This document shows, piece by piece, positions 1 to 64,000 of a DNA stretch of 64,000 nucleotides. The notes under the pieces were generated by a model that did no database searches, was not told the DNA's origin, and saw nothing but the letters and a program-made list of their open reading frames with translations. Positions within the stretch are counted from its first letter, which is position 1; each line of letters begins with the position of its first letter. The translations under genes were made by a program, and so were the position numbers. The stretch comes from Bremerella sp. P1 (lineage in GTDB: Bacteria > Planctomycetota > Planctomycetia > Pirellulales > Pirellulaceae): assembly GCF_028748185.1 (NCBI RefSeq), contig NZ_CP118164.1, positions 3,993,814-4,057,813 of the forward strand, written 5' to 3'.

Positions 1-292
1 CCAAAGAGCCTGGCAGGTCAAACAGCAGAACCAAGACGGGAAAGGCCACCGTTCCTCCTCCCATGGGGGTCGAACCGGCAACGTATGAGCCGACCGACAT
101 CGTCAGCGCGATGGGCCAGTGAGAGAGAACTGTTGGCCAGTATTCACCCACGGTCACGATCGTCAGCCATACGCTGTAGAACGCGAATAGCCAGGCAATA
201 AACGGCCAGATTCGTGGCCAGGTACGGACGGGAGGAAGTCCCATCAAGGTCGAGTCCAGGGCAAAAAAGAACGGAAAGCGAATTTCGGTCAT
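1..292 (-). CDS. TSUP (TauE/SafE) family permease, N-terminal part
   Basis: Partial gene; its 3' part lies beyond the left edge. About 97 residues are visible: an N-terminal stretch, two hydrophobic segments (around residues 27-47 and 57-70), then the glycine-rich GSTPMGGGTVAFPVL stretch typical of planctomycete TauE/SafE-family anion permeases. The family is thought to export sulfite, sulfoacetate or similar anions across the inner membrane; the substrate here cannot be told. ATG at 292 is chosen because the frame is open and gives a short polar leader. An in-frame ATG at 244 is an alternative. No clear ribosome binding site precedes either. It is divergent from the K+ channel gene. Confidence 0.7.
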   Translation of the reverse strand, partial: MTEIRFPFFFALDSTLMGLPPVRTWPRIWPFIAWLFAFYSVWLTIVTVGEYWPTVLSHWPIALTMSVGSYVAGSTPMGGGTVAFPVLVLLFDLPGSL

Positions 293-516
293 TGGAGGCG
301 TTGAAACAACACTTGTCAAGACATGTGTTGGCGTCTTCGACCAAGCTACGGGAATCACAATGGCGAAGTTTAGTGCCGGCTGGTAGACTTTATTGAGTAG
401 AAATCACCGTCCGAAAGTGGCTTTTTGCCAATGCTCGTTCGGTACCGAGTTAGCTGAATCACGCTTGGCGGATGGGATTCAGTCGCTAAGCAAACGCGCA
501 ACGTGAAAAAGCGAAC

Positions 517-1635
517 GTGGTAACACATCATCTCGATCCGGATCATCCGCCACCGGAACGCAAACAGCCCCTTTCTGGGCCCATCCGCAAGATGGCCACT
601 GGTGCCGCACTGTTTGTGGCAATCTGCGTCGTGGCCGTGTTTGGCTACGTGGCACACGGTTGGCGTTTGGACGATGCCATTTACATGGTCGTCATCACGA
701 TCTTTGGCGTCGGTTATGGCGAAGTCCAACCGGTCGAATCCACTGCCCTGCGTGCGTTGACCATCATGGTGATCATCGCTGGCTACGGGGCCGTCATTTA
801 CACGGTCGGCGGGTTCATGCAAATGGTAGTGGATGGAGAACTTCAAAAGGCCTTGGGAGCGCGACGCATGCACATGGAAATCGATCGATTGAAAAACCAC
901 ACCATTATCTGTGGTGTGGGCCGAATGGGCTCGATCCTGGCCCGTGAACTGGCTGCCAAAGGCAAATCGTTTGTCGTGATCGACACCGATGAGCGACGGT
1001 TGAACTCGGCCCAGGAGTTAGGCTATCTCTTCATCAACGGTGATGCGACCGACGAGCATGTACTCGAGCAAGCCGGTATCAAACAGGCCTCAGTTCTCGC
1101 TTCCGTTTTGTCGGAAGATGCCACCAACGTGTTCGTATCGGTGACGGCCCGCGGGATGAATCCCGACATCATGATCATTGCCCGAGGTGAAAATCCAAAG
1201 ACAGAGAAGAAGCTCATCGGATGCGGGGCCAATAAGGTTGTTTTGCCGACTGCCATTGGCGCGAAGAAACTTGCTCAGATGATCATCCGCCCGTCAGCTG
1301 AAAACATGCTCGAGCAGTTGACAACCCAAGGGGATATGAACGACGAGCTAGATCGAATCGGGCTTCGTTTCGACGAGCTAACCGTCGCTGACGGTTCCTC
1401 GCTAGTCAACAAGACGATTAGCAATATCGAGCTGCGAAGCAACCATGGCTTTTTGATCGTTGGTCTTCGCCGCAAGGATGGCACCACCATGCTGAATCCT
1501 CCGGCAGAAACGGTGCTGGTTACCGGCGACATTGTGATCGTCTTAGGCCACTCGAACGATATCCCGCAGCTTGCCGAACGGTTCTGTGCCACGCGAGGAA
1601 AGGTCACCTACCGTGGCGTCACGGTCGATTCGTAG
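517..1635 (+). CDS. Potassium channel with RCK (TrkA-N/TrkA-C) domains
   Basis: 372 residues from a GTG start; no in-frame ATG precedes it. Two transmembrane helices (about residues 26-47 and 78-98) flank a pore loop with the filter-like TIFGVGYGEV at 61-70, as in two-TM K+ channels (usual filter TVGYGD). A TrkA-N/RCK domain follows from about residue 128, with the nucleotide-binding CGVGRMGSILARE motif and an acidic residue at the end of the second strand (VVIDTDERR). A TrkA-C-like domain lies near residues 280-355. This is the ligand-gated K+ channel layout of MthK/Kch. The filter reads GYGE rather than GYGD, as in some prokaryotic channels. The GNAT gene begins 8 nt after its stop and may be co-transcribed. 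Confidence 0.9.
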   Translation: MVTHHLDPDHPPPERKQPLSGPIRKMATGAALFVAICVVAVFGYVAHGWRLDDAIYMVVITIFGVGYGEVQPVESTALRALTIMVIIAGYGAVIYTVGGFMQMVVDGELQKALGARRMHMEIDRLKNHTIICGVGRMGSILARELAAKGKSFVVIDTDERRLNSAQELGYLFINGDATDEHVLEQAGIKQASVLASVLSEDATNVFVSVTARGMNPDIMIIARGENPKTEKKLIGCGANKVVLPTAIGAKKLAQMIIRPSAENMLEQLTTQGDMNDELDRIGLRFDELTVADGSSLVNKTISNIELRSNHGFLIVGLRRKDGTTMLNPPAETVLVTGDIVIVLGHSNDIPQLAERFCATRGKVTYRGVTVDS

Positions 1636-1643
1636 GCAGGTGC

Positions 1644-2120
1644 ATGATGCGATTGGAGGTTCGCCAGGCAAAACGGGAAGAGTTTCCGGTGCTATGGCGG
1701 TTGTTTCACGACACGGTACATCACGTCAACAGGCAGGATTACACGCCAGAACAATTGGCAGCCTGGGCACCGGATGAGGTCGATCTCTCGCGATGGGCAT
1801 TGCGGATGGAAGGGATTGACCCGCTGGTAGTAACAGCTGAAGCACAGATCGTTGGATTTTCTGATCTTCAGTCGGATGGTCTGGTCTACATGTTCTATGT
1901 TCACCACCTATGGCAGCGAAAAGGTGTCGGGAGCACGCTCTTCACTGAAATACACCGCAAAGCAGAGCAGATCAATTTGCGCGAACTTCACTCACATGTC
2001 AGTATCACGGCTCGGCCATTCTTTGAAGTGCACGGCTTCGAATTCGTCACATCTCAGGTGGTCACGATCAACGGCATCACACTGCAAAACTATCTCATGC
2101 AAAAGACGCTTTCTCTCTAG
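1644..2120 (+). CDS. GNAT family N-acetyltransferase
   Basis: 158 residues. The acetyl-CoA binding motif A is visible as VHHLWQRKGVGSTLF (residues 86-100, Q/RxxGxG core), with the preceding strand YMFYV and the later FFEVHGFEFV motif B region. The acceptor substrate cannot be predicted. Two consecutive ATG codons begin the frame, 8 nt after the K+ channel stop, so it is probably the second gene of that transcript. Its TAG stop overlaps the stop of the convergent pectate-lyase-like gene in the shared tetranucleotide CTAG. Confidence 0.85.
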   Translation: MMRLEVRQAKREEFPVLWRLFHDTVHHVNRQDYTPEQLAAWAPDEVDLSRWALRMEGIDPLVVTAEAQIVGFSDLQSDGLVYMFYVHHLWQRKGVGSTLFTEIHRKAEQINLRELHSHVSITARPFFEVHGFEFVTSQVVTINGITLQNYLMQKTLSL

Positions 2121-3550
2121 CGGGACGATTTGAGATAGCCGCTTAGCGTCTCGATATTCTTCGCGAATGTCTCGCTGGAAATGTACTGGTCGCCAGGATG
2201 AAATCGTTGATCGCCAACCAGTTTCTGGTCTTTGAATGTCGTAATCCAACGCCCCTGGTCATCCATGCTTTCAAGAATGCCCTGAACTTGATCCGCGGAA
2301 ACCTTCTTGCTGGTGCCCGTAGATTTGGGCGAATTAACCAGCTTGCGATATTCATTCTTGAGCTTCTCGAGCTTCTGGCTGGTCTTCCAGCCGTAATGGT
2401 CCGGGAGGTTCTTGTCGTCGTAAGTGAGAAAGTAATCCTTGCCGTTACGATTCATGTACAAGGGGCGGTTCGATTCCAATTCGTAGTAACGTGCCAATTG
2501 TCCGTCGGGGAGGATTGATGCTTCGAGGTAATTCACCGCCTTGGGAACGGGCTCCAGGTACTTCTTGTCACGCGTTACCTCGAAGATGGTCAGTAGGGTT
2601 TCAATCGCGTCTTGCGATTCCCGGCCGGCAACCGCGGCTGGCTCGAACCTGCGTGCCCAGATCGGATTCATGTCGTAGTTGTACTGCTGAGCCCAGGCTG
2701 GCTGTGGACTTGGCAATTGCGCCAGGATCAGGAAGTCTCCCAGTTTCTTAAGTGCCGATAGGTAGCGATCGTCCCCATAGGTTTCATGGGCTTCCACCAA
2801 GACCGCAGCGACACTGCCTGCCAGACCGTCGTTCAAGGTGTACATGTCCCAGTAGTTCTTAATGCGTCCCTCGGTCTTCCAGTCGTACTTCGGAAAGCTG
2901 GCCTGCTGGATCGGCAGCGATTGATCAACGGGGCCGGTCCAGACCTGGGGGAATGCTCCATTGGCAAACTGAGCCGCCAGTAAGGCATCGAGCGCGGTTG
3001 TTACTGCTTCGTGAATTGTTTCATTTTTGAAGTCGTAAGCCTTATCCAATCGCACCAGAAAACGAATGGCCGATTGCGTTTGATCGTCGTCCAGCGAAGT
3101 GTTGTTCTTGCCGCGACCTTTCCCGTTTCGGTATTGAGCCGTACGTTGTCCCTTGGGATCGAAGTCGATGCAGTTGGTCCATCCGCCCGATTGCAGTTGG
3201 CCATAGATGAGTGCTTCGGCCGTTTCCGTTGCCGCATCCAAGTAATAAGCATCGGTCGTGGCGTGATAAGCTTCGAGGTAGGCCATGCCCACCGTCGGCG
3301 TGCCGGGGGGTTGAACCCAGATTTGATCGGGCGAAGCAGTTCCTTCTCCGTAACGCTTGGAGAGATCAGGACTGTAGAAGTAGACATAGCCACCGTGAAC
3401 CGCGACCTGATCGTGGTAATAGGTTGCCGCCTTTTTCATGGCCACCAATACTTCTGCGGCGGTGGGATCACCATCAGCTGCGGAAAGTGGACTAATCAGC
3501 AGACAGATACATAGCAGAAACGCCGCAGCGGCACGGTTGGTGGCAGGCAT
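2117..3550 (-). CDS. Secreted pectate lyase-like protein (PL10/Pec_lyase family)
   Basis: 477 residues with a clear signal peptide (hydrophobic residues 8-23, ending LSAAD). The mature protein has the alpha/alpha-toroid features of pectic acid lyases: GGWTNCIDFD near residue 120, a run of charged and Asn residues (RNGKGRGKNNTSLDDDQT) and NGAFPQVW near 198. Family PL10 cleaves polygalacturonate by Ca2+-dependent beta-elimination; planctomycete members have rarely been tested, so pectin as substrate is an inference. It would act in the periplasm or outside the cell. It is monocistronic and convergent with the GNAT gene. Confidence 0.75.
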   Translation of the reverse strand: MPATNRAAAAFLLCICLLISPLSAADGDPTAAEVLVAMKKAATYYHDQVAVHGGYVYFYSPDLSKRYGEGTASPDQIWVQPPGTPTVGMAYLEAYHATTDAYYLDAATETAEALIYGQLQSGGWTNCIDFDPKGQRTAQYRNGKGRGKNNTSLDDDQTQSAIRFLVRLDKAYDFKNETIHEAVTTALDALLAAQFANGAFPQVWTGPVDQSLPIQQASFPKYDWKTEGRIKNYWDMYTLNDGLAGSVAAVLVEAHETYGDDRYLSALKKLGDFLILAQLPSPQPAWAQQYNYDMNPIWARRFEPAAVAGRESQDAIETLLTIFEVTRDKKYLEPVPKAVNYLEASILPDGQLARYYELESNRPLYMNRNGKDYFLTYDDKNLPDHYGWKTSQKLEKLKNEYRKLVNSPKSTGTSKKVSADQVQGILESMDDQGRWITTFKDQKLVGDQRFHPGDQYISSETFAKNIETLSGYLKSSR

Positions 3551-3641
3551 GTTTGATTCTCGAGCGAGAGTTAGGGGAGAAGTTCAGCCCCAAAAATACT
3601 CTCCCCGAGACCGATAGGCAAGAGTTTAACAAGCGGAGTGC

Positions 3642-3938
3642 CTATAGCATCGCAGCTCCTAACAGCGGAATACTGCAGATGACAATGAGCAGGATCCAAC
3701 CGACGAGTTGAAGCATGACTCCAGGCGTTGCTTCGGCCATGGAATGAGCACGCCCCTCGCTTGAAAGACGAAATACGCGATCACAGTATTCCGGCCAGAA
3801 TATGACCGAGAGCGGCAACAACAGAAAGAACGCATGTGATACGACCGACTCAATGTTTGAACTCATGAAGAAGTGAACAACGAGGGAGACGCCCGCCACG
3901 GTGCACGCTACGATCCGCCCCTTATCCCAGGCGATCAC
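3642..3938 (-). CDS. Small membrane protein of unknown function
   Basis: The product has 98 residues from a GTG start at 3938, chosen because an AGGAG ribosome binding site lies 8 nt upstream (3947-3951). A longer reading from ATG at 3998 would start inside a perfect hairpin and is unlikely. Three to four hydrophobic segments are visible (VACTVAGVSLVVHFF, HAFFLLLPLSVIFW, MLQLVGWILLIVICSIPLL), so it is an integral membrane protein. I do not recognise a family. Confidence 0.6.
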   Translation of the reverse strand: MIAWDKGRIVACTVAGVSLVVHFFMSSNIESVVSHAFFLLLPLSVIFWPEYCDRVFRLSSEGRAHSMAEATPGVMLQLVGWILLIVICSIPLLGAAML

Positions 3939-3969
3939 GCTATATACTCCTAAGTTTGTGCAAACGAGA

Positions 3970-3999
3970 AATGACCTTAAGTGAAATCTTAAGGTCATT
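3970..3999 (-). terminator. Perfect 12-bp inverted repeat; probable terminator of the VOC gene
   Basis: The arms AATGACCTTAAG and CTTAAGGTCATT are perfect complements around a 6-nt loop. The hairpin lies 25 nt beyond the stop of the minus-strand VOC gene. On that strand the sequence after the stem is moderately T-rich (TCTCGTTTG), not a clean U-run, so termination is likely but not certain. Confidence 0.5.
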
Positions 4000-4023
4000 C
4001 GTCGCAGTGAATCGAATATTGGG

Positions 4024-4494
4024 TTATTGCTCGCCCATCGACTTAACGGCTTGCTTCATCTCGTCCATGCTGACATCTCGTTGAGGTGTCGCGAAGGACC
4101 AGCTGTGCCCAAACGGGTCGATGATCGCTCCGTAACGATCTCCCCAAAACATATCCGTTGCAGGCATCTTGATCGTGGCCCCTGCGGCTACTGCTTGAGC
4201 CATGGCGGCGTCGCAGTCGGGAACGTATCGGTGAATGGTCACCGGTGTCCCGCCCAGCGATTTGGGTGATTGTGATTTCCCCTCGCAGTATTCGGGAAAG
4301 TCGTCGGCCATGAAGAAGGTCGCGCCATCGATGGTCATTTGCACGTGCATGAACTTGTCGCCGGCTTCGGTAGACAAGCGGAACGTTTCTTCCGCCGAGA
4401 ACGCCTTCTTATAAAACTCGATTGCATCCGAACAGGGATCACAAACCAAGTGTGGTATGAAGCCATGAAGTTCCGGTGGGATAGGATGATTCAT
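4024..4494 (-). CDS. VOC family protein (PhnB/glyoxalase-like)
   Basis: 156 residues. The opening GFIPHLVCDPCSDAIEFYKKAF, the central FMVDDFPEY-like strand (here FMADDFPEY) and the C-terminal YGAIIDPFGHSWSFATP are the paired beta-alpha-beta-beta-beta modules of PhnB-like VOC proteins. The family includes metal-dependent isomerases, dioxygenases and resistance proteins; no specific reaction can be assigned. It lies 54 nt downstream of a second VOC gene on the same strand, so the two may be co-transcribed although they belong to different subfamilies. Confidence 0.85.
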   Translation of the reverse strand: MNHPIPPELHGFIPHLVCDPCSDAIEFYKKAFSAEETFRLSTEAGDKFMHVQMTIDGATFFMADDFPEYCEGKSQSPKSLGGTPVTIHRYVPDCDAAMAQAVAAGATIKMPATDMFWGDRYGAIIDPFGHSWSFATPQRDVSMDEMKQAVKSMGEQ

Positions 4495-4548
4495 TGTGTA
4501 CCTTTCGTTGAATTTTCTTGGTCGATCGTAGGAGTGGCTATTTAGAGG

Positions 4549-5022
4549 TTAAGCATCGTCATAGGCGGTTTGCAGCGCGACGACATCCAGCTTTTGCATC
4601 TGCCGCATGGCGGCTATCACCATTTGAGCTTTGTCTCGATTGGCATCGCTGATCAAACGTTGCAGAAGAGTTGGGACAATCTGCCAGGAAACGCCGAATT
4701 TGTCCTTCAGCCAACCGCACTGCGATTGCTCGCCACCTTCCGAGAGACGGGCCCAGTAGTGGTCCACTTCTTCTGCCGTTTCACAGTTGACGACAAAAGA
4801 AACGGCTTCGCTGAATGTAAAGTGAGGTCCGCCATTGAGGGCCACGAACTTCTGTCCTTGAAGTTCAAACTCTATCGTCATGATCGAACCTTCCGGCCCT
4901 GGTCCAACTTCGCCGTACCTTGCGTGGGTCAAGATGCGTGAGTCTTCGAAGATCGAAAGGTAGAAGTTAACGGCTTGCTCGGCCTGATCGTTGAACCAGA
5001 GAAAAGGGGTAATGCTCGGCAT
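4549..5022 (-). CDS. VOC family protein (3-demethylubiquinone methyltransferase-like fold)
   Basis: 157 residues. ITPFLWFNDQAEQAVNFY at the N-terminus, FVALNGGPHFTFSEAVSFVV in the middle and CGWLKDKFGVSWQIVP near residue 115 match the PF06983-type VOC proteins that are often mislabelled 3-demethylubiquinone-9 3-methyltransferase. There is no SAM-binding motif, so methyltransferase activity is not supported. It is followed by the PhnB-like VOC gene on the same strand. Confidence 0.85.
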   Translation of the reverse strand: MPSITPFLWFNDQAEQAVNFYLSIFEDSRILTHARYGEVGPGPEGSIMTIEFELQGQKFVALNGGPHFTFSEAVSFVVNCETAEEVDHYWARLSEGGEQSQCGWLKDKFGVSWQIVPTLLQRLISDANRDKAQMVIAAMRQMQKLDVVALQTAYDDA

Positions 5023-5112
5023 GAAATCGATTCTCCCAGGTTAATAGTGATGCCTGTTTGAGGAGTAGTCGATTTCGAGGTGTGCCGTTCGACACTTGGC
5101 TTCCAAAAAAGT

Positions 5113-6204
5113 TCAAACCACGGCCGCTTTGACACAATTGATCGGTGGCAGCGAGTCGAAGACGCATTTCCACTCATCACCGCCATCATGCCCCATCCAG
5201 AGTTGTCCGGTGGTTGTCCCGAAATAGATCGCCGGACTCGCAAGCGTATCGGTTGTCATGGCGTCATGCAGAACGGTGAAGTAACCGTCCTTTTTGGGCA
5301 AACCTTTGGATAGCTTCTTCCATTTCTTGCCCCCGGTTGTGCTTCGCCAGACGGCCGGCTTTCCCTCTGGGCAGGTACGCGTCATGGGTTCCAGCGGAAC
5401 GACATAGATGGTATCGGGGTCGTGGGGATGAACTAGGATGGGAAAGCCAAAGTCTGAGGGTAAGCCTTCGGCAATCGACTGCCAGGTATGACCGAAATCG
5501 TCACTACGCAACACGCCGATGCCAGGGCGTTCCGGCCAACCGCCATGGTTTTGCATGTACAGGCGCCCCGGGGCATCAGGGTGTCGGGCAATCTTGTGCA
5601 CGCATTGGCCGAACTCGGGGTACGGATTGGGATCGAAGCCAGCTCCCACTCCTTCATTTGCCGCATTGAACGTTTGTCCACCATCTTCGCTCAGGTAATG
5701 CCCGCCAGTGGAGATACCCAAGTGAATGCGATCTCCGTCACGCACAATCGTATGCAGGCACAAGCCGCCAGCGCCGGGGTGCCAGTCTTTCGAGTGCTTA
5801 TGGTTGCTGATGCCTGCGACCATCTCCCACGTGTTTCCGCCGTCTTCGCTTCGAAACAAAGAGGCTGGCTCGACGCCGGCCCATAGGTCTTTGCTGTCGG
5901 ATCCTGGTTCGAGGGACCAGATGTTCGCCAGGGCACGACCATCTTTTTCAGGGAAGGCAGGCGCTGACTTGGTTTCCTTGAATTTCTTACCCAGATCGGT
6001 TGAGGCCAGTACCTTCATGCCAAACCAGGCATTACAGCTCGAAGCATAGATTCGTGTCGATTTACGCGTGTCGATCAAAGCGGAATAGACGGCCACACCA
6101 GAGCCGAATGGTCCTCGTAAGGAGAACCGACCTCGCGATTTACTGGCCTCGGCAACGAACAGTCCCTTCTTGGTACCAATGCACAAAACGACGCGATCAG
6201 CCAT
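5113..6204 (-). CDS. Asp-box (BNR) beta-propeller, sialidase-like/Vps10-type protein
   Basis: The product has 363 residues and no signal peptide. At least five Asp-box-like repeats are visible: SEDGGNTWE, SEDGGQTFN, SDDFGHTWQ, STTGGKKWK and GHDGGDEWK, spaced as in a six- or seven-bladed propeller. Such proteins are annotated as exo-sialidase-like or WD40/YVTN/BNR proteins, but the catalytic Arg triad of true sialidases cannot be confirmed here. Its ATG lies 2 nt after the stop of the MoaD/ThiS-like gene, so the two form an operon. An intracellular role linked to the ThiS-like protein is inferred from this coupling. Confidence 0.8.
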   Translation of the reverse strand: MADRVVLCIGTKKGLFVAEASKSRGRFSLRGPFGSGVAVYSALIDTRKSTRIYASSCNAWFGMKVLASTDLGKKFKETKSAPAFPEKDGRALANIWSLEPGSDSKDLWAGVEPASLFRSEDGGNTWEMVAGISNHKHSKDWHPGAGGLCLHTIVRDGDRIHLGISTGGHYLSEDGGQTFNAANEGVGAGFDPNPYPEFGQCVHKIARHPDAPGRLYMQNHGGWPERPGIGVLRSDDFGHTWQSIAEGLPSDFGFPILVHPHDPDTIYVVPLEPMTRTCPEGKPAVWRSTTGGKKWKKLSKGLPKKDGYFTVLHDAMTTDTLASPAIYFGTTTGQLWMGHDGGDEWKCVFDSLPPINCVKAAVV

Positions 6205-6206
6205 CT

Positions 6207-6482
6207 TCAGCCTCCCGATACAGCGGTCATGATGAAAAGAAGATCCCCTGGCTCTAACTTTGTTTCGAGTCCGTCCTTTCGATGAATGAGCGACTCGTTG
6301 ACAAACAGATTGATGTGCCTGCGAACGGTGCCCGTCTCATCGCAGATATTGCGATAGAGTTTCGGCTGACGGTCTTTCAACGCGACCAGCGTTTGCTGGA
6401 CCGTAGCAGCGGAAACCTCCAATTCGGACTTTCCCCCGCACTCGTGACGGAGTACATAGGGGACTTGGACGGAAATGGACAT
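6207..6482 (-). CDS. MoaD/ThiS family sulfur-carrier-like protein
   Basis: 91 residues from ATG at 6482; a TTG five codons upstream is also in frame. It has the ubiquitin-like beta-grasp layout: ISVQVPYVLRHECGGKSELEV, a central helix, and a C-terminal strand ending in the diglycine tail MTAVSGG. In MoaD and ThiS the C-terminal Gly is adenylated and thiocarboxylated to carry sulfur for molybdopterin or thiazole synthesis. No E1-like enzyme, MoaE or ThiG is nearby, so its acceptor is unknown. It is the first gene of an operon with the Asp-box propeller, 2 nt downstream. Confidence 0.85.
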   Translation of the reverse strand: MSISVQVPYVLRHECGGKSELEVSAATVQQTLVALKDRQPKLYRNICDETGTVRRHINLFVNESLIHRKDGLETKLEPGDLLFIMTAVSGG

Positions 6483-6776
6483 AGTGCGAAGAGCCAAAGA
6501 GGGTAAACGCTTCTGGAAGAGAGGACTCGGTACGGACAGAGCATCCCCCGAATGCTAGTCGAAGGGGAGTCAGCAGATTCGACCCAAGCCTGGAAAAAAG
6601 TTTAGGAGACGGGACAGGTCAAATAAAGCTTTTGTTTCCAAGGGAATGCGAGAACGCGTGGATGGGTCTAATTTTCAGGAAAGTTGTGATTTATTCTATG
6701 TATCCAAGCTTGCTTGTCGTAAGATAAATCTCATAAATCCCTTCTTTTTAGCCATTCCTCTATAGGCCCTACGACT

Positions 6777-7631
6777 ATGCCACGTTCTTCGTGTCGCTTT
6801 GGATTCACCCTGGTGGAACTTTTGGTTGTGATCGCCATTATTGGCATTCTGATCGCCCTGCTGCTTCCGGCCGTGCAAATGGCCCGTGAGTCAGCACGTC
6901 GGACTGAATGCGTAAATCACCTGAAGCAGCTCGGGCTCGCCTTCCATAACCATCACGACATCCTGCAGAAGTTTCCGCATGGCGGCATTAACGCTACCGA
7001 CGGTGACCCATGTTGCTCCGGAGAGCACAACGATAGAACCCAGTGGAGCTGGCCCTATCAAATTCTTCCGTACATCGAGCAGAACAACCTGTACGACAAT
7101 ACCGACTACAACCAGGTCTATAAGACTGCGGTCGAGATGTACTACTGTCCTAGTCGCCGAAGTGCTCAAGGTTACGGTGGTTCAGCCCATGCCCGGATCG
7201 ATTACGCTGCTAACGCCGGGACGGATAATGAAGGAGATAACGGAGTAACACGTCGTGCAGATCGGTCTCGAACCGCATTTCAAGACATTGTCGATGGCAC
7301 GTCAAACACGGTCCTCGTAGGAGAAAAACAAACCGATCGGTCCTACGATGCCGGGTGCTGCGACGACAACGAGAATCCCTACAATCCCGGCTGGGAAGTC
7401 GACATCTATCGCCTGGGCAATTCTCCTCCTGACCACGACCGAAATCACCCCGAGACCGTTCTCGGTACCGACTCGAACTCCAACCTCTTTGGGTCGGCCC
7501 ACCCCGCTGGTATCAACGTGGCTTTGGTGGACGGATCAGTCCGGTTTATTAGCTATACGTGCGATGGAGAAATGTTCCGTCGCCTGTGTGTCGTTGATGA
7601 CGGCTTGGTGATCAGCTTCGATGCTCTTTAA
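6777..7631 (+). CDS. DUF1559 domain protein with type IV prepilin-like N-terminus
   Basis: 284 residues. The prepilin peptidase motif is at residues 7-14 (RFGFTLVE), with cleavage expected after Gly9 and the conserved Glu at mature position 5, followed by the hydrophobic helix [17 protein letters not shown]. The DUF1559 (SBP_bac_10) domain ends with [19 protein letters not shown], its hallmark H...DGSVRF motif. These proteins are massively expanded in planctomycetes and are thought to form pseudopilin-like surface structures; the precise role is unknown. The 294 nt upstream contain no recognisable gene. Confidence 0.92.
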
Positions 7632-7703
7632 TTTTGTGGAAGCCGCGAACCACACCCCCGAAAATGTGACTAGATTTATATCGAAATCATGGACTACCCC
7701 GCA

Positions 7704-7732
7704 TTGTCAATTCTGGACCATGTGGGTATGAT
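7704..7732 (+). promoter_or_regulatory. Sigma-70-like promoter of tRNA-Pro
   Basis: TTGTCA (7704-7709) and TATGAT (7727-7732) each match five of six consensus bases with an ideal 17-bp spacer. They sit 11 nt upstream of the tRNA 5' end. Confidence 0.7.
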
Positions 7733-7742
7733 CGTAAGTCCT

Positions 7743-7817
7743 CGGGATGTAGCGCAGTCTGGCTAGCGCATCTGCTTTGGGAGCAGAGGGTCGTAGGTTC
7801 GAATCCTATCATCCCGA
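7743..7817 (+). tRNA. tRNA-Pro (anticodon TGG)
   Basis: The sequence folds as a cloverleaf. The acceptor stem CGGGATG pairs with CATCCCG, with discriminator A. The anticodon stem-loop CTGCT-TTGGGAG-CAG gives anticodon TGG, and the T-loop reads GTTCGAATC. No CCA is encoded. A strong terminator follows immediately, so it is a single-gene transcript. Confidence 0.95.
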
Positions 7818-7825
7818 CTACAGCT

Positions 7826-7867
7826 AAAAGCGGCCCGTCGTTTCATTTACGACGGGCCGCTTTTTTT
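7826..7867 (+). terminator. Rho-independent terminator after tRNA-Pro
   Basis: A GC-rich stem (AAAAGCGGCCCGTCGT / ACGACGGGCCGCTTTT) with a 7-nt loop is followed by a run of seven T. It begins 9 nt after the tRNA end. Confidence 0.92.
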
Positions 7868-7934
7868 GTATCTGCGCATAAAAAATGGGAGCCGTTGGCT
7901 CCCATTCCTTTTCACGGAAGAGCGATCTGGGCTT

Positions 7935-8915
7935 CTAAGCAGCCCGGCGATCTTCGTCGCCATCGGCGAGTAGGTACTCGTTTAGGCGATCGAACTCGTC
8001 CGCATTCTTAAAGTGGATGACAATTTTGCCTCCCTTGGTCGACTGCTTGATGTCGACCTTGGTGCCCAGGGCCATCCGCAAGTCTTCCTCCAGGGCAACA
8101 ACCTGTTGCGACTTGCTGCGTGAGCCCTTCTTGGCAGGCGTGGTCGGTGCCGCAGGTTCTTCCCCGTTGAGGTAGTCCTGCACGGCCTGTTCGGTGGCTC
8201 GGACGCTCCAGCCTTCGGTGCCGATCCGGCTGGCGAATTCGCTTTGGATCTGTTCTTCTCCCAGCGGCAATAGTGCGCGGGCATGCCCTTGCGAGATCTC
8301 TCCGTTGTGCAGGGCCGACTTCACGGTATCGGGCAGATCCAACAGGCGGACCAGGTTGGCGATTGTGCTACGGTCAACCTTGATGCGGTCGGCCAGTTCA
8401 CTCTGGGTGGCATCGTGCTGTTCCAGGTATCGCTGGAAGCTGATCGCCTTTTCCAGTGGGTTGAGGTCCTGACGCTGCAGGTTCTCGACAATCGCCAATT
8501 CGGCTACCAACCGATCGTCCGCTTCTCGGATGAGTGCTGGAATCGAATCCCATCCGGCTATGCCTGCTGCACGCAAACGGCGTTCGCCACTGATCAGTTG
8601 GAAGCGATCACCAATCTGACGCACGACGATCGGCTGAAGGATGTCATGCTCCTTCAAGCTTTCGGCCAGGGAGGCTATCTCAGCGTCGTCGAAGTTGTGC
8701 CGGGGTTGGAATGGATTGCGATCGATCAAGTCGAGCGAGATCCGAGACGCGTCTGACTTCCGCGAGGCTTCTTCCGTGAAGTCCGATTCGGCCAAGCGAG
8801 GACGAAACGGAACCGTTTCGACGGCTTCCTCGCGCAATTCTACTTCCGCTGCTTCGTCGGTTGGGTCTCCCAACAGCGCGGCCAGTCCCCGTCCCAATCG
8901 CTTTTGTCTAGTCAA
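7935..8915 (-). CDS. parB: Chromosome partitioning protein ParB (CTPase, parS-binding)
   Basis: 326 residues, close to the usual ParB length. The CTP-binding N-terminal domain shows NPFQPRHNFDD and the Arg-box GERRLRAAG. A central helix-turn-helix (TQSELADRIKVDRSTIANLVRL) recognises parS, and a C-terminal dimerisation domain follows a Lys/Ser-rich linker. ParB loads on parS, slides as a CTP clamp and recruits SMC. Its start overlaps the parA stop by 8 nt, giving a parA-parB operon. Three parS sites lie just upstream of parA and a fourth about 1.5 kb away. Confidence 0.96.
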   Translation of the reverse strand: MTRQKRLGRGLAALLGDPTDEAAEVELREEAVETVPFRPRLAESDFTEEASRKSDASRISLDLIDRNPFQPRHNFDDAEIASLAESLKEHDILQPIVVRQIGDRFQLISGERRLRAAGIAGWDSIPALIREADDRLVAELAIVENLQRQDLNPLEKAISFQRYLEQHDATQSELADRIKVDRSTIANLVRLLDLPDTVKSALHNGEISQGHARALLPLGEEQIQSEFASRIGTEGWSVRATEQAVQDYLNGEEPAAPTTPAKKGSRSKSQQVVALEEDLRMALGTKVDIKQSTKGGKIVIHFKNADEFDRLNEYLLADGDEDRRAA

Positions 8916-9654
8916 GGTCTAAAACCTCCATGCACAATTCCATATGAGCACGTGCCCCGCGACTGCGAGGTGCGTGGGTAATAACTGATTGCCCAAAGCT
9001 AGGTGCTTCGGAAACCCAGTGATCCCGGGGGACCACCGTATCGAAAACGATGTCGCCAAAGAACTCACGTACTTCCTGTTCGACCTCGTGGGTCAGTTCC
9101 AGGGTTGGGTCGTACATCGTAAGCACGATCCCACCGAACTCGAGCTTGCCAGGCGGACGACGCATGACATCCCGGATGACCTTGATCATCTGCGTCAGTC
9201 CCTCCATCGCGAAGTACTCGGCCTGGATTGGCATGAGGACTTCCGTCGAAGCGGCCAAGGCGGTTTGCGTGATCGCACCGACCGAAGGGGGACAGTCGAT
9301 CAGAACATAGTCGAACTGATTCATGCCTGATTCGAGGTGATTGGTGAGCACGGCCGAAGTGGATTTCTCGCCCCCGGCCAAACGCTCTACGTCCTCGAAA
9401 CTGCGGCTACCGGGAACCAGGAAGAGGCTCTCAACTTTGGTTTCCAGGATCGAGTCCACCAGCGGCTGATCTGAGACAAGCGGATGACGTTCGGTCGGCT
9501 TCTGCCCGACGCCAGTCGTCGCATTGCATTGAGGGTCGAGATCGACCAGCAGCGTGCGCATCTCGGCCATAGCCAAGCCAGCGGCCAGGTTGATGGCCGT
9601 AGTGGTCTTGCCGACGCCACCCTTCTGGTTGGCGATGCACAGGATGCGAGCCAT
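8908..9654 (-). CDS. parA: Chromosome partitioning ATPase ParA (Soj)
   Basis: 248 residues, full length. The deviant Walker A motif KGGVGKTTTAIN is at residues 11-22, the A' motif LLVDLDPQCN near 36-45, and the Walker B DCPPSVG near 120. ParA forms ATP-dependent dimers on nonspecific DNA and drives ParB-parS complexes apart. The ATG at 9654 gives the standard start MARILCIANQKGGVGKTT. It is the first gene of the parAB operon. The 228 nt upstream carry three parS sites, so autoregulation by ParB is plausible. Confidence 0.97.
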   Translation of the reverse strand: MARILCIANQKGGVGKTTTAINLAAGLAMAEMRTLLVDLDPQCNATTGVGQKPTERHPLVSDQPLVDSILETKVESLFLVPGSRSFEDVERLAGGEKSTSAVLTNHLESGMNQFDYVLIDCPPSVGAITQTALAASTEVLMPIQAEYFAMEGLTQMIKVIRDVMRRPPGKLEFGGIVLTMYDPTLELTHEVEQEVREFFGDIVFDTVVPRDHWVSEAPSFGQSVITHAPRSRGARAHMELCMEVLDLD

Positions 9655-9755
9655 GATGCCTCAATGCAGTTGCGAGTCGAAAATCCGTTTTCGAGGTGAG
9701 GATTTTAGACGCGAATGCAAAAACGAGGAAACGGCACTTTGCCAATTAGAAGGCT

Positions 9756-9771
9756 CGTTTCACGTGAAACA
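9756..9771. promoter_or_regulatory. parS site 1
   Basis: CGTTTCACGTGAAACA matches the parS consensus TGTTTCACGTGAAACA at 15 of 16 positions, 102 nt upstream of the parA start. Confidence 0.93.
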
Positions 9772-9788
9772 TTTGCCCTTAGCTTACG

Positions 9789-9804
9789 TGTTTCACGTGA
9801 AACA
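9789..9804. promoter_or_regulatory. parS site 2 (perfect palindrome)
   Basis: TGTTTCACGTGAAACA is identical to the consensus parS of Bacillus and most bacteria, 18 bp from site 1. Confidence 0.96.
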
Positions 9805-9861
9805 CCCAGATTACGGATTCCGGAAACGATGAGTATCCGCGCTAATTGCGGCAATCGATTC

Positions 9862-9877
9862 TGTTTCACGTGAAACG
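9862..9877. promoter_or_regulatory. parS site 3
   Basis: TGTTTCACGTGAAACG matches 15 of 16 consensus positions. It ends 5 nt before the 3' end of the DUF1015 gene. Confidence 0.93.
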
Positions 9878-9882
9878 CATTG

Positions 9883-11184
9883 CTAAGAAAACGGGTGGAT
9901 GACTAGCCCACAGGCAGGTTTCGGCTGTACGAGAATGTCCTGGCTGAACCCGACGTTGCGGTGCATCATGTCCTGATACTGGGCCATGGTCACGGGGCGG
10001 AGTAGGGCGGCTAGTGGAATGGTCTGACCAGATCCGCCATCGAGCATCGAGATCAAATTATCGACGGAGCCGACAAAGGTCTCTTGGGCATTGGCTGTCT
10101 CGAGCAACTCCGTCAGGACGAGCCATTCCCAAAGCATGCCGTCTAGTTCCCTCCAGGCGTCGTCTCTTTCTGGAGTAACCTCTTCCATCTTCAGCTGACC
10201 ATCGGCAGTCAATTTCAGGCAAACCCATGTGCGGTCTGCCGCGCAGTAGATCCCAAAATTCCCGAGCTCGCTGCTGGTCTGAAGTTCTTCCCATAGTTCA
10301 CTTGCCGCTTGTGGGCCATTGCCGAGAACTTGGCAGTCGAAGTGCACCCCCAGACGCTCGATGAGTTGGTCGGATGTCAGCGAAGGAGCATCATGTGCAA
10401 GGGGAAACAGCAGGCGCACGTCGAAGCCCGGTTCGCCCATTTCAAAGAACGCGGTCAGCATGAAGTTGGCCGGATGTTGTGCGGGCAGTTCATCTTGTTG
10501 AGCCAGTTCGTATCGATGAAGCCCTGCGGCGGTGAACTCATTCGGGCTTGCGAAATGAAGTTTTCGGTGAGCCATCTTCTCGCGTAGCGTCCCTATCAAA
10601 TTGTGATCGGTCACTGGCCACAGATTATGGGTTACTTCGGAATCGTCCTTCGCGATCAGAGGAGTGGCCGTGGCAATGTGGTTCTCCAGGACTTGCTGGA
10701 TCGAAATGCCCGGATCGGCATACAGACATGTCTGCGGGCAAACTTCGGCCTGGATCGCTCGGCGGCGATCGAGACTTGCTGCCGAGTCTTCATTGAGGAA
10801 GACGGACAGTGCCTCGTACTGCTCCCGGTCGATCTCAGGCACGTCGAGACCTGCCAGAAAACCTCGCCGCGTGACACGCTGTCCGTTCCAATCAAACTCC
10901 TGGTGATAGACGTAGATCGCTGGGTCTGGCTCACGCTGAAGCACGCCTTGCCGCTGCCAGTCGGTCAGAAACCGCTTGGCTCGCGAATAACGATTGTTCA
11001 GTTCATCATCCCCAGGCTCTTCTCGGTTGGTCAGAACACGTACGATGTTGGCTGGGTGACGCTTATACAACTCGTCGATCTGATCGGGATTGAGCTTGTC
11101 GGCAGGCGGCGCGATGACGTCCGCCAGGGCACCAATATGCCCCAGATCGTACCGCAGTCCGTGAATGGCTCGAATGTCTGGCAT
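9883..11184 (-). CDS. DUF1015 family protein
   Basis: 433 residues. The opening IRAIHGLRYDLGHIGALADVIAPPAD (with the I-PPAD stretch) and LYKRHPANIVRVLTNRE, plus YVYHQEF and RRGFLAGLDV, are hallmarks of DUF1015 (PF06245), a family of about 400-residue proteins of unknown function, often linked in annotation to SerA/serine metabolism or HAD neighbourhoods. No catalytic mechanism has been established. The gene lies between parS site 3 (5 nt beyond its stop) and parS site 4 (25 nt before its start), so its promoter probably lies within ParB-covered DNA. Confidence 0.88.
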   Translation of the reverse strand: MPDIRAIHGLRYDLGHIGALADVIAPPADKLNPDQIDELYKRHPANIVRVLTNREEPGDDELNNRYSRAKRFLTDWQRQGVLQREPDPAIYVYHQEFDWNGQRVTRRGFLAGLDVPEIDREQYEALSVFLNEDSAASLDRRRAIQAEVCPQTCLYADPGISIQQVLENHIATATPLIAKDDSEVTHNLWPVTDHNLIGTLREKMAHRKLHFASPNEFTAAGLHRYELAQQDELPAQHPANFMLTAFFEMGEPGFDVRLLFPLAHDAPSLTSDQLIERLGVHFDCQVLGNGPQAASELWEELQTSSELGNFGIYCAADRTWVCLKLTADGQLKMEEVTPERDDAWRELDGMLWEWLVLTELLETANAQETFVGSVDNLISMLDGGSGQTIPLAALLRPVTMAQYQDMMHRNVGFSQDILVQPKPACGLVIHPFS

Positions 11185-11208
11185 AGTTCGATTTGGCTAG
11201 TTAGGGGA

Positions 11209-11224
11209 AGTTTCACGTGAAACA
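11209..11224. promoter_or_regulatory. parS site 4
   Basis: AGTTTCACGTGAAACA matches 15 of 16 parS positions. It is 25 nt upstream of the DUF1015 start codon and 1.3 kb from the other three sites. Confidence 0.92.
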
Positions 11225-11300
11225 GACTACTTCGTTTCATCCGAAAAGTCCAAGCGGTGGACATCGTCTGTAGAAATACGCGAAACGAACTGTGCAAAAT

Positions 11301-11335
11301 AAAAAAGGGACTCGCCACATGAGCGAGCCCCTTTT
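11301..11335 (-). terminator. Rho-independent terminator after ahcY
   Basis: On the minus strand, AAAAGGGGCTCGC pairs with GCGAGTCCCTTTT (one G-U pair) across a short loop and is followed by further T residues, about 40 nt beyond the ahcY stop. Confidence 0.88.
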
Positions 11336-11375
11336 ACATTGCTCTTTAGTCTCAGCCAAAACTGGCCCCGCTTAA

Positions 11376-12704
<1,329 letters not shown>

Positions 12705-12822
12705 TATGAACTCCACCTTGTTTTGGAGGGACCGGGGGATGAGCCTATCGCGATACTCCACTCCAGTGGGTCGCCGTCAGGCCCATAAAGTACGCAAAAC
12801 ATTGCGCCGCAATTAATCTGTT

Positions 12823-12850
12823 ATGATAAAGTGCTGGCACTCTTTAGCAA
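12823..12850 (-). promoter_or_regulatory. Possible sigma-70 promoter of ahcY
   Basis: On the minus strand, TTGCTA (12850-12845) and TATCAT (12828-12823) are separated by 16 bp. The -10 matches five of six bases and the -35 four of six. Transcription would start near 12816, giving a leader of about 110 nt. Confidence 0.45.
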
Positions 12851-12952
12851 CCCGGGATGAGGGTCGCAGCGTAACGCGAAATCTCGGGTAACAGCGGGGA
12901 AAGTCGTGCGATTTCAAGAGATACGTCGCACCCGTCACTTCTCCCACGCAGG

Positions 12953-13627
12953 TTATTCTTTGGGAAGCTCCCCAAAGGCTTTGCGGGCAGCCGAGACGAA
13001 CGCCTCGACCTTGGCAATATCTTTGATGCCAGGCTGTCCCGGATTCTCAACTCCACCGGCCACATCGACCGCGGATGGTTGAACGGCTCGGATCGCCTCT
13101 GCAACATTCTCCGGGGTCAAACCCCCAGCTAGCACTAAGTGTTTCAGGTGAGGCATCGTGCGCCAGGTGGCCGCCAAATCCCAATTGGAAAGGTGTCCTG
13201 TCCCGCCAAAGGAACCCGGGACGGCCGCATCCATCAGAAGAGCCTGAGGATGAAAGTCATCCGGCAGGGTGGCCCAGCGAACAAGTGAACCGCGGCTGGC
13301 CGCCAAGATGGGAACGCCAGTCGACTGATAGATTGACTGAGCGAACTCGACCGATTCGTCTCCGTGCAACTGGATCCAGTTGAAACCGACACGTTCGTGG
13401 GCTTGTTCGATCTCGGTTTGCGATGCGTTCACAAACAACCCGACGATTTGAACTTCTCCCCGGACCGTGTTTGCAATTTTTACGGCGGTTTTCATTTCCA
13501 CACAGCGTTTGCTCTGGGGAAAGAAGTTCAGGCCGATCGCATCGGCCCCGCTATGCGAGACTGCCACGGCGTTCTCGAAATCGTTCAAACCACAGATCTT
13601 AATGCGGAATATGTCAGGGACAGGCAT
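12953..13627 (-). CDS. trpF: Phosphoribosylanthranilate isomerase
   Basis: 224 residues from ATG at 13627; the frame is open further upstream but the conserved region starts at FRIKICGLN. TrpF converts N-(5-phosphoribosyl)anthranilate to the carboxyphenylamino-deoxyribulose phosphate in tryptophan synthesis. The catalytic Cys of KICGL (residues 9-13), the DAIGLNF strand, and the catalytic Asp and phosphate loop of LLMDAAVPGSFGGTG are present, as is LAGGLTPENV. It is not next to other trp genes, as is common in planctomycetes. It is divergent from the Wzz-like gene. Confidence 0.95.
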   Translation of the reverse strand: MPVPDIFRIKICGLNDFENAVAVSHSGADAIGLNFFPQSKRCVEMKTAVKIANTVRGEVQIVGLFVNASQTEIEQAHERVGFNWIQLHGDESVEFAQSIYQSTGVPILAASRGSLVRWATLPDDFHPQALLMDAAVPGSFGGTGHLSNWDLAATWRTMPHLKHLVLAGGLTPENVAEAIRAVQPSAVDVAGGVENPGQPGIKDIAKVEAFVSAARKAFGELPKE

Positions 13628-13786
13628 GATCGACGAAGTCCGTATATTCGTTAACCGCCTCGCTAGACGGAATATTCTTCCTCGCGATACCGATGCAAGG
13701 TAGATAGCGGTGATGTCAGGAGGACACACGGTTCTCCTTGCCTCTATTTTACAGCATCCTTTGCTCAAGGTGACCCGTTGGTGTCC

Positions 13787-15151
13787 ATGTCGCAGCCACG
13801 CTACACGCCCCCCCGATCTCGCCGCGGAGGCCTTTGGGTCTGGTACCGCGCATTGGTGGTGATTGTGGCCGTCGTTCTAGTCGGCTTGCCGTGGTGCCGC
13901 TCGGGCAGTTCTGGATTCGTGGCCCAAGGCCAAGCAACGATTCTTTCGGATTCTCGAGAACCAGAAGCCCACGCCCACTTACAACCGCTGGTCGAAGACA
14001 TTCTGAAAGCAGCAACAACCGACGAGTTGCTTACTCAATACCTTTCCCAAGACGAACAACTGCGACGTGATCTTCACGTCGTCGATGACAAGGATGCCCT
14101 GGAAATTCTTCGCCGCCGCTTGGAAGTAACCCCCAATCGCGTTGGCGGCCAGGTTACACTCCGCTTGAATTATTACGGAGATGACCGCGAGGCTTGTTCA
14201 CGTTTGTTGTCTCGAATCCTGCAAGATTTCGATCGCGAGTTCAATGACTGGAAGCGAGAAAAAGTAGCGGCTATCGAAGACACTTACGTCGACCAACTCA
14301 AGAACACGGAAAAAGCGATCGCGGCCATGGACGTGGAACTTCGTGGTCTCGAAGTTGCTCGACCGGGCGATATGCCGCCGGCCCCGGTCGATACGCCTTT
14401 GCCGCGAAATCCCGCTTGGGTTCAGACCCGGCAGCAGCTTGAGGATGCCCAGTCGCGTTTGAAAGGATTGTTACAAACGCGGACACCGCGGCACCCGGTT
14501 GTCTTAGATCAGCAGAAGAAGCTTGAGCAACTCGAAGCGCAGTTCGCATCTTTGCCTGAGTACGATTCAAAGCCGCAAACGCCAGTGCCTATGTCGGATC
14601 GCGAGAAACAAGCTGAGCAGTACGAGCAGCGGATTGCTACGCTCAGTTCTGAGCGAGAAGAGAGTCAGAAGCGACTCGACGCCCTTAAGCTGCGACAAAA
14701 AGATGCCGCCAAGGCATTGGGCTTTTTGAACGGCATCACGATGCAACCCTCCGGTGACATCGAGATCTCGTCGATTGGTGGAGTGTGGCGACCGACGTCC
14801 CTACTGGTGCTTGGTGGGTGGGCCATATTTACAGGTCTGATTGCATTCCAGATGGCGGCGAGTTCGGTACGTCCGGTCATGATTACCTCGACGCATAAAC
14901 TTGCGACAGCGACTCCGATCCCCGTGGCTGGCACGGTGACACTTACCGAAGGAGTTCAGCCGGGTGGTCGAGGTCAGTGGCAATTTGGTCGGGCATCATT
15001 TCTGCTGACAAGGCTCGCCGAATTGACGATCGTGACTGTGATTGGGCTAGTGGTGCTAGCGACCCAGACGCAACCTGAATTCAGTCTCTTGTTGCGAGAC
15101 GATCCACTGGCTGCAGTTCGCGAATTGCTTCGCAGTCTAATTCCAGCGTAG
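13787..15151 (+). CDS. Wzz-like polysaccharide chain-length/co-polymerase protein
   Basis: 454 residues from ATG at 13787; TTG and GTG codons just upstream are also in frame. An N-terminal transmembrane helix (about 20-37) is followed by a periplasmic domain with long coiled coils (residues 140-330, rich in Gln, Glu, Lys and Arg). A second transmembrane helix follows (LLVLGGWAIFTGLIAFQMAAS), then a third hydrophobic segment near residue 415. This is the two-helix-plus-coiled-coil plan of Wzz/GumC-type proteins that set polysaccharide chain length, though sequence identity cannot be tested. It is the first gene of a block with the ExeA-like ATPase, the BY-kinase-like protein and a UDP-sugar epimerase. 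Confidence 0.65.
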   Translation: MSQPRYTPPRSRRGGLWVWYRALVVIVAVVLVGLPWCRSGSSGFVAQGQATILSDSREPEAHAHLQPLVEDILKAATTDELLTQYLSQDEQLRRDLHVVDDKDALEILRRRLEVTPNRVGGQVTLRLNYYGDDREACSRLLSRILQDFDREFNDWKREKVAAIEDTYVDQLKNTEKAIAAMDVELRGLEVARPGDMPPAPVDTPLPRNPAWVQTRQQLEDAQSRLKGLLQTRTPRHPVVLDQQKKLEQLEAQFASLPEYDSKPQTPVPMSDREKQAEQYEQRIATLSSEREESQKRLDALKLRQKDAAKALGFLNGITMQPSGDIEISSIGGVWRPTSLLVLGGWAIFTGLIAFQMAASSVRPVMITSTHKLATATPIPVAGTVTLTEGVQPGGRGQWQFGRASFLLTRLAELTIVTVIGLVVLATQTQPEFSLLLRDDPLAAVRELLRSLIPA

Positions 15152-15288
15152 TCGTAAGAGCGGCTTGCTTATCCCTCCGTTTGGAGAATGACGACTAAGA
15201 ATGCCGATGAAAAGAAAGGCTGCATTCTCGAGTGATTAGTTCGACCATCCGCAAGGACGCGGAGATCATACCCCTTCCCGGGACACGG

Positions 15289-16692
15289 ATGACCATGTAC
15301 GAAGAATTTTTTGAATTATCGCATCGCCCATTTCCCAGCGTCCCGTCCTTGGTCGGTTACGTGGAAACGGAGTCTCACCTCGAAGCGATCGAAACCCTGC
15401 TGCGATGTGTTCGCCGCGATGAAGGCGTCGGCACACTGATCTCGGCACCAGGGCTTGGCAAGTCGACGATCGCACTGCGTCTGCAAGAAGAGCTGGAAAC
15501 GGACTTCGAAGTCGTCCGTCTTAACAGTGGTCACTGTGGTTCGCGACGCGCACTGCTTCAGGCAATCGCCTACGAACTAGACCTCCCTTGTCGCGGTCTG
15601 GAAGAAGGCGAACTGCGAATTCAATTCGCGGAGTATGTCGAACGCCTGGAAAGCCGTCGAATGATGGGCATCGTCATTCTCGTCGACGAAGCGAATCTAC
15701 TGCCGATTCGCCTGATGGAAGAGCTTCGCTTGCTGACGAACTTCGCCAGTAAAGATCGTTCCCGAGTGTCCGTCGTCCTGGTCGGGAATATGTCGCTGGA
15801 AGAACGTCTCGCGAGCCCTTACCTGATGTCGTTCAATCAGCGAGTTGGCGCCCGGGCCTATCTGCAGCCACTTACGACAGCCGAGGTAGCCAACTACGTC
15901 CGCCAACAGATTCAATTGGCCGGAGCGAGTCAAACCATCTTCGATGACTCAGCGATCGAAGCGATTGCTCAGCGTAGCCAAGGTGTTCCACGCCTGGTGA
16001 ATCAAATCTGCGATCATTCCTTGCTGCTTGCCGCTTTGGGGGATGAGACAACGCTCGACGCGGATGGAATCGAAGAAGCCTGGGCCGATCTGCAGCGACT
16101 GCCAGCACCGAAACGGCAGATTCGGACAGACAACGCGCATACGACGGACTCACTAATCGAGTTTGGTTCGCTGGAAGAAACGAAGTCAGAATCCTCGGCG
16201 GAGTTCCCTTCGGTTGTTCGCTTTGAAGAGCGATCGCAAGCTGAAGCAGAGGAAGAGTTCACGCCAGAAGCTGCTGAGGAGCCAGAGGTCGAACTGACGT
16301 TTCAAAATGCCACCAATCCGTTTGATGAACAATTCGAAAAGGAAGAAGTGGTCCTTGATCGCTTTGCCTCGCTGGGGGATCAAGAGGTCCGAGGCATTCG
16401 TCGCGTAGTGAGCCCTCGCAACTCCGAAATCGCGGCATTCCTGGTGGGATCAGAAAAGAATCTTGCCGAGGTCGAAATGGTTCAACCGAGTTACACGAAT
16501 GCCGAGGGGATGGTCGTCTCGCGCGACTTCTCGACGCATTCGACAGGGTTCTCCGATTTGGACGATCGCGACATTATTGTGATCGACGCCAATGAAACGA
16601 AGGTTGAGGAACCACAGCACCCTAAGATGCCAGCGCCGCGTCGCCGAACGTACCGTCAATTGTTCTCTCAACTGCGTCGTCAACACGCATAA
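15289..16692 (+). CDS. ExeA/GspA-like AAA ATPase (XrtA-associated ATPase type)
   Basis: 467 residues from ATG at 15289; an alternative ATG at 15295 gives the family-typical MYEEFFELSHRPF. The N-terminal half is a P-loop ATPase: Walker A SAPGLGKSTIAL, Walker B GIVILVDEANLL, sensor-like VVLVGNMSLEERL and the C-terminal RSQGVPRLVNQICDHSLLLA of the ExeA family. The last ~190 residues are acidic and low complexity, unlike ExeA itself. Related ATPases sit in exopolysaccharide/exosortase (EpsH-type) clusters beside a chain-length protein and a tyrosine kinase, the same order as here. Nine nucleotides separate it from the next gene. Confidence 0.75.
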   Translation: MTMYEEFFELSHRPFPSVPSLVGYVETESHLEAIETLLRCVRRDEGVGTLISAPGLGKSTIALRLQEELETDFEVVRLNSGHCGSRRALLQAIAYELDLPCRGLEEGELRIQFAEYVERLESRRMMGIVILVDEANLLPIRLMEELRLLTNFASKDRSRVSVVLVGNMSLEERLASPYLMSFNQRVGARAYLQPLTTAEVANYVRQQIQLAGASQTIFDDSAIEAIAQRSQGVPRLVNQICDHSLLLAALGDETTLDADGIEEAWADLQRLPAPKRQIRTDNAHTTDSLIEFGSLEETKSESSAEFPSVVRFEERSQAEAEEEFTPEAAEEPEVELTFQNATNPFDEQFEKEEVVLDRFASLGDQEVRGIRRVVSPRNSEIAAFLVGSEKNLAEVEMVQPSYTNAEGMVVSRDFSTHSTGFSDLDDRDIIVIDANETKVEEPQHPKMPAPRRRTYRQLFSQLRRQHA

Positions 16693-16701
16693 GCGGAAGT
16701 C

Positions 16702-18261
16702 ATGGCTCGTTTTCTAAAAGCACTGCAAGGACTGAAATCGGATGTCCCTGAGGCAAATCCTCCGCAAGAGGCCTCCTCGGGTTCATCCGATGCATCACCT
16801 GAGGTGTCTGACGAGTCAAAGGCCGCAGAAGAAAAGCAGGCAGCTGAATCGCATCCGCGACCCATGTCGCAAACGATCATGATGCAGGAGCCAGCCAACG
16901 CACCAGAAACGAAGCCTGCATCACCTCCGGTTGCTTCGCCAGAGCAGAACGAGCTTATCCAAAAACTAACGCAGCAACTCGCCGGCATGCTTAAGCAGCG
17001 AGACAAAGTGGCGAAGGAGGTTTCTCAGGTTAAGGAAGAGCTGGCGACACATGACCGACGTCACGAAGACGAAATCATTCGCTTGCGTGATACGCTCGAA
17101 ACCCATCAGCAATCGTCCAAGACGATCGAAGCGGAATTGAAAGAGATTCAGTCTGAACTCCGCAGGCAGCTCGAAGCACAGCAGGAAGAGTTCGCCAAAA
17201 AACTGAGCGAAGTTGAGCAGCGAGTTCAGGCCCAATCCTCGACTCCAACAATCGTCAACGACTCGAATGCTGAGCTTGGAATACAACAGGTTCGCGAGCA
17301 GTTAAAGTCTCATGACAAGCGATACGAGCAAGAGATCGTTCGCCTGCGAGATACGCTCCAGTCGCATCAGGAATCCTCCAAGTCGATCCAGACAGAGCTT
17401 CTCAAAGAACTCAAACGCCAGGGGGAGTCGTTCGCCAAGCAATTGAGCGATGTTGAGGAGCGAGTGCAACGGCAGGCGACCGCCACGGTACCAGCCGAAG
17501 TGAAAGAATCGGAAGTCACTTCGCCAATACCAAGTGTGCCGGAGCCAAAGCCGTTAGAGGCCTCCCCTGTTTTCAAGCCGCAACCGCGAGTAACAACGCC
17601 AGAAAAGCCAATTCCAGTTATGGATGCTCTGCGTCGTGCGATCGTTTCTCTTGACGATCCGCAGTACTCGGAGGAGCTTGTTCAGCTTTGCAATTCCATC
17701 TTCGGACCGATCGAGCTTTCCGCGATCACGGAGCCGCTCGTTATTTTCCTGGGAACCTGTGTCCCAGGACATGATGCCTCGGGCTTAGCCATTCGCCTGG
17801 CAGCCTGGCTAAGTCAGAATGCTTGCGATGTATTCATGATCGATGGTGCATTGAAGAACAAGACGCTGTCGGAGCAAATGGGGCTGCGATCGAGCCCTGG
17901 TCTATTTGAGATCGTTCGACGGGAGTCCTATCGCCAGGACGGAACGTATCGCGATAGCGATACCGGGGTATCGATTATTCCGGCAGGCAAGTCTTCGTTC
18001 ATGCTGACCAGCAGCGAGCAGGACCTTGCTTCGCTGCGTGACCAAATTCGTGAGATCTTAAAAATCTGTTCGGTCGTGTTGGTCGTTGGAGAAGGCCCCG
18101 ACATTCCCGCGTCTTGGTTGCTCGCGCAAGTCGCCAACAAGACTTATCTTCAGGCAGATCTGGGAAGTGTGTCACGCGAAGACATACAGGCCGCCGTCGA
18201 TTGTTATCATCAGGTCGGGGTAGATCCGGCTGGATTGATAGCCACCTCGACCCGTAATTAA
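16702..18261 (+). CDS. Coiled-coil protein with degenerate BY-kinase/CpsD-like domain
   Basis: 519 residues. An Ala/Glu/Pro-rich N-terminus is followed by coiled coil containing an 87-residue tandem duplication (RHEDEIIRLRDTL near residue 121 and RYEQEIVRLRDTL near 208). The C-terminal ~170 residues have the layout of bacterial tyrosine kinases (CpsD/Wzc): a strand then PGHDASGLAIRLAAWL, VFMIDGALKNKTLSEQMGL, PGLFEIV and VSIIPAGK. The nucleotide motifs are degraded: the Walker A Lys position is Ala, the A' motif has lost its second Asp, and the Walker B Asp is Gly (VVLVVGEGPD). There is no C-terminal Tyr cluster. It is probably a non-catalytic partner of the ATPase upstream. Confidence 0.65.
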   Translation: MARFLKALQGLKSDVPEANPPQEASSGSSDASPEVSDESKAAEEKQAAESHPRPMSQTIMMQEPANAPETKPASPPVASPEQNELIQKLTQQLAGMLKQRDKVAKEVSQVKEELATHDRRHEDEIIRLRDTLETHQQSSKTIEAELKEIQSELRRQLEAQQEEFAKKLSEVEQRVQAQSSTPTIVNDSNAELGIQQVREQLKSHDKRYEQEIVRLRDTLQSHQESSKSIQTELLKELKRQGESFAKQLSDVEERVQRQATATVPAEVKESEVTSPIPSVPEPKPLEASPVFKPQPRVTTPEKPIPVMDALRRAIVSLDDPQYSEELVQLCNSIFGPIELSAITEPLVIFLGTCVPGHDASGLAIRLAAWLSQNACDVFMIDGALKNKTLSEQMGLRSSPGLFEIVRRESYRQDGTYRDSDTGVSIIPAGKSSFMLTSSEQDLASLRDQIREILKICSVVLVVGEGPDIPASWLLAQVANKTYLQADLGSVSREDIQAAVDCYHQVGVDPAGLIATSTRN

Positions 18262-18338
18262 GTGCTATACTTGGCTGCTAAGTCGTTAGACCTTGCGATC
18301 TGCCCCAGACGAACAAACCCTCAGCCAGACTAGTTGCC

Positions 18339-19283
18339 ATGGCCAAGTATCTTGTTACCGGCGGTGCCGGTTTTATCGGTTCTCACATTGTTGACGGTTT
18401 GTTGGCCCGAGGCGATGAGGTCGTCATCTACGACAATCTCAGTACCGGAAGTAGAAAGAACCTGCCTGATCACGCCAAAGCAACGTTCATCGAAGGGTCG
18501 ATCACCGACGCTGATGACTTGGCAAAAGCACTCGACGGCGTTGAGTACGTGTTTCATCAAGCAGCTCTCGCTTCGGTTCCGTTAAGCGTTGAACGACCGC
18601 TCGATACAAATCTGCACTGCGTCACAGGTACGCTGAATGTTTTGAACGAAGCCCGCAAAGCTGGCGTGAAACGCGTTGTTTATGCTGCTTCCAGCAGCGC
18701 CTACGGAGATCAGCCTTTCTTGGCAAAGCGTGAATCCGACTTGCCTGCTCCCCTTTCCCCGTATGCGGTCGCCAAGTTGGCAGGCGAATACTACTGCCAG
18801 GCGTTCTATCATACCTATGGTCTGGAAACAGTCGGTCTACGTTACTTCAATGTCTTTGGCCCGCGGCAAGATCCAGACAGCCCCTACTCGGCCGTGATTC
18901 CGATCTTTCTAACACTTCTCTTGAGTGGCAAGCAGCCAGTCGTCTATGGAGACGGTCAACAGTCTCGCGACTTTACTTACGTGCAGAACATTGTGAGCGC
19001 CAACCTCAAGGCGATGGCAGCCGAGGGCGTCGCAGGCCGCATCATCAATGTAGCCAACGGCAAAAGCACTTCCCTGCTGACCTTGCTGAAGTTGCTCAAC
19101 GAATATCTGGGGACTGACATCCAAGCGAAGCACGATCCTCCTCGCGCCGGTGATGTCCGCGACAGCATGGCCGACAATACGCTCGCCACAAAGCTGCTGG
19201 ACTACGAGATCGAAGTCGACTTCGACGAAGGACTTAAGCGTTCGATCGAGTATTATCGCGAGCTGGCCCTGCAGCGGGCATAG
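18339..19283 (+). CDS. NAD-dependent UDP-sugar epimerase (WbpP/GalE-like SDR)
   Basis: 314 residues. The Rossmann signature TGGAGFIGSH is at residues 7-16, the Ser of AASSSAYG near 118, and the catalytic YxxxK (YAVAK) at 142-146. LRYFNVFGPRQDPDSPYSAVIP is typical of the WbpP/VipB-type C4 epimerases of UDP-N-acetylhexosamines and of GalE2 proteins. The reaction would interconvert UDP-GlcNAc and UDP-GalNAc, or the equivalent hexoses; specificity is uncertain. It follows the Wzz-like/ATPase/kinase-like genes by 77 nt and may supply a sugar for the same polysaccharide. Confidence 0.9.
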   Translation: MAKYLVTGGAGFIGSHIVDGLLARGDEVVIYDNLSTGSRKNLPDHAKATFIEGSITDADDLAKALDGVEYVFHQAALASVPLSVERPLDTNLHCVTGTLNVLNEARKAGVKRVVYAASSSAYGDQPFLAKRESDLPAPLSPYAVAKLAGEYYCQAFYHTYGLETVGLRYFNVFGPRQDPDSPYSAVIPIFLTLLLSGKQPVVYGDGQQSRDFTYVQNIVSANLKAMAAEGVAGRIINVANGKSTSLLTLLKLLNEYLGTDIQAKHDPPRAGDVRDSMADNTLATKLLDYEIEVDFDEGLKRSIEYYRELALQRA

Positions 19284-19294
19284 AATCGAAGAGT

Positions 19295-20575
19295 CTAAAG
19301 CGACTCATTCACACAGTGCGATCGTTCTTCCAATACCGGCTGATCTTCTTCCTGCGATACGATCGGCTTGGCGAATCGCTGATTCAACAGGGCAATGACC
19401 GTCAATAGCACGGCGACGGTCATGAAGGTAATCGGATAGGCTGGTAGGTCGGCTTTGCGGCTTCCTGCAATCATCAAGCCGATCAGTGGCTGACCAAACA
19501 AGCCGCCTGAGTCGAGCATCACCAGCATCAGGTTCGTACCGGTGCCTCGATACTTCTTAGGGAACGCAATACTTCCACCACCGATGATCGCTGGGAAGAT
19601 CAACGCGTGGGCCATGCCACCCACGATCGCAGGAAGCGGCAAGAGCCAGGGGTTTTTCGCTAGGAGGTAAAGCGTCAGGCTAATCGACAAGAGCAAGATG
19701 CCGATAGTGGCCGCGTTCTTCACGCCAATGCGCTCAGGCACTTTGCGGGTAAGCAACCGACATGTAAATGCCGTTATCGCATAGACGAGGAAAAACGAGC
19801 TGATGTGCTCGATACCGATTTCCTTCGCGTAGCTTCTTAAAAAGATCTGCGGGAACAGTACGCCCACACCCATCGCAAAGGACATGACCAGCATCCAGCC
19901 TGGATGGTATTCACGGATCAAGCGAATGATCGAGGGATGGCCGCTTGAACGCTGTGGTTTGTCTTGGCGTGTGGCAAAGTATGCCAGTGTGATCGAAACC
20001 ACACACGCACCTAAGGCAACCAAGAACATGGTGTTGATCTTCGCGTCGATTGCAGCTTCACCAGCGAAGATGATGTCACCGATGAGTGGGCCGATCGCCA
20101 GACCAATGAACCCGGACGAACCCAATACGCCAATCAATTCAGTACTTCGCCCCTTGGGGGCTTTCAGGGAAATGGCGGTGATCGAAGCTCCAAACGCACC
20201 TGCGAGACCGACCATGTAGCACAGTCGAAGAAAATAGATCAGTGGGCCGTCGACGTTGCCGACAATAAAGTGTCCGACGATCGCACAGAGGAGAAGGCAA
20301 AGTGATCCGAGCCAAACGACGCGGGTTCCGAACCGGTCGATCACCGCTCCCTGGGCAAATCGAGCCAGCACGGCTCCACCCATCCCAAAACCAGTGATTA
20401 GCCCCAGATCGTACTCGTCACCACCCAGATAATTGACAAAGTCGAAGTAACGGAACAAGGAGCTGTTACAGACAATCAGCGCCGTATTGGCAAAGTAAGC
20501 CAGCCAGAATTCACGGCCGTAAGCAATTTGCGGGGCAGTCGATGTCTCATCGGCCGTTACTACGGCGGAATTCAT
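19295..20575 (-). CDS. MFS transporter
   Basis: 426 residues with about 12 hydrophobic segments and cytoplasmic termini. The loop between helices 2 and 3 carries the MFS motif A-like RFAQGAVIDRFGTRVVW. The substrate cannot be inferred from sequence or neighbours. It is convergent with the epimerase gene (11 nt apart) and divergent from the glycosyltransferase. Confidence 0.88.
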   Translation of the reverse strand: MNSAVVTADETSTAPQIAYGREFWLAYFANTALIVCNSSLFRYFDFVNYLGGDEYDLGLITGFGMGGAVLARFAQGAVIDRFGTRVVWLGSLCLLLCAIVGHFIVGNVDGPLIYFLRLCYMVGLAGAFGASITAISLKAPKGRSTELIGVLGSSGFIGLAIGPLIGDIIFAGEAAIDAKINTMFLVALGACVVSITLAYFATRQDKPQRSSGHPSIIRLIREYHPGWMLVMSFAMGVGVLFPQIFLRSYAKEIGIEHISSFFLVYAITAFTCRLLTRKVPERIGVKNAATIGILLLSISLTLYLLAKNPWLLPLPAIVGGMAHALIFPAIIGGGSIAFPKKYRGTGTNLMLVMLDSGGLFGQPLIGLMIAGSRKADLPAYPITFMTVAVLLTVIALLNQRFAKPIVSQEEDQPVLEERSHCVNESL

Positions 20576-20694
20576 GGGTCCTCGGCTCGGTTTTGTGTTC
20601 TCTCTGGTTAGAATGTAAGTATAGGCATTCCCAGACCGGAAATCCTTGGAAGCCTATCTAAGGACAGTCTGAGTACGAACTTTTGACCAACAAA

Positions 20695-21495
20695 ATGAGT
20701 AAAATCGCTGACAAAACTGAGGCGACACCCCGTAGCGATCTGGCTAAGGGGGACGAACACTCCGTGAAGACGGGGCGTGTTCTGATTGCCATCGCCACTT
20801 ACAACGAGATTGAGAACTTACCCATTCTCGTTGAACGACTCGTGGACACTTTGCCTGAGGCGGATTTGTTGGTCATTGATGATGGCTCGCCAGACGGAAC
20901 CGGCCAGTGGTGCGAAGATCACGCCAAGATGAATGCGCGGATGCACTGCCTTCATCGGAAGGGCAAACCAGGACTTGGTTCTGCGATTATCGCCGCGATG
21001 CAATATGCCATCGACAATAACTATGACGTGATGATCAATCTGGATGCCGACCTTAGTCATCCACCTGAGAAGATCCCTGAACTTCTGGAAGCGTGGCAAG
21101 CCGGGGCATCGGAGAGTACGGTCGCCATCGGCTCGAGGTATGTTCCCGGAGGCGGCATTACCGGCTGGCCTCTGAAACGCCACTTCATGAGTCGCGGGAT
21201 CAATATGTACACGCGGTGGCTGCTGTGGTTACCGATGGCCGACTGCAGCGGAAGTTTTCGTGCTTACCCTGTGAACCTGTTGCGAAAGATCGACTTCGAC
21301 TCGTTTCTTAGCTACGGGTACTCTTTCTTTGAAGAGGTACTCTTCCACTTGAAAGAGCAGGGGGCCACGTTCGTCGAAGTTCCCTTCCAGTTCGTCGAGC
21401 GACAGTACGGCAGCTCTAAGATCAACATGCGGAAAGCGATGGTTGCCGTTTGGACGATCTTCCGACTTGGTCTGAAAGCTTGGCGTCCCTGGTAA
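20695..21495 (+). CDS. Polyprenyl-phosphate mannose/glucose synthase-like glycosyltransferase (GT2)
   Basis: 266 residues from ATG at 20695 (a TTG four codons upstream is also in frame). A GT2 nucleotide-sugar fold is visible: VLIAIATYNEIENLP, LLVIDDGSPDGTG, KPGLGSAII and the DXD-type NLDADLSHPPEKIPEL. The product lacks C-terminal transmembrane segments, like the soluble DPM1-type dolichol/polyprenol-phosphate mannose synthases. It would transfer mannose (or another hexose) from a nucleotide sugar to polyprenyl phosphate at the membrane. The lipid-linked sugar could serve glycosylation or polysaccharide modification. Confidence 0.88.
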   Translation: MSKIADKTEATPRSDLAKGDEHSVKTGRVLIAIATYNEIENLPILVERLVDTLPEADLLVIDDGSPDGTGQWCEDHAKMNARMHCLHRKGKPGLGSAIIAAMQYAIDNNYDVMINLDADLSHPPEKIPELLEAWQAGASESTVAIGSRYVPGGGITGWPLKRHFMSRGINMYTRWLLWLPMADCSGSFRAYPVNLLRKIDFDSFLSYGYSFFEEVLFHLKEQGATFVEVPFQFVERQYGSSKINMRKAMVAVWTIFRLGLKAWRPW

Positions 21496-21704
21496 AGTTC
21501 TTGCCGAAATGATTCGCGGCCGCAAATGGACCGCGAATTCTATCTCTGAATTTCGTAGTGAATCGGCGATTTTCACTATGGAATACTGCCAGATAGGGGG
21601 AATCTCTCCTCCGCAACCATTCACTAGTGGTTTGTGATTTCTCGCGCGTTTATGATGGAACGTGCTTTACATCCCGCCCTTCAACGTCGAAAGGATCCCA
21701 ATCG

Positions 21705-22964
21705 ATGTTCCCTGTACGTACCCTTATCGTTTCCTGTGCCCTTGGTCTGCTGTGGCTTCCTGGCGTCAACGCAGCAGAGACCTTCCAGGTTAAAGTGGCT
21801 GCTCAGGGGGATGCAAAGCGGGCAATTCCTCTCCAAGTTGATGTTGCTGTCCCGAAAAGCTTTGCCGATGTCGGACTGGTTGAACTGACGACCAACGGTG
21901 GAGACACGCTTTACGGCCAACTGACCAAGCCAGGTCTCGGCGACCCTTCATCCGATCCGCTGGCCCGTGAGCTGCATCTTGTTTTGCCGAAGAAGATGGT
22001 AGGACCCGAGCAAGAGTTCGCCGTTTCTATTTTGGAAAACAAAGAGGGGCTGACGGAGTTCCACTTCCAAGATGAAGCAGGTAAACACAAAGATCTGTTG
22101 TTCGGCGATCGTCCCGTGCTTCGTTACATGTACGAGGCGGTAGATTCCAGCTCGGAAGACCGTCGCAAGGAAACGATGAAGGTCTATCATCACCTGTTTG
22201 ATCCGAAGGGAGAGAACCTTCTCACGAAGGGACCAGGTGGATTGTTCCAGCATCACCGGGGCATTTTCTACGGGTTCAATCGCATCAGCTACGAGCAAGA
22301 TGGCCAGAAGAAGTCTGCCGACGTCTGGCACTGCAATAAGAAAGAAAGTCAAACCCACGAAGCATTCGTTCGTGAAGAAGTTGGCCCGGTCATGGCTCGT
22401 CAACTTCTAGAGATCGATTGGAATGGTCAGGACGGTAAGACCTTCGCGACCGAATTGCGTCAAATGACCGTCTATCACGTTGATGGTGCTCAGGTAATCG
22501 ATTTCACTTCTGAGTTAACGGCCAAGGCCGACAACATGAAGGTCGATGGCGACCCGCAGCACGCTGGCTTCCAATATCGAGCAACTCAGCACGTGCCAGA
22601 TAACACGGCCAAGCAGACCTATTACGTTCGCCCGGACGGAAAGGGTGAGCCAGGTAAGTTTCGCAATTGGCCAGGCAACAAAGACCACGTCGATCTTGAA
22701 TTCAACGCACTCAGCTTTGTCGCGTTCGACCAACGCTACACCTGTTGCTATCTGGATTCTCCAGAGAATCCGAAACCGGCTCGCTTCAGCGAACGAGACT
22801 ATGGACGGTTTGGTTCGTATTTCGCGACCGAGATCTCCCAAGACAAACCGCTAGAGCTTAACTACCGACTCTGGCTTCAGGCTGGCGAAATGGAAGTTGC
22901 TGAGGTCAAACAGCTGCGCGACGACTTTGTTGACCCACCTAAAGTTACGGTGGAAGCCGGGTAA
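21705..22964 (+). CDS. Secreted DUF6807 (PmoA-like) protein
   Basis: 419 residues from ATG at 21705, chosen because AAAGGA lies about 10 nt upstream and a signal peptide follows directly (LIVSCALGLLWLPGVNA). The central region GGLFQHHRGIFYGFNRI with HVDGAQVIDFTSEL and YFATEISQDKPLELNYRLWLQ is the DUF6807 domain found with the PmoA label in planctomycete annotations. It is not a methane monooxygenase subunit. The fold is thought to resemble galactose-mutarotase-like sugar-binding beta-sandwiches, so a role in carbohydrate processing outside the cytoplasm is an inference. Confidence 0.8.
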   Translation: MFPVRTLIVSCALGLLWLPGVNAAETFQVKVAAQGDAKRAIPLQVDVAVPKSFADVGLVELTTNGGDTLYGQLTKPGLGDPSSDPLARELHLVLPKKMVGPEQEFAVSILENKEGLTEFHFQDEAGKHKDLLFGDRPVLRYMYEAVDSSSEDRRKETMKVYHHLFDPKGENLLTKGPGGLFQHHRGIFYGFNRISYEQDGQKKSADVWHCNKKESQTHEAFVREEVGPVMARQLLEIDWNGQDGKTFATELRQMTVYHVDGAQVIDFTSELTAKADNMKVDGDPQHAGFQYRATQHVPDNTAKQTYYVRPDGKGEPGKFRNWPGNKDHVDLEFNALSFVAFDQRYTCCYLDSPENPKPARFSERDYGRFGSYFATEISQDKPLELNYRLWLQAGEMEVAEVKQLRDDFVDPPKVTVEAG

Positions 22965-22994
22965 TCGCCCAAAAGCGGGGATTGGGGGCATTCG

Positions 22995-23023
22995 TTGACA
23001 CCTCGGTTACCCGTACCTAAAAT
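22995..23023 (+). promoter_or_regulatory. Sigma-70 promoter of acs
   Basis: A perfect TTGACA (22995-23000), a 17-bp spacer and TAAAAT (23018-23023, five of six consensus bases) precede the acs start by about 60 nt. Confidence 0.8.
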
Positions 23024-23084
23024 CGCGTGTTCACCCCAATGGAAAATACTCCATCATAAGTAAACCTTTTAGGATGTGCTGTTC

Positions 23085-25040
23085 ATGTCGGATGGTAAAA
23101 CCGGGCAAATTGACAACGTGATGCATGAATCGCGACTCTTCCCCCCGAGTGAAGAGTTCGCGTCGAAGGCCCGGGTTAAGTCGGTCGAAGAGTACCAGCA
23201 GAAGTGGGACGAAGCGCAAGCGGACCTGCCTGCGTTCTGGGATAAGTTCGCCAAGGAAGAACTTCACTGGTTCGAGCCCTATAACGAAGTCCTCGAGTGG
23301 AATTGCCCCAACGCCAAGTGGTTTGTCGGCGGCAAGACCAACGTCAGCTACAACTGCCTCGACCGACATTTAGGGACTCCAACTGCGGACAAGACAGCCA
23401 TCTTGTGGGAAGGGGAGCCTGGCGACCAGCGATCACTGACCTACAAAGAACTACATGCCGAGGTTTGCAAGTTTTCCAATGCTCTTAAGAGCCTTGGGGT
23501 CGGGGAAGGGGACCGTGTTTCGCTCTACATGCCCATGGTTCCAGAGTTGGCAATTGCCATGCTCGCCTGTGCCCGGATCGGTGCCATCCACTCTGTGATC
23601 TTTGCTGGGTTTTCGGCGGAATCGATCGCGGACCGCAATAACGATGCTCATGCGAAGGTCATTGTCACAGCGGACGCTGGCTGGCGTCGCGGTAAAGAAT
23701 TGCCACTCAAAGCGATCGTTGACGAAGCCCTTGAGAAATCGGAATCGATCGAAAAGTGCGTCGTGCTGAAACGCGTCGGCAATGATATCGAGATGAAATC
23801 CGATCGGGATGTCTGGTGGCACGAGCTGATGGATGCCGCCTCGGAGGACTGCCCGGCGACACCGTTGGATAGCGAAACTCCGCTGTTCATTCTGTACACC
23901 AGCGGTTCCACCGGAAAGCCAAAGGGCATTCTGCATACGACTGCCGGATACAACCTGTACGCGAAAAAGACCTTTGAGTGGGTCTTTGATCACCGCGATG
24001 ATGACATTTACTGGTGTACGGCTGACTGCGGATGGATCACCGGCCACAGCTACGTGGTGTACGGTCCATTCTCGGCGGGGGCGACATGCGTGATGTACGA
24101 AGGTGCCCCGAATCATCCAGATGAAGGTCGGTTCTGGGAAATCGTTGAGAAGTACAAGGTCACCATTTTGTACACGGCTCCGACGGCCATTCGTGCCTTT
24201 ATCAAGTGGGGCGACCAGTGGGTCGACAAGCACGATCTATCGAGCTTGCGGCTGCTTGGCACCGTGGGCGAAGGCATCAATCCTGAAGCCTGGATGTGGT
24301 ACCACAAGAAGATCGGTTCCGAGAAGTGCCCAATCGTTGATACCTGGTGGCAGACCGAGACGGGCGGCATCATGATGTCGCCGCTACCCGGGGCCATCGC
24401 CACGAAGCCTGGCAGTTGTACCCGGCCGTTATTTGGTATCGTGCCTGGTATCTTTGATGAATCGCTCAACGAAGTTGGAACCAACCAAGGCGGAATGCTC
24501 ACGATCACGCAGCCATGGCCAGGTATGCTGCGAGGCGTTTGGGGTGACGAAGAGCGTTTCAAGGAAACCTATTGGTCGAAAGTCCCTGGTAAGTACCTGG
24601 CAGGCGATAACGCCCGTTGCGATGAAGATGGTTACTACTGGATCATGGGTCGAATCGACGACGTCATCAATGTCGCCGGTCACCGGTTGAGTACCATTGA
24701 AGTTGAGAGTGCGTTGGTGTCGCATCCTCTCGTTGCGGAAGCGGCGGTTGTCGGTCGTCCACATGAAGTGAAAGGAGAAGCAATTGCTGCCTTCGTCACG
24801 CTCAAGGGAACGGACGATACTGAGGAAGCCCGCGACATTTTGAAGCAGCATGTCCGTAAGGAAATCGGCGCTCTGGCTGTACCTGATGATATCCGCTTCA
24901 CCGCTACCTTGCCGAAGACTCGTAGTGGAAAGATCATGCGTCGCTTGCTACGCGACATTGCATCGGGCAAAGAAGTGGTCGGTGACACGACGACACTCGA
25001 GGATTATTCGGTGTTGGCCAAGCTTCGCGAAGAAGATTAA
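23085..25040 (+). CDS. acs: Acetyl-CoA synthetase (AMP-forming acetate-CoA ligase)
   Basis: 651 residues, the standard Acs length. ATG at 23085 is chosen over the in-frame GTG at 23076 because AGGA (23071-23074) is then correctly spaced. The enzyme converts acetate, ATP and CoA to acetyl-CoA through acetyl-AMP. The adenylation motif [11 protein letters not shown] is near residue 270, the TWWQTETGG motif near 425, and the C-terminal [11 protein letters not shown] carries the lysine whose acetylation switches off Acs. It has its own strong promoter and a terminator, so it is a single transcript. Confidence 0.97.
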
Positions 25041-25046
25041 GGCTTA

Positions 25047-27287
25047 TCACGTTAACTTGGAAATTCCCAAAGCTCGGTGCAACCCACCGAGCTTTTTTAT
25101 GCTTTCATCAACTTGCCGCATGAGAACTTTTGTCTCTCCAACGGCTTTGATGATGTGAAGGTATCGGGCAACTTCTTCCTTTGACAGAATCATCCCCCGA
25201 CGGTCTTTTAGCCACTTTCGTAGAACCTGATGACTTCCGATATGGAAGAGCCAAGTATCGGTTTCAGCTTGTGCGATGGGCGTATTTCGGTCGATCCACA
25301 CCAAGTCATCTCGATGTTGGGGGTGTCCTGGTGCGATCGGGGTGTGGGGAGGAAAGACACCGTCAGTGTCGAGTTCTTCACGAGACAAGTGCAGCGAAAT
25401 CAACTGCTTCCCTAGTTCGGACAGTTGCCTATATACATCACGATCGGCAGGGAACAATACTCGTGGAAACTCGATCCGCAGATGATCTGAAAATTGGGTA
25501 CGGTATTCGTTGCTGTGGAAAAGACCATAGACGAACGCCATTAGTGACTCAGCAGTCACGTCTGACAAATGAGACGGGAGAAGTTCGCGGTTAATGTTTT
25601 CCTGACCGTGAATTGCCAATGGCAAAAGTGTCTCGTTACCTCGGTTATCGCTGCGAAGTAGGCCATCGATCGCTAAGCAATCGGTAACGAAGAAGAAATT
25701 GCAGGGTCGGTCAGGCGGCATTTGTCGGCGAACAACCAAGCCAATTGAATTCGCATTTCGCATCTCGTTCATGACCTCGCCGCGTGGCCAGTCGATCATG
25801 CTGGAGGACCAATAGATCCAGCGACGATCGAATGGACGATAAGCACAGGCTTCAACTCGATCTTGCCATTGGTCGTCTTCGTCAAGTGTTTCCCGGGCCG
25901 ACGGCAATTTCCAGCCTCGCGTATCACCAGGCGGGTACTGGCTGCTGCGTGGGCGTGGGAAATACTTAGATCGCAGCTTGTCGTCCGAAACACGGTGGTC
26001 ACGAAATTCATCGATTCGAGCCAAGAGTCGTTCTCGAGAGGTATCAATGACAATCGCATCCCGCGCGGTAACGACCGTGGAAGTCCCTTGCGGGAATAGC
26101 TCCGTGATCAATACCCCCCGGGCATATTCGTGTGACGCGTGAAAAGAGCGAGGCGAAAGAAAGTAATGAGGGGACGCGGGGGCAATGTCTTGATCAACAA
26201 GTTCGTCCCAACTGGATTCGGCGATCTCTTTCAGCTTTGAATCGCGTGGCCCCCAGCGTTCACCATATCGAACGGACTGCTTCTTCTCAGGCGAGGGAGA
26301 TCTCGAGAAAAGCGATATGGCGACGCCCTGTCCGATATCAAAGACGCTTTCATCGCGGGTAAGCCGAGACGTCGTCCCTCTTTTCTTGGAATTGCCATTC
26401 AGGTCGAGCAGATCAATATCATCGAACTGATCCAGTAGTTGAAAGCGAAGGCCGCGGAAGGTGACATTGTCTAAGAAGCCATGGTTAATCACAAAACCAA
26501 TGACACCGTACTTCGATCGCTCTAGATGCCACTGGGCGATACGCAGAAACTTGACGTAGTCGTCATGCAGCCAGAATTTCTTCTCTTGAAGCGGATGTCC
26601 GTCGACTTCGAAGTAGCTGCGAAAGTCCGATTTTTCGGCTGTCGTACCCCTGAGTAGCTGCCTAATCCAGGCACTGGTATTGGTTGATGCCGCAGCATAG
26701 GGAGGATTCCCCAGGACAATTGTCGCTGGGGAACCAAGTTCAGTATGAACATCGCATTCCAAAGCATTTCCACAGTAGACGGAAACAGGATCGATATCCG
26801 TATGCGGAATACCATTGTCTTCGAGGAACTGCGTGAGCAAGCTCTGTAGATGCTCGATCGCATCGGGCATGATTTCAATAGCGTGTAGTCGACCAGGTAG
26901 ATCTTCGGCAACGTATTCTCGCCATCGGGTATCGGCATCCTTTCGATTTTGTGAGCGCGAAACGATGTTCTTATGCATCTGCTTCAGTACGGCAATCAGA
27001 AAGATGCCGGACCCAGCCGCAGGCTCTAAGATCTTGATGAAAGGTTGTCGTCGATCGATTTCGGATGGGAGTTCCGTCTTAAATCGTTTCCCCAGGGAAT
27101 CCCAAGTCGAAGTATCTGCCAAACCATTCGGTAGTAGAAACTTGCTTTTCAGCCGAGCGTCGACTTGGAAGACAATTCGTTGGGCGATTTCCCAGGGGGT
27201 GTAGAACACGCCTCGGTCGCGACGTTTCTGGGGGGAATTTCTGGCGAGCTCGGCCTCGATTCGATAAGCAGATGGCCCAATGCTCAC
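25047..27287 (-). CDS. Type ISP-like DNA methyltransferase (N6-adenine), no nuclease domain seen
   Basis: 746 residues from GTG at 27287 (AGGAAGGA about 10 nt upstream). The N-terminal half is a gamma-class N6-adenine methyltransferase: YTPWEIAQRIV, the SAM-binding ILEPAAGSGIFLIAVL, and the catalytic GNPPY near residue 193. The C-terminal half, with RPFDRRWIYWSSSMIDWPRGEV, resembles the target-recognition part of type ISP enzymes such as LlaBIII. Full-length type ISP proteins are about 1,500 residues with an Mrr-like nuclease and helicase in front; both are missing here and none is adjacent. It could be an orphan methylase or the methylation half of a split system. Confidence 0.75.
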   Translation of the reverse strand: MSIGPSAYRIEAELARNSPQKRRDRGVFYTPWEIAQRIVFQVDARLKSKFLLPNGLADTSTWDSLGKRFKTELPSEIDRRQPFIKILEPAAGSGIFLIAVLKQMHKNIVSRSQNRKDADTRWREYVAEDLPGRLHAIEIMPDAIEHLQSLLTQFLEDNGIPHTDIDPVSVYCGNALECDVHTELGSPATIVLGNPPYAAASTNTSAWIRQLLRGTTAEKSDFRSYFEVDGHPLQEKKFWLHDDYVKFLRIAQWHLERSKYGVIGFVINHGFLDNVTFRGLRFQLLDQFDDIDLLDLNGNSKKRGTTSRLTRDESVFDIGQGVAISLFSRSPSPEKKQSVRYGERWGPRDSKLKEIAESSWDELVDQDIAPASPHYFLSPRSFHASHEYARGVLITELFPQGTSTVVTARDAIVIDTSRERLLARIDEFRDHRVSDDKLRSKYFPRPRSSQYPPGDTRGWKLPSARETLDEDDQWQDRVEACAYRPFDRRWIYWSSSMIDWPRGEVMNEMRNANSIGLVVRRQMPPDRPCNFFFVTDCLAIDGLLRSDNRGNETLLPLAIHGQENINRELLPSHLSDVTAESLMAFVYGLFHSNEYRTQFSDHLRIEFPRVLFPADRDVYRQLSELGKQLISLHLSREELDTDGVFPPHTPIAPGHPQHRDDLVWIDRNTPIAQAETDTWLFHIGSHQVLRKWLKDRRGMILSKEEVARYLHIIKAVGETKVLMRQVDESIKKLGGLHRALGISKLT
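25070..25099 (+). terminator. Rho-independent terminator of acs, inside a convergent gene
   Basis: The stem AGCTCGGTG/CACCGAGCT with a 5-nt loop and six T residues lies 30 nt after the acs stop. It is also within the last ~17 codons of the convergent methyltransferase gene, which encodes KLGGLHRAL through the hairpin. Confidence 0.88.
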
Positions 27288-27320
27288 GTGAGATGGATCC
27301 TTCCTGGCGCACTTCGACGT

Positions 27321-27731
27321 CTAGAGATCGAAGTCCTGGGAGTCGATGCGGAGAATTCCCTCGTCGCCGACAAAGTTATCACCCTCGCCTTGCTTGATAA
27401 GCAGTTGCCCATCACCTTCTGAACCGTGAACATCGTACACGATGTAATCAGGCGTACCAAACTCCTCAGCAACCTCGTGACTCGCCTCGGTGTTGATCCA
27501 AGCAGAATGAATCTCGCCGAGGTGTTCCTTCACGATTGGGTTTTCGCCGTACTTCTGTTGAATCTGAGAAGTGGCCTGGGAGTTGACACCAAAATAGACC
27601 AAGCCTCCACATACCAGGCAACTAACGAGAATCAGTCCCGACACAGCCGCAATCGCAAGGACCAAAGGAGACGCAGCGCCTTTTCGACGAGCCGAGCGAT
27701 AGATTGGGAAGATCGAATGTGATTCAGACAA
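27321..27731 (-). CDS. Small single-pass membrane protein, possibly Coa1-like
   Basis: 136 residues from a TTG start; no better start exists in the frame. A basic N-terminus is followed by one transmembrane helix (LVLAIAAVSGLILVSCLVCGG) and an extracytoplasmic domain with VKEHLGEIHSAW. This layout recalls planctomycete proteins annotated as cytochrome oxidase assembly factor 1 (Coa1)-like, but the match is weak. It ends 33 nt upstream of the methyltransferase start on the same strand, so the two could be co-transcribed. Confidence 0.6.
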   Translation of the reverse strand: MSESHSIFPIYRSARRKGAASPLVLAIAAVSGLILVSCLVCGGLVYFGVNSQATSQIQQKYGENPIVKEHLGEIHSAWINTEASHEVAEEFGTPDYIVYDVHGSEGDGQLLIKQGEGDNFVGDEGILRIDSQDFDL

Positions 27732-27795
27732 AGGATAGGCCTGGTTAGCGTTGATGAGTGGTGGAGAAACCCTGTTTTACTTTGCCCATGGGCAA

Positions 27796-27828
27796 TAAAA
27801 AAGCCCCGCTTGTTATAAGCGGGGCTTT
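27796..27828 (-). terminator. Terminator of the 23S-5S rRNA operon
   Basis: A perfect stem AAAGCCCCGCTT/AAGCGGGGCTTT with a 5-nt loop lies 13 nt beyond the 5S 3' end. On the minus strand a T-run follows. Confidence 0.92.
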
Positions 27829-27841
27829 GAAGTGTAAATGA

Positions 27842-27951
27842 ATCCGGCGATACCTACTTTCGCACTGGTGGGCACTATCATCGGCTGGTTGTGCTTAACT
27901 GCTGTGTTCGGAATGGGAACAGGTGTTTCCACAACCATATGGTCACCGGAA
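27842..27951 (-). rRNA. rrf: 5S ribosomal RNA
   Basis: About 110 nt. On the minus strand the ends TCCGGTGACCATA and TATCGCCGGA pair. The conserved core TTCCGAACACAGCAGTTAAGC and the loop-E region GATGATAGTGCCCACCAGTG are present. It lies about 150 nt downstream of 23S with no tRNA in the spacer. Ends are estimated from pairing. Confidence 0.93.
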
Positions 27952-28100
27952 AGAACCTGACTGACGTGTGGGCCAAGTCAGGCTCAATTTGGTTTGGTAG
28001 AGGTGTTTGCGTATTCGCAACACGTTCGATGGTTTGTTGAGAACCTTGTGAATCGTCACTTGGTATTCAAGTTGGCTCAACGAGTGAGCGTTGAATATAA

Positions 28101-30943
<2,843 letters not shown>

Positions 30944-31430
30944 AAATATTCAAAGCTCGCTTAGGGTTAGCAAACCCATACCAGCTTGAACAACCAAACT
31001 ATTTCGGACTACCTAATGTGACTGGCTTGTCTAAGGCCAATCACTGAGATCCGATCTTGTAACGATTCACAATGCTGCGTGACACACTTCACTTGCCAAC
31101 CCTCTCAGGTTGGCCATGTGATGAGGCCCGACAGACATCGAGATTCTCTTTAAGAACGGCTACCACTCAAAATCGGCACTGCCCTGATTTCAGCTAGGCT
31201 GAGAATCAAGAGCAACACTTTTTGGTAATAACCATAACTCTATGAAATTGCATCGTTTATGTCGCAACAAAGCTTTCGTTGAGCAAGCGGCCTGCCAATG
31301 ACAAACCCCAAGCTCGACATCCACTTTGCTACGCAAATGCCATCTACCAACCAAATTGTCAAAGATCATGATCACTTCTTGGTGAAGTGAGTGTTCCCTG
31401 TCGAGGAATTAACCTCAACTGGAAGGACGC
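30944..31430 (-). other. Leader region of the 23S-5S transcript
   Basis: About 480 nt between the predicted transcription start and the mature 23S 5' end. I see no tRNA, no 16S remnant and no coding sequence. It probably holds processing stems that pair with sequence past the 23S 3' end. Confidence 0.6.
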
Positions 31431-31460
31431 AATGTATCACTGGACGGCCAACATTGTCAA
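31431..31460 (-). promoter_or_regulatory. Promoter of the 23S-5S rRNA operon
   Basis: On the minus strand a perfect TTGACA (31460-31455) is followed after 18 bp by TACATT (31436-31431). It is the only good promoter-like pair I found upstream of 23S, where a 16S gene would stand in a conventional rrn operon. Confidence 0.65.
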
Positions 31461-31597
31461 ACGGGGGTGGTGAGAATTTGACCATGATTTTTGGCAATCG
31501 GTCGCAAGTGGCGAGGTCATAATGGGTTATGCGTTCGCGAAATCTTTGCATTTACTTCAGGATTCCTGAATGTGAGGTGAATACATGGAGATTTCCA

Positions 31598-32254
31598 CTA
31601 TTGGGACGAGAGCAAATAGGGTGCTTCGAATCGATATTCGATGTCCTTTTCCGTTACGTTGAGGCCGAACACCCCTACTTTAATGTCTTTCTCGAGCGAA
31701 CAGCGGCGTTCTAACACCTTGCGCCACGTCGAGTTGTCGTAAGTTGCCGAGAGTATAAGTCGGTCTTTTCGGCGTTCCAGGCGAAGGGTGATTGGCTTGT
31801 CTTCCATCGGGAAGTTGCCACCACCTATCAATTGCCCCTGTTTGTATTGCTCGCAGCTGAGAAATACCGCGTTGGCTTCGCCACTGGCCGTTCTCGTCCA
31901 GCGAAGTAGGTTGCGATCGTCCTGCCAGAGCAGTATTCCCGCAGCAACATAGCTTGCGTGTCCATCGACACCGGTCTGCGCTTGTGGCCTCGGGTAGTCT
32001 CCCACGCGTACTTCAAAGAGAAAGTCTTCGTTAACGTCTTTAAGCACGCGAGGAGCGTTGGTGATCTGAATTCGCGGGTTCATGTCGTGCAGCCCCGCTG
32101 GAATCGACATCGAGATGCCAGAGTCCACGAAATCAACCGGACAATTGCCAACTGGATCGATGACCTCACCCCAGCCCGGGAGTTCTTCGGCCGAGAGAGT
32201 TGCGACACCGGTGAAGTAGGTGAGTAAGAGAACCAACAGAAGGCGAAGGTCCAT
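31598..32254 (-). CDS. Secreted protein, DUF1349-like concanavalin fold
   Basis: 218 residues from ATG at 32254, where AAGGAA lies 7 nt upstream and a signal peptide follows (LLLVLLLTYFTGVATLSAEE). The mature protein has VRVGDYPRPQ, AGILLWQDDRNLLRWTRTA and ITLRLERRKDRLILSATYDNSTW, the strand pattern of DUF1349 / laminin-G-like beta-sandwich proteins that often bind carbohydrate. No catalytic residues can be named. It is divergent from mfd, sharing a short intergenic region. Confidence 0.65.
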   Translation of the reverse strand: MDLRLLLVLLLTYFTGVATLSAEELPGWGEVIDPVGNCPVDFVDSGISMSIPAGLHDMNPRIQITNAPRVLKDVNEDFLFEVRVGDYPRPQAQTGVDGHASYVAAGILLWQDDRNLLRWTRTASGEANAVFLSCEQYKQGQLIGGGNFPMEDKPITLRLERRKDRLILSATYDNSTWRKVLERRCSLEKDIKVGVFGLNVTEKDIEYRFEAPYLLSSQ

Positions 32255-32359
32255 GAAAAAGTTCCTTTTGAACGAAGTACATGGCGGGAAGGACAAGAAA
32301 ACAGCGGATCGCATCTTGGCCCGATTCTATCATTCACTCTAGAATTCACGACTACGAAA

Positions 32360-35300
32360 ATGAGCATTGCGACATCCCAGCAAGCGGCGACGATGCTCAA
32401 AAGTCTGCCGCAATGTTTCGAGCAGAATGAATCGTTCCAAAACGTAGTCCAGGCCCTGAAGCAAGGGAAGGACGCAACTTTGGAAGGAGTCTGGGGCTCA
32501 GCCTGCGCGCTGGTGGCCGCTGCTTTCTTCGGCGAAGTGTCCCCGCATGTCGTACTTGTCGCTCCTCATCTGACCGAGATCGACAAGCTTGCCGAAGCGC
32601 TGCCGCTGTTTTCCAACGCGGATGTCGCCGCATTTCCGGCCTGGGAGTCATCGCCTGACGAACGTCGACTGCACGACGAGATTTACGCTGCCCGGCTGAG
32701 ACTCTTAAAGCAGTTGGTTTATGGCAAGTGTCCTTCCCTCTTGGTCACTTCCATCGAGAGCTTGATTCAGCCCGTTCCTGGTAAAGAGAACATCGTTGCC
32801 AACAGCCGCCGCCTTGAAGTGGGTCAGCAGTTGCTGCCGGAGGAATTAGGCAAGTGGCTGCTCGCTCACAAATATCACTCGACAACGGCGGTGGAGTTGC
32901 CAGGCGAGTTTTCCTTGCGAGGGGGCATTCTCGATATCTTTGCTCCTGATTGGCAACGGCCGGTGCGGGTGGAGCTGTTTGGCGATGAAATCGAATCACT
33001 CCGCGAAATTGATGTCCAAACGCAACGTAGTGTCGATTCACTTCAACAGATCGATATCACGGCCCTCAGGCATTCGCGAGACTACCAGGGTAGTTTTGTT
33101 GATTACTTACCGGAAGATTCTGTGTTTCTGCTGATCGAGCCCGATCAGATGAAGCAAACGGCGAACGATTATCTGAAGCGTGTCGATGACGTACGCGATG
33201 CCTTTGAGTTTGCAGAGACCATCGTCAGGCTAAACGACTTTCGTAAGGTTTCGGTGGCAGGCATCGCGAGCGGATCGTTTAACGTAACGGCCAATCTGAA
33301 CTTTGAGTCGGTCGAACAGTTTAGCGGCGATGTCGAACGTGTCCGGGGTGAATTGGATGTCGTCAGCCAGAATCTAGACGTCGTCATCGTTTCGCAGACG
33401 GAAGCCGAAGTCGAACGGTTGCATGAGATTCTCGATGCAACGCAGGTCGCCAAGTCGGGGCGGCTTCATTATGTGTTGGGAGAATTGCACCAAGGTTTTC
33501 GCTTTCGTGATGGGCAACTCGTGCTGGTTAGTGGCAACGAGATCTTCCATCGTGGAGCTCTGCACCGCACCAAGACGCGACGTCTCGGCAAGGTCATCGA
33601 TAGTTTTCTTGACCTGAAAAAGGGAGATCTGGTTGTTCATCTTGGTCATGGCATTGGCCGTTATCGAGGCTTGCGGCTGATCGAGAAGCAAGGGCACGCC
33701 GAAGAGCACTTGGTGCTGGAGTTTCACGGCGAGACCAAGATCTTTGTCCCAGCTTCCAAGATCGATCTTGTTCAGAAATATGTTGGCGGCAGCAAGACCC
33801 GGCCTCCCCTGGCACGCATTGGCGGTGTTGTCTGGAAGAAGCAGAAAGAGAACGTTGAAAAGGCGGTCAAGGATCTGGCCGCCGATCTCCTGCAAGTTCA
33901 AGCCGAACGAAAGAGTCGCCCTGGGATCGCTTTCGCTGAAGATACACGCTGGCAGTACGAGTTTGACGCCTCGTTTCCCTACACGGAAACGGACGACCAG
34001 GTGCTGGCCATCGCTGCCATCAAGCAGGATATGATCCAGCCTCGTCCTATGGATCGCTTGTTGTGTGGTGATGTCGGTTTTGGAAAGACGGAAGTCGCGA
34101 TGCGGGCAGCATTCAAGGCGGTCGACAATGGCTTCCAGGTAGCTGTCCTCGTACCCACGACGATCCTGGCCGAACAGCACTACAAGAGCTTTCGGGAGCG
34201 GATGGCTGAATTCCCTTTCACCATTGCTCGTCTCAGTCGATTTGGTACGGCCAAAGAGCAGCGGGAAGTCGTTGGAGGGTTGAAGGCGGGTACCGTTGAT
34301 GTGGTCATTGGTACGCATCGTTTGGCTTCTAAGGATATCGAGTTTCAAAACCTAGGCGTCGTCATCATTGATGAAGAGCAGCGTTTTGGTGTCGAGGTGA
34401 AAGAGCGGTTGAAGCATCTGCGTACAACCGTGGACGTGCTCACCATGACGGCGACTCCCATTCCGCGAACCCTGCATATGTCGCTGGTGGGTGTCCGAGA
34501 TATCAGTAATCTGGAAACCGCGCCTAAAGATCGTATCGCGGTTGAAACCAAGGTTTCACGATGGAATGACGAACTCATCCGTCATGCGGTCCTGCGTGAA
34601 TTGAACCGCGGTGGGCAAGTCTATTTCGTTCACAACCGCGTTCAAGATATTCAGCTGGTGGCCGCGAAGCTGCAGCGGATCGTGCCGGAAGCGAAGATCG
34701 GGATTGGCCACGGCCAAATGGCCGAAGGGGCGCTCGAGCAGGTCATGGTCGACTTTATTGACGGGAAGTTCGACTTGCTGCTGGCGACTACGATTATCGA
34801 GAGTGGGCTCGACATTCCTAACGCGAATACCATTTTCGTTGATGAAGCCGATCGATATGGCTTGGCTGACCTGCACCAACTTCGCGGACGCGTCGGGCGG
34901 TCGCACCATCGCGGCTATTGCTATCTTCTGCTTGAGCCAGGCAAGCACCTCACGCCGATCGCTAGCAAGCGTTTGCATGCCATCGAAGAATTCAGCCACA
35001 TGGGGGCCGGTTTCGCTATCTCGATGCGGGACCTCGAAATCCGCGGTGCTGGCAACATTCTTGGGACCCAGCAAAGCGGGCACATCGCGACGGTTGGCTA
35101 CGAGTTGTACTGCCAGCTTCTGGAAAGTGCCGTGCGTAAGCTGCAGAAGATGCCGCCGAAGCTGACGATTGATGTCGATATCGATTTGCCTGTTGAGGCA
35201 TACTTGCCCGACGATTACGTCGGTGATATGCGGCAGAAGATCGATCTTTATCGACGTATGACCCGGATCGCATCCGATGAAGATCTGCAACAAATTGAAG

Positions 35301-35602
35301 AGGAGATGCGCGACCGCTTTGGACCGACTCCCGAGGCGGTCGAAGAGCTTTTGCGGCTGGTTGCCCTCAAATTAGATGCAGCTTTTTGGCAGGTTTCCGC
35401 GATTTACGTCGAGGAAGAGGTCGATCAAACTTTTCTCGTCTTCGTATATACGAATGCATCCAGAATCCAGCAGCTAGCAAAGTTGCGCGGAAAGAAGCTC
35501 CGTGTTGTGGACGAGACCCGGGCCTATATTCCGCTGCCAGATGCCAGCATGAATGGATCGGAATTGCTGGATTTTGCAAGAATGATGTTGCGTGCTAGTT
35601 AG
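32360..35602 (+). CDS. mfd: Transcription-repair coupling factor
   Basis: 1,080 residues, full length. The N-terminal UvrB-like module is followed by the RNA-polymerase-interacting domain ([19 protein letters not shown], residues ~418-436). The RecG-like ATPase carries Walker [17 protein letters not shown] near 570 and the DEEQ box [11 protein letters not shown] near 672. The helicase C-terminal lobe ends in [18 protein letters not shown], and a TRCF C-terminal domain follows. Mfd displaces stalled RNA polymerase and recruits UvrA to template-strand lesions. ATG at 32360 gives the standard length. It ends 74 nt before the PpiC-type gene. Confidence 0.97.
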
Positions 35603-35676
35603 GTGCGTTCCTATACTCCGCCCGCAATTCTCTTGCGCGAGCGCGGCCGGATGCCGCAATCGAATGGGAACTCCTC

Positions 35677-37155
35677 ATGGATGGGAAGTCAAGCAACGTG
35701 ATTTCAGCTGCTTACGCGACTAGCAAAAACATTGGTCTGAGCACCTGCTTTGCAGGCCTCATGCTTAGCTCCGTCCTGCTCTCTCCGAGCGAAGCTAGAG
35801 CTCAGTTTGGCTGGCTCAATCCTTGGAAAGAGGACGCGGCAGCGACGGCTCAACAAACGCCTTCCGATCCATTCTCTCAGCGTCGCGCTGCGAGTGAACC
35901 TCAATACCGAACGGCGGCGAGGACTGCCCCTAGCGTCGGAAGCTACCCCAGCAATTCTCCTTCGTCGGGTGGTGCAACGGCAGTTGTGGGTGACATGCCG
36001 AGCTATCCACCTCAAAACAGCTACAACTATCCGCAAACGCAAGCGGCCGTGCCGACGTACTCGACAACAAACTACCCCGCGACTAATCAGCCCAACTATC
36101 AGACGGTTCCCCCGCAAAACAATTTCAATCAGCCCGCGGCTCCTCGGGTTGCCAACTTGCCTCAGCAACCGGCAGCCAGGCCCAAGGAAGATCTCTTTAA
36201 GCCAGCTCGCATTGTGGCGATCGTCAATGGCGAACCGATCCTCGCGGGTGATGTCTTGGGGCCGGTGAATCAGATGATCAACGAGCGTCTCGCATCACTT
36301 CCGCCTGAGCAGCGTGAAAGTGTTTCACCGGAAGAGATCGAGAAGTTCAAGGAGCAGGCACTCAAGCAGATGCTGCCCGGCTTGATTGACATCAAAGTCG
36401 TCTATCTTGATTTCATGCGCGCGGTCCCTAGCGATCGGATGTCCGAAATGCAGGAGATGCTCGGTAAGAACTACGAAGAGTATCAGCTCGAGACCGACAT
36501 GAAGAACGCCGAGGTGAACTCGCCTGCCGAACTCGACATGAAGCTTCGCGAACTGGGTGGGTCGCTGGAAAAGAAACGACGACAGTTCGTCGAAAAGCTG
36601 GTTGCCCAGCAGCAGATCCAACGGAAGGTAAAGAAGGACGAAGAAGTCACCCATCAGCAAATGCTCGACTACTACAACGAGCACGCCAAAGACTACGAAA
36701 AACTAGCCAAGGTCAAATGGGAACAGTTGATGGTGAAGTTCTCGGAATTCCCCAATCGTCAGGCGGCTTGGGAAGCGATGGCCAGCATGGGGAATCAGGT
36801 ACTACGCGGAGCCCCCTTGAACGCGGTTGCCAAACGCGAATCCCAGGGGATCAAGGCTTCCAGCGGTGGTCAGTACGATTGGACTCGCCAAGGTAGTCTG
36901 AAGAACGAAACGGTCGATCAGGCCATTTTCAGTCTGCCGGTTGGTGAACTGAGCCCTATTATTGAGTCGGCCGAAGGCTTTCACATCGTTCGTGTTCTCG
37001 AGCGACAAGACGCTGGCATGGTTCCCTTCACCAAAGCTCAAGTCGAGATTCGAGAGAAAATCCAGAATGAGCGTCGCCAAGAGCAGATGCAGGCCTACAT
37101 CAAGGATGTAAAGTCGAAAGCCCAAGTCTGGACAATCTTCGACGAAGACAAATAA
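35677..37155 (+). CDS. PpiC/SurA-type peptidyl-prolyl isomerase (parvulin)
   Basis: 492 residues. An N-terminal hydrophobic segment (ISTCF-like, residues 21-36) suggests export. A Pro/Gln/Tyr/Asn-rich low-complexity stretch (~60-160) follows, then a SurA N-terminal-like helical domain beginning IVAIVNGEPILAGDVLG. The parvulin domain is at about 345-450, with SSGGQYDWTRQGSL and LPVGELSPIIESAEGFHIVRV. It would assist folding of exported or outer-membrane proteins. It is probably transcribed separately from mfd and has a terminator-like hairpin about 160 nt downstream. Confidence 0.9.
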   Translation: MDGKSSNVISAAYATSKNIGLSTCFAGLMLSSVLLSPSEARAQFGWLNPWKEDAAATAQQTPSDPFSQRRAASEPQYRTAARTAPSVGSYPSNSPSSGGATAVVGDMPSYPPQNSYNYPQTQAAVPTYSTTNYPATNQPNYQTVPPQNNFNQPAAPRVANLPQQPAARPKEDLFKPARIVAIVNGEPILAGDVLGPVNQMINERLASLPPEQRESVSPEEIEKFKEQALKQMLPGLIDIKVVYLDFMRAVPSDRMSEMQEMLGKNYEEYQLETDMKNAEVNSPAELDMKLRELGGSLEKKRRQFVEKLVAQQQIQRKVKKDEEVTHQQMLDYYNEHAKDYEKLAKVKWEQLMVKFSEFPNRQAAWEAMASMGNQVLRGAPLNAVAKRESQGIKASSGGQYDWTRQGSLKNETVDQAIFSLPVGELSPIIESAEGFHIVRVLERQDAGMVPFTKAQVEIREKIQNERRQEQMQAYIKDVKSKAQVWTIFDEDK

Positions 37156-37310
37156 TTGGCCCCAGCGAGGCCCTTCGGCAGGGGGTGAAACTGCCGGAAA
37201 ACTCTGCGCGAGCCGGAAATCTTATTAAGATTTCCCTGCTTTTCTCTTGGCTATTAGGGCGGTTAATTCGCCTGTTCTGCCATAGAAATGTCTCTCGTTT
37301 CGTAAGAATT

Positions 37311-37359
37311 AAAATAAGCGGTACTTATGTCAGGCGAATGTTTCAGTACCGCCTATTTT
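37311..37359 (+). terminator. Long hairpin after the PpiC gene, terminator-like
   Basis: Arms AAAATAAGCGGTAC and GTACCGCCTATTTT are complementary except at one position, around a 21-nt loop, and are followed by TTTTG. It lies in the 376-nt gap between the PpiC gene and gltA. Termination of the upstream transcript is most likely, but the long loop also fits a regulatory hairpin. Confidence 0.45.
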
Positions 37360-37531
37360 GTTGGCCTCTACAATCGAGTAAAGTAGCGGTCAAAAGTTAA
37401 TGTCCAGAGTTTGTTCCGCGCCAGCTATTTAATGCATCGTGCAGTCGATCGGTGCCGTGACCGCCGCGGAACCAAGGCTGCCCCGAAATGCGTCGGGGAA
37501 GCTCGCGTATGCCCCCAGTGAGGAAGTCTGC

Positions 37532-38818
37532 ATGTCCGATACTGCCAAGCTATTGCTCGATGGAAATGAAATCGAACTGCCCGTTGTCGTGGGTAGTGAA
37601 GACGAGAAGGCGGTCGACATCTCGAAGCTTCGTGGCGGGACCGGCTTCATCACCCTGGACGAAGGCTATGTCAACACAGGTTCAACGACCAGCGCGATTA
37701 CTTACTTAGATGGTGAAGCGGGTATCCTTCGCTATCGCGGCTACCCAATCGAAGAACTGGCCGCCAACTGCGACTTCGTCGAGGTCATGTACCTTTTGAT
37801 CTACGGCGAACTGCCCACCGAAGAGCAACTGACGAACTTCCGTAATTCGATCCGCCGCCACACGATGCTGCACGAGGACATGCGGTCGTTCTACGACGGC
37901 TTCCCACGTGACGCGCACCCGATGGCCATCCTGTCCAGCGTTGTCAGCGCCCTCTCGACGTTCTATCAAGACTCGCTCGACCCTCACGATCCACAACAAG
38001 TTGAAGTTTCGATCCATCGCTTGTTGGCCAAGCTGCCGACGATTGCCGCTTACAGCTACAAAAAGTCATTCGGCCAACCGTTTATCTATCCGCAGAATGA
38101 CCTTTCGTACTGTGAAAACTTCCTGCAGATGATGTTCGCCGTTCCAAGCGAGCCATTCCATGTCGACCCTGATTTCGTCGATGCATTGAACTTGTTGCTG
38201 ATCGTGCACGCGGATCACGAACAAAACTGCAGCACATCGACAGTTCGCATGGTCGGTTCGGCTGATGCCAACTTGTTTGCTTCGATTTCCGCAGGGATCA
38301 GTGCCCTGTGGGGACCGCTTCACGGCGGTGCGAATGAAGCCGTGGTGAACATGCTGGAAGAGATCATTGAAAATGGCGGCGACGTCGATAAGTACGTCGA
38401 GCAGGCCAAGGATAAGAAGAGCAAAGTCCGCTTGATGGGCTTCGGGCATCGCGTCTACAAGAACTTCGATCCGCGAGCGACGATCATCAAGAAGGCTTGT
38501 GACCGTCTGTTGGATAAGCTTGACATTAAGGATCCGCTCTTCGATGTTGCTCAAAAGCTTGAGCATGCGGCCTTGAACGACGAATATTTTGTTGCACGTA
38601 AGCTCTATCCGAACGTCGACTTCTATTCCGGTGTGATCTATCGAGCCATCGGCATCCCCGTTCAAATGTTCACGGTGCTGTTTGCTATGGGCCGACTTCC
38701 CGGTTGGATCGCCCACTGGAAAGAAATGCACGGCTCGCCGACCAAACGCATCTGTCGTCCACGTCAGATCTACACGGGCGAAACCAAGCGGGAATTCGTT
38801 CCGATTGAAAAGCGATAG
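37532..38818 (+). CDS. gltA: Citrate synthase
   Basis: 428 residues from ATG at 37532, chosen because AGGAAG lies just upstream and the usual start MSDTAKLLLDG follows; an upstream in-frame ATG adds an unconserved leader. The enzyme condenses acetyl-CoA and oxaloacetate. Type II (hexameric) citrate synthase signatures are visible: the HADHEQNCSTSTVRMVGS region with an active-site His, GPLHGGANEAVV with the second His, and MGFGHRVYKNFDPRA with the catalytic Asp-proximal Arg and His. A terminator follows. Confidence 0.96.
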   Translation: MSDTAKLLLDGNEIELPVVVGSEDEKAVDISKLRGGTGFITLDEGYVNTGSTTSAITYLDGEAGILRYRGYPIEELAANCDFVEVMYLLIYGELPTEEQLTNFRNSIRRHTMLHEDMRSFYDGFPRDAHPMAILSSVVSALSTFYQDSLDPHDPQQVEVSIHRLLAKLPTIAAYSYKKSFGQPFIYPQNDLSYCENFLQMMFAVPSEPFHVDPDFVDALNLLLIVHADHEQNCSTSTVRMVGSADANLFASISAGISALWGPLHGGANEAVVNMLEEIIENGGDVDKYVEQAKDKKSKVRLMGFGHRVYKNFDPRATIIKKACDRLLDKLDIKDPLFDVAQKLEHAALNDEYFVARKLYPNVDFYSGVIYRAIGIPVQMFTVLFAMGRLPGWIAHWKEMHGSPTKRICRPRQIYTGETKREFVPIEKR

Positions 38819-38848
38819 CATCGCTTGTGAATTGACTTCGCAGCTACC

Positions 38849-38880
38849 AAAAGAGGACATGTTCACATGTCCTCTTTTTT
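38849..38880 (+). terminator. Rho-independent terminator after gltA
   Basis: AAGAGGACATG pairs with CATGTCCTCTT around a 4-nt TTCA loop, followed by a run of T, 31 nt after the gltA stop. Confidence 0.92.
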
Positions 38881-38940
38881 CTTGAATCGGCTTGGCTAAT
38901 TCTTTGAGATGCCAGCAGAGCATGCGGCCGCGTATCCGGA

Positions 38941-38966
38941 AAAGTTTACCTAAATTGGTAAACTTT
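38941..38966. promoter_or_regulatory. Perfect 10-bp inverted repeat upstream of the WD40 gene
   Basis: AAAGTTTACC and GGTAAACTTT flank a 6-bp TAAATT centre. It is 111 nt before the WD40 gene start, 61 nt after the gltA terminator. No T-run follows, so a protein-binding operator is as likely as a hairpin. Confidence 0.4.
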
Positions 38967-39076
38967 CGGCGATCGCTTGAGGTTGGCCTGCGCGTTGTGT
39001 CGATAAATACCGTTGTACGTCTAGGGACTACGAAGGGTCCCGAACATGAGTTCAGCGAGGGAGACGCAACAGAACG

Positions 39077-40108
39077 ATGATTAAGCAAATTATCGGTACC
39101 GCAGCCGTGATCGCCACTTGGATCGTTCCGTCGATTGCCCTTGCCCAGATTTCGCCCGTCAAGCTGTCGCACACGATCCAGTTGAAGCCGGATGCCGAGC
39201 GACTGCACCCGCCGGTCGTTTCTCAGATCGAAATTCATCCTACCGGCAAGCTGATGGCGGTCGCTGGGGATGATCACTTCGTGCGGATCATGGAAATCGC
39301 CACTGGGCGAGTCATTGTGACGCTCAAGGAACATACTGACTGGGTCCGTGCGGCTCAGTTTTCGCCTAACGGAAAATTGCTCGCCACGGCCGGTAACGAT
39401 CGTCAGGTCTTGCTTTGGGACGTTCAGGAGAACATCCAATTGCGTAGCGGAAGTGAATTTCCCAGCGTGATCACCGCCGTTGATTTCAATCATGACGGAA
39501 CCCAGCTGGCAGTCGTCGGCTTCGATGATTCGGTTGTCGTTTACGATCCGTACTCCGGTAAGAAGATCCAACAGTGGAATGCCGCTGGAAACGATCTGCG
39601 AGCTGTGAGCTTCTCACCCGATGGCAAACTTGTCGCCGCCGCAGGGCGTACCGGCATTATTCGTATTTGGAACACGGCAAGTGGTTCCAAGGTGCGAGAC
39701 ATTCGCGCACACAACGAGCGTATCCACGGCTTGGCTTTCTCCGAAGACGGCGTGCAGATCGTCAGCGGAAGTGAAGATCGCAAGTTGAACGTTCACAGCG
39801 TAGAGACTGGGCAAGAGATCGCTTCATTGCCAACCGGCGATGCGAAGGTCTTTTCGGTTTCACTCGTTCAGCCAGGAATTATCGCCACTGGCGGAAGCGA
39901 CAACGAAGTTCGCCTGTGGAGCTTGGATACTTACGAAGAGATTGATCGTCTGGCAGGCCATGATGGCACTGTCGCGACGCTTGCTGCTCAAGGGAAAACG
40001 ATGGTTTCCAGCGGTTTCGATACCACGATCCGTGTTTGGGACCTGGGCAACTCGCGTCAAAATTCCCCCCCCGTGTTAACGGTTCCGGTCAGCCGTTTCT
40101 CGAATTAA
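39077..40108 (+). CDS. Secreted WD40-repeat beta-propeller protein
   Basis: 343 residues with a signal peptide (IIGTAAVIATWIVPSIALAQ). About six or seven WD40 repeats follow, each with a GH/D...-xWD-like ending, for example LLATAGNDRQVLLWDV, LVAAAGRTGIIRIWNT, QIVSGSEDRKLNVHSV and MVSSGFDTTIRVWDL. An exported seven-bladed propeller suggests a binding scaffold in the periplasm. No partner can be named. It lies 51 nt upstream of the giant SdrD-like gene and may be co-transcribed. Confidence 0.88.
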   Translation: MIKQIIGTAAVIATWIVPSIALAQISPVKLSHTIQLKPDAERLHPPVVSQIEIHPTGKLMAVAGDDHFVRIMEIATGRVIVTLKEHTDWVRAAQFSPNGKLLATAGNDRQVLLWDVQENIQLRSGSEFPSVITAVDFNHDGTQLAVVGFDDSVVVYDPYSGKKIQQWNAAGNDLRAVSFSPDGKLVAAAGRTGIIRIWNTASGSKVRDIRAHNERIHGLAFSEDGVQIVSGSEDRKLNVHSVETGQEIASLPTGDAKVFSVSLVQPGIIATGGSDNEVRLWSLDTYEEIDRLAGHDGTVATLAAQGKTMVSSGFDTTIRVWDLGNSRQNSPPVLTVPVSRFSN

Positions 40109-40159
40109 TTAGGTCACCATTTTCGCAGGGATGCGAAAGCAAGGCACAGGAGTCGCCTG

Positions 40160-43100
40160 ATGGGTTTCCACTATCGAGACGCATTGCGTCGTTTTCGTAG
40201 CTTTTTTGGTGGCGGCAAGAATGCTGCTCTCAATCGCCCGGTACGTTCGCGAGGTATCGAGGCACTCGAAGCACGCCGCGTAATGTCGGCCGATCCGATT
40301 CGGCTTGGTGCGATTTATCATGAAGAGGACGGCGCCGGTGGTGACGACCATGGCGATACGTTCATCGTCACCTTCGATGGTGGTGCTGAGGGAACGCAAC
40401 TGACCCAACTGGTCTTCGATGGTGATCAGATCGAGAACTTCGGAAATATACCTGGGCTAAGCACCGGCGACATGATCTTCGATATCACGCCTGGTGGCCT
40501 CGGAGCTGATAACGCATTTCCTTTCCAAATCGTCTCGGCCAATGGCATTGATTCGATTACCGCGACCGTCACCGATGGTGGTAGTCGCTTGATCCTCGAC
40601 TTTGTCGGATTCGATGCTGGCGAAGAATTAAAGTTCTCAATCGACGTCGATGAAATCATCATCTACGACCCCAGCAACCCTGGGGAAACGCTGATCGACC
40701 CGATTGCTTCGGGTGCGGAATTCCACGGAACGCTGCTCACCGGTGAATTCTCGGCGGCTCACTACGAGGACGCCACGATCAATACCAAGTTCTATGACAT
40801 GTACGATGCCAAGTTGGCCGAATCCGGCTTGGATCTGCCAGCTGACAACTCGACCGGACATCGTGACCGAACTGACGGTGCGTTCGGCAGCATCGTCCAG
40901 CAGCCGCTTCCAATTAGCATCAGTGGTACGGTTTACCACGACCCGAACCTCAGCCTCACCCAAGATGCCGGAGAAGTTGGTATCGCGGGTGTTTCGCTGA
41001 CCCTGTGGAAGAAGGAAGGCGGCGTCTTTGTTAACACGGGCCATACCGTATTGACCGATGCCGACGGTAACTACCTCTTTGGTGAAGATCTGGGGCTGCA
41101 GCCAGGTACCTACCAAGTACGTGAAACCCAGCCGACCGGTTACTTCAGCGTTGGTGCGGTACCAGGGACCGTCGAAGGAACCCCAACCGGTTCCACGGTT
41201 TCGGGCGATCCGGACGTGCTGACCGAGATTAGTATTCCACTAGGCGGTACGGCGGCGATCGACTACGACTTCGCCGAAGCGACTCCTGCCATGATCGATG
41301 GCTACGTGTACCACGATCGCGACAACGACGGAATCAAAGAAGCAGGCGAAGAAGGAATTGCTGGCGTTCAGATCCGGGTGCAAGGAGTCGACGTCCTGGG
41401 CAATCCTCAGTCGTTCCTGGTGACCACGGATGCCAACGGCTACTACAAAGTCACCAATATGCCGCCAGGCGTCTACGAAGTGCTGGAAGTCGTTCAGCCG
41501 CCGACGTATCAGGATGGTAAAGACACTGCCGGTACCGTGAATGGCGTGATCAAAGGTGTCGCACAGAATCCAGGCGATCGAATCAGCACCATCACGCTCA
41601 AGGGTGGTGACTCCGGTATCAACTACAACTTCGGCGAAATTCGTCCCGCTGAGATCCGCGGTCATGTTCACCTTACTGACCCTGATGGCAATTGCTACGG
41701 CGAAGACATCGTCACGACGCCGATCGAAGGTGCAGTCATCAATCTGTACGACAGCCTAGGTAATCTCGTTGCGACGACGACCACCGATGCCAATGGTGAC
41801 TACTATTTCGGTGACTTGCTGCCGGGCGTGTACACAATCGAAGAGATCACTCCTCCAGGGCTCATCGATGGTGGCGACCATGTCGGCACGATCGACGGCA
41901 TCCAGGTCGGTAACCTTGACGGCAACGACCGTATTGCGAATATCGAGTTGCTCTCCGGTGATTCCGGTGTCGATTATGACTTCTGCGAACACCTACCGGC
42001 CAGCATCTCCGGATACGTCTACCACGACCGTAACAACAACGGCATTCGCGAAGCTGGCGAAGAGGGCATCGAAGGCGTACTCGTTCAGCTGTATGACGAA
42101 AGCAACATCCCGGTTGGGCTCGCCATCACGGATGTCAACGGCTACTACGAATTCGTCGGCCTGAGCAAGGGACAGTACCATCTCGGCGAAATTCAACCGT
42201 TTGAATACATCGACGGTCTCGACACGGCCGGTACGATCTTTGGCACCACGGTTGGTACGGCCGTAAACCCAGGCGACGAGATCAACACGATCGACGTGAA
42301 ATGGGGAGACCAAGGTATTGAGTATAACTTTGGTGAAATCAAACATGGTTCGCTTAGTGGCTACGTCTATCACGACCGGAACGTGAACGGCACCAAGAAT
42401 GCCGGTGAAGAAGGAATCGCCAACGTCACCATCACGTTGATCAACACCGATACCAACGAAACGTTCTTTACGACGACCGATGAGAACGGCTACTACGAGT
42501 TCCTGGACTTGGTGCCAGGCAACTACCGCGTTATCGAAACGCATCCGATTGCCTACCAGGACGGAATCGACGAGGCCGGTACGATTAATGGTGTCGTTCG
42601 TGGCGTCGCCGTGAATCCTGGCGACGAAATCAACGGCATTGCGATCGGCAGCGACGAGCACGGTATCAACTACAATTTTGGCGAATTCCTGTACGCTTCG
42701 ATTTCTGGAAGTGTTCACCTCACTGACGAGGATGGTAACTGTGAACACGAATCATCGACCGCTCGCCCCGTCGTGGGTGCGACGATTCATCTCTACGATG
42801 CCTCAGGCAACTTGCTGAAATCGACGGTTACCGACGCCAACGGCGATTACTTCTTTGGCGAACTGCTGCCAGGTACCTACACCGTTGTCGAAGTGACTCC
42901 GCCAGGCCTGATCGACGGCGGAGACAGTATCGGTACCATTAATGGCATCGTGGTTGGTGAGTTTGGTGGCAACGACCGAATCGAATCGATCACGCTGATG
43001 GCTGGTCAGCACGGCGAAGACTACGACTTCTGCGAAAGCGAGCCTGCCGATCTTTCAGGCTACGTTTATCACGATCGAAACAACAACGGGATTCGTGAAG

Positions 43101-45373
43101 CCGGAGAAGAAGGGATCGGAGGAACGACGGTTCAGTTGTTCAACGAGAGCGGCAACCTGGTCGATACGCTCGTTACCGATGAAAACGGCTTCTATCACTT
43201 TACCGGTTTAACCAAGGGCGTTTATCGCATTGTCGAAACACAGCCAACCGGTTACCTCGATGGCCTCGATGCCGCCGGTACGATCAATGGATCGACCGTT
43301 GGTTCGGCCACGAACCCTGGGGACGTGATCCACACGATCGACTTGAAGTTCGGTCAGTCAGGTATCGAATACGACTTCGGTGAAGTGCTGCCGACCTCGA
43401 TCGGTGGTTTCGTTCACGTCGACCCGGATCAGGACTGTATCTTCGACGAGGACGAGCAGCCTATCGTCGGCGTGAAGATCACGCTGCTTGATGAAAGTGG
43501 CAACGAGATCGCAACCACGTTCACCGATGCCAACGGTCACTATCAGTTCGATGGCTTGCCGCCAGGTAATTACACCGTTGTTGAATCGCAGCCGGCTGGA
43601 TACTTCCAAGGTGGACAAATCGACCACAACGGCTTGGCCGATGCTTCGGTGACCGACGTCATCTCGAACATCGTTACGCATTCCGGCCAGCATCTCGACG
43701 AACACAACTTCTGCGAGCTTCCGCCTGCGGCACTCTCGGGGTACGTGTTCCAGGATGGTGCCGTGATCTCGAATGCCACCGGCGAAGTGCCCAGCGATAT
43801 CGCTTCCTTGCGAGATGGGCAACGAACAGCAGACGATACTCCACTTTCTGGCGTTGTACTTGAGCTACGCGATGGCTTCTCGGGTATGCCGATTTACGGT
43901 AATAGCGATACCGTCCTGCAAGGGATCTACGGGGATGGGCCGGTCCGCGTGGTGACCGACGCGAATGGTTTCTATCGATTTGAAGGACTTAAGACCGGCT
44001 TCTACGCCGTCTATCAGATTCATCCCGATGGCTACATCGACAGTATCGACACGGTTGGTACCACTGGTGGTTTGGCGGTGAACCCAGGCACCATCGGTCC
44101 TGAAGTTTCTGCCTTGTCGATCGATCCAGGTCATGACGCGATCATTCGGATCTTCGTGGTCGGCGGAACCGAATCGCTGGAAAACAACTTCAGCGAAATC
44201 CGTGTGGTGCCATTCATTCCGCCACCGGAGATTCCGCCATCCGATCCGCCTCTGACGCCTCCGGTTGTTGCGGTTCCACCGCCGACCCCAGAGCTGATTC
44301 CTCCGGCGGAACTGTTGGCCTTGCCGCAAATTATTCAGCCTTACGGTGGTTCGGCCGTTGGGTTTACCTGGCATCTGAGCGTGGTCAATGCCGGTGATCC
44401 TCGTGGTAAAGAACCCGTCGCGGTTTCGGAATCGTTCTGGCTCACGTCGGCTAACGGGGATCTGAATCCTTGGAACACTGAAAACCTCAGTCAGGCAAGT
44501 TGGACCTTGCTCGCCGATGGCGAGGATAGTGAAGAGTCTGAAACGCTTCATCGTTTGTTCGGCTCGAAGGACGCGATTCCGGTTGCTGGTGACTTCAACG
44601 GTGACGGTGTCAGCGAACTGGGTGTCTTTATCGATGGTCACTGGTTCATCGATCTCAACGGCAACGGTCGGTGGGACGACGAAGATATGTACGCCAAGCT
44701 CGGTCATGATGGCGATCAGCCAGTTGTGGGTGACTGGGACGGCGACGGTAAAGACGACATCGGTATCTACGGCAAGGCCTGGCCGAACGATCCTCGCGCC
44801 GTGAAGGAAGAACCCGGTCTGCCGGACGCAGCGAATAGCTTCGTCTCAGTCGAGAAGCCTAAGAACATTCCTCCGAAAGAAGAGAATGCTCCACACGGTA
44901 CTCGCGTGATGAAGGTCGCCCAGCATGGCAAGTTCCGCCAGGACCTGATCGACCATACGTTCCACTTTGGTGTAGGTGGAGATCATGCGTTGGTTGGTGA
45001 CTGGAACGGTGATGGCATCAGCACGATTGCTGTCTTCCGTAATGGTACATGGCACGTCGACTCCAACGGCGATGGTCGCTGGAATCCTGAAGTCGATGCG
45101 GCGTTTGCCTACGGGGAAGATGGTGACCTTCCGGTCGTCGGCGACTGGAATGGTGACGGCATTGATGAAATCGGTATCTATCGTGGTGGGCAGTGGATCC
45201 TCGACGACAACGGCAACCATGTCATGGAGCCGACCGACAAGGTCTTCCAGCTTGGCGATTGGGACGATGTGCCCACGGTTGGTGACTGGGATGGCAACGG
45301 CACCGACGATCCTGGCGTGTTTCACGCGAACAAGGAAGGCTCGGTAACGGTCGCCAGCCGTAAGGCCGGTTGA
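40160..45373 (+). CDS. Giant SdrD-type surface protein with nine B-like repeats and Ca-binding-type propeller
   Basis: 1,737 residues. The N-terminus carries IEALEARRVMSADP, the planctomycete LE-R motif of surface and secreted proteins (the 'LEPR-XLL' type), not a classical signal peptide. After a ~200-residue domain come nine SdrD B-like (Cna-B-type) units starting near residues 253, 378, 499, 616, 732, 849, 966, 1081 and 1192, most with HDRNNNGIREAGEEGI- or HLTDxDGNC-type openings. A Pro-rich linker (~1,350-1,390) leads to repeats with DFNGDG/DWDGDG/DLNGNG Asp-rich loops, likely a Ca2+-binding FG-GAP/VCBS-type domain. An adhesin-like role is inferred. Units 2-3-4 and 5-6-7 form a tandem triplet duplication. 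Confidence 0.88.
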   Translation: MGFHYRDALRRFRSFFGGGKNAALNRPVRSRGIEALEARRVMSADPIRLGAIYHEEDGAGGDDHGDTFIVTFDGGAEGTQLTQLVFDGDQIENFGNIPGLSTGDMIFDITPGGLGADNAFPFQIVSANGIDSITATVTDGGSRLILDFVGFDAGEELKFSIDVDEIIIYDPSNPGETLIDPIASGAEFHGTLLTGEFSAAHYEDATINTKFYDMYDAKLAESGLDLPADNSTGHRDRTDGAFGSIVQQPLPISISGTVYHDPNLSLTQDAGEVGIAGVSLTLWKKEGGVFVNTGHTVLTDADGNYLFGEDLGLQPGTYQVRETQPTGYFSVGAVPGTVEGTPTGSTVSGDPDVLTEISIPLGGTAAIDYDFAEATPAMIDGYVYHDRDNDGIKEAGEEGIAGVQIRVQGVDVLGNPQSFLVTTDANGYYKVTNMPPGVYEVLEVVQPPTYQDGKDTAGTVNGVIKGVAQNPGDRISTITLKGGDSGINYNFGEIRPAEIRGHVHLTDPDGNCYGEDIVTTPIEGAVINLYDSLGNLVATTTTDANGDYYFGDLLPGVYTIEEITPPGLIDGGDHVGTIDGIQVGNLDGNDRIANIELLSGDSGVDYDFCEHLPASISGYVYHDRNNNGIREAGEEGIEGVLVQLYDESNIPVGLAITDVNGYYEFVGLSKGQYHLGEIQPFEYIDGLDTAGTIFGTTVGTAVNPGDEINTIDVKWGDQGIEYNFGEIKHGSLSGYVYHDRNVNGTKNAGEEGIANVTITLINTDTNETFFTTTDENGYYEFLDLVPGNYRVIETHPIAYQDGIDEAGTINGVVRGVAVNPGDEINGIAIGSDEHGINYNFGEFLYASISGSVHLTDEDGNCEHESSTARPVVGATIHLYDASGNLLKSTVTDANGDYFFGELLPGTYTVVEVTPPGLIDGGDSIGTINGIVVGEFGGNDRIESITLMAGQHGEDYDFCESEPADLSGYVYHDRNNNGIREAGEEGIGGTTVQLFNESGNLVDTLVTDENGFYHFTGLTKGVYRIVETQPTGYLDGLDAAGTINGSTVGSATNPGDVIHTIDLKFGQSGIEYDFGEVLPTSIGGFVHVDPDQDCIFDEDEQPIVGVKITLLDESGNEIATTFTDANGHYQFDGLPPGNYTVVESQPAGYFQGGQIDHNGLADASVTDVISNIVTHSGQHLDEHNFCELPPAALSGYVFQDGAVISNATGEVPSDIASLRDGQRTADDTPLSGVVLELRDGFSGMPIYGNSDTVLQGIYGDGPVRVVTDANGFYRFEGLKTGFYAVYQIHPDGYIDSIDTVGTTGGLAVNPGTIGPEVSALSIDPGHDAIIRIFVVGGTESLENNFSEIRVVPFIPPPEIPPSDPPLTPPVVAVPPPTPELIPPAELLALPQIIQPYGGSAVGFTWHLSVVNAGDPRGKEPVAVSESFWLTSANGDLNPWNTENLSQASWTLLADGEDSEESETLHRLFGSKDAIPVAGDFNGDGVSELGVFIDGHWFIDLNGNGRWDDEDMYAKLGHDGDQPVVGDWDGDGKDDIGIYGKAWPNDPRAVKEEPGLPDAANSFVSVEKPKNIPPKEENAPHGTRVMKVAQHGKFRQDLIDHTFHFGVGGDHALVGDWNGDGISTIAVFRNGTWHVDSNGDGRWNPEVDAAFAYGEDGDLPVVGDWNGDGIDEIGIYRGGQWILDDNGNHVMEPTDKVFQLGDWDDVPTVGDWDGNGTDDPGVFHANKEGSVTVASRKAG

Positions 45374-45391
45374 TATCAGTAGAAATGGTGA

Positions 45392-48300
45392 CTACTGCCG
45401 GACAACGCTCGTTTCCGGCAGCAGATTACCTGCAAACCATGAGAACCCCTGTTCGCCGCGGAAGTGTATGCTGCGAATAGGGGTTTTTTCGTCGGGGCTG
45501 AACACCTTCACGCGTAGCGCCTCGACCGGAACGCTAACCGCACCAGGCCAGCCCCACACAAAGCGGCCTTTGTTGTACCAGCCGCCTTGGCCCCGTTCGA
45601 GCGTTTGCCAGGTTCCGTCAACCTTGGCTTCTACCGCCCAGGCCGTGTCTGGCTGAGGTTGGTTCGGATACGTACCTGAAAGTGTCAGGAAGTTGATGCT
45701 GACTGGTTTGTCCCAGGTCGCGGTCCAGGTAACCGCTTGTTCTTCGCTGAGGACGCCAAGCTCGCCGCCACTACCCACTCCGATCTCGTGCCACTGTGAG
45801 TCTCGTACGAACTTGTCGGTCTTGGGGTTGAAGATAGGATCGCGAGCTTCACCACGCTTGCCTGCTTCAAACTCGGGGACATTGGTCGAGATCTTCGCGT
45901 CTACCAGCAGATTGTGGGCGTTAGAAGGAAGCACAATCTCACCCGGATCAACGGTGCCTGCCCCAGAGATCAATTCAGCGTTTGGATCTTCCGGAGGCTT
46001 GGTAAGGGTCAGGTAGGCAAACAGATCAAGGATTTCTTTCGGGGAGAGCTGCTTTTCGATTCCTTCGGGCATCAGGGATGTGTCCGACGTCTTCATGTCA
46101 TCGACGTCGTCCCGGGCGATCGTTTCCAGTTTGCCTCCCTGCATTTTCAGGACGACACGCGAAGGGCTATCTTCGACTAGCAGCCCCGAAAGCACGCGAC
46201 CTTCGGTCGTTAGGACCGTGACCGCTTGATAGTCTTTGCCGATCACCAAGCTAGGGTCGAAGACATTCGAGAGTAACTGCTCGAGATTCCCTCGTCCATT
46301 GACGGTGATTTCCGGGCCAACTTCCTGTCCTTTGCCGTGCAGTTTGTGGCACTGTCCGCAAAGCTTGTTATAGACTTCGATCCCGCGATGAGGGTCGCCG
46401 TCGCGGGAGGTCACCAAACGCCGCATCTGGGCGACGATGAAGGTGCGAGAGGGATCACGTCCTGTTTTGATCGTACCGTAGATCGAAGCAATCTGCTGGT
46501 TGACTTCAGGGTGCGATGTGCTCACCAATCGTTGAAGTTGATTGACCGACATTGTGTCTTTCGGAATGCTGCCGTTTTCGATCTGCGAGAGAAGCAACAG
46601 TGTCCACGCTGGCCGCTGCAACAGGACTTCGACCGCTTTCGGGCGATTCTCAGAAGACAGCGCATCAAGTCGTTCTAGTAGAAGTTTAGCGATGACATCC
46701 GAGTCGGACTTACCGAGCGTTTGAATAATCCGGCCAACTTCGTCTTGGTCTTTGCTGGGAGCCTCAAAGTACTTCGTGACCAGGGCAATTGCCTGAGGAT
46801 GACCAGCGGACAACATCGCATCAAGTGCGGCGACACGTCGGCCGGCTGGCTCATTGGTCGACATGAAGACCTGCGGGACGATGTTTATGGCGTTAGGGTC
46901 ACTCCAGGCGAGTGCCAAGTTTGCCGCATCATAATAGCCTGGGTGCTTGCTGCCGGACGCAATGACTTCAGAAAGAGATTCGGCAAGTTCCGACTTGAGC
47001 TGGGCTAAACGCTCGCCAGTCAGCTCACGTGACTGAGTTTGGGCAGCAATTCTTCCTAGGCATGCGGCTAGTTGTTTTTCCTGGCCGTCTTGGGAAGCAA
47101 GCAGTTTCACCAATGTTGCGACATGCTCGACCGAAAGCCCTTGTGTCCCCAAGATGCGTCCGGCTGCACGTGGTAAGAGGGACAAAGCGGCCTCACTTTG
47201 AGCGAAGGGGGCCTTTTGCATCAGCGAAAGGTACTTAGGCGTCTCTTGCTCCAGCCGTGGATGCAGATTCTGCCAGACAATATGTGGAATCAGCTTGTCT
47301 CCCTGCGAATGATGCAAGACTTCCAACAGCGTGGGGACCGTGGGCAGATAATCAACTTGTGGGGCAAGGGTGGCAACTTGCAGGCGAACATCGGGGCTTT
47401 CGTCGTGTGCCAATTCACGAATTCGCTGGGCGATCTCGGCATTATCGGATGCGACGGTGCCTTGGTACCGCACGGCCCAACTTCGCAGCTGAGGATTGGA
47501 GTGCGCGAGAAGTTTAAGCGAGAAGTTATCGGAAAGCTGGCGAGCACCGATCAGCGACCACAACGCGTGGAGACGCGTCTTCTGGGTCACAGTTTCGTCC
47601 AGCACGATCGACTCGAGCTTGGGAATTGCCTTTTGGCTTGCTCGTTCGGATAGAACGCGTTGAGCCAGCTCACGATAAAAACGATTGGGGGAAGCAAGTC
47701 GTGCGATGAGCTCGTCGTCGGTCTCTTGCTTCAGGTCAAACGGTTTGGCTCGTGGCGTGTTTTCGTAGCGAACGCGATAGAGACGTCCTTTCAGCCGGTC
47801 GACATCAGCAGGACGTGCCCGGGCATCTTGATAACAGTGGTACCGGTCGTACCAGTCGAGCACGTAAAGGCAGCCATCGGGGCCGGTCTTCTGATCCACC
47901 GGCATATGCCAGACATCGTTGGCTGTCATGAAGTCGGGACGCGGTTTGGCAAAGTACGTGGAACCATCACGCTCGAGAACATCGACATTCAGGCATCCAC
48001 CATGAATGTTCCCCATGTACAAACAGTCGCGGTACTCTTCGGGATAGGCGTCGCTATCGAAGTATTCGATGCCGCAGTAGGCAGCCATTTGGTGTTTGTG
48101 ATTGACGATCGATTCGATCTTCCAGGTATGCGGTGGGTAGGGACCGCCTTGCCGGTGGTAGTAGCCGCTTTCGGTGAGATGCCATAGGTGGTCAATCACG
48201 CAGGCACTGACAAACGCCTGGCCGTTGGGATCGAAGGCGATCCCCCAGGGATTGCTGGTTCCTTCGCAAAATAGTTCGAACTCTCGGGTACGTGGATCGA

Positions 48301-48949
48301 TCCGAAACATGGCGCACGTGAATACGAAATCTTGTCCGCGATGCTTTACGTGGCAGTAGTTAAAGACGCCATTGAGGCCATAGAGATATCCATCAGGCCC
48401 CCAGGTCAAAGAATTCGGTAGCTCGTGGGTGTCGGTCCGACCGAAGCCAGAAACGACCACTTCGGTCTTGTCCGCTTTCAAGTCACCGTCGGTATCTTGC
48501 ATGAAGAGAATGTCAGGGGCGTTGGCGACCCACACGCCCCCATGCCCAACAGCAATGCCTGAGGGGATATTCAGTCCTTCAGCGAAGATTGTTACTTTAT
48601 CGATTTTCCCGTCTTGGTCGGAGTCTTCCAGAACCTTGATACGATCGCGGCCTGGACCTGGCTCGGAGCGTGGGTACTCGAAACTCTCCGTGACCCAGAT
48701 CCGTCCCTTCTCGTCGAATGTCATCGCGACCGGATTCACAATGTCTGGTTCTGACGCAACGACTTCCACCGAAAACCCGCTTGGGACAGTCATCTTGGCG
48801 ATAGCTTCCTCGGGCGAAAGTGGCGGGCCTGGGATTCCTTGCTGACGACGAGGAACGAAGTTGTCGTCATTTTCGGCAGCTTGAACCGTGGAGAATGTAG
48901 TCAGAATGAGTCCCACGGACAGGATAATTCGAACGAAAGTGCGACGCAT
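45392..48949 (-). CDS. PVC-type CxxCH cytochrome protein with propeller and HEAT repeats
   Basis: 1,185 residues from ATG at 48949, which starts a signal peptide (FVRIILSVGLILTTFSTVQAAE). The N-terminal ~400 residues form a sugar-dehydrogenase-like beta-propeller (FDEKGRIWVTESFEYP, YVLDWYDRYHCYQD). A HEAT-repeat region follows, then a heme c domain with CGQCH near residue 865 and SLMPEGIEKQLSPKEILDLFAYLT. The C-terminal ~150 residues resemble a discoidin-type beta-sandwich. Such proteins are abundant in planctomycetes and thought to be periplasmic oxidoreductases of sugar degradation. The substrate is unknown. Confidence 0.88.
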   Translation of the reverse strand: MRRTFVRIILSVGLILTTFSTVQAAENDDNFVPRRQQGIPGPPLSPEEAIAKMTVPSGFSVEVVASEPDIVNPVAMTFDEKGRIWVTESFEYPRSEPGPGRDRIKVLEDSDQDGKIDKVTIFAEGLNIPSGIAVGHGGVWVANAPDILFMQDTDGDLKADKTEVVVSGFGRTDTHELPNSLTWGPDGYLYGLNGVFNYCHVKHRGQDFVFTCAMFRIDPRTREFELFCEGTSNPWGIAFDPNGQAFVSACVIDHLWHLTESGYYHRQGGPYPPHTWKIESIVNHKHQMAAYCGIEYFDSDAYPEEYRDCLYMGNIHGGCLNVDVLERDGSTYFAKPRPDFMTANDVWHMPVDQKTGPDGCLYVLDWYDRYHCYQDARARPADVDRLKGRLYRVRYENTPRAKPFDLKQETDDELIARLASPNRFYRELAQRVLSERASQKAIPKLESIVLDETVTQKTRLHALWSLIGARQLSDNFSLKLLAHSNPQLRSWAVRYQGTVASDNAEIAQRIRELAHDESPDVRLQVATLAPQVDYLPTVPTLLEVLHHSQGDKLIPHIVWQNLHPRLEQETPKYLSLMQKAPFAQSEAALSLLPRAAGRILGTQGLSVEHVATLVKLLASQDGQEKQLAACLGRIAAQTQSRELTGERLAQLKSELAESLSEVIASGSKHPGYYDAANLALAWSDPNAINIVPQVFMSTNEPAGRRVAALDAMLSAGHPQAIALVTKYFEAPSKDQDEVGRIIQTLGKSDSDVIAKLLLERLDALSSENRPKAVEVLLQRPAWTLLLLSQIENGSIPKDTMSVNQLQRLVSTSHPEVNQQIASIYGTIKTGRDPSRTFIVAQMRRLVTSRDGDPHRGIEVYNKLCGQCHKLHGKGQEVGPEITVNGRGNLEQLLSNVFDPSLVIGKDYQAVTVLTTEGRVLSGLLVEDSPSRVVLKMQGGKLETIARDDVDDMKTSDTSLMPEGIEKQLSPKEILDLFAYLTLTKPPEDPNAELISGAGTVDPGEIVLPSNAHNLLVDAKISTNVPEFEAGKRGEARDPIFNPKTDKFVRDSQWHEIGVGSGGELGVLSEEQAVTWTATWDKPVSINFLTLSGTYPNQPQPDTAWAVEAKVDGTWQTLERGQGGWYNKGRFVWGWPGAVSVPVEALRVKVFSPDEKTPIRSIHFRGEQGFSWFAGNLLPETSVVRQ

Positions 48950-49096
48950 TGAGGAGCTTTCGGAGGAGGCGAGTGGGGCATGGCGGACGGGAAAGGATCT
49001 CCAACCAATGTAAAATCTCGTGGCCTCGATTCCAATCAAAACGCCTGTCGTCTGTGAAATTGGCCAGGCGTCTTGTGAAATTGCTTAGATTGGGAG

Positions 49097-49924
49097 CTAA
49101 GCCAAGTAAGCGGCCGCGATAAGGACCGCCAGCACGATCCAAATCCCCAGTTGTTGGTCGGAAGGCCCATAAAAGAGAGCGATCCCGAGCCCCAGAAGCG
49201 TGAGTGTTGTTCCCAAGAGGCCCGCGATCCGCCGGAACATTTGCACCGAGAGCTTCTCAGATGCGGCACGTGCTTCTTCTGCTCGAAGGGGGCCCCAGGT
49301 TTCCGACTCCATTCGCTTTTGCTCGTTGGCCATCATGACTTTGGCAGTACGTAATGCCTCGATGGCTTCCTGCTGTTGTTTCTTATCTTCGGTAGTAACG
49401 AACTCTTTGGCCTGAAGTTCATCGACTGTCTGCTGCAAAGGACCAATCTCAGACGCTTCGCGCTGCTCGAATTCCTGTTCAGAGATGCTTCGTTCCGCGG
49501 AAAGGCCATCGATACGAGCTTGATCGATCTGGTCACAACCTCGGGTAAATACGATGCAGAGCAACCCCAGCAGAATACCGGACTTGGCGATCTGCATGAG
49601 TAAGGTGGTGTCGATATCGGAAGGGGCATCCTCCATCGGTGGGGGCTTCATCGGGGTAGGGCTGAGTTGTGCGGAACTCGACGAACTGCCTGAAAAGCTG
49701 GAATCACTCGAACGGCCTGGGCGAGAGCGAAATAGCCCATCGATTGTTTTCGCGGGGACCCAATCGGTATACCCCGTACACCAGACAAGAGTATCTGCTT
49801 TGATCACCCCTTCTTCAGCCAGTTGCCAAAATTTGGTCGCCGAGACCGGGCCGACGTGGGCATCGTCAACGGCGTAATACCACCGCAATTCTGATTGGGT
49901 CGAGCTAGACGAGGACGAAGGCAT
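49097..49924 (-). CDS. GYF_2 (DUF4339) domain membrane protein
   Basis: 275 residues from ATG at 49924; a TTG three codons upstream is in frame. After a Ser-rich start, RWYYAVDDAHVGPVSATKFWQLAEEGVIKADTLVWC and W-xPAKTI form a GYF_2 (DUF4339) domain, usually a peptide-binding module. A Ser/Pro-rich linker, one hydrophobic segment (SGILLGLLCIVFTRG), a ~90-residue charged coiled coil and two C-terminal transmembrane helices (RIAGLLGTTLTLLGLGIALFYG and IWIVLAVLIAAAYLA) complete it. Its function is unknown. Confidence 0.75.
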   Translation of the reverse strand: MPSSSSSSTQSELRWYYAVDDAHVGPVSATKFWQLAEEGVIKADTLVWCTGYTDWVPAKTIDGLFRSRPGRSSDSSFSGSSSSSAQLSPTPMKPPPMEDAPSDIDTTLLMQIAKSGILLGLLCIVFTRGCDQIDQARIDGLSAERSISEQEFEQREASEIGPLQQTVDELQAKEFVTTEDKKQQQEAIEALRTAKVMMANEQKRMESETWGPLRAEEARAASEKLSVQMFRRIAGLLGTTLTLLGLGIALFYGPSDQQLGIWIVLAVLIAAAYLA

Positions 49925-50218
49925 TCGGGCCAATCCATTCCCACGAGAAGAGGTACGACAGGGTGTTCGGGAACTACAGGCTTAACCCTCCGGCGAAAAT
50001 TGTCCAAAGGATATGCGGCACGTTTGTGGCAGCAAACCTGCTGAATCTATGAGGTAGTGAATTTACTCATCAGTTGCAAGGGAATTTTACCCCGTTTAAA
50101 CTTTCCTCAATCGAGGTTCACCTGCAAATTGGATACCTCTATTCTATCTCACGGCGATCGCGCCTTCCATAATCGCCTGCCCGACTAGACTCCCTCCCTT
50201 TAATTTCAAGGAATTGGC

Positions 50219-51505
50219 ATGAAAAGCCGGTACACAACGATCGCTCTGCTGCTGCTTACCTGCACCATCCCTGCGCTGGCGGCCGAGAATGATCAAGATT
50301 GGCCGCAATGGCGTGGCCCCGAGCGTAACGGCAAGTCGCCGGCGACCGGATTGATTTCCAATTGGGAAGAGCAACAACCCAAGCTTCTTTGGATGGGGGA
50401 AGGTCTTGGCGAAGGTTATGCCAGTGTTTCCATTGTTGGAAACGACCTGTACACCACCGGTAATTTCTCGGACGGACAAGCCGTCGTCTGCTTTGACCTC
50501 GGCTCGAAGACAGTTGCCTGGAAGCAAAACCTGACCTCCAAAGTCCCTAAGCACGGTTACACTGGTTCGCGCTGCACGCCGACCGTCGATGGCGAAGACC
50601 TTTATGTCGTCATGTCGGAAGGGACCGTTGCCCGACTGAATCGCAAGTCGGGAGACATCGTCTGGAAGCGAAACTTGCAAGAAGAATATGGGGCAAAGCT
50701 GCCTAGTTGGGGCTTTGCCGAATCGCCGCTGATTGATGGCGACAAATTGATTTGCGGTGCTGGCTCGTCCAAGGCCCTGCTCGTTTGTCTGAATAAGAAG
50801 ACGGGTGATGAAATCTGGGTGACCCCGCGTGGTGAAGCAGACCTGGGTGATAAAGGCAAAGACGAAGCAGGCTACTCGTCGACGCTAGTTTGCAATGCAG
50901 CCGGCAAGAAGCAATACGTAAAGCTGATCGGCCGCGGCTTGATTGGTGTCGACGCCGAAACGGGTGATCTGCTCTGGTCGTACAATCAGGTTGCCAATGG
51001 TACGGCGAACATTCCCGATCCTGTGATCGACGGCGACTATATCTTTGCTTCGACGGGATACCAAACCGGCGCGGGACTGGTTCACTTGAAGAACGTTGGT
51101 GGCAAGATCGAAGCCGAAGAAGTCTACTTCTTGGATGCCAAGACCTTTCAAAACCATCACGGCGGGATGATCAAAATCGGTGACTACATCTACGCCGGTA
51201 CCAAGCACAACAGCGGATTTCCGATTTGTGTTGAAATGAAGACTGGCAAAGTTCAGTGGGGGGGCGACTTCCGACCTGAAGGAAAAGGCTCAGCCGCGAT
51301 CCTTTACGCCGACGGTAACCTGATTTACCGATATCAGTCCGGCATTCTGGCGTTGGTGGAAGCGAATCCAAACGAGTACGTACTAAAGGGAACGCTGAAA
51401 CCTGAATTTCAAGAGAAAGAAAGCTGGTCGCACCCGGTCATCGTGGATGGCAAGCTTTACCTCCGCGAACAAGACAAGTTGATGTGTTACGACCTGCGTC
51501 CGTAA
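50219..51505 (+). CDS. Secreted PQQ-type beta-propeller protein
   Basis: 428 residues with a signal peptide (TIALLLLTCTIPALAAE). The mature start DWPQWRGPERNGKSP is the classical opening of planctomycete PQQ-like propeller proteins. Repeats such as VVCFDLGSKTVAWKQNL, VARLNRKSGDIVWKRNL, LVCLNKKTGDEIWV and LIGVDAETGDLLWSYN are the W-docking blades. In true quinoprotein dehydrogenases these blades hold PQQ and a calcium ion. Absence of the catalytic Asp-Cys features cannot be excluded, so an enzymatic role is uncertain. A terminator follows. Confidence 0.9.
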   Translation: MKSRYTTIALLLLTCTIPALAAENDQDWPQWRGPERNGKSPATGLISNWEEQQPKLLWMGEGLGEGYASVSIVGNDLYTTGNFSDGQAVVCFDLGSKTVAWKQNLTSKVPKHGYTGSRCTPTVDGEDLYVVMSEGTVARLNRKSGDIVWKRNLQEEYGAKLPSWGFAESPLIDGDKLICGAGSSKALLVCLNKKTGDEIWVTPRGEADLGDKGKDEAGYSSTLVCNAAGKKQYVKLIGRGLIGVDAETGDLLWSYNQVANGTANIPDPVIDGDYIFASTGYQTGAGLVHLKNVGGKIEAEEVYFLDAKTFQNHHGGMIKIGDYIYAGTKHNSGFPICVEMKTGKVQWGGDFRPEGKGSAAILYADGNLIYRYQSGILALVEANPNEYVLKGTLKPEFQEKESWSHPVIVDGKLYLREQDKLMCYDLRP

Positions 51506-51530
51506 TTCGTCCGTTCTTGCAATTTGAAAG

Positions 51531-51561
51531 GGCCACCGAAGTAACTCGGTGGCCATTTTTT
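51531..51561 (+). terminator. Rho-independent terminator after the PQQ-like gene
   Basis: GGCCACCGA pairs with TCGGTGGCC around a 6-nt loop and is followed by seven T residues, 26 nt after the stop. Confidence 0.93.
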
Positions 51562-51699
51562 TGTCCCAAAACGACAAACTGCGGTTTCTAAGGGAGTTGA
51601 AAGCCCGCAACAGCTGTGATTAGATTGAAAAGTCCCCCGAAAGAGAGTTTAAATTCTCTTGCGCTATTTTTTATGTTTCTGCCTGGTGAGTTGATCTCA

Positions 51700-54192
51700 A
51701 TGACAAAAAAGCAAGTTTGGACCTTCCTCAGCACATTCGCGCTGCTGCTCAGTTTGGGTACGGTAGCGCTGGCCAAGGAGCCGACAGCCACCGATCCTAA
51801 GCACTTCAAGGTCGCTGATGGATTCAACGTGGAACTACTTTACTCTGTTCCCAAAGATCAGCAGGGATCTTGGGTTAGCATGTGTATTGGCCCTGATGGC
51901 AATCTGATTGTCTGCGATCAGTACGGCAAGCTCTACCATGTGGCCGTGCCCAACGCTGGTACGAAGGGTGAAGTCACGGTAACCCCGATCGATGTGAAGA
52001 TCGGTGGTGCCCAAGGTTTGATTTGGGCTTTCGACAGTCTGTACGTCGTCGTCAATAGTGGCCAGTTCCCGAGCGGACTTCACCGCGTGACCGATAGCGA
52101 TGGAGATGGCAAGCTCGACAAAGTGACCGAGCTTCGCAAGCTTAATGGTGGCGGCGAGCATGGTCCTCACGCGATCATGGTGCACCCTGACGGCAAGCAC
52201 TTGGTGGTCGTTTGTGGTAACCAAACCAATGAGACCGAATTTGCGTCCTCGCGTGTGCCACAGGTCTGGGACGAAGATCTGATCCTGCCACGAATTTACG
52301 GTCGTGGATTCATGCGAGATAAGATGGCTCCTGGTGGATACATCGCCAAGATCGACCCCGAAGGAAAAGAGTGGGAGTTGATGGCCGTTGGTTTCCGTAA
52401 TGAATACGACGCCGCGTTCAATCGCGATGGTGAACTGTTCACCTATGACGCCGACATGGAATGGGACTTGAATACGCCTTGGTATCGACCGACCCGTATT
52501 TGTCACGTGGTCAGCGGTGCCGAATTCGGTTGGCGAAACGGATCAGGAAAATGGCCTGAATACTACCCGGACAGCACTCCAGCCACGATTGATATCGGCC
52601 CAGGTTCTCCCACCGGCGTCGCGTTTGGCTACGGTGCCGACTTCCCCAAGAAGTACGAAGACGCCCTGTACGCTTGCGATTGGAGCTACGGCAAGCTTTA
52701 CGCTGTGCATCTGGAAGAAGATGGTGCGTCCTACAAGGCAACCGCCGAAGAGTTCATTACCGGCCAGCCTCTACCGTTGACAGATATCGTCGTTCGCCCT
52801 GCGGACAAAGCGATGTACTTCACCGTCGGTGGTCGTAAGGTTCAGTCCGGTCTGTACCGGGTTACCTACGTTGGCGACGAGCAGCCCGGTCATGAGGCCC
52901 CTTCGTCTGGCGCAAGCGAAAAGATGAAGCTGCGTCGCGAGCTGGAAAAGCTGCATGTTTCCAAGGATCCTGTCGGTTTGGATCTCGCCGTGGCAAATCT
53001 AGGTAACGACGACCGTTTCATCCGACAGGCAGCCCGCATCGCCCTGGAACATCAGGATCCGACCTCCTGGCAGGAAAAGGCTCTCGCTTTGAGCGACACC
53101 AATGGCGTGATCACCACGGCCATCGCGTTGGCTCGTACCGGCGACGATTCGCTACGTGGACAGATTCTCGATAAGCTTGACGCGATCGATTACGCTTCGG
53201 TAACCAAATCGCAGAAGCTGGATCTCTTGCGGGCCTATGGCCTGGTCCTACTGCGGATGGGAGACGATGCTGCCCTTCGTGACCGTTACCTGAAGAAGCT
53301 CGACCCGCTGCTGCCGGCCAAGTCTCCTGAAGAGAACCGCATGCTGGCCGAAATTCTGGTTCGTCTGCAATCGCCGACCGCGGCACCTAAACTGGTGGCC
53401 CTGTTGGAAGCAACGCCGACTCAGGAGCAGCAGATCGAACTGGCCAAGAGCCTTCGCTTGTTGAAGGCAGGCTGGACCGATCAGTTGCAAGAACGCTACT
53501 TCAGCTGGTTCCATAAAGCGGCGACTTACCGTGGTGGGGCAAGCTTCGATCTGTTTGTGCAGGACATCAAGAAGGAAGCCGTGGAGAACCTTACACCAGA
53601 ACGTAAGAAGGCCTTGGCTGCGATTCTGAACAAGAAGCCGGAATCGACGACGCCTGTGTTCAGCGGCAAGCCTCGCACGCTTGTCAAGAAATGGGGGGTC
53701 GAAGATCTGGCCGCCGTGGTCGAGCCTTCGGCATTGAAGGGGCGCAACTTCGACAAGGGGCGTCAGCTCTTCGGCGAAGCGAGCTGCTTTGCCTGCCATC
53801 GATTTGACGGACAGGGCGGGGCGATCGGTCCCGACTTGACCGGTCTGTCAGGCCGCTTCAGCCCGCGTGACATCCTCGAGTCGACGATCCTGCCAAGCAA
53901 GCAGGTGAGCGATCAATACCAGGCCGTCAAAATCCTCACCGATGACGGTAAAGTCGTGGTTGGTCGAATTGTGAACCTGGCCGGAGACACGTATCGAGTG
54001 AACACGAACATGCTCGATCCAAACGCCCTGACCATGGTTAACACCAACACGATCGAAGAAATCGTTCCTTCGGATAAGTCGATGATGCCAGAAGGGCTGT
54101 TAGACAACTTCACCGAAGAAGAAATCAAGGACCTGATGGCCTATCTTCTTTCGCGAGGTGATCGCAACAACGCGATGTTCGTCGAGAACTAG
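51700..54192 (+). CDS. PVC-type CxxCH cytochrome protein (propeller, HEAT, heme c)
   Basis: 830 residues from ATG at 51700, with GGTGAG upstream and a signal peptide (VWTFLSTFALLLSLGTVALAKE) directly after. The N-terminal ~390 residues form a sugar-dehydrogenase-like propeller (VADGFNVELLYSVPKDQQGSWV). A helical HEAT-like region follows, then CFACHRFDG near residue 700 as the heme c site and SDKSMMPEGLLDNFTEEEIKDLMAYLLS. It is a shorter relative of the minus-strand protein at 45392-48949, lacking the discoidin-like tail. Periplasmic electron transfer linked to sugar oxidation is inferred from the family. Confidence 0.9.
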   Translation: MTKKQVWTFLSTFALLLSLGTVALAKEPTATDPKHFKVADGFNVELLYSVPKDQQGSWVSMCIGPDGNLIVCDQYGKLYHVAVPNAGTKGEVTVTPIDVKIGGAQGLIWAFDSLYVVVNSGQFPSGLHRVTDSDGDGKLDKVTELRKLNGGGEHGPHAIMVHPDGKHLVVVCGNQTNETEFASSRVPQVWDEDLILPRIYGRGFMRDKMAPGGYIAKIDPEGKEWELMAVGFRNEYDAAFNRDGELFTYDADMEWDLNTPWYRPTRICHVVSGAEFGWRNGSGKWPEYYPDSTPATIDIGPGSPTGVAFGYGADFPKKYEDALYACDWSYGKLYAVHLEEDGASYKATAEEFITGQPLPLTDIVVRPADKAMYFTVGGRKVQSGLYRVTYVGDEQPGHEAPSSGASEKMKLRRELEKLHVSKDPVGLDLAVANLGNDDRFIRQAARIALEHQDPTSWQEKALALSDTNGVITTAIALARTGDDSLRGQILDKLDAIDYASVTKSQKLDLLRAYGLVLLRMGDDAALRDRYLKKLDPLLPAKSPEENRMLAEILVRLQSPTAAPKLVALLEATPTQEQQIELAKSLRLLKAGWTDQLQERYFSWFHKAATYRGGASFDLFVQDIKKEAVENLTPERKKALAAILNKKPESTTPVFSGKPRTLVKKWGVEDLAAVVEPSALKGRNFDKGRQLFGEASCFACHRFDGQGGAIGPDLTGLSGRFSPRDILESTILPSKQVSDQYQAVKILTDDGKVVVGRIVNLAGDTYRVNTNMLDPNALTMVNTNTIEEIVPSDKSMMPEGLLDNFTEEEIKDLMAYLLSRGDRNNAMFVEN

Positions 54193-54216
54193 AAGTTTGA
54201 TCAACTACCAAAAAAG

Positions 54217-54249
54217 AAAACCACGATGGTTAACCCATCGTGGTTTTTT
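54217..54249 (+). terminator. Rho-independent terminator after the CxxCH gene
   Basis: AACCACGATGG pairs with CCATCGTGGTT around a short loop and is followed by seven T residues, 27 nt after the stop. Confidence 0.9.
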
Positions 54250-54256
54250 TATTGAG

Positions 54257-54341
54257 TGCCGAAGAGAGGACTTGAACCTCCACGGGGTTAACCCCCACTA
54301 GGACCTGAACCTAGCGCGTCTGCCAATTCCGCCACTTCGGC
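54257..54341 (-). tRNA. tRNA-Leu (anticodon CAG)
   Basis: 85 nt with the long variable arm of class II tRNAs. The acceptor stem GCCGAAG pairs with CTTCGGC, with discriminator A. The anticodon stem CTAGG/CCTAG encloses the loop TTCAGGT (anticodon CAG). The T-arm GGTTCAAGTCC is normal. No CCA is encoded. Confidence 0.94.
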
Positions 54342-54366
54342 CTAAGTTGTCAGCTGGAAACAACTA

Positions 54367-54395
54367 TTTATGCCTCTGGATGCCTCTTTTTTCAA
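54367..54395 (-). promoter_or_regulatory. Probable promoter of tRNA-Leu
   Basis: On the minus strand TTGAAA (54395-54390) is followed after 17 bp by CATAAA (54372-54367), about 25 nt upstream of the tRNA 5' end. Confidence 0.5.
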
Positions 54396-54482
54396 GGACC
54401 CCAGGGGCCAAAAATTGGCCTGCTGCCTCAGATTTGCCTGAAAAACCAATTCAACCGGTCTAGAAAGATCCCATGCGGGTTC

Positions 54483-54923
54483 TTAGACAGCTTTCAAATG
54501 GTTCTGTCGGGCCGAAATATTCGCGACCAGGGCTTTGATCAGAGCCACAATATTCTCTTGGCCGTACAGCTTCGGATCCATGTGAAACAGCGAGTGCTCC
54601 AGAACGTTTTCTAGATCGACACGTCGCAGGTCGCTGCGGTTCAGGTATCGCATGCTCCAATCGGGGAAAATGCGTCCGTCATACTCTCCCAGGTCGACTT
54701 TGTTGACCACATCATGCCGGATGTCTTTTTCGATGACGTCCATCAGGTCTACCACGACCTGCCGCTCTCCTTCGAGATACTGAAAGAACACGCCGTGGTC
54801 GTAGCACAGGTAACCTGTAATTCCCAGAGTAGCGTTCTTCGCGGAAGCATGACTGGCTAATCCTTCCAGATCCAGCTCAGAGCTGTCGACGGTGCTGTAA
54901 CTAGCGTAGGCAATCGCAAACAC
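54483..54923 (-). CDS. BLUF-domain blue-light photoreceptor
   Basis: 146 residues, essentially a stand-alone BLUF domain with a ~50-residue C-terminal extension. The FAD-contacting residues are all in place: Tyr6 (in IAYASYS), Asn30 (NATLGITGYL) and Gln48 (FFQYLEG). BLUF proteins use flavin to sense blue light through a Tyr-Gln hydrogen-bond rearrangement. Stand-alone short BLUF proteins act through a separate partner, often a regulator or second-messenger enzyme, but none is adjacent. The gene is transcribed alone. Confidence 0.9.
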   Translation of the reverse strand: MFAIAYASYSTVDSSELDLEGLASHASAKNATLGITGYLCYDHGVFFQYLEGERQVVVDLMDVIEKDIRHDVVNKVDLGEYDGRIFPDWSMRYLNRSDLRRVDLENVLEHSLFHMDPKLYGQENIVALIKALVANISARQNHLKAV

Positions 54924-55334
54924 GGGAGAATCCCTTTCTTGGTTTCGACGGTTATCTTACCGCCGACTGCGTCCCCTTCTGTCCCCATCTTCATAACGAT
55001 CAATTGGCAATACAAGCAAATTCACCAATCCACATGCGTTAGTGCGTGTGGCACGGCAAGTTGTAGGTCTCTTACTCTTATTTGGATTGAGAATTGTGTC
55101 AGCGTGAGCTACAGGAAGGATGTTCTGGGGGCTCGGGGCGATCTCGCTAGCAAAAAACTCGGTCGGTCTCTCTCTCTGAGAATAGCGGATGACGTATCTT
55201 ATTCTCTGGAATCCCTCCGGGGAAACTAGTTAACATAGAAGTTCGTCGATTCCTTCGACTTCCCTTCGCCAATCCCTCCCTTAACGCATGCATAGCGGTG
55301 TATGTGTTCCTTGTTTTCCCCCTCCGAGCCTCGC
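54924..55334. other. Intergenic region without a recognised gene
   Basis: About 410 nt between the divergent BLUF gene and the secreted-protein gene. I see no RNA gene, repeat or convincing promoter pair. Confidence 0.5.
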
Positions 55335-56906
55335 ATGTTTCGCTCCCGCGCACACTGGGTAATGATCCTCGCTTCGCTGCTTTTGGCCTTAGTCCTTCGT
55401 GCCGTGTTGTCGGCACAGGGCTTACCGACCCAGGCCTCGGACTCGTCTCCTCCGTTTGGAATCCAGATGATCGATGAGGATACGGGACGCGGAGTGCCGT
55501 TGGTTGAACTTCGAACGACTAACGAGATTCGACTGGTCACTGACAACGCAGGCTGGGTCGCCGTTGATGAGCCAGGACTGATGGGGCAGAAGGTTTACTT
55601 TTCGATCGAAGGTCACGGCTACGAATTCCCCGCTGATGGCTTTGGCAACCGCGGTCGCGCCTTGGAGGTGCTTCCGGGTAAAACGGCTCAGTTGAAGATC
55701 AAACGAAAGAACGTCGCTCAGAGACTCTATCGAGTTACCGGACAGGGGCAGTTCCACTACTCAACTCACTTGGGCATGCCGAGCCCTTGGCGGCATCCAA
55801 ATCTGAACGCCCAAGTCATGGGGCAGGACTCGACCCAGGCCGTCGTCTTAGGTGATCGGATTCTCTGGACGTGGGGCGACACGGCTCGGGCATCCTATCC
55901 CCTGGGAAACTTCGCGACGTCTGGCGCCTGGTCCAAACTGCCGAGTAACGGGGGAATGGATCCGTCGATCGGCATTGATCAGAAATACATCGACGACGAC
56001 AGTGGCTTCAGCAAGCCGATGTATAAGAACGATATTGGAGGGGCTGTCGTCTGGATGCACGGTATCTTTACGCTGGAAGACAACGATGGTCAAACAAAGG
56101 CGGTCACGCACTACTCCGTTCGAGAAGGCCTCGGCAAGGAACACCGCAGCGGGATCGCCGTATTCAACGAAGAGACCGAGATCTTCGATCAAGTTAATCA
56201 GTTTCCCGCAGGGACACGACTTTACCCCCAAGGGCAAACGTTCAGGCATAAGGACAACGGTCAGCAGTACATCTATTTCGCAACTCCTTACCCAATTCTA
56301 CGTGTGTCAGCCAAGTGGGATGCCGTGTTCGATCCTACTCAGTACGAGGCCTGGACGTGCTTAGAAGAAGGGGCCAGTTTTGATCGACGCAATCCTCGGC
56401 TTGCTCGAGATTCGCAGGGCCAGCTCGACTACGCCTGGCGAAAGGATACGGACCTTGTCGACGCTCAGCGGCAGCGGCAGCTAGAACAGGCAGGTCATAT
56501 TCAACCAGGAGAAGGTTGGATTCAAACCACCGATATCGACAAAGGCAGGAAGATTACGCTGCATCGCGGTTCGGTACGTTGGAACGAATATCTCGAGTGT
56601 TGGGTGATGATTGCCAATGAGATCTATGGGGAAGAGTCCAATCTAGGGGAAGTCTATTTCCTGGCCTCAAAGACAATCCCCGGCAAATGGGAAAAGGCAA
56701 AGAAGATCGTCACGCACGACAAATACACCTTCTACAATCCGGTGCACCATCACTTTCTGGATCAAGCCGATGGGCAGTTGATTTACTTCGATGGAACCTA
56801 CACCAAGCAGTTCTCCGCGACCAAAGTCGGCACGCCCCGGTACGACTACAACACGATCATGTACCAGTTGGATCTCTCGGACGAGCGGCTGAACTCAATC
56901 AAGTAG
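55335..56906 (+). CDS. Secreted protein, probable beta-propeller, unknown function
   Basis: 523 residues from ATG at 55335 (an in-frame ATG at 55302 adds a leader). A signal anchor (VMILASLLLALVLRAVLSAQG) is followed by a ~100-residue carboxypeptidase-like or Cna-B-like domain (DEDTGRGVPLVELRTTNE, VDEPGLMGQKVYFSI). A large domain follows with repeated W/G-rich strands such as ILWTWGDTARASYPLGNFATSG and WGV-type motifs, resembling a five-bladed propeller. I do not recognise a named family. It is followed by a convergent membrane-protein gene with abutting stops. Confidence 0.7.
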   Translation: MFRSRAHWVMILASLLLALVLRAVLSAQGLPTQASDSSPPFGIQMIDEDTGRGVPLVELRTTNEIRLVTDNAGWVAVDEPGLMGQKVYFSIEGHGYEFPADGFGNRGRALEVLPGKTAQLKIKRKNVAQRLYRVTGQGQFHYSTHLGMPSPWRHPNLNAQVMGQDSTQAVVLGDRILWTWGDTARASYPLGNFATSGAWSKLPSNGGMDPSIGIDQKYIDDDSGFSKPMYKNDIGGAVVWMHGIFTLEDNDGQTKAVTHYSVREGLGKEHRSGIAVFNEETEIFDQVNQFPAGTRLYPQGQTFRHKDNGQQYIYFATPYPILRVSAKWDAVFDPTQYEAWTCLEEGASFDRRNPRLARDSQGQLDYAWRKDTDLVDAQRQRQLEQAGHIQPGEGWIQTTDIDKGRKITLHRGSVRWNEYLECWVMIANEIYGEESNLGEVYFLASKTIPGKWEKAKKIVTHDKYTFYNPVHHHFLDQADGQLIYFDGTYTKQFSATKVGTPRYDYNTIMYQLDLSDERLNSIK

Positions 56907-57428
56907 TTAGAACGGATGATAGATCGGTTTTGCGTCGCGAATGCTCACGCATTTCGAAGCGGGATCGTCATGGTAGATTCCATGAATCGACCAGATCAGC
57001 GTTGCGAAAAACAGAAGACAATAGATGCCGATAGTGACGCCGATCCAAAGGACGAAGTACACCGCGGATTCGAGCGGCCAACCGCCGATAGTTTGCGTTG
57101 GGGTGCCGGCGAGTAGGACGGCAGCCAGTAAAAAGCCAATAAATCCGGCTGTCAGCCAAAGTGGGATTTGCAGAATGAACCCCACGATTACCGCAGCGAA
57201 TTGATCTTCCCAAGGCAGTGGAACAAAGAGGCTTTGACGAACAATACTGGCCCTGGCATGAATGAGGCTCGGTAGCGTCCAGAAGAAAAAGAGCACCAGC
57301 CCTGCAATGGGGACTGCGAGCGACAAGATCGCGCAGAAGCCGATGGCCAAGGAAGCTGCCGCGGCAAACCCAACGAATCCACGTTTAGGTTGTGTCAGGC
57401 TACGTAGATTCGACATCATTCTGAGCAT
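56907..57428 (-). CDS. Membrane protein of unknown function, about four TM helices
   Basis: 173 residues. Hydrophobic segments at about 18-52 (two helices), 75-105 and 115-145 indicate an integral membrane protein with short loops. Alternative starts lie at 57419 and 57416. No conserved motif is recognisable. Its stop abuts the stop of the convergent secreted-protein gene, with no gap. Confidence 0.65.
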   Translation of the reverse strand: MLRMMSNLRSLTQPKRGFVGFAAAASLAIGFCAILSLAVPIAGLVLFFFWTLPSLIHARASIVRQSLFVPLPWEDQFAAVIVGFILQIPLWLTAGFIGFLLAAVLLAGTPTQTIGGWPLESAVYFVLWIGVTIGIYCLLFFATLIWSIHGIYHDDPASKCVSIRDAKPIYHPF

Positions 57429-57514
57429 TTACGCTTGCTAAACGAATTCCACGGCAAGATGAGAAACTTCGTGACTCACCTTAGCATGGATGTGTTTAGG
57501 CTACAACGAAATGC

Positions 57515-58384
57515 CTAACCAGCACGGCGGCTTGTGTCGCTGGTGGTGTCTTTTTCGTTTAAGAGAACGCGAAGTTGCGGTCGGCTGACGTCCACGCCAC
57601 GACCTCGGCTACGGGCCTGAATGAAGCCGCGTTCGCTTTCGGCCAGGAAGTCGGCGAAATGACCGGCGGGGCTCATCGGGAACTCGCGTCGAACGCGATC
57701 CAGTGCTTCGCGATTGGTAAGGTTCGATCGGAAGATGATGCGATAGGCTCGCTTCAGCTCCGAGAGCTGTTCCGGTGTGAAGCCGCTTCGTTTCAGCCCA
57801 ATAATATTCAGGCCAACGACCAGGCTGCTGCAGCCATCGACGGTGACGTAGGGAGCAACGTCTTGCACGACGTGTGCCTGACCGCCCACCATGGCGTTGC
57901 GACCAATACGGCAGAACTGATGCACGGCAACGGCACCGCTGACATAGGCGCGGTCTTCAATGACGACGTGTCCACCCAACATCACGTTATTGGTGATGAT
58001 GGTGTTGTTTCCGATGATCGTGTCGTGGCCGACATGCGATTGAACCATCAACAGGTTGTTGTCGCCGATGACCGTATTTTTGCCAGGAGCCAAACCGCGG
58101 TGAATGGTGGTGAACTCTCGGATGACATTGCCCGTACCAATGATGACGTCGCCCAGATCGGCTCCGGCCCGCAGGTGTTGGGGAGGTCCACCGATGACGG
58201 CGTGTTCGTGTACTTTATTGTTCGCACCTAGCGTGGTGCCTTCTTTGATGGAGACAAAGGAATTCAGCTCGCATCCATCTCCCACCTTGGTGTTTTCTTC
58301 AACGACGCAGAACGGGCCGATCGTGACGTTTTCGCCAATTTCCGCCGAAGCATGAACGATTGCGGAAGGGTGGATCTGAGTCAC
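57515..58384 (-). CDS. lpxA: UDP-N-acetylglucosamine acyltransferase
   Basis: 289 residues, about 25 longer than E. coli LpxA, with a C-terminal Arg-rich tail. Left-handed beta-helix hexapeptide repeats run from the N-terminus (IHPSAIVHASAEIGENVTIG). The catalytic His region SHVGHDTIIGNN matches the family's HxxHD, and the C-terminal helical part begins GLNIIGLKRSGF. LpxA transfers a 3-hydroxyacyl chain from ACP to UDP-GlcNAc, the first step of lipid A synthesis in the cytoplasm. It supports a lipopolysaccharide-containing outer membrane. No other lpx genes are in the window. Confidence 0.94.
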   Translation of the reverse strand: MTQIHPSAIVHASAEIGENVTIGPFCVVEENTKVGDGCELNSFVSIKEGTTLGANNKVHEHAVIGGPPQHLRAGADLGDVIIGTGNVIREFTTIHRGLAPGKNTVIGDNNLLMVQSHVGHDTIIGNNTIITNNVMLGGHVVIEDRAYVSGAVAVHQFCRIGRNAMVGGQAHVVQDVAPYVTVDGCSSLVVGLNIIGLKRSGFTPEQLSELKRAYRIIFRSNLTNREALDRVRREFPMSPAGHFADFLAESERGFIQARSRGRGVDVSRPQLRVLLNEKDTTSDTSRRAG

Positions 58385-58667
58385 AGCAAATCCTTTTGCT
58401 GAAGGTCGAGATGGGTATCGATGTTATCGGAACCGCTGGAAAAGGGCCCTCCTGGCCGCAATTCTTCGCGCTTTGTCGTTCCTAGATACGATTATCGGTA
58501 AAACCTGTCCACCCCGATCGATAGAAACCGCATATTTGCGCAGGACTTCCCGTATCTAGAATCGCTAGCACCGCCAGCAGCAGGGTCGTGTCAATCGACG
58601 CGAGCTTGCCTATAATTAACGAACGTTCCCGAACCTATTTTGCGTCTTTTACCACGATTGCGAGACC

Positions 58668-59006
58668 ATGTCCGATACGTCTGCCCTGTATAGCGAAGGC
58701 GAAAAGCTTCGAGACGAAGGGAAATATGCCGAAGCCGTCGAGAAATTCAAAGCGGTGCTGGCCGAAAAGCCTGACCATGTCCTGTCGCATATGGCGCTGG
58801 CAGTGACCTACGGGAATCTGAATGACTTTGACAATGCCTGCCACCATGCGGAAACGGCTTGCCAGTTGGAGCCGAACGAACCGTTCAACTTCACGGCCCT
58901 CAGCGTGACCTATCAAAAAGCCTTCGAAGCGACCCGCGATCCGAAGTACATTGAGAAGGCCGAACAGGCCAAGCACCACTCCGATGTCTCTCGGGGCGGC
59001 ATGTAG
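58668..59006 (+). CDS. Small tetratricopeptide-repeat protein
   Basis: 112 residues without signal peptide. Three TPR-like helical pairs are visible: LYSEGEKLRDEGKYAEAVEKF, VLSHMALAVTYGNLNDFDNA and PFNFTALSVTYQKAF. TPR proteins mediate protein contacts; the partner is unknown. Its stop lies 9 nt from the stop of the convergent RAD55-like gene. Confidence 0.85.
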   Translation: MSDTSALYSEGEKLRDEGKYAEAVEKFKAVLAEKPDHVLSHMALAVTYGNLNDFDNACHHAETACQLEPNEPFNFTALSVTYQKAFEATRDPKYIEKAEQAKHHSDVSRGGM

Positions 59007-59015
59007 TCCTTCAGA

Positions 59016-59900
59016 CTACCCGTCAATCTGAATACCAGCGTCGTCGATGTGGTACGGGATGATCTCGTCCGTCGCGGCGCTGCCTCGGTGTTTGCTGATA
59101 TACATGGCTCGGCGGATCTTGGTGCCGTCGAGCATCTTACCCATGTAAATCACCGTATTCGCGCCACTGATCAAATCCCCTTCGTCCAGATTGCGCGAGA
59201 TCAGGTGCTCAAGCATCGCTTCTTTGGACGTCTGTAGCATCATGCAGCCAATCGACTGGCTGTCGTAGTTGTGCTTCTCGGCCGCTTCGCTGTTCTTGCG
59301 AAACGCTTGGCGAAACAGATCCCGGGCAACCCACATCGGATCTTTTCGCAGCACTTGGTGATAGACGTACTCGAATAGCTCGATCTGGATCGACTCGGCG
59401 GGAACGTCGACCGGTTCCAGACCATCGATCACCACACGGCGACACCCGCGTGTAAAGTTGCCATACAGGTAGCCAATGGTGGTCGCCAGCTTCTCGTTGA
59501 TCTGCTTCTGCCAGTGTCCCAGCTCGTCCCAGTCCATCTCGCGGCGTGACACCCGCTTGCCCTGGTAGTCAAACACGTGCAGCATCTCACCATGGGTCAG
59601 GTCGGACTCGAAGAAGTTCTCCAGGTCAGGCTGCTTGTGGGAATCGGCTTCTACCGGCGTCCAATCGAACATCCGCTCGGCATATTCGATGTGGCTTTGC
59701 GAGTCCCCTCGCGTGCTCATGTCGAAGAAGATCCCTTTGTGGTCGTCGGCCTCTTGCCCAGCATGGGCGAAGTGAACCCCCATCTGCGTCTTGCCGATAC
59801 CGGTTGCCCCGATAACCAAAGTCAGCGTCCCAGGAATCAGGCCCCCTCCCAGATGTTCATCCAGCTTGGGAATACCAGTCGTTTGTCGTGCTGCAGGCAT
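59016..59900 (-). CDS. RAD55/KaiC-like RecA-fold ATPase
   Basis: 294 residues from ATG at 59900; a TTG six codons upstream is in frame. The start TTGIPKLDEHLGGGLIPGTLTLVIG and the Walker A GATGIGKTQMG are those of the RecA/RadA/KaiC superfamily. A Walker B region is RRVVIDGLEP. A single domain is present, so it is not full KaiC, which has two. No kaiA, kaiB or histidine kinase is adjacent. Members are ATP-driven oligomeric switches or recombination mediators; the role here is unknown. The gene is separated by a terminator from the lactonase gene upstream on the same strand. Confidence 0.82.
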   Translation of the reverse strand: MPAARQTTGIPKLDEHLGGGLIPGTLTLVIGATGIGKTQMGVHFAHAGQEADDHKGIFFDMSTRGDSQSHIEYAERMFDWTPVEADSHKQPDLENFFESDLTHGEMLHVFDYQGKRVSRREMDWDELGHWQKQINEKLATTIGYLYGNFTRGCRRVVIDGLEPVDVPAESIQIELFEYVYHQVLRKDPMWVARDLFRQAFRKNSEAAEKHNYDSQSIGCMMLQTSKEAMLEHLISRNLDEGDLISGANTVIYMGKMLDGTKIRRAMYISKHRGSAATDEIIPYHIDDAGIQIDG

Positions 59901-59990
59901 ATTTACTACGTCAACCAATGAGGGCTTCAGATGGCGAGTGTCGAACTCGGTCGATCGCCATCAATCGTGACAGCAAGTGACCTAAAAGAA

Positions 59991-60026
59991 AAGATGGCAC
60001 CCACTTGGGAAGGTGGTGCCATCTTC
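59991..60026 (-). terminator. Rho-independent terminator of the SMP-30-type gene
   Basis: AAGATGGCACC pairs with GGTGCCATCTT around a 13-nt loop; on the minus strand it is followed by TTCTTTT. It lies 31 nt beyond the stop of the lactonase gene. Confidence 0.8.
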
Positions 60027-60056
60027 TTATTTCATTCGCAATAGTCACCAGGCGAT

Positions 60057-61061
<1,005 letters not shown>

Positions 61062-61201
61062 GAGAGAAGCTCCGTATATTGGATGGGTTTGTTTGGGTGA
61101 GGCAGGTGGAAGAGTGTTTATCCTAACTTGCCAAACCACGCGAGGCAATTCGCCAGGAAGTTGTTTGGCTATTGCACGATGGGTTGGCTAGACTGACACC
61201 C

Positions 61202-61978
61202 ATGGAAGCACCGCCCCCCTTCGAGAACGATCACTATTCGCCACCGCCAAGCGAACCAGAACCCAACCCTGAAACGCCGCCGCGCAAGTGGTACCGTTTC
61301 ACGCTGTGGAAGATGGTCGTCACGTTCGTGCTGCTGGGCGTGATCTTCGCTTACTTGCGTTATACGCACTGGGGTTATGTACTGTCGGAAAACATTACGC
61401 GAGTTGGCCGCAGCTTTGGGTTGGTCGAACAGAGGGATCCGAACAAGATCTATGTCTCGGCGGTTCGCCCACTGGGGAATGATGATTGGGAATGGAGCAT
61501 CAAGATTCCTCCAAGCGAGATTTATATCGTGTGCTACAGCGTTGCTGATATTCCTGTCTCCGGCAAAATAGAAGAAGTCGTTGTTCGCAGTGGGGAGGTA
61601 CATCGGGAACACGACTATTTGCTTCACTTTTACGTTGAAACGCTTTCGGAGAACTCACAGGTTGGCCTCGGCAAGGCCGTTCAGAAAAACAGCGGGATAT
61701 TACCACAACAGTTCTACGGGACTTCGTGGAGTGCCGTCGGGGATCTCGATTGGATGAACGGATACGTCGATCGAATTGCTATCGAGTCAGGTGATGGCGA
61801 GCACGTATTCAATGTCGGTGAGAAGATCGTCTTGCTACGCCAATGGCCTGTGGATTCGACTCCGCGTGATGGACCTGGTGCCGTTCATAAAGAGGGCATC
61901 ATGATCTGGATCGAGCCAGCCCCGGTCGGAGGACCTTGGGACAAGTATCGAACATCATCGACACCCACTTCCAACTAA
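61202..61978 (+). CDS. WIEP-family single-pass membrane protein (array member 1)
   Basis: 258 residues from ATG at 61202 (TTG at 61172 is in frame). A Pro-rich N-terminus (EPNPETPPRKWYRF) precedes one transmembrane helix (MVVTFVLLGVIFAYLRY). The extracytoplasmic domain begins DPNKIYVSAVRPLGNDDWEWSIKIP and ends IMIWIEPAP. The same plan and the same closing WIEP are found in the two complete proteins downstream. I know of no named family. It is the first gene of a compact same-strand array that reaches the window edge. Confidence 0.7.
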   Translation: MEAPPPFENDHYSPPPSEPEPNPETPPRKWYRFTLWKMVVTFVLLGVIFAYLRYTHWGYVLSENITRVGRSFGLVEQRDPNKIYVSAVRPLGNDDWEWSIKIPPSEIYIVCYSVADIPVSGKIEEVVVRSGEVHREHDYLLHFYVETLSENSQVGLGKAVQKNSGILPQQFYGTSWSAVGDLDWMNGYVDRIAIESGDGEHVFNVGEKIVLLRQWPVDSTPRDGPGAVHKEGIMIWIEPAPVGGPWDKYRTSSTPTSN

Positions 61979-61987
61979 CGACCTGCA

Positions 61988-62236
61988 ATGGAAAACGAGA
62001 ACTACGAAGACGACCGGCCGTTTTTCGATTGGATCGATGATCTTCTGGACCACGGTGCTCTGTCTCGGCCTGACCCTGGGAAACGCCGGAGCAGGCATGC
62101 TGTTGATGTGGTACGGCGAGAAGTGAACGAGCCCGTTAGCTTCTGTCCCATTCGCGGCGACCGCTGTTTCTTAGCCCCCCATTGCAAGTCGTACGAGATT
62201 GCAAAAAGAATGGCCATGGCCTCTGGCGTGGGGTAG
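61988..62236 (+). CDS. Small ORF in the WIEP array, possibly frameshifted membrane protein
   Basis: 82 residues beginning MENENYEDDRPFFDWIDD, 9 nt after the previous stop. The rest of this frame looks unlike a protein (LLDHGALSRPDPGKRRSRH). In the next frame an ATG at 62037 opens MIFWTTVLCLGLTLGNAGAG and MLLMWYGEK, a convincing transmembrane helix of 29 residues ending at 62126. The acidic N-terminus and the helix would make one sensible small membrane protein if the frame shifted near 62035. It may be a decayed gene, a real frameshift, or two small overlapping genes. Confidence 0.35.
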   Translation: MENENYEDDRPFFDWIDDLLDHGALSRPDPGKRRSRHAVDVVRREVNEPVSFCPIRGDRCFLAPHCKSYEIAKRMAMASGVG

Positions 62237-62296
62237 ACTGCCCCCCATGACACAGCAGTACCTCTTCCAAGATTACGTCGAAGCTCTCGTTAGACG

Positions 62297-63070
62297 ATGA
62301 ACAACGATCCCCTTTCCCAAGTCGATCAAGCAAAGCCTAGTCCACCAGCGAAGGAACGGCACAAGCCGCAGCACCTCTTTCCGAATGCGTGGAATTTTTC
62401 GTTCAAGACTTTCTTCGTGTTCATGTTTTTCGCAACACTAGCGGCATCGCATGTCTGGACGTCAAAGAAACTTGCCGATGCCGAGAAGCAGTTGCGACGG
62501 GTACGCAACGACTATCATCTGCTTAATGTTCAAGATTCCAGTCAGATCTATCTTACGATGCTGGCGAGCAATCCACCCTATTACTTTCAGTGGCGAGTCT
62601 CCTTGCCAACGGGACGCGACTACCAGTTTTGTCTTGCTCGGGCCATCGATCACGTCGGGAATGACCAGGCATCAACGTGGAAGGTTCCCCTTCAGCCAGG
62701 TACGGGTGTGCTGACCCTGCGGATTCTCGAGAGGGCAAACGATCAGTATCAGGGAGAACTAACCGTTGACTGGGAAGAATTTGGATCTGGATTCGCGCCA
62801 ACACGCAGGGTGGTGACCCAAAACTTCAAACAAGACCGAGGCATCCTGTCCCAGGGGTATTGGAAATTCATCAAACGTGTTACTTCGGAGTCAGAAGACG
62901 AGGCCGGGAAGCAATATCGCATTATCAACATTGATCGGATAGCGAGAGAATACCAGGGACCTTATTCTCCGACCAAAGAAGCGAACCTCGTTTCAATGGG
63001 GTTCTCCGGGGGTACTTATGAAGCCGACAGCATGTCTGCCTGGATTGAACCAGTAACCGATGAAAAGTGA
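62297..63070 (+). CDS. WIEP-family single-pass membrane protein (array member 2)
   Basis: 257 residues. A basic N-terminus is followed by one transmembrane helix (FSFKTFFVFMFFATLAASHV), a short coiled coil (KKLADAEKQLRRVRND) and an extracytoplasmic domain beginning DSSQIYLTMLASNPPYYFQW and RVSLPTGRDYQFCLAR and ending MSAWIEPV. It aligns in plan with members 1 and 3: the D-x-x-x-I start, the W/F-R-f-LP-GR-Y block and the WIEP end. Its stop overlaps the next start by 11 nt. Confidence 0.72.
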   Translation: MNNDPLSQVDQAKPSPPAKERHKPQHLFPNAWNFSFKTFFVFMFFATLAASHVWTSKKLADAEKQLRRVRNDYHLLNVQDSSQIYLTMLASNPPYYFQWRVSLPTGRDYQFCLARAIDHVGNDQASTWKVPLQPGTGVLTLRILERANDQYQGELTVDWEEFGSGFAPTRRVVTQNFKQDRGILSQGYWKFIKRVTSESEDEAGKQYRIINIDRIAREYQGPYSPTKEANLVSMGFSGGTYEADSMSAWIEPVTDEK

Positions 63071-63950
63071 GTCGCGAGCGTTGAATGTTACAACCAGTGA
63101 ATCAGGTGACACCATTTCCGCAGCCGAACACCAAAGCGACGCCCGCCCCAGTCGCATGCGTTTCTCGCTCACAACGATGATTGTCACAATCTCGCTCTCT
63201 TGCCTGGTGATGGGCAATATCATCAGTGCAGGCAAATGGTATTACGAAACACGAGCCTTGAAACGCGAACTGGCCATTGCTGAGCGGACAACCGGATACT
63301 TGGTTGTTGATGATCCGACGAAGATTCAGGTCACGAACGTGGGAACTGCGGTCAAAGGACTTTGGCATTTTCGGTTCTATTTGCCCGAGGGACGCAGCTA
63401 TCGGCTCTGTCACCGTGTCGGTGAAATTCCGCGAGATGGACGCCCTAAAAGAGACGCTCGGATCTTTGTCGAGGAATTGGGGCCAGGCTATGTTAATGTG
63501 TCGTTTTGGCTCGAACGTCAGGGACAAACTGAGTGGAGGGTTTATCGGAGGGGATCTTGGGGGCGTGGCGGTTTCTCCACCATGCTAGACACAACATCGA
63601 ACCATTTCACGACACTGGAATGGTTCGATGCTCACCGGATTAGCTTCACTAGTAATGTCTATTACTTTCACCAACAGCAGGATGGAAAGGAAGGCGATGT
63701 TCGCTATTTCCTCGTCGAAAATCAGGGCGTGCACGACACGAGTATGTTAGGTCATAGGAGTTGCGACCCGGACCAGTCGCTCGATCTCATCAAGATACGT
63801 GCGACGGAAATCCCAGCCCCCGTAAGCGAAGCAATCAATACGTATCCTTTCAGGACCGATCCGAAGCCACTCGAAGAAAATAACGAGATACCGGAAATCA
63901 GCGACGGCATTCAGCTATGGATCGAACCAGTGTCCCATGGAAACCAATGA
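63060..63950 (+). CDS. WIEP-family single-pass membrane protein (array member 3)
   Basis: 296 residues. A polar N-terminus, one transmembrane helix (LTTMIVTISLSCLVMGNIIS), a short coiled coil (YYETRALKRELAIAERTTGY) and the domain DPTKIQVTNVGTAVKGLW, HFRFYLPEGRSYRLC, ending IQLWIEPVS. It overlaps member 2 by 11 nt and member 4 by 14 nt, indicating translational coupling. The function is unknown. Membrane anchoring with most of the chain outside the cytoplasm is inferred from the single helix and charge distribution. Confidence 0.72.
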   Translation: MKSESRALNVTTSESGDTISAAEHQSDARPSRMRFSLTTMIVTISLSCLVMGNIISAGKWYYETRALKRELAIAERTTGYLVVDDPTKIQVTNVGTAVKGLWHFRFYLPEGRSYRLCHRVGEIPRDGRPKRDARIFVEELGPGYVNVSFWLERQGQTEWRVYRRGSWGRGGFSTMLDTTSNHFTTLEWFDAHRISFTSNVYYFHQQQDGKEGDVRYFLVENQGVHDTSMLGHRSCDPDQSLDLIKIRATEIPAPVSEAINTYPFRTDPKPLEENNEIPEISDGIQLWIEPVSHGNQ

Positions 63951-64000
63951 GCCACCTACGGAACACGTCGAAACGCAGCCGACCGGCTGCCGTTTCCGTT
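63937..64000 (+). CDS. Start of a further array member (partial)
   Basis: ATG at 63937 overlaps the member 3 stop by 14 nt. The 21 visible residues start METNEPPTEHVETQPTGC and run into an RFR stretch at the window edge. The overlap and polar N-terminus resemble the other members; the rest lies outside the window. Confidence 0.55.
   Translation, partial: METNEPPTEHVETQPTGCRFR

Follow-up and report, generated by a model that had tools for sequence, protein, structure and literature searches.

The window, the whole stretch of 64,000 nucleotides of Bremerella sp. P1 DNA that was analyzed, ends within a tandem array of five genes on the forward strand, designated here A to E, the last of which lies beyond it. 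The genes and their associated features are as follows.

61189 to 61194, + strand: -10-like box TAGACT, 7 nt 5' of the gene A ATG, a possible leaderless start
61202 to 61978, + strand: gene A, encoding a type 1 family member of 258 aa
61988 to 62126, + strand: remnant X, comprising a start codon and polar N-terminus, a frame break, a hydrophobic RFSIGSMIFW... segment, and a stop
62234 to 62239, + strand: -10-like box TAGACT, 5' of gene B; in the relative G001 it lies directly 5' of the B ATG
62247 to 62300, + strand: putative 17-codon upstream ORF whose stop overlaps the B start (ATGA); G001 lacks it
62297 to 63070, + strand: gene B, encoding a type 1 family member of 257 aa, with an orthologue in G001
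63060 to 63950, + strand: gene C, encoding a type 1 family member of 296 aa, overlapping B by 11 nt
63937 to 64815, + strand: gene D, 292 aa, of which 63937 to 64000 is within the window, overlapping C by 14 nt
64812 to 65585, + strand, beyond the window: gene E, 257 aa, overlapping D by 4 nt

The original prediction had recognized three complete genes and a partial fourth, and the coordinates of A, B, C, and the start of D were confirmed; gene E is one more than it had counted. It had further proposed that the genes are translationally coupled. The B/C and C/D overlaps it gave are exact, but gene A falls outside the coupled set because 318 nt separate it from gene B. That gap holds what reads as a broken copy of a short sixth family member. 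The counterpart of remnant X in G001 is an intact short ORF of 58 codons at the same location, matched by blastn with 80% identity over 80 nt (E of 1e-14), and the score of remnant X alone against the family profile was not significant. The TAGACT box is also found 5' of the starts of gene B at locus L036, of the A orthologue at L038, and at L045. Orthologues of gene A occur in G008, in the same neighborhood, and in G003, at a different place.

A profile built from 65 members outside the array matched the products of genes A to E with E values of 2e-63 to 4e-34, and a profile of the C-terminal domain only with E values of 1e-45 to 3e-21, the 65 members having themselves been collected with profiles started from A to E. 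None of 2407 reversed ORFs matched the full or the C-terminal-domain profile. Judged from these profile scores, A to E are all homologues, and their resemblance is not due to chance. Each has a single hydrophobic stretch, the best Kyte-Doolittle 19-mer scoring 1.38 to 2.32 and the second best at most 1.03. The common plan described earlier was borne out, with a polar N-terminus, the one hydrophobic stretch, D-x-x-x-[IV], a W/F-x-W/F...P..Y block that is weak in the gene A product, and a C-terminal W. The WIEP ending, which had been taken as a family signature, is a local spelling; in a 70-member alignment the W was found in 58 of 68 sequences, the E in 36 of 67, and the P in 35 of 67, and D ends in WIER and E in WLVP.

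Searches of Pfam, NCBIfam, PHROGs, and the PDB gave no convincing match, in keeping with the suggestion that the family is undescribed. The best matches of A to E had E values of 0.002 in Pfam (18.3 bits against a cut-off of 25), 0.041 in NCBIfam, and 0.018 in PHROGs, and the PDB searched by sequence gave none at E ≤ 1. Among 40 members searched against NCBIfam, the best matches were ftsL_broad (E of 0.0004; 3 of 40) and MdoH (E of 0.0005; 1 of 40). Geminivirus movement protein, SURF1, PrgH, MdoH, and similar weak matches, each found with few members, were rejected; those of A to E in Pfam and NCBIfam fell below the cut-off wherever one is given. Structure models of two members, one of them C, were made from 5-row alignments and had mean pLDDT values of 55.1 and 51.8. 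Within that low confidence the predicted elements follow one another in the same order, each model having one long helix and then beta strands. Foldseek found no PDB match at E ≤ 0.001 for either model, and the top names it returned were set aside as noise from poor models. As both models are weak and Foldseek found no match at that threshold, the periplasmic beta domain is no more than guesswork based on how the strands are arranged. No enzyme-like motif was seen in the family. A literature search of titles and abstract openings returned nothing dealing with this family, and six passages of PMC8567305 make no mention of it.

The family was detected by profile search in at least 42 of 100 Pirellulaceae genomes, with at most 27 candidates scored per genome, and in at least 10 of 392 genomes across the phylum, the window's own genome and genus included, with 7 candidates scored per genome. 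It belongs mainly to the Pirellulales. A narrower alignment searched against genome contigs gave 80 stretches, among which one locus was confirmed: L055, from a Pirellulales MAG, which has two members in tandem; the same alignment gave 57 pattern matches in viral contigs, with no relative among them. Homologues in relatives do occur in tandem, and tandem type 1 genes were present in 6 of the 8 genomes of the window's genus that were examined in detail. The arrays of this genus contain type 1 genes only, and their membership varies between species. Gene B was found in two genomes, D in five, and E in four, while gene C is either the sole member of its group or shares it with a single weak partner; one extra member group is present in two relatives and absent from the window's genome. 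D and E are adjacent in all four genomes having both, with the order reversed in G008. A broken copy is also found in G007 (L045), as pieces of 92 and 150 aa. The strong divergence of the genes had been ascribed to old duplication, which holds, because other species carry orthologues of A, of D, and of E. Comparisons within groups gave dN/dS values of 0.14 to 0.25 in 15 of 18 cases, the other three having saturated dS, compared to 0.05 for the neighboring MFS gene. The array genes are under purifying selection. The further claim of selection to keep the array was not supported, as membership turns over between species.

The family splits into two types that are detectably homologous to one another. 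Examination of the same 100 Pirellulaceae genomes, with at most 29 type 2 candidates scored per genome, revealed that a type 2 gene is followed directly by a type 1 gene on the same strand at all 26 of the full-length type 2 places listed, 20 of which are rows of the type 2 profile and had been chosen for having two matches. The six pairs that are not profile rows (in G453, G463, G494, twice in G499, and at G503 C33) are also paired as ORFs, and the sole type 2 gene of the window's genus, in G007, is likewise paired with a type 1 gene, with an overlap of 8 nt. Two weaker type 2 matches do not amount to complete pairs: one at G016 C400 that is truncated where its contig stops and ambiguous in type (48.2 versus 47.4 bits), and one at G472 C58 that consists of just two overlapping 67-aa pieces, one per type. 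The genes overlap, as called, in 20 of 24 pairs, and at L052 the pair is duplicated as a unit, its genes being 77% and 81% identical to those of the copy. Outside the window's genus, type 2 followed by type 1 is thus a two-gene unit, inherited as a unit and usually overlapping. The distances of the partners correlate across 24 pairs with r = 0.91, a value reached in none of 2000 permutations, and distances of two types would correlate through shared descent even without contact. At least 26 type 1 places (E ≤ 1.1e-15) in these 100 genomes have no adjoining type 2 match, and the dependence therefore runs in one direction, from type 2 to type 1; type 1, which often stands alone, can work without type 2.

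In the loci read, the flanking genes vary between genera (AMP-binding, MatE, sulfatase, GFO/IDH, DUF1552, and others), and no neighbor of the pairs is constant between genera. A 652-aa gene was considered as a partner; in G004, G007, and G008 it precedes a member by 36 nt, and in G003 it overlaps one by 1, as called. It is not obligatory, since the G001 copy has no adjoining member and the 56% homologue in the window's genome is 0.66 Mb away. Gene overlap and co-inheritance can also reflect co-expression alone.

The above considerations suggest that the products of the family probably act in mixed complexes on the outer face of the inner membrane. The hetero-oligomers proposed from the sequence gain indirect support from the pairing of type 2 with type 1 outside the window's genus. 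Each protein would have a cytoplasmic tail that is short and in most cases positively charged, and one transmembrane helix, which would continue as a membrane-proximal helix of approximately 20 residues before a periplasmic all-beta domain. Net charge is greater on the N-side than on the C-side of the transmembrane helix in 47 of 72 type 1 proteins and the reverse in 14; among type 2 proteins, eight are in favor and six against, and the topology indicated by charge is not uniform. The two-gene unit may exist because type 2 and type 1 form a heteromer, with contact through the transmembrane and juxtamembrane helices and the beta domains lying next to each other. Duplicated type 1 proteins would fill both parts in the window's genus, where B to E would be made together and form mixed complexes of a composition that varies from species to species. 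That the type 1 members A to E are bitopic inner-membrane proteins with a periplasmic all-beta domain, building such mixed complexes, could in our estimation equally well prove right or wrong. The most likely task would be a scaffold or ligand sensing at the cell envelope. A bolder version, which we consider improbable, holds that the type 2 and type 1 unit forms the core of an undescribed Pirellulales envelope complex, a lineage-specific scaffold that would take the place of the bitopic coiled-coil proteins used elsewhere for division, secretion, or envelope bridging, and that the window's genus made into a variable multi-subunit version by duplicating type 1 and, in the majority of its species, losing type 2.

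A nameless planctomycete family, detected in some two fifths of the Pirellulaceae genomes sampled and without a convincing match in the libraries searched, in this way gains a unit open to testing, two small genes that stay together wherever full-length type 2 was seen. Should the pair form a complex, its ease of expression would make it a way into the planctomycete cell envelope, which is poorly understood, and the arrays of the genus would be a natural series of altered subunit make-up.

A tentative alternative, possible but less probable than mixed complexes, is that these are fast-diversifying envelope proteins acting singly, for example in binding differing ligands or phage or predator molecules, with the array a nursery of co-transcribed copies from unequal crossing-over that form no complex. 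The turnover of members between species, the broken copies in the A-B gap and in G007, evolution faster than that of the MFS gene, and the many unpaired type 1 genes would all follow from it. However, a nursery would not be expected to fix the order of type 2 and type 1 at every full-length place, nor would independent proteins be expected to keep D beside E in each genome having both, even with one reversal, and dN/dS is far under 1.

Two further alternatives would place the family within known systems. The less probable, and in our view highly doubtful, is kinship with pilins or pseudopilins, with assembly into a pseudopilus, which was suggested by the RFSLLTLLLLTTIVAL segment and beta domain, resembling prepilin N-termini. 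As in type IV prepilins and type II pseudopilins, an F-[ST]-L-rich hydrophobic helix precedes a beta domain; one of ten proteins matched GspH, at 15.1 bits against a cut-off of 80, and Foldseek weakly matched a subunit of an archaeal type IV pilus (probability 0.30) and a minor pilin (probability 0.20). The motif could be scored in 70 of 87 type 1 members, the other 17 having none that can be scored, and the residue before F-[ST] was Gly in none of the 70, Ala in one, and Arg in 43, with Glu at +5 in only four; the prepilin reading was rejected on the Gly and Glu counts. No Pfam match to the prepilin N-methylation motif or to pilin domains was found among 40 members at E ≤ 0.1, whereas a prepilin-like protein of G008 does show the usual prepilin form. 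It is also unlikely, if slightly less so, that these proteins are relatives proper of FtsL/FtsB or PilN/PilO, that is, that they belong to an established family of bitopic coiled-coil proteins and differ in a periplasmic domain that has diverged. PilN/PilO and FtsB/FtsL have a short tail, a transmembrane helix, a coil, a periplasmic domain, and paired genes, the same layout as seen here, and the three ftsL_broad matches (E ≤ 0.01) span only the transmembrane helix and coil in the two members seen in detail. Yet when ten members were rerun, two of them scored 15.1 and 17.6 bits against the ftsL_broad cut-off of 42.45, the member with the best E value not being identified among them; the Pfam families listed for 40 members at E ≤ 0.1 included no PilN, PilO, DivIC, or FtsL, and the neighbors searched in Pfam included no cell-division or pilus genes.

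Mixed complexes built on the two-gene unit, our preferred reading, can be set beside several known systems. PSCyt/PSD and DUF1552 (Pfam) are expanded planctomycete paralogous families of unknown role; the present family is also expanded in planctomycetes but has no sequence match to them, and they are mere neighbors at some loci. FtsL/FtsB/DivIC (NCBIfam TIGR02209, Pfam DivIC) share the transmembrane helix, charged helix, and small tail, but the present family has a large extra C-terminal domain and multi-copy arrays, and the scores seen are far under the cut-off. PilN/PilO is the inner-membrane pair of type IV pili, a heterodimer encoded by adjacent genes. The present family gave no Pfam match to that pair, at E ≤ 0.1 in 40 type 1 members and 0.01 in 21 type 2 members, and its two types, unlike PilN and PilO, are detectably homologous to each other; the periplasmic part of PilN/PilO is ferredoxin-like, whereas that of the family is predicted, at mean pLDDT 52 to 55, to be mainly strands. 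The likeness of PilN/PilO to the type 2 and type 1 pair lies in two bitopic proteins encoded by adjacent genes, each having a short cytoplasmic tail, a transmembrane helix, a membrane-proximal coil, and a periplasmic domain.

The array comprises five neighbouring genes for members of one family of single-pass planctomycete membrane proteins, designated A to E, in a genome (G000) that consists of one contig of 6.96 Mb.

61202-61978, same direction as B to E: gene A, 258 aa
62297-63070, same direction as the other four: gene B, 257 aa
63060-63950, same direction as the other four: gene C, 296 aa
63937-64815: gene D, 292 aa, found complete by reading beyond the window end
64812-65585: gene E, 257 aa, found by reading beyond the window end

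B and C overlap by 11 nt, C and D by 14 nt, and D and E by 4 nt. The original prediction of overlapping genes thus holds for B/C and C/D, but not for A, which is separated from B by 318 nt. A convergent MFS transporter gene lies 3' of the array, its end falling just within the 3' end of E. From their sequences, we take the divergent upstream gene to encode an SMP-30-like protein, and a gene 3' of the array (locus L002, 13935-15776) presumably encodes a serine/threonine kinase-like protein with a macro-domain-like C-terminal part.

A to E belong to subfamily type 1. A leave-out profile of 65 type-1 members without the array genes matched all five at E 2e-63 to 4e-34, and a second profile of only the part after the TM helix matched them at E 1e-45 to 3e-21; since the 65 members came from profiles begun with A to E, these values test mutual homology with a sample that is not independent. 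With both leave-out profiles, none of 2407 reversed ORFs was matched, nor was any with three other profiles. When all candidates of the own genome were scored, six matches at E <= 1e-5 were obtained, five in the array and one 1.4 Mb off. Codon comparisons within orthologous groups gave dN/dS of 0.14-0.25 in 15 of 18 cases, dS being saturated in the other three; the adjoining MFS gene gave 0.05. A to E are real, selected, and fast-evolving proteins.

One strong hydrophobic segment occurs within the first 80 residues of 71 of 72 type-1 proteins and of all 21 proteins of the second subfamily, type 2, and no second segment above 1.6 was found in any of them. A charged stretch follows the segment. 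In type 1, net positive charge is greater ahead of the segment in 47 of 72 proteins and greater behind it in 14; type 2 has no clear bias (8 versus 6, n = 21). AlphaFold2 models of gene C and a relative, made from a five-row alignment of the window proteins and L055, each showed a single long helix, spanning 37-78 in C, ahead of beta strands whose order agreed between the two, with mean pLDDT of 51.8 and 55.1. Solved structures gave no sequence match at E <= 1 and no fold match at E <= 0.001. The inferred layout is a tail in the cytoplasm, a TM helix extending past the membrane, and a beta domain in the periplasm. At L044 (G007), L025 (G008), and L050 (G001), a multi-TM protein of 487-493 aa ends C-terminally in a type-1 module; their nearest relative, L053 (G005), is without the multi-TM part. 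These proteins adjoin genes of one cluster, the tested one being a BD-FAE-type esterase.

The A-B gap contains a broken mini-member. Right before B in G001, a relative in the genus, is an unbroken 58-codon ORF encoding the family N-terminus and hydrophobic segment, then a stop. In the window copy, start and hydrophobic segment are both retained but lie in different frames, and a stretch of 38 alignment columns is missing. The stop past the hydrophobic stretch is at a matching position in both, so the short form predates the frame break; either the member is dead in both genomes, or a mini-protein still alive in G001 has died in the window. The remnant on its own is insignificant (profile E 0.17), and it is counted as a member from its position, its RFSI motif, and an 80-nt stretch of DNA that matches G001 at 80%. 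Also in this gap is a 17-codon upstream ORF (62247-62300), not present in G001, between a -10-like box and B, the stop of which overlaps the B start as ATGA.

The sequence TAGACT (or TAAACT, TACACT, TAAGCT) was observed 6-8 nt ahead of start codons.

61189-61201: stretch with the -10-like box, ending at the start codon of A
62234-62246: stretch with the -10-like box, ending at the start of the 17-codon upstream ORF
L036, 7230-7242: stretch with the -10-like box
L038, just before 4019: -10-like box

In the sequences scanned, 6 of 47 TAGACT, 8 of 66 TAAGCT, and 120 of 3737 TANNNT overall were 6-8 nt before starts, part being counted twice as the window and L002 overlap. This signal suggests widespread leaderless transcription in the genus.

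The array occupies one neighbourhood of the genus. In G000, G001, and G006 it is flanked by the SMP-30-like gene on one side and the MFS/TetR genes on the other; in G003, G004, G007, and G008 part of this gene set is found nearby, with other genes missing or interposed. Six of eight genus genomes (G000, G001, G003, G006, G007, G008) had type-1 genes in tandem, with gaps below 150 nt; G004, with two members 4.2 kb apart, and G005, with a single member, have no tandem. Tandem homologues beyond the window, as expected from the original prediction, were seen in other genus genomes, and outside the genus as type-1 pairs without type 2 at L041, L046, and L055. A tree of 42 genus rows gave orthologous groups for A (G000, G008, G003), B (G000, G001), D (G000, G001, G004, G006, G008), and E (G000, G001, G006, G008), and one more confined to G006 and G001. 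C stands by itself or is weakly grouped with a single gene of G008 (82/80, both on long branches). D adjoins E in all four genomes having both, in reversed order in G008. Because these groups are common to several species, the duplications predate the species, yet members have been gained and lost. The old duplication that had been proposed is thus upheld by the tree, but the proposed selection to keep the array is not, birth and death of members being found instead of whole-array preservation.

In four genus genomes, the gene immediately 5' of family members encodes a protein of approximately 650 aa.

L037, 7036-8994: ~650-aa protein
L038, 14168-16108: ~650-aa protein
L039, 8164-10125: ~650-aa protein
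L045, 7484-9436: ~650-aa protein

By eye, a hydrophobic stretch lies at its N-terminus and its FDQSESM sequence resembles a VWA motif; the one tested had no Pfam hit. It occurs without an adjoining member in G001 and as a 56% homologue elsewhere in G000. Proteins of roughly 270 aa that look multi-TM are encoded by a second tandem array (L040 10488-14026; L043 18-5029), with four copies in G003 and three in G007, one of 1053 aa; for the one tested, Pfam gave nothing at E <= 0.01.

A search with gene D matched 18 of 60 genomes, among them the own genome and four of the order but outside Pirellulaceae. A 40-row profile matched all nine genus genomes (over 46 codons only in G002, which is 68% complete) and, with scoring limited to 27 candidates per genome, at least 42 of 100 Pirellulaceae genomes, three of these from the genus. 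Across the phylum, with seven candidates scored per genome, at least 10 of 392 genomes matched, two of them outside Pirellulaceae. None of the viral contigs searched matched.

Type 2 appears outside the genus and is mostly about 195-250 aa, with a shorter tail and without the RFSL motif. All 24 type-2 genes in the loci examined, many of which had been chosen for two hits, have a type-1 gene next downstream, and in 20 cases the two genes as called overlap. Because of this bias, 100 genomes were searched with a type-2 profile, able to find lone type-2 genes within 29 candidates per genome. Type 1 was directly downstream on the same strand at 26 of 26 full-length places (E <= 2e-24), of which 20 are rows of the profile; the six others, likewise paired, are in G453, G463, G494, G499 (twice), and G503 C33. 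Of two weaker hits, one is truncated by a contig end and ambiguous in type, and the other, two overlapping 67-aa pieces, one per type, looks like a decayed pair. The same genomes hold at least 26 type-1 places without an adjoining type-2 hit. Within the genus, the only clear type-2 gene is that of G007, which overlaps a downstream type-1 gene (507 aa) by 8 nt. Some type-1 partners reach 500-600 aa, and their extra C-terminal region had no Pfam match in two tested. Two pairs stand in succession at L031, L052, and L081, as near copies in L052. Type-2 distances track those of the type-1 partners (r = 0.91; 0 of 2000 permutations that high), and the nearest pair is the same for both in 18 of 24.

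Flanking genes vary between genera at the loci read, so members have only other members as constant partners, and from this gene order we think that members act with each other. A type 2-type 1 heteromer would form in other genera, and type-1 proteins may form mixed complexes in the window's genus. The family proteins displayed no conspicuous catalytic motif; for the complex, a role as scaffold or sensor would be the simplest guess.

No description of the family was found in one open-access library, judged by titles and abstract openings, or in the portion of PMC8567305 consulted. A prepilin reading was rejected, as Gly-1 and Glu+5 both fail. PilN/PilO and FtsL/FtsB were absent among Pfam families at E <= 0.1 for 40 members, and the FtsL model was touched by three of the 40, two of the scores being 15.1 and 17.6 where the cut-off is 42.45; on these grounds the family was not placed among them. 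Going by layout, the family members would nevertheless work in the manner of PilN/PilO or FtsL/FtsB.
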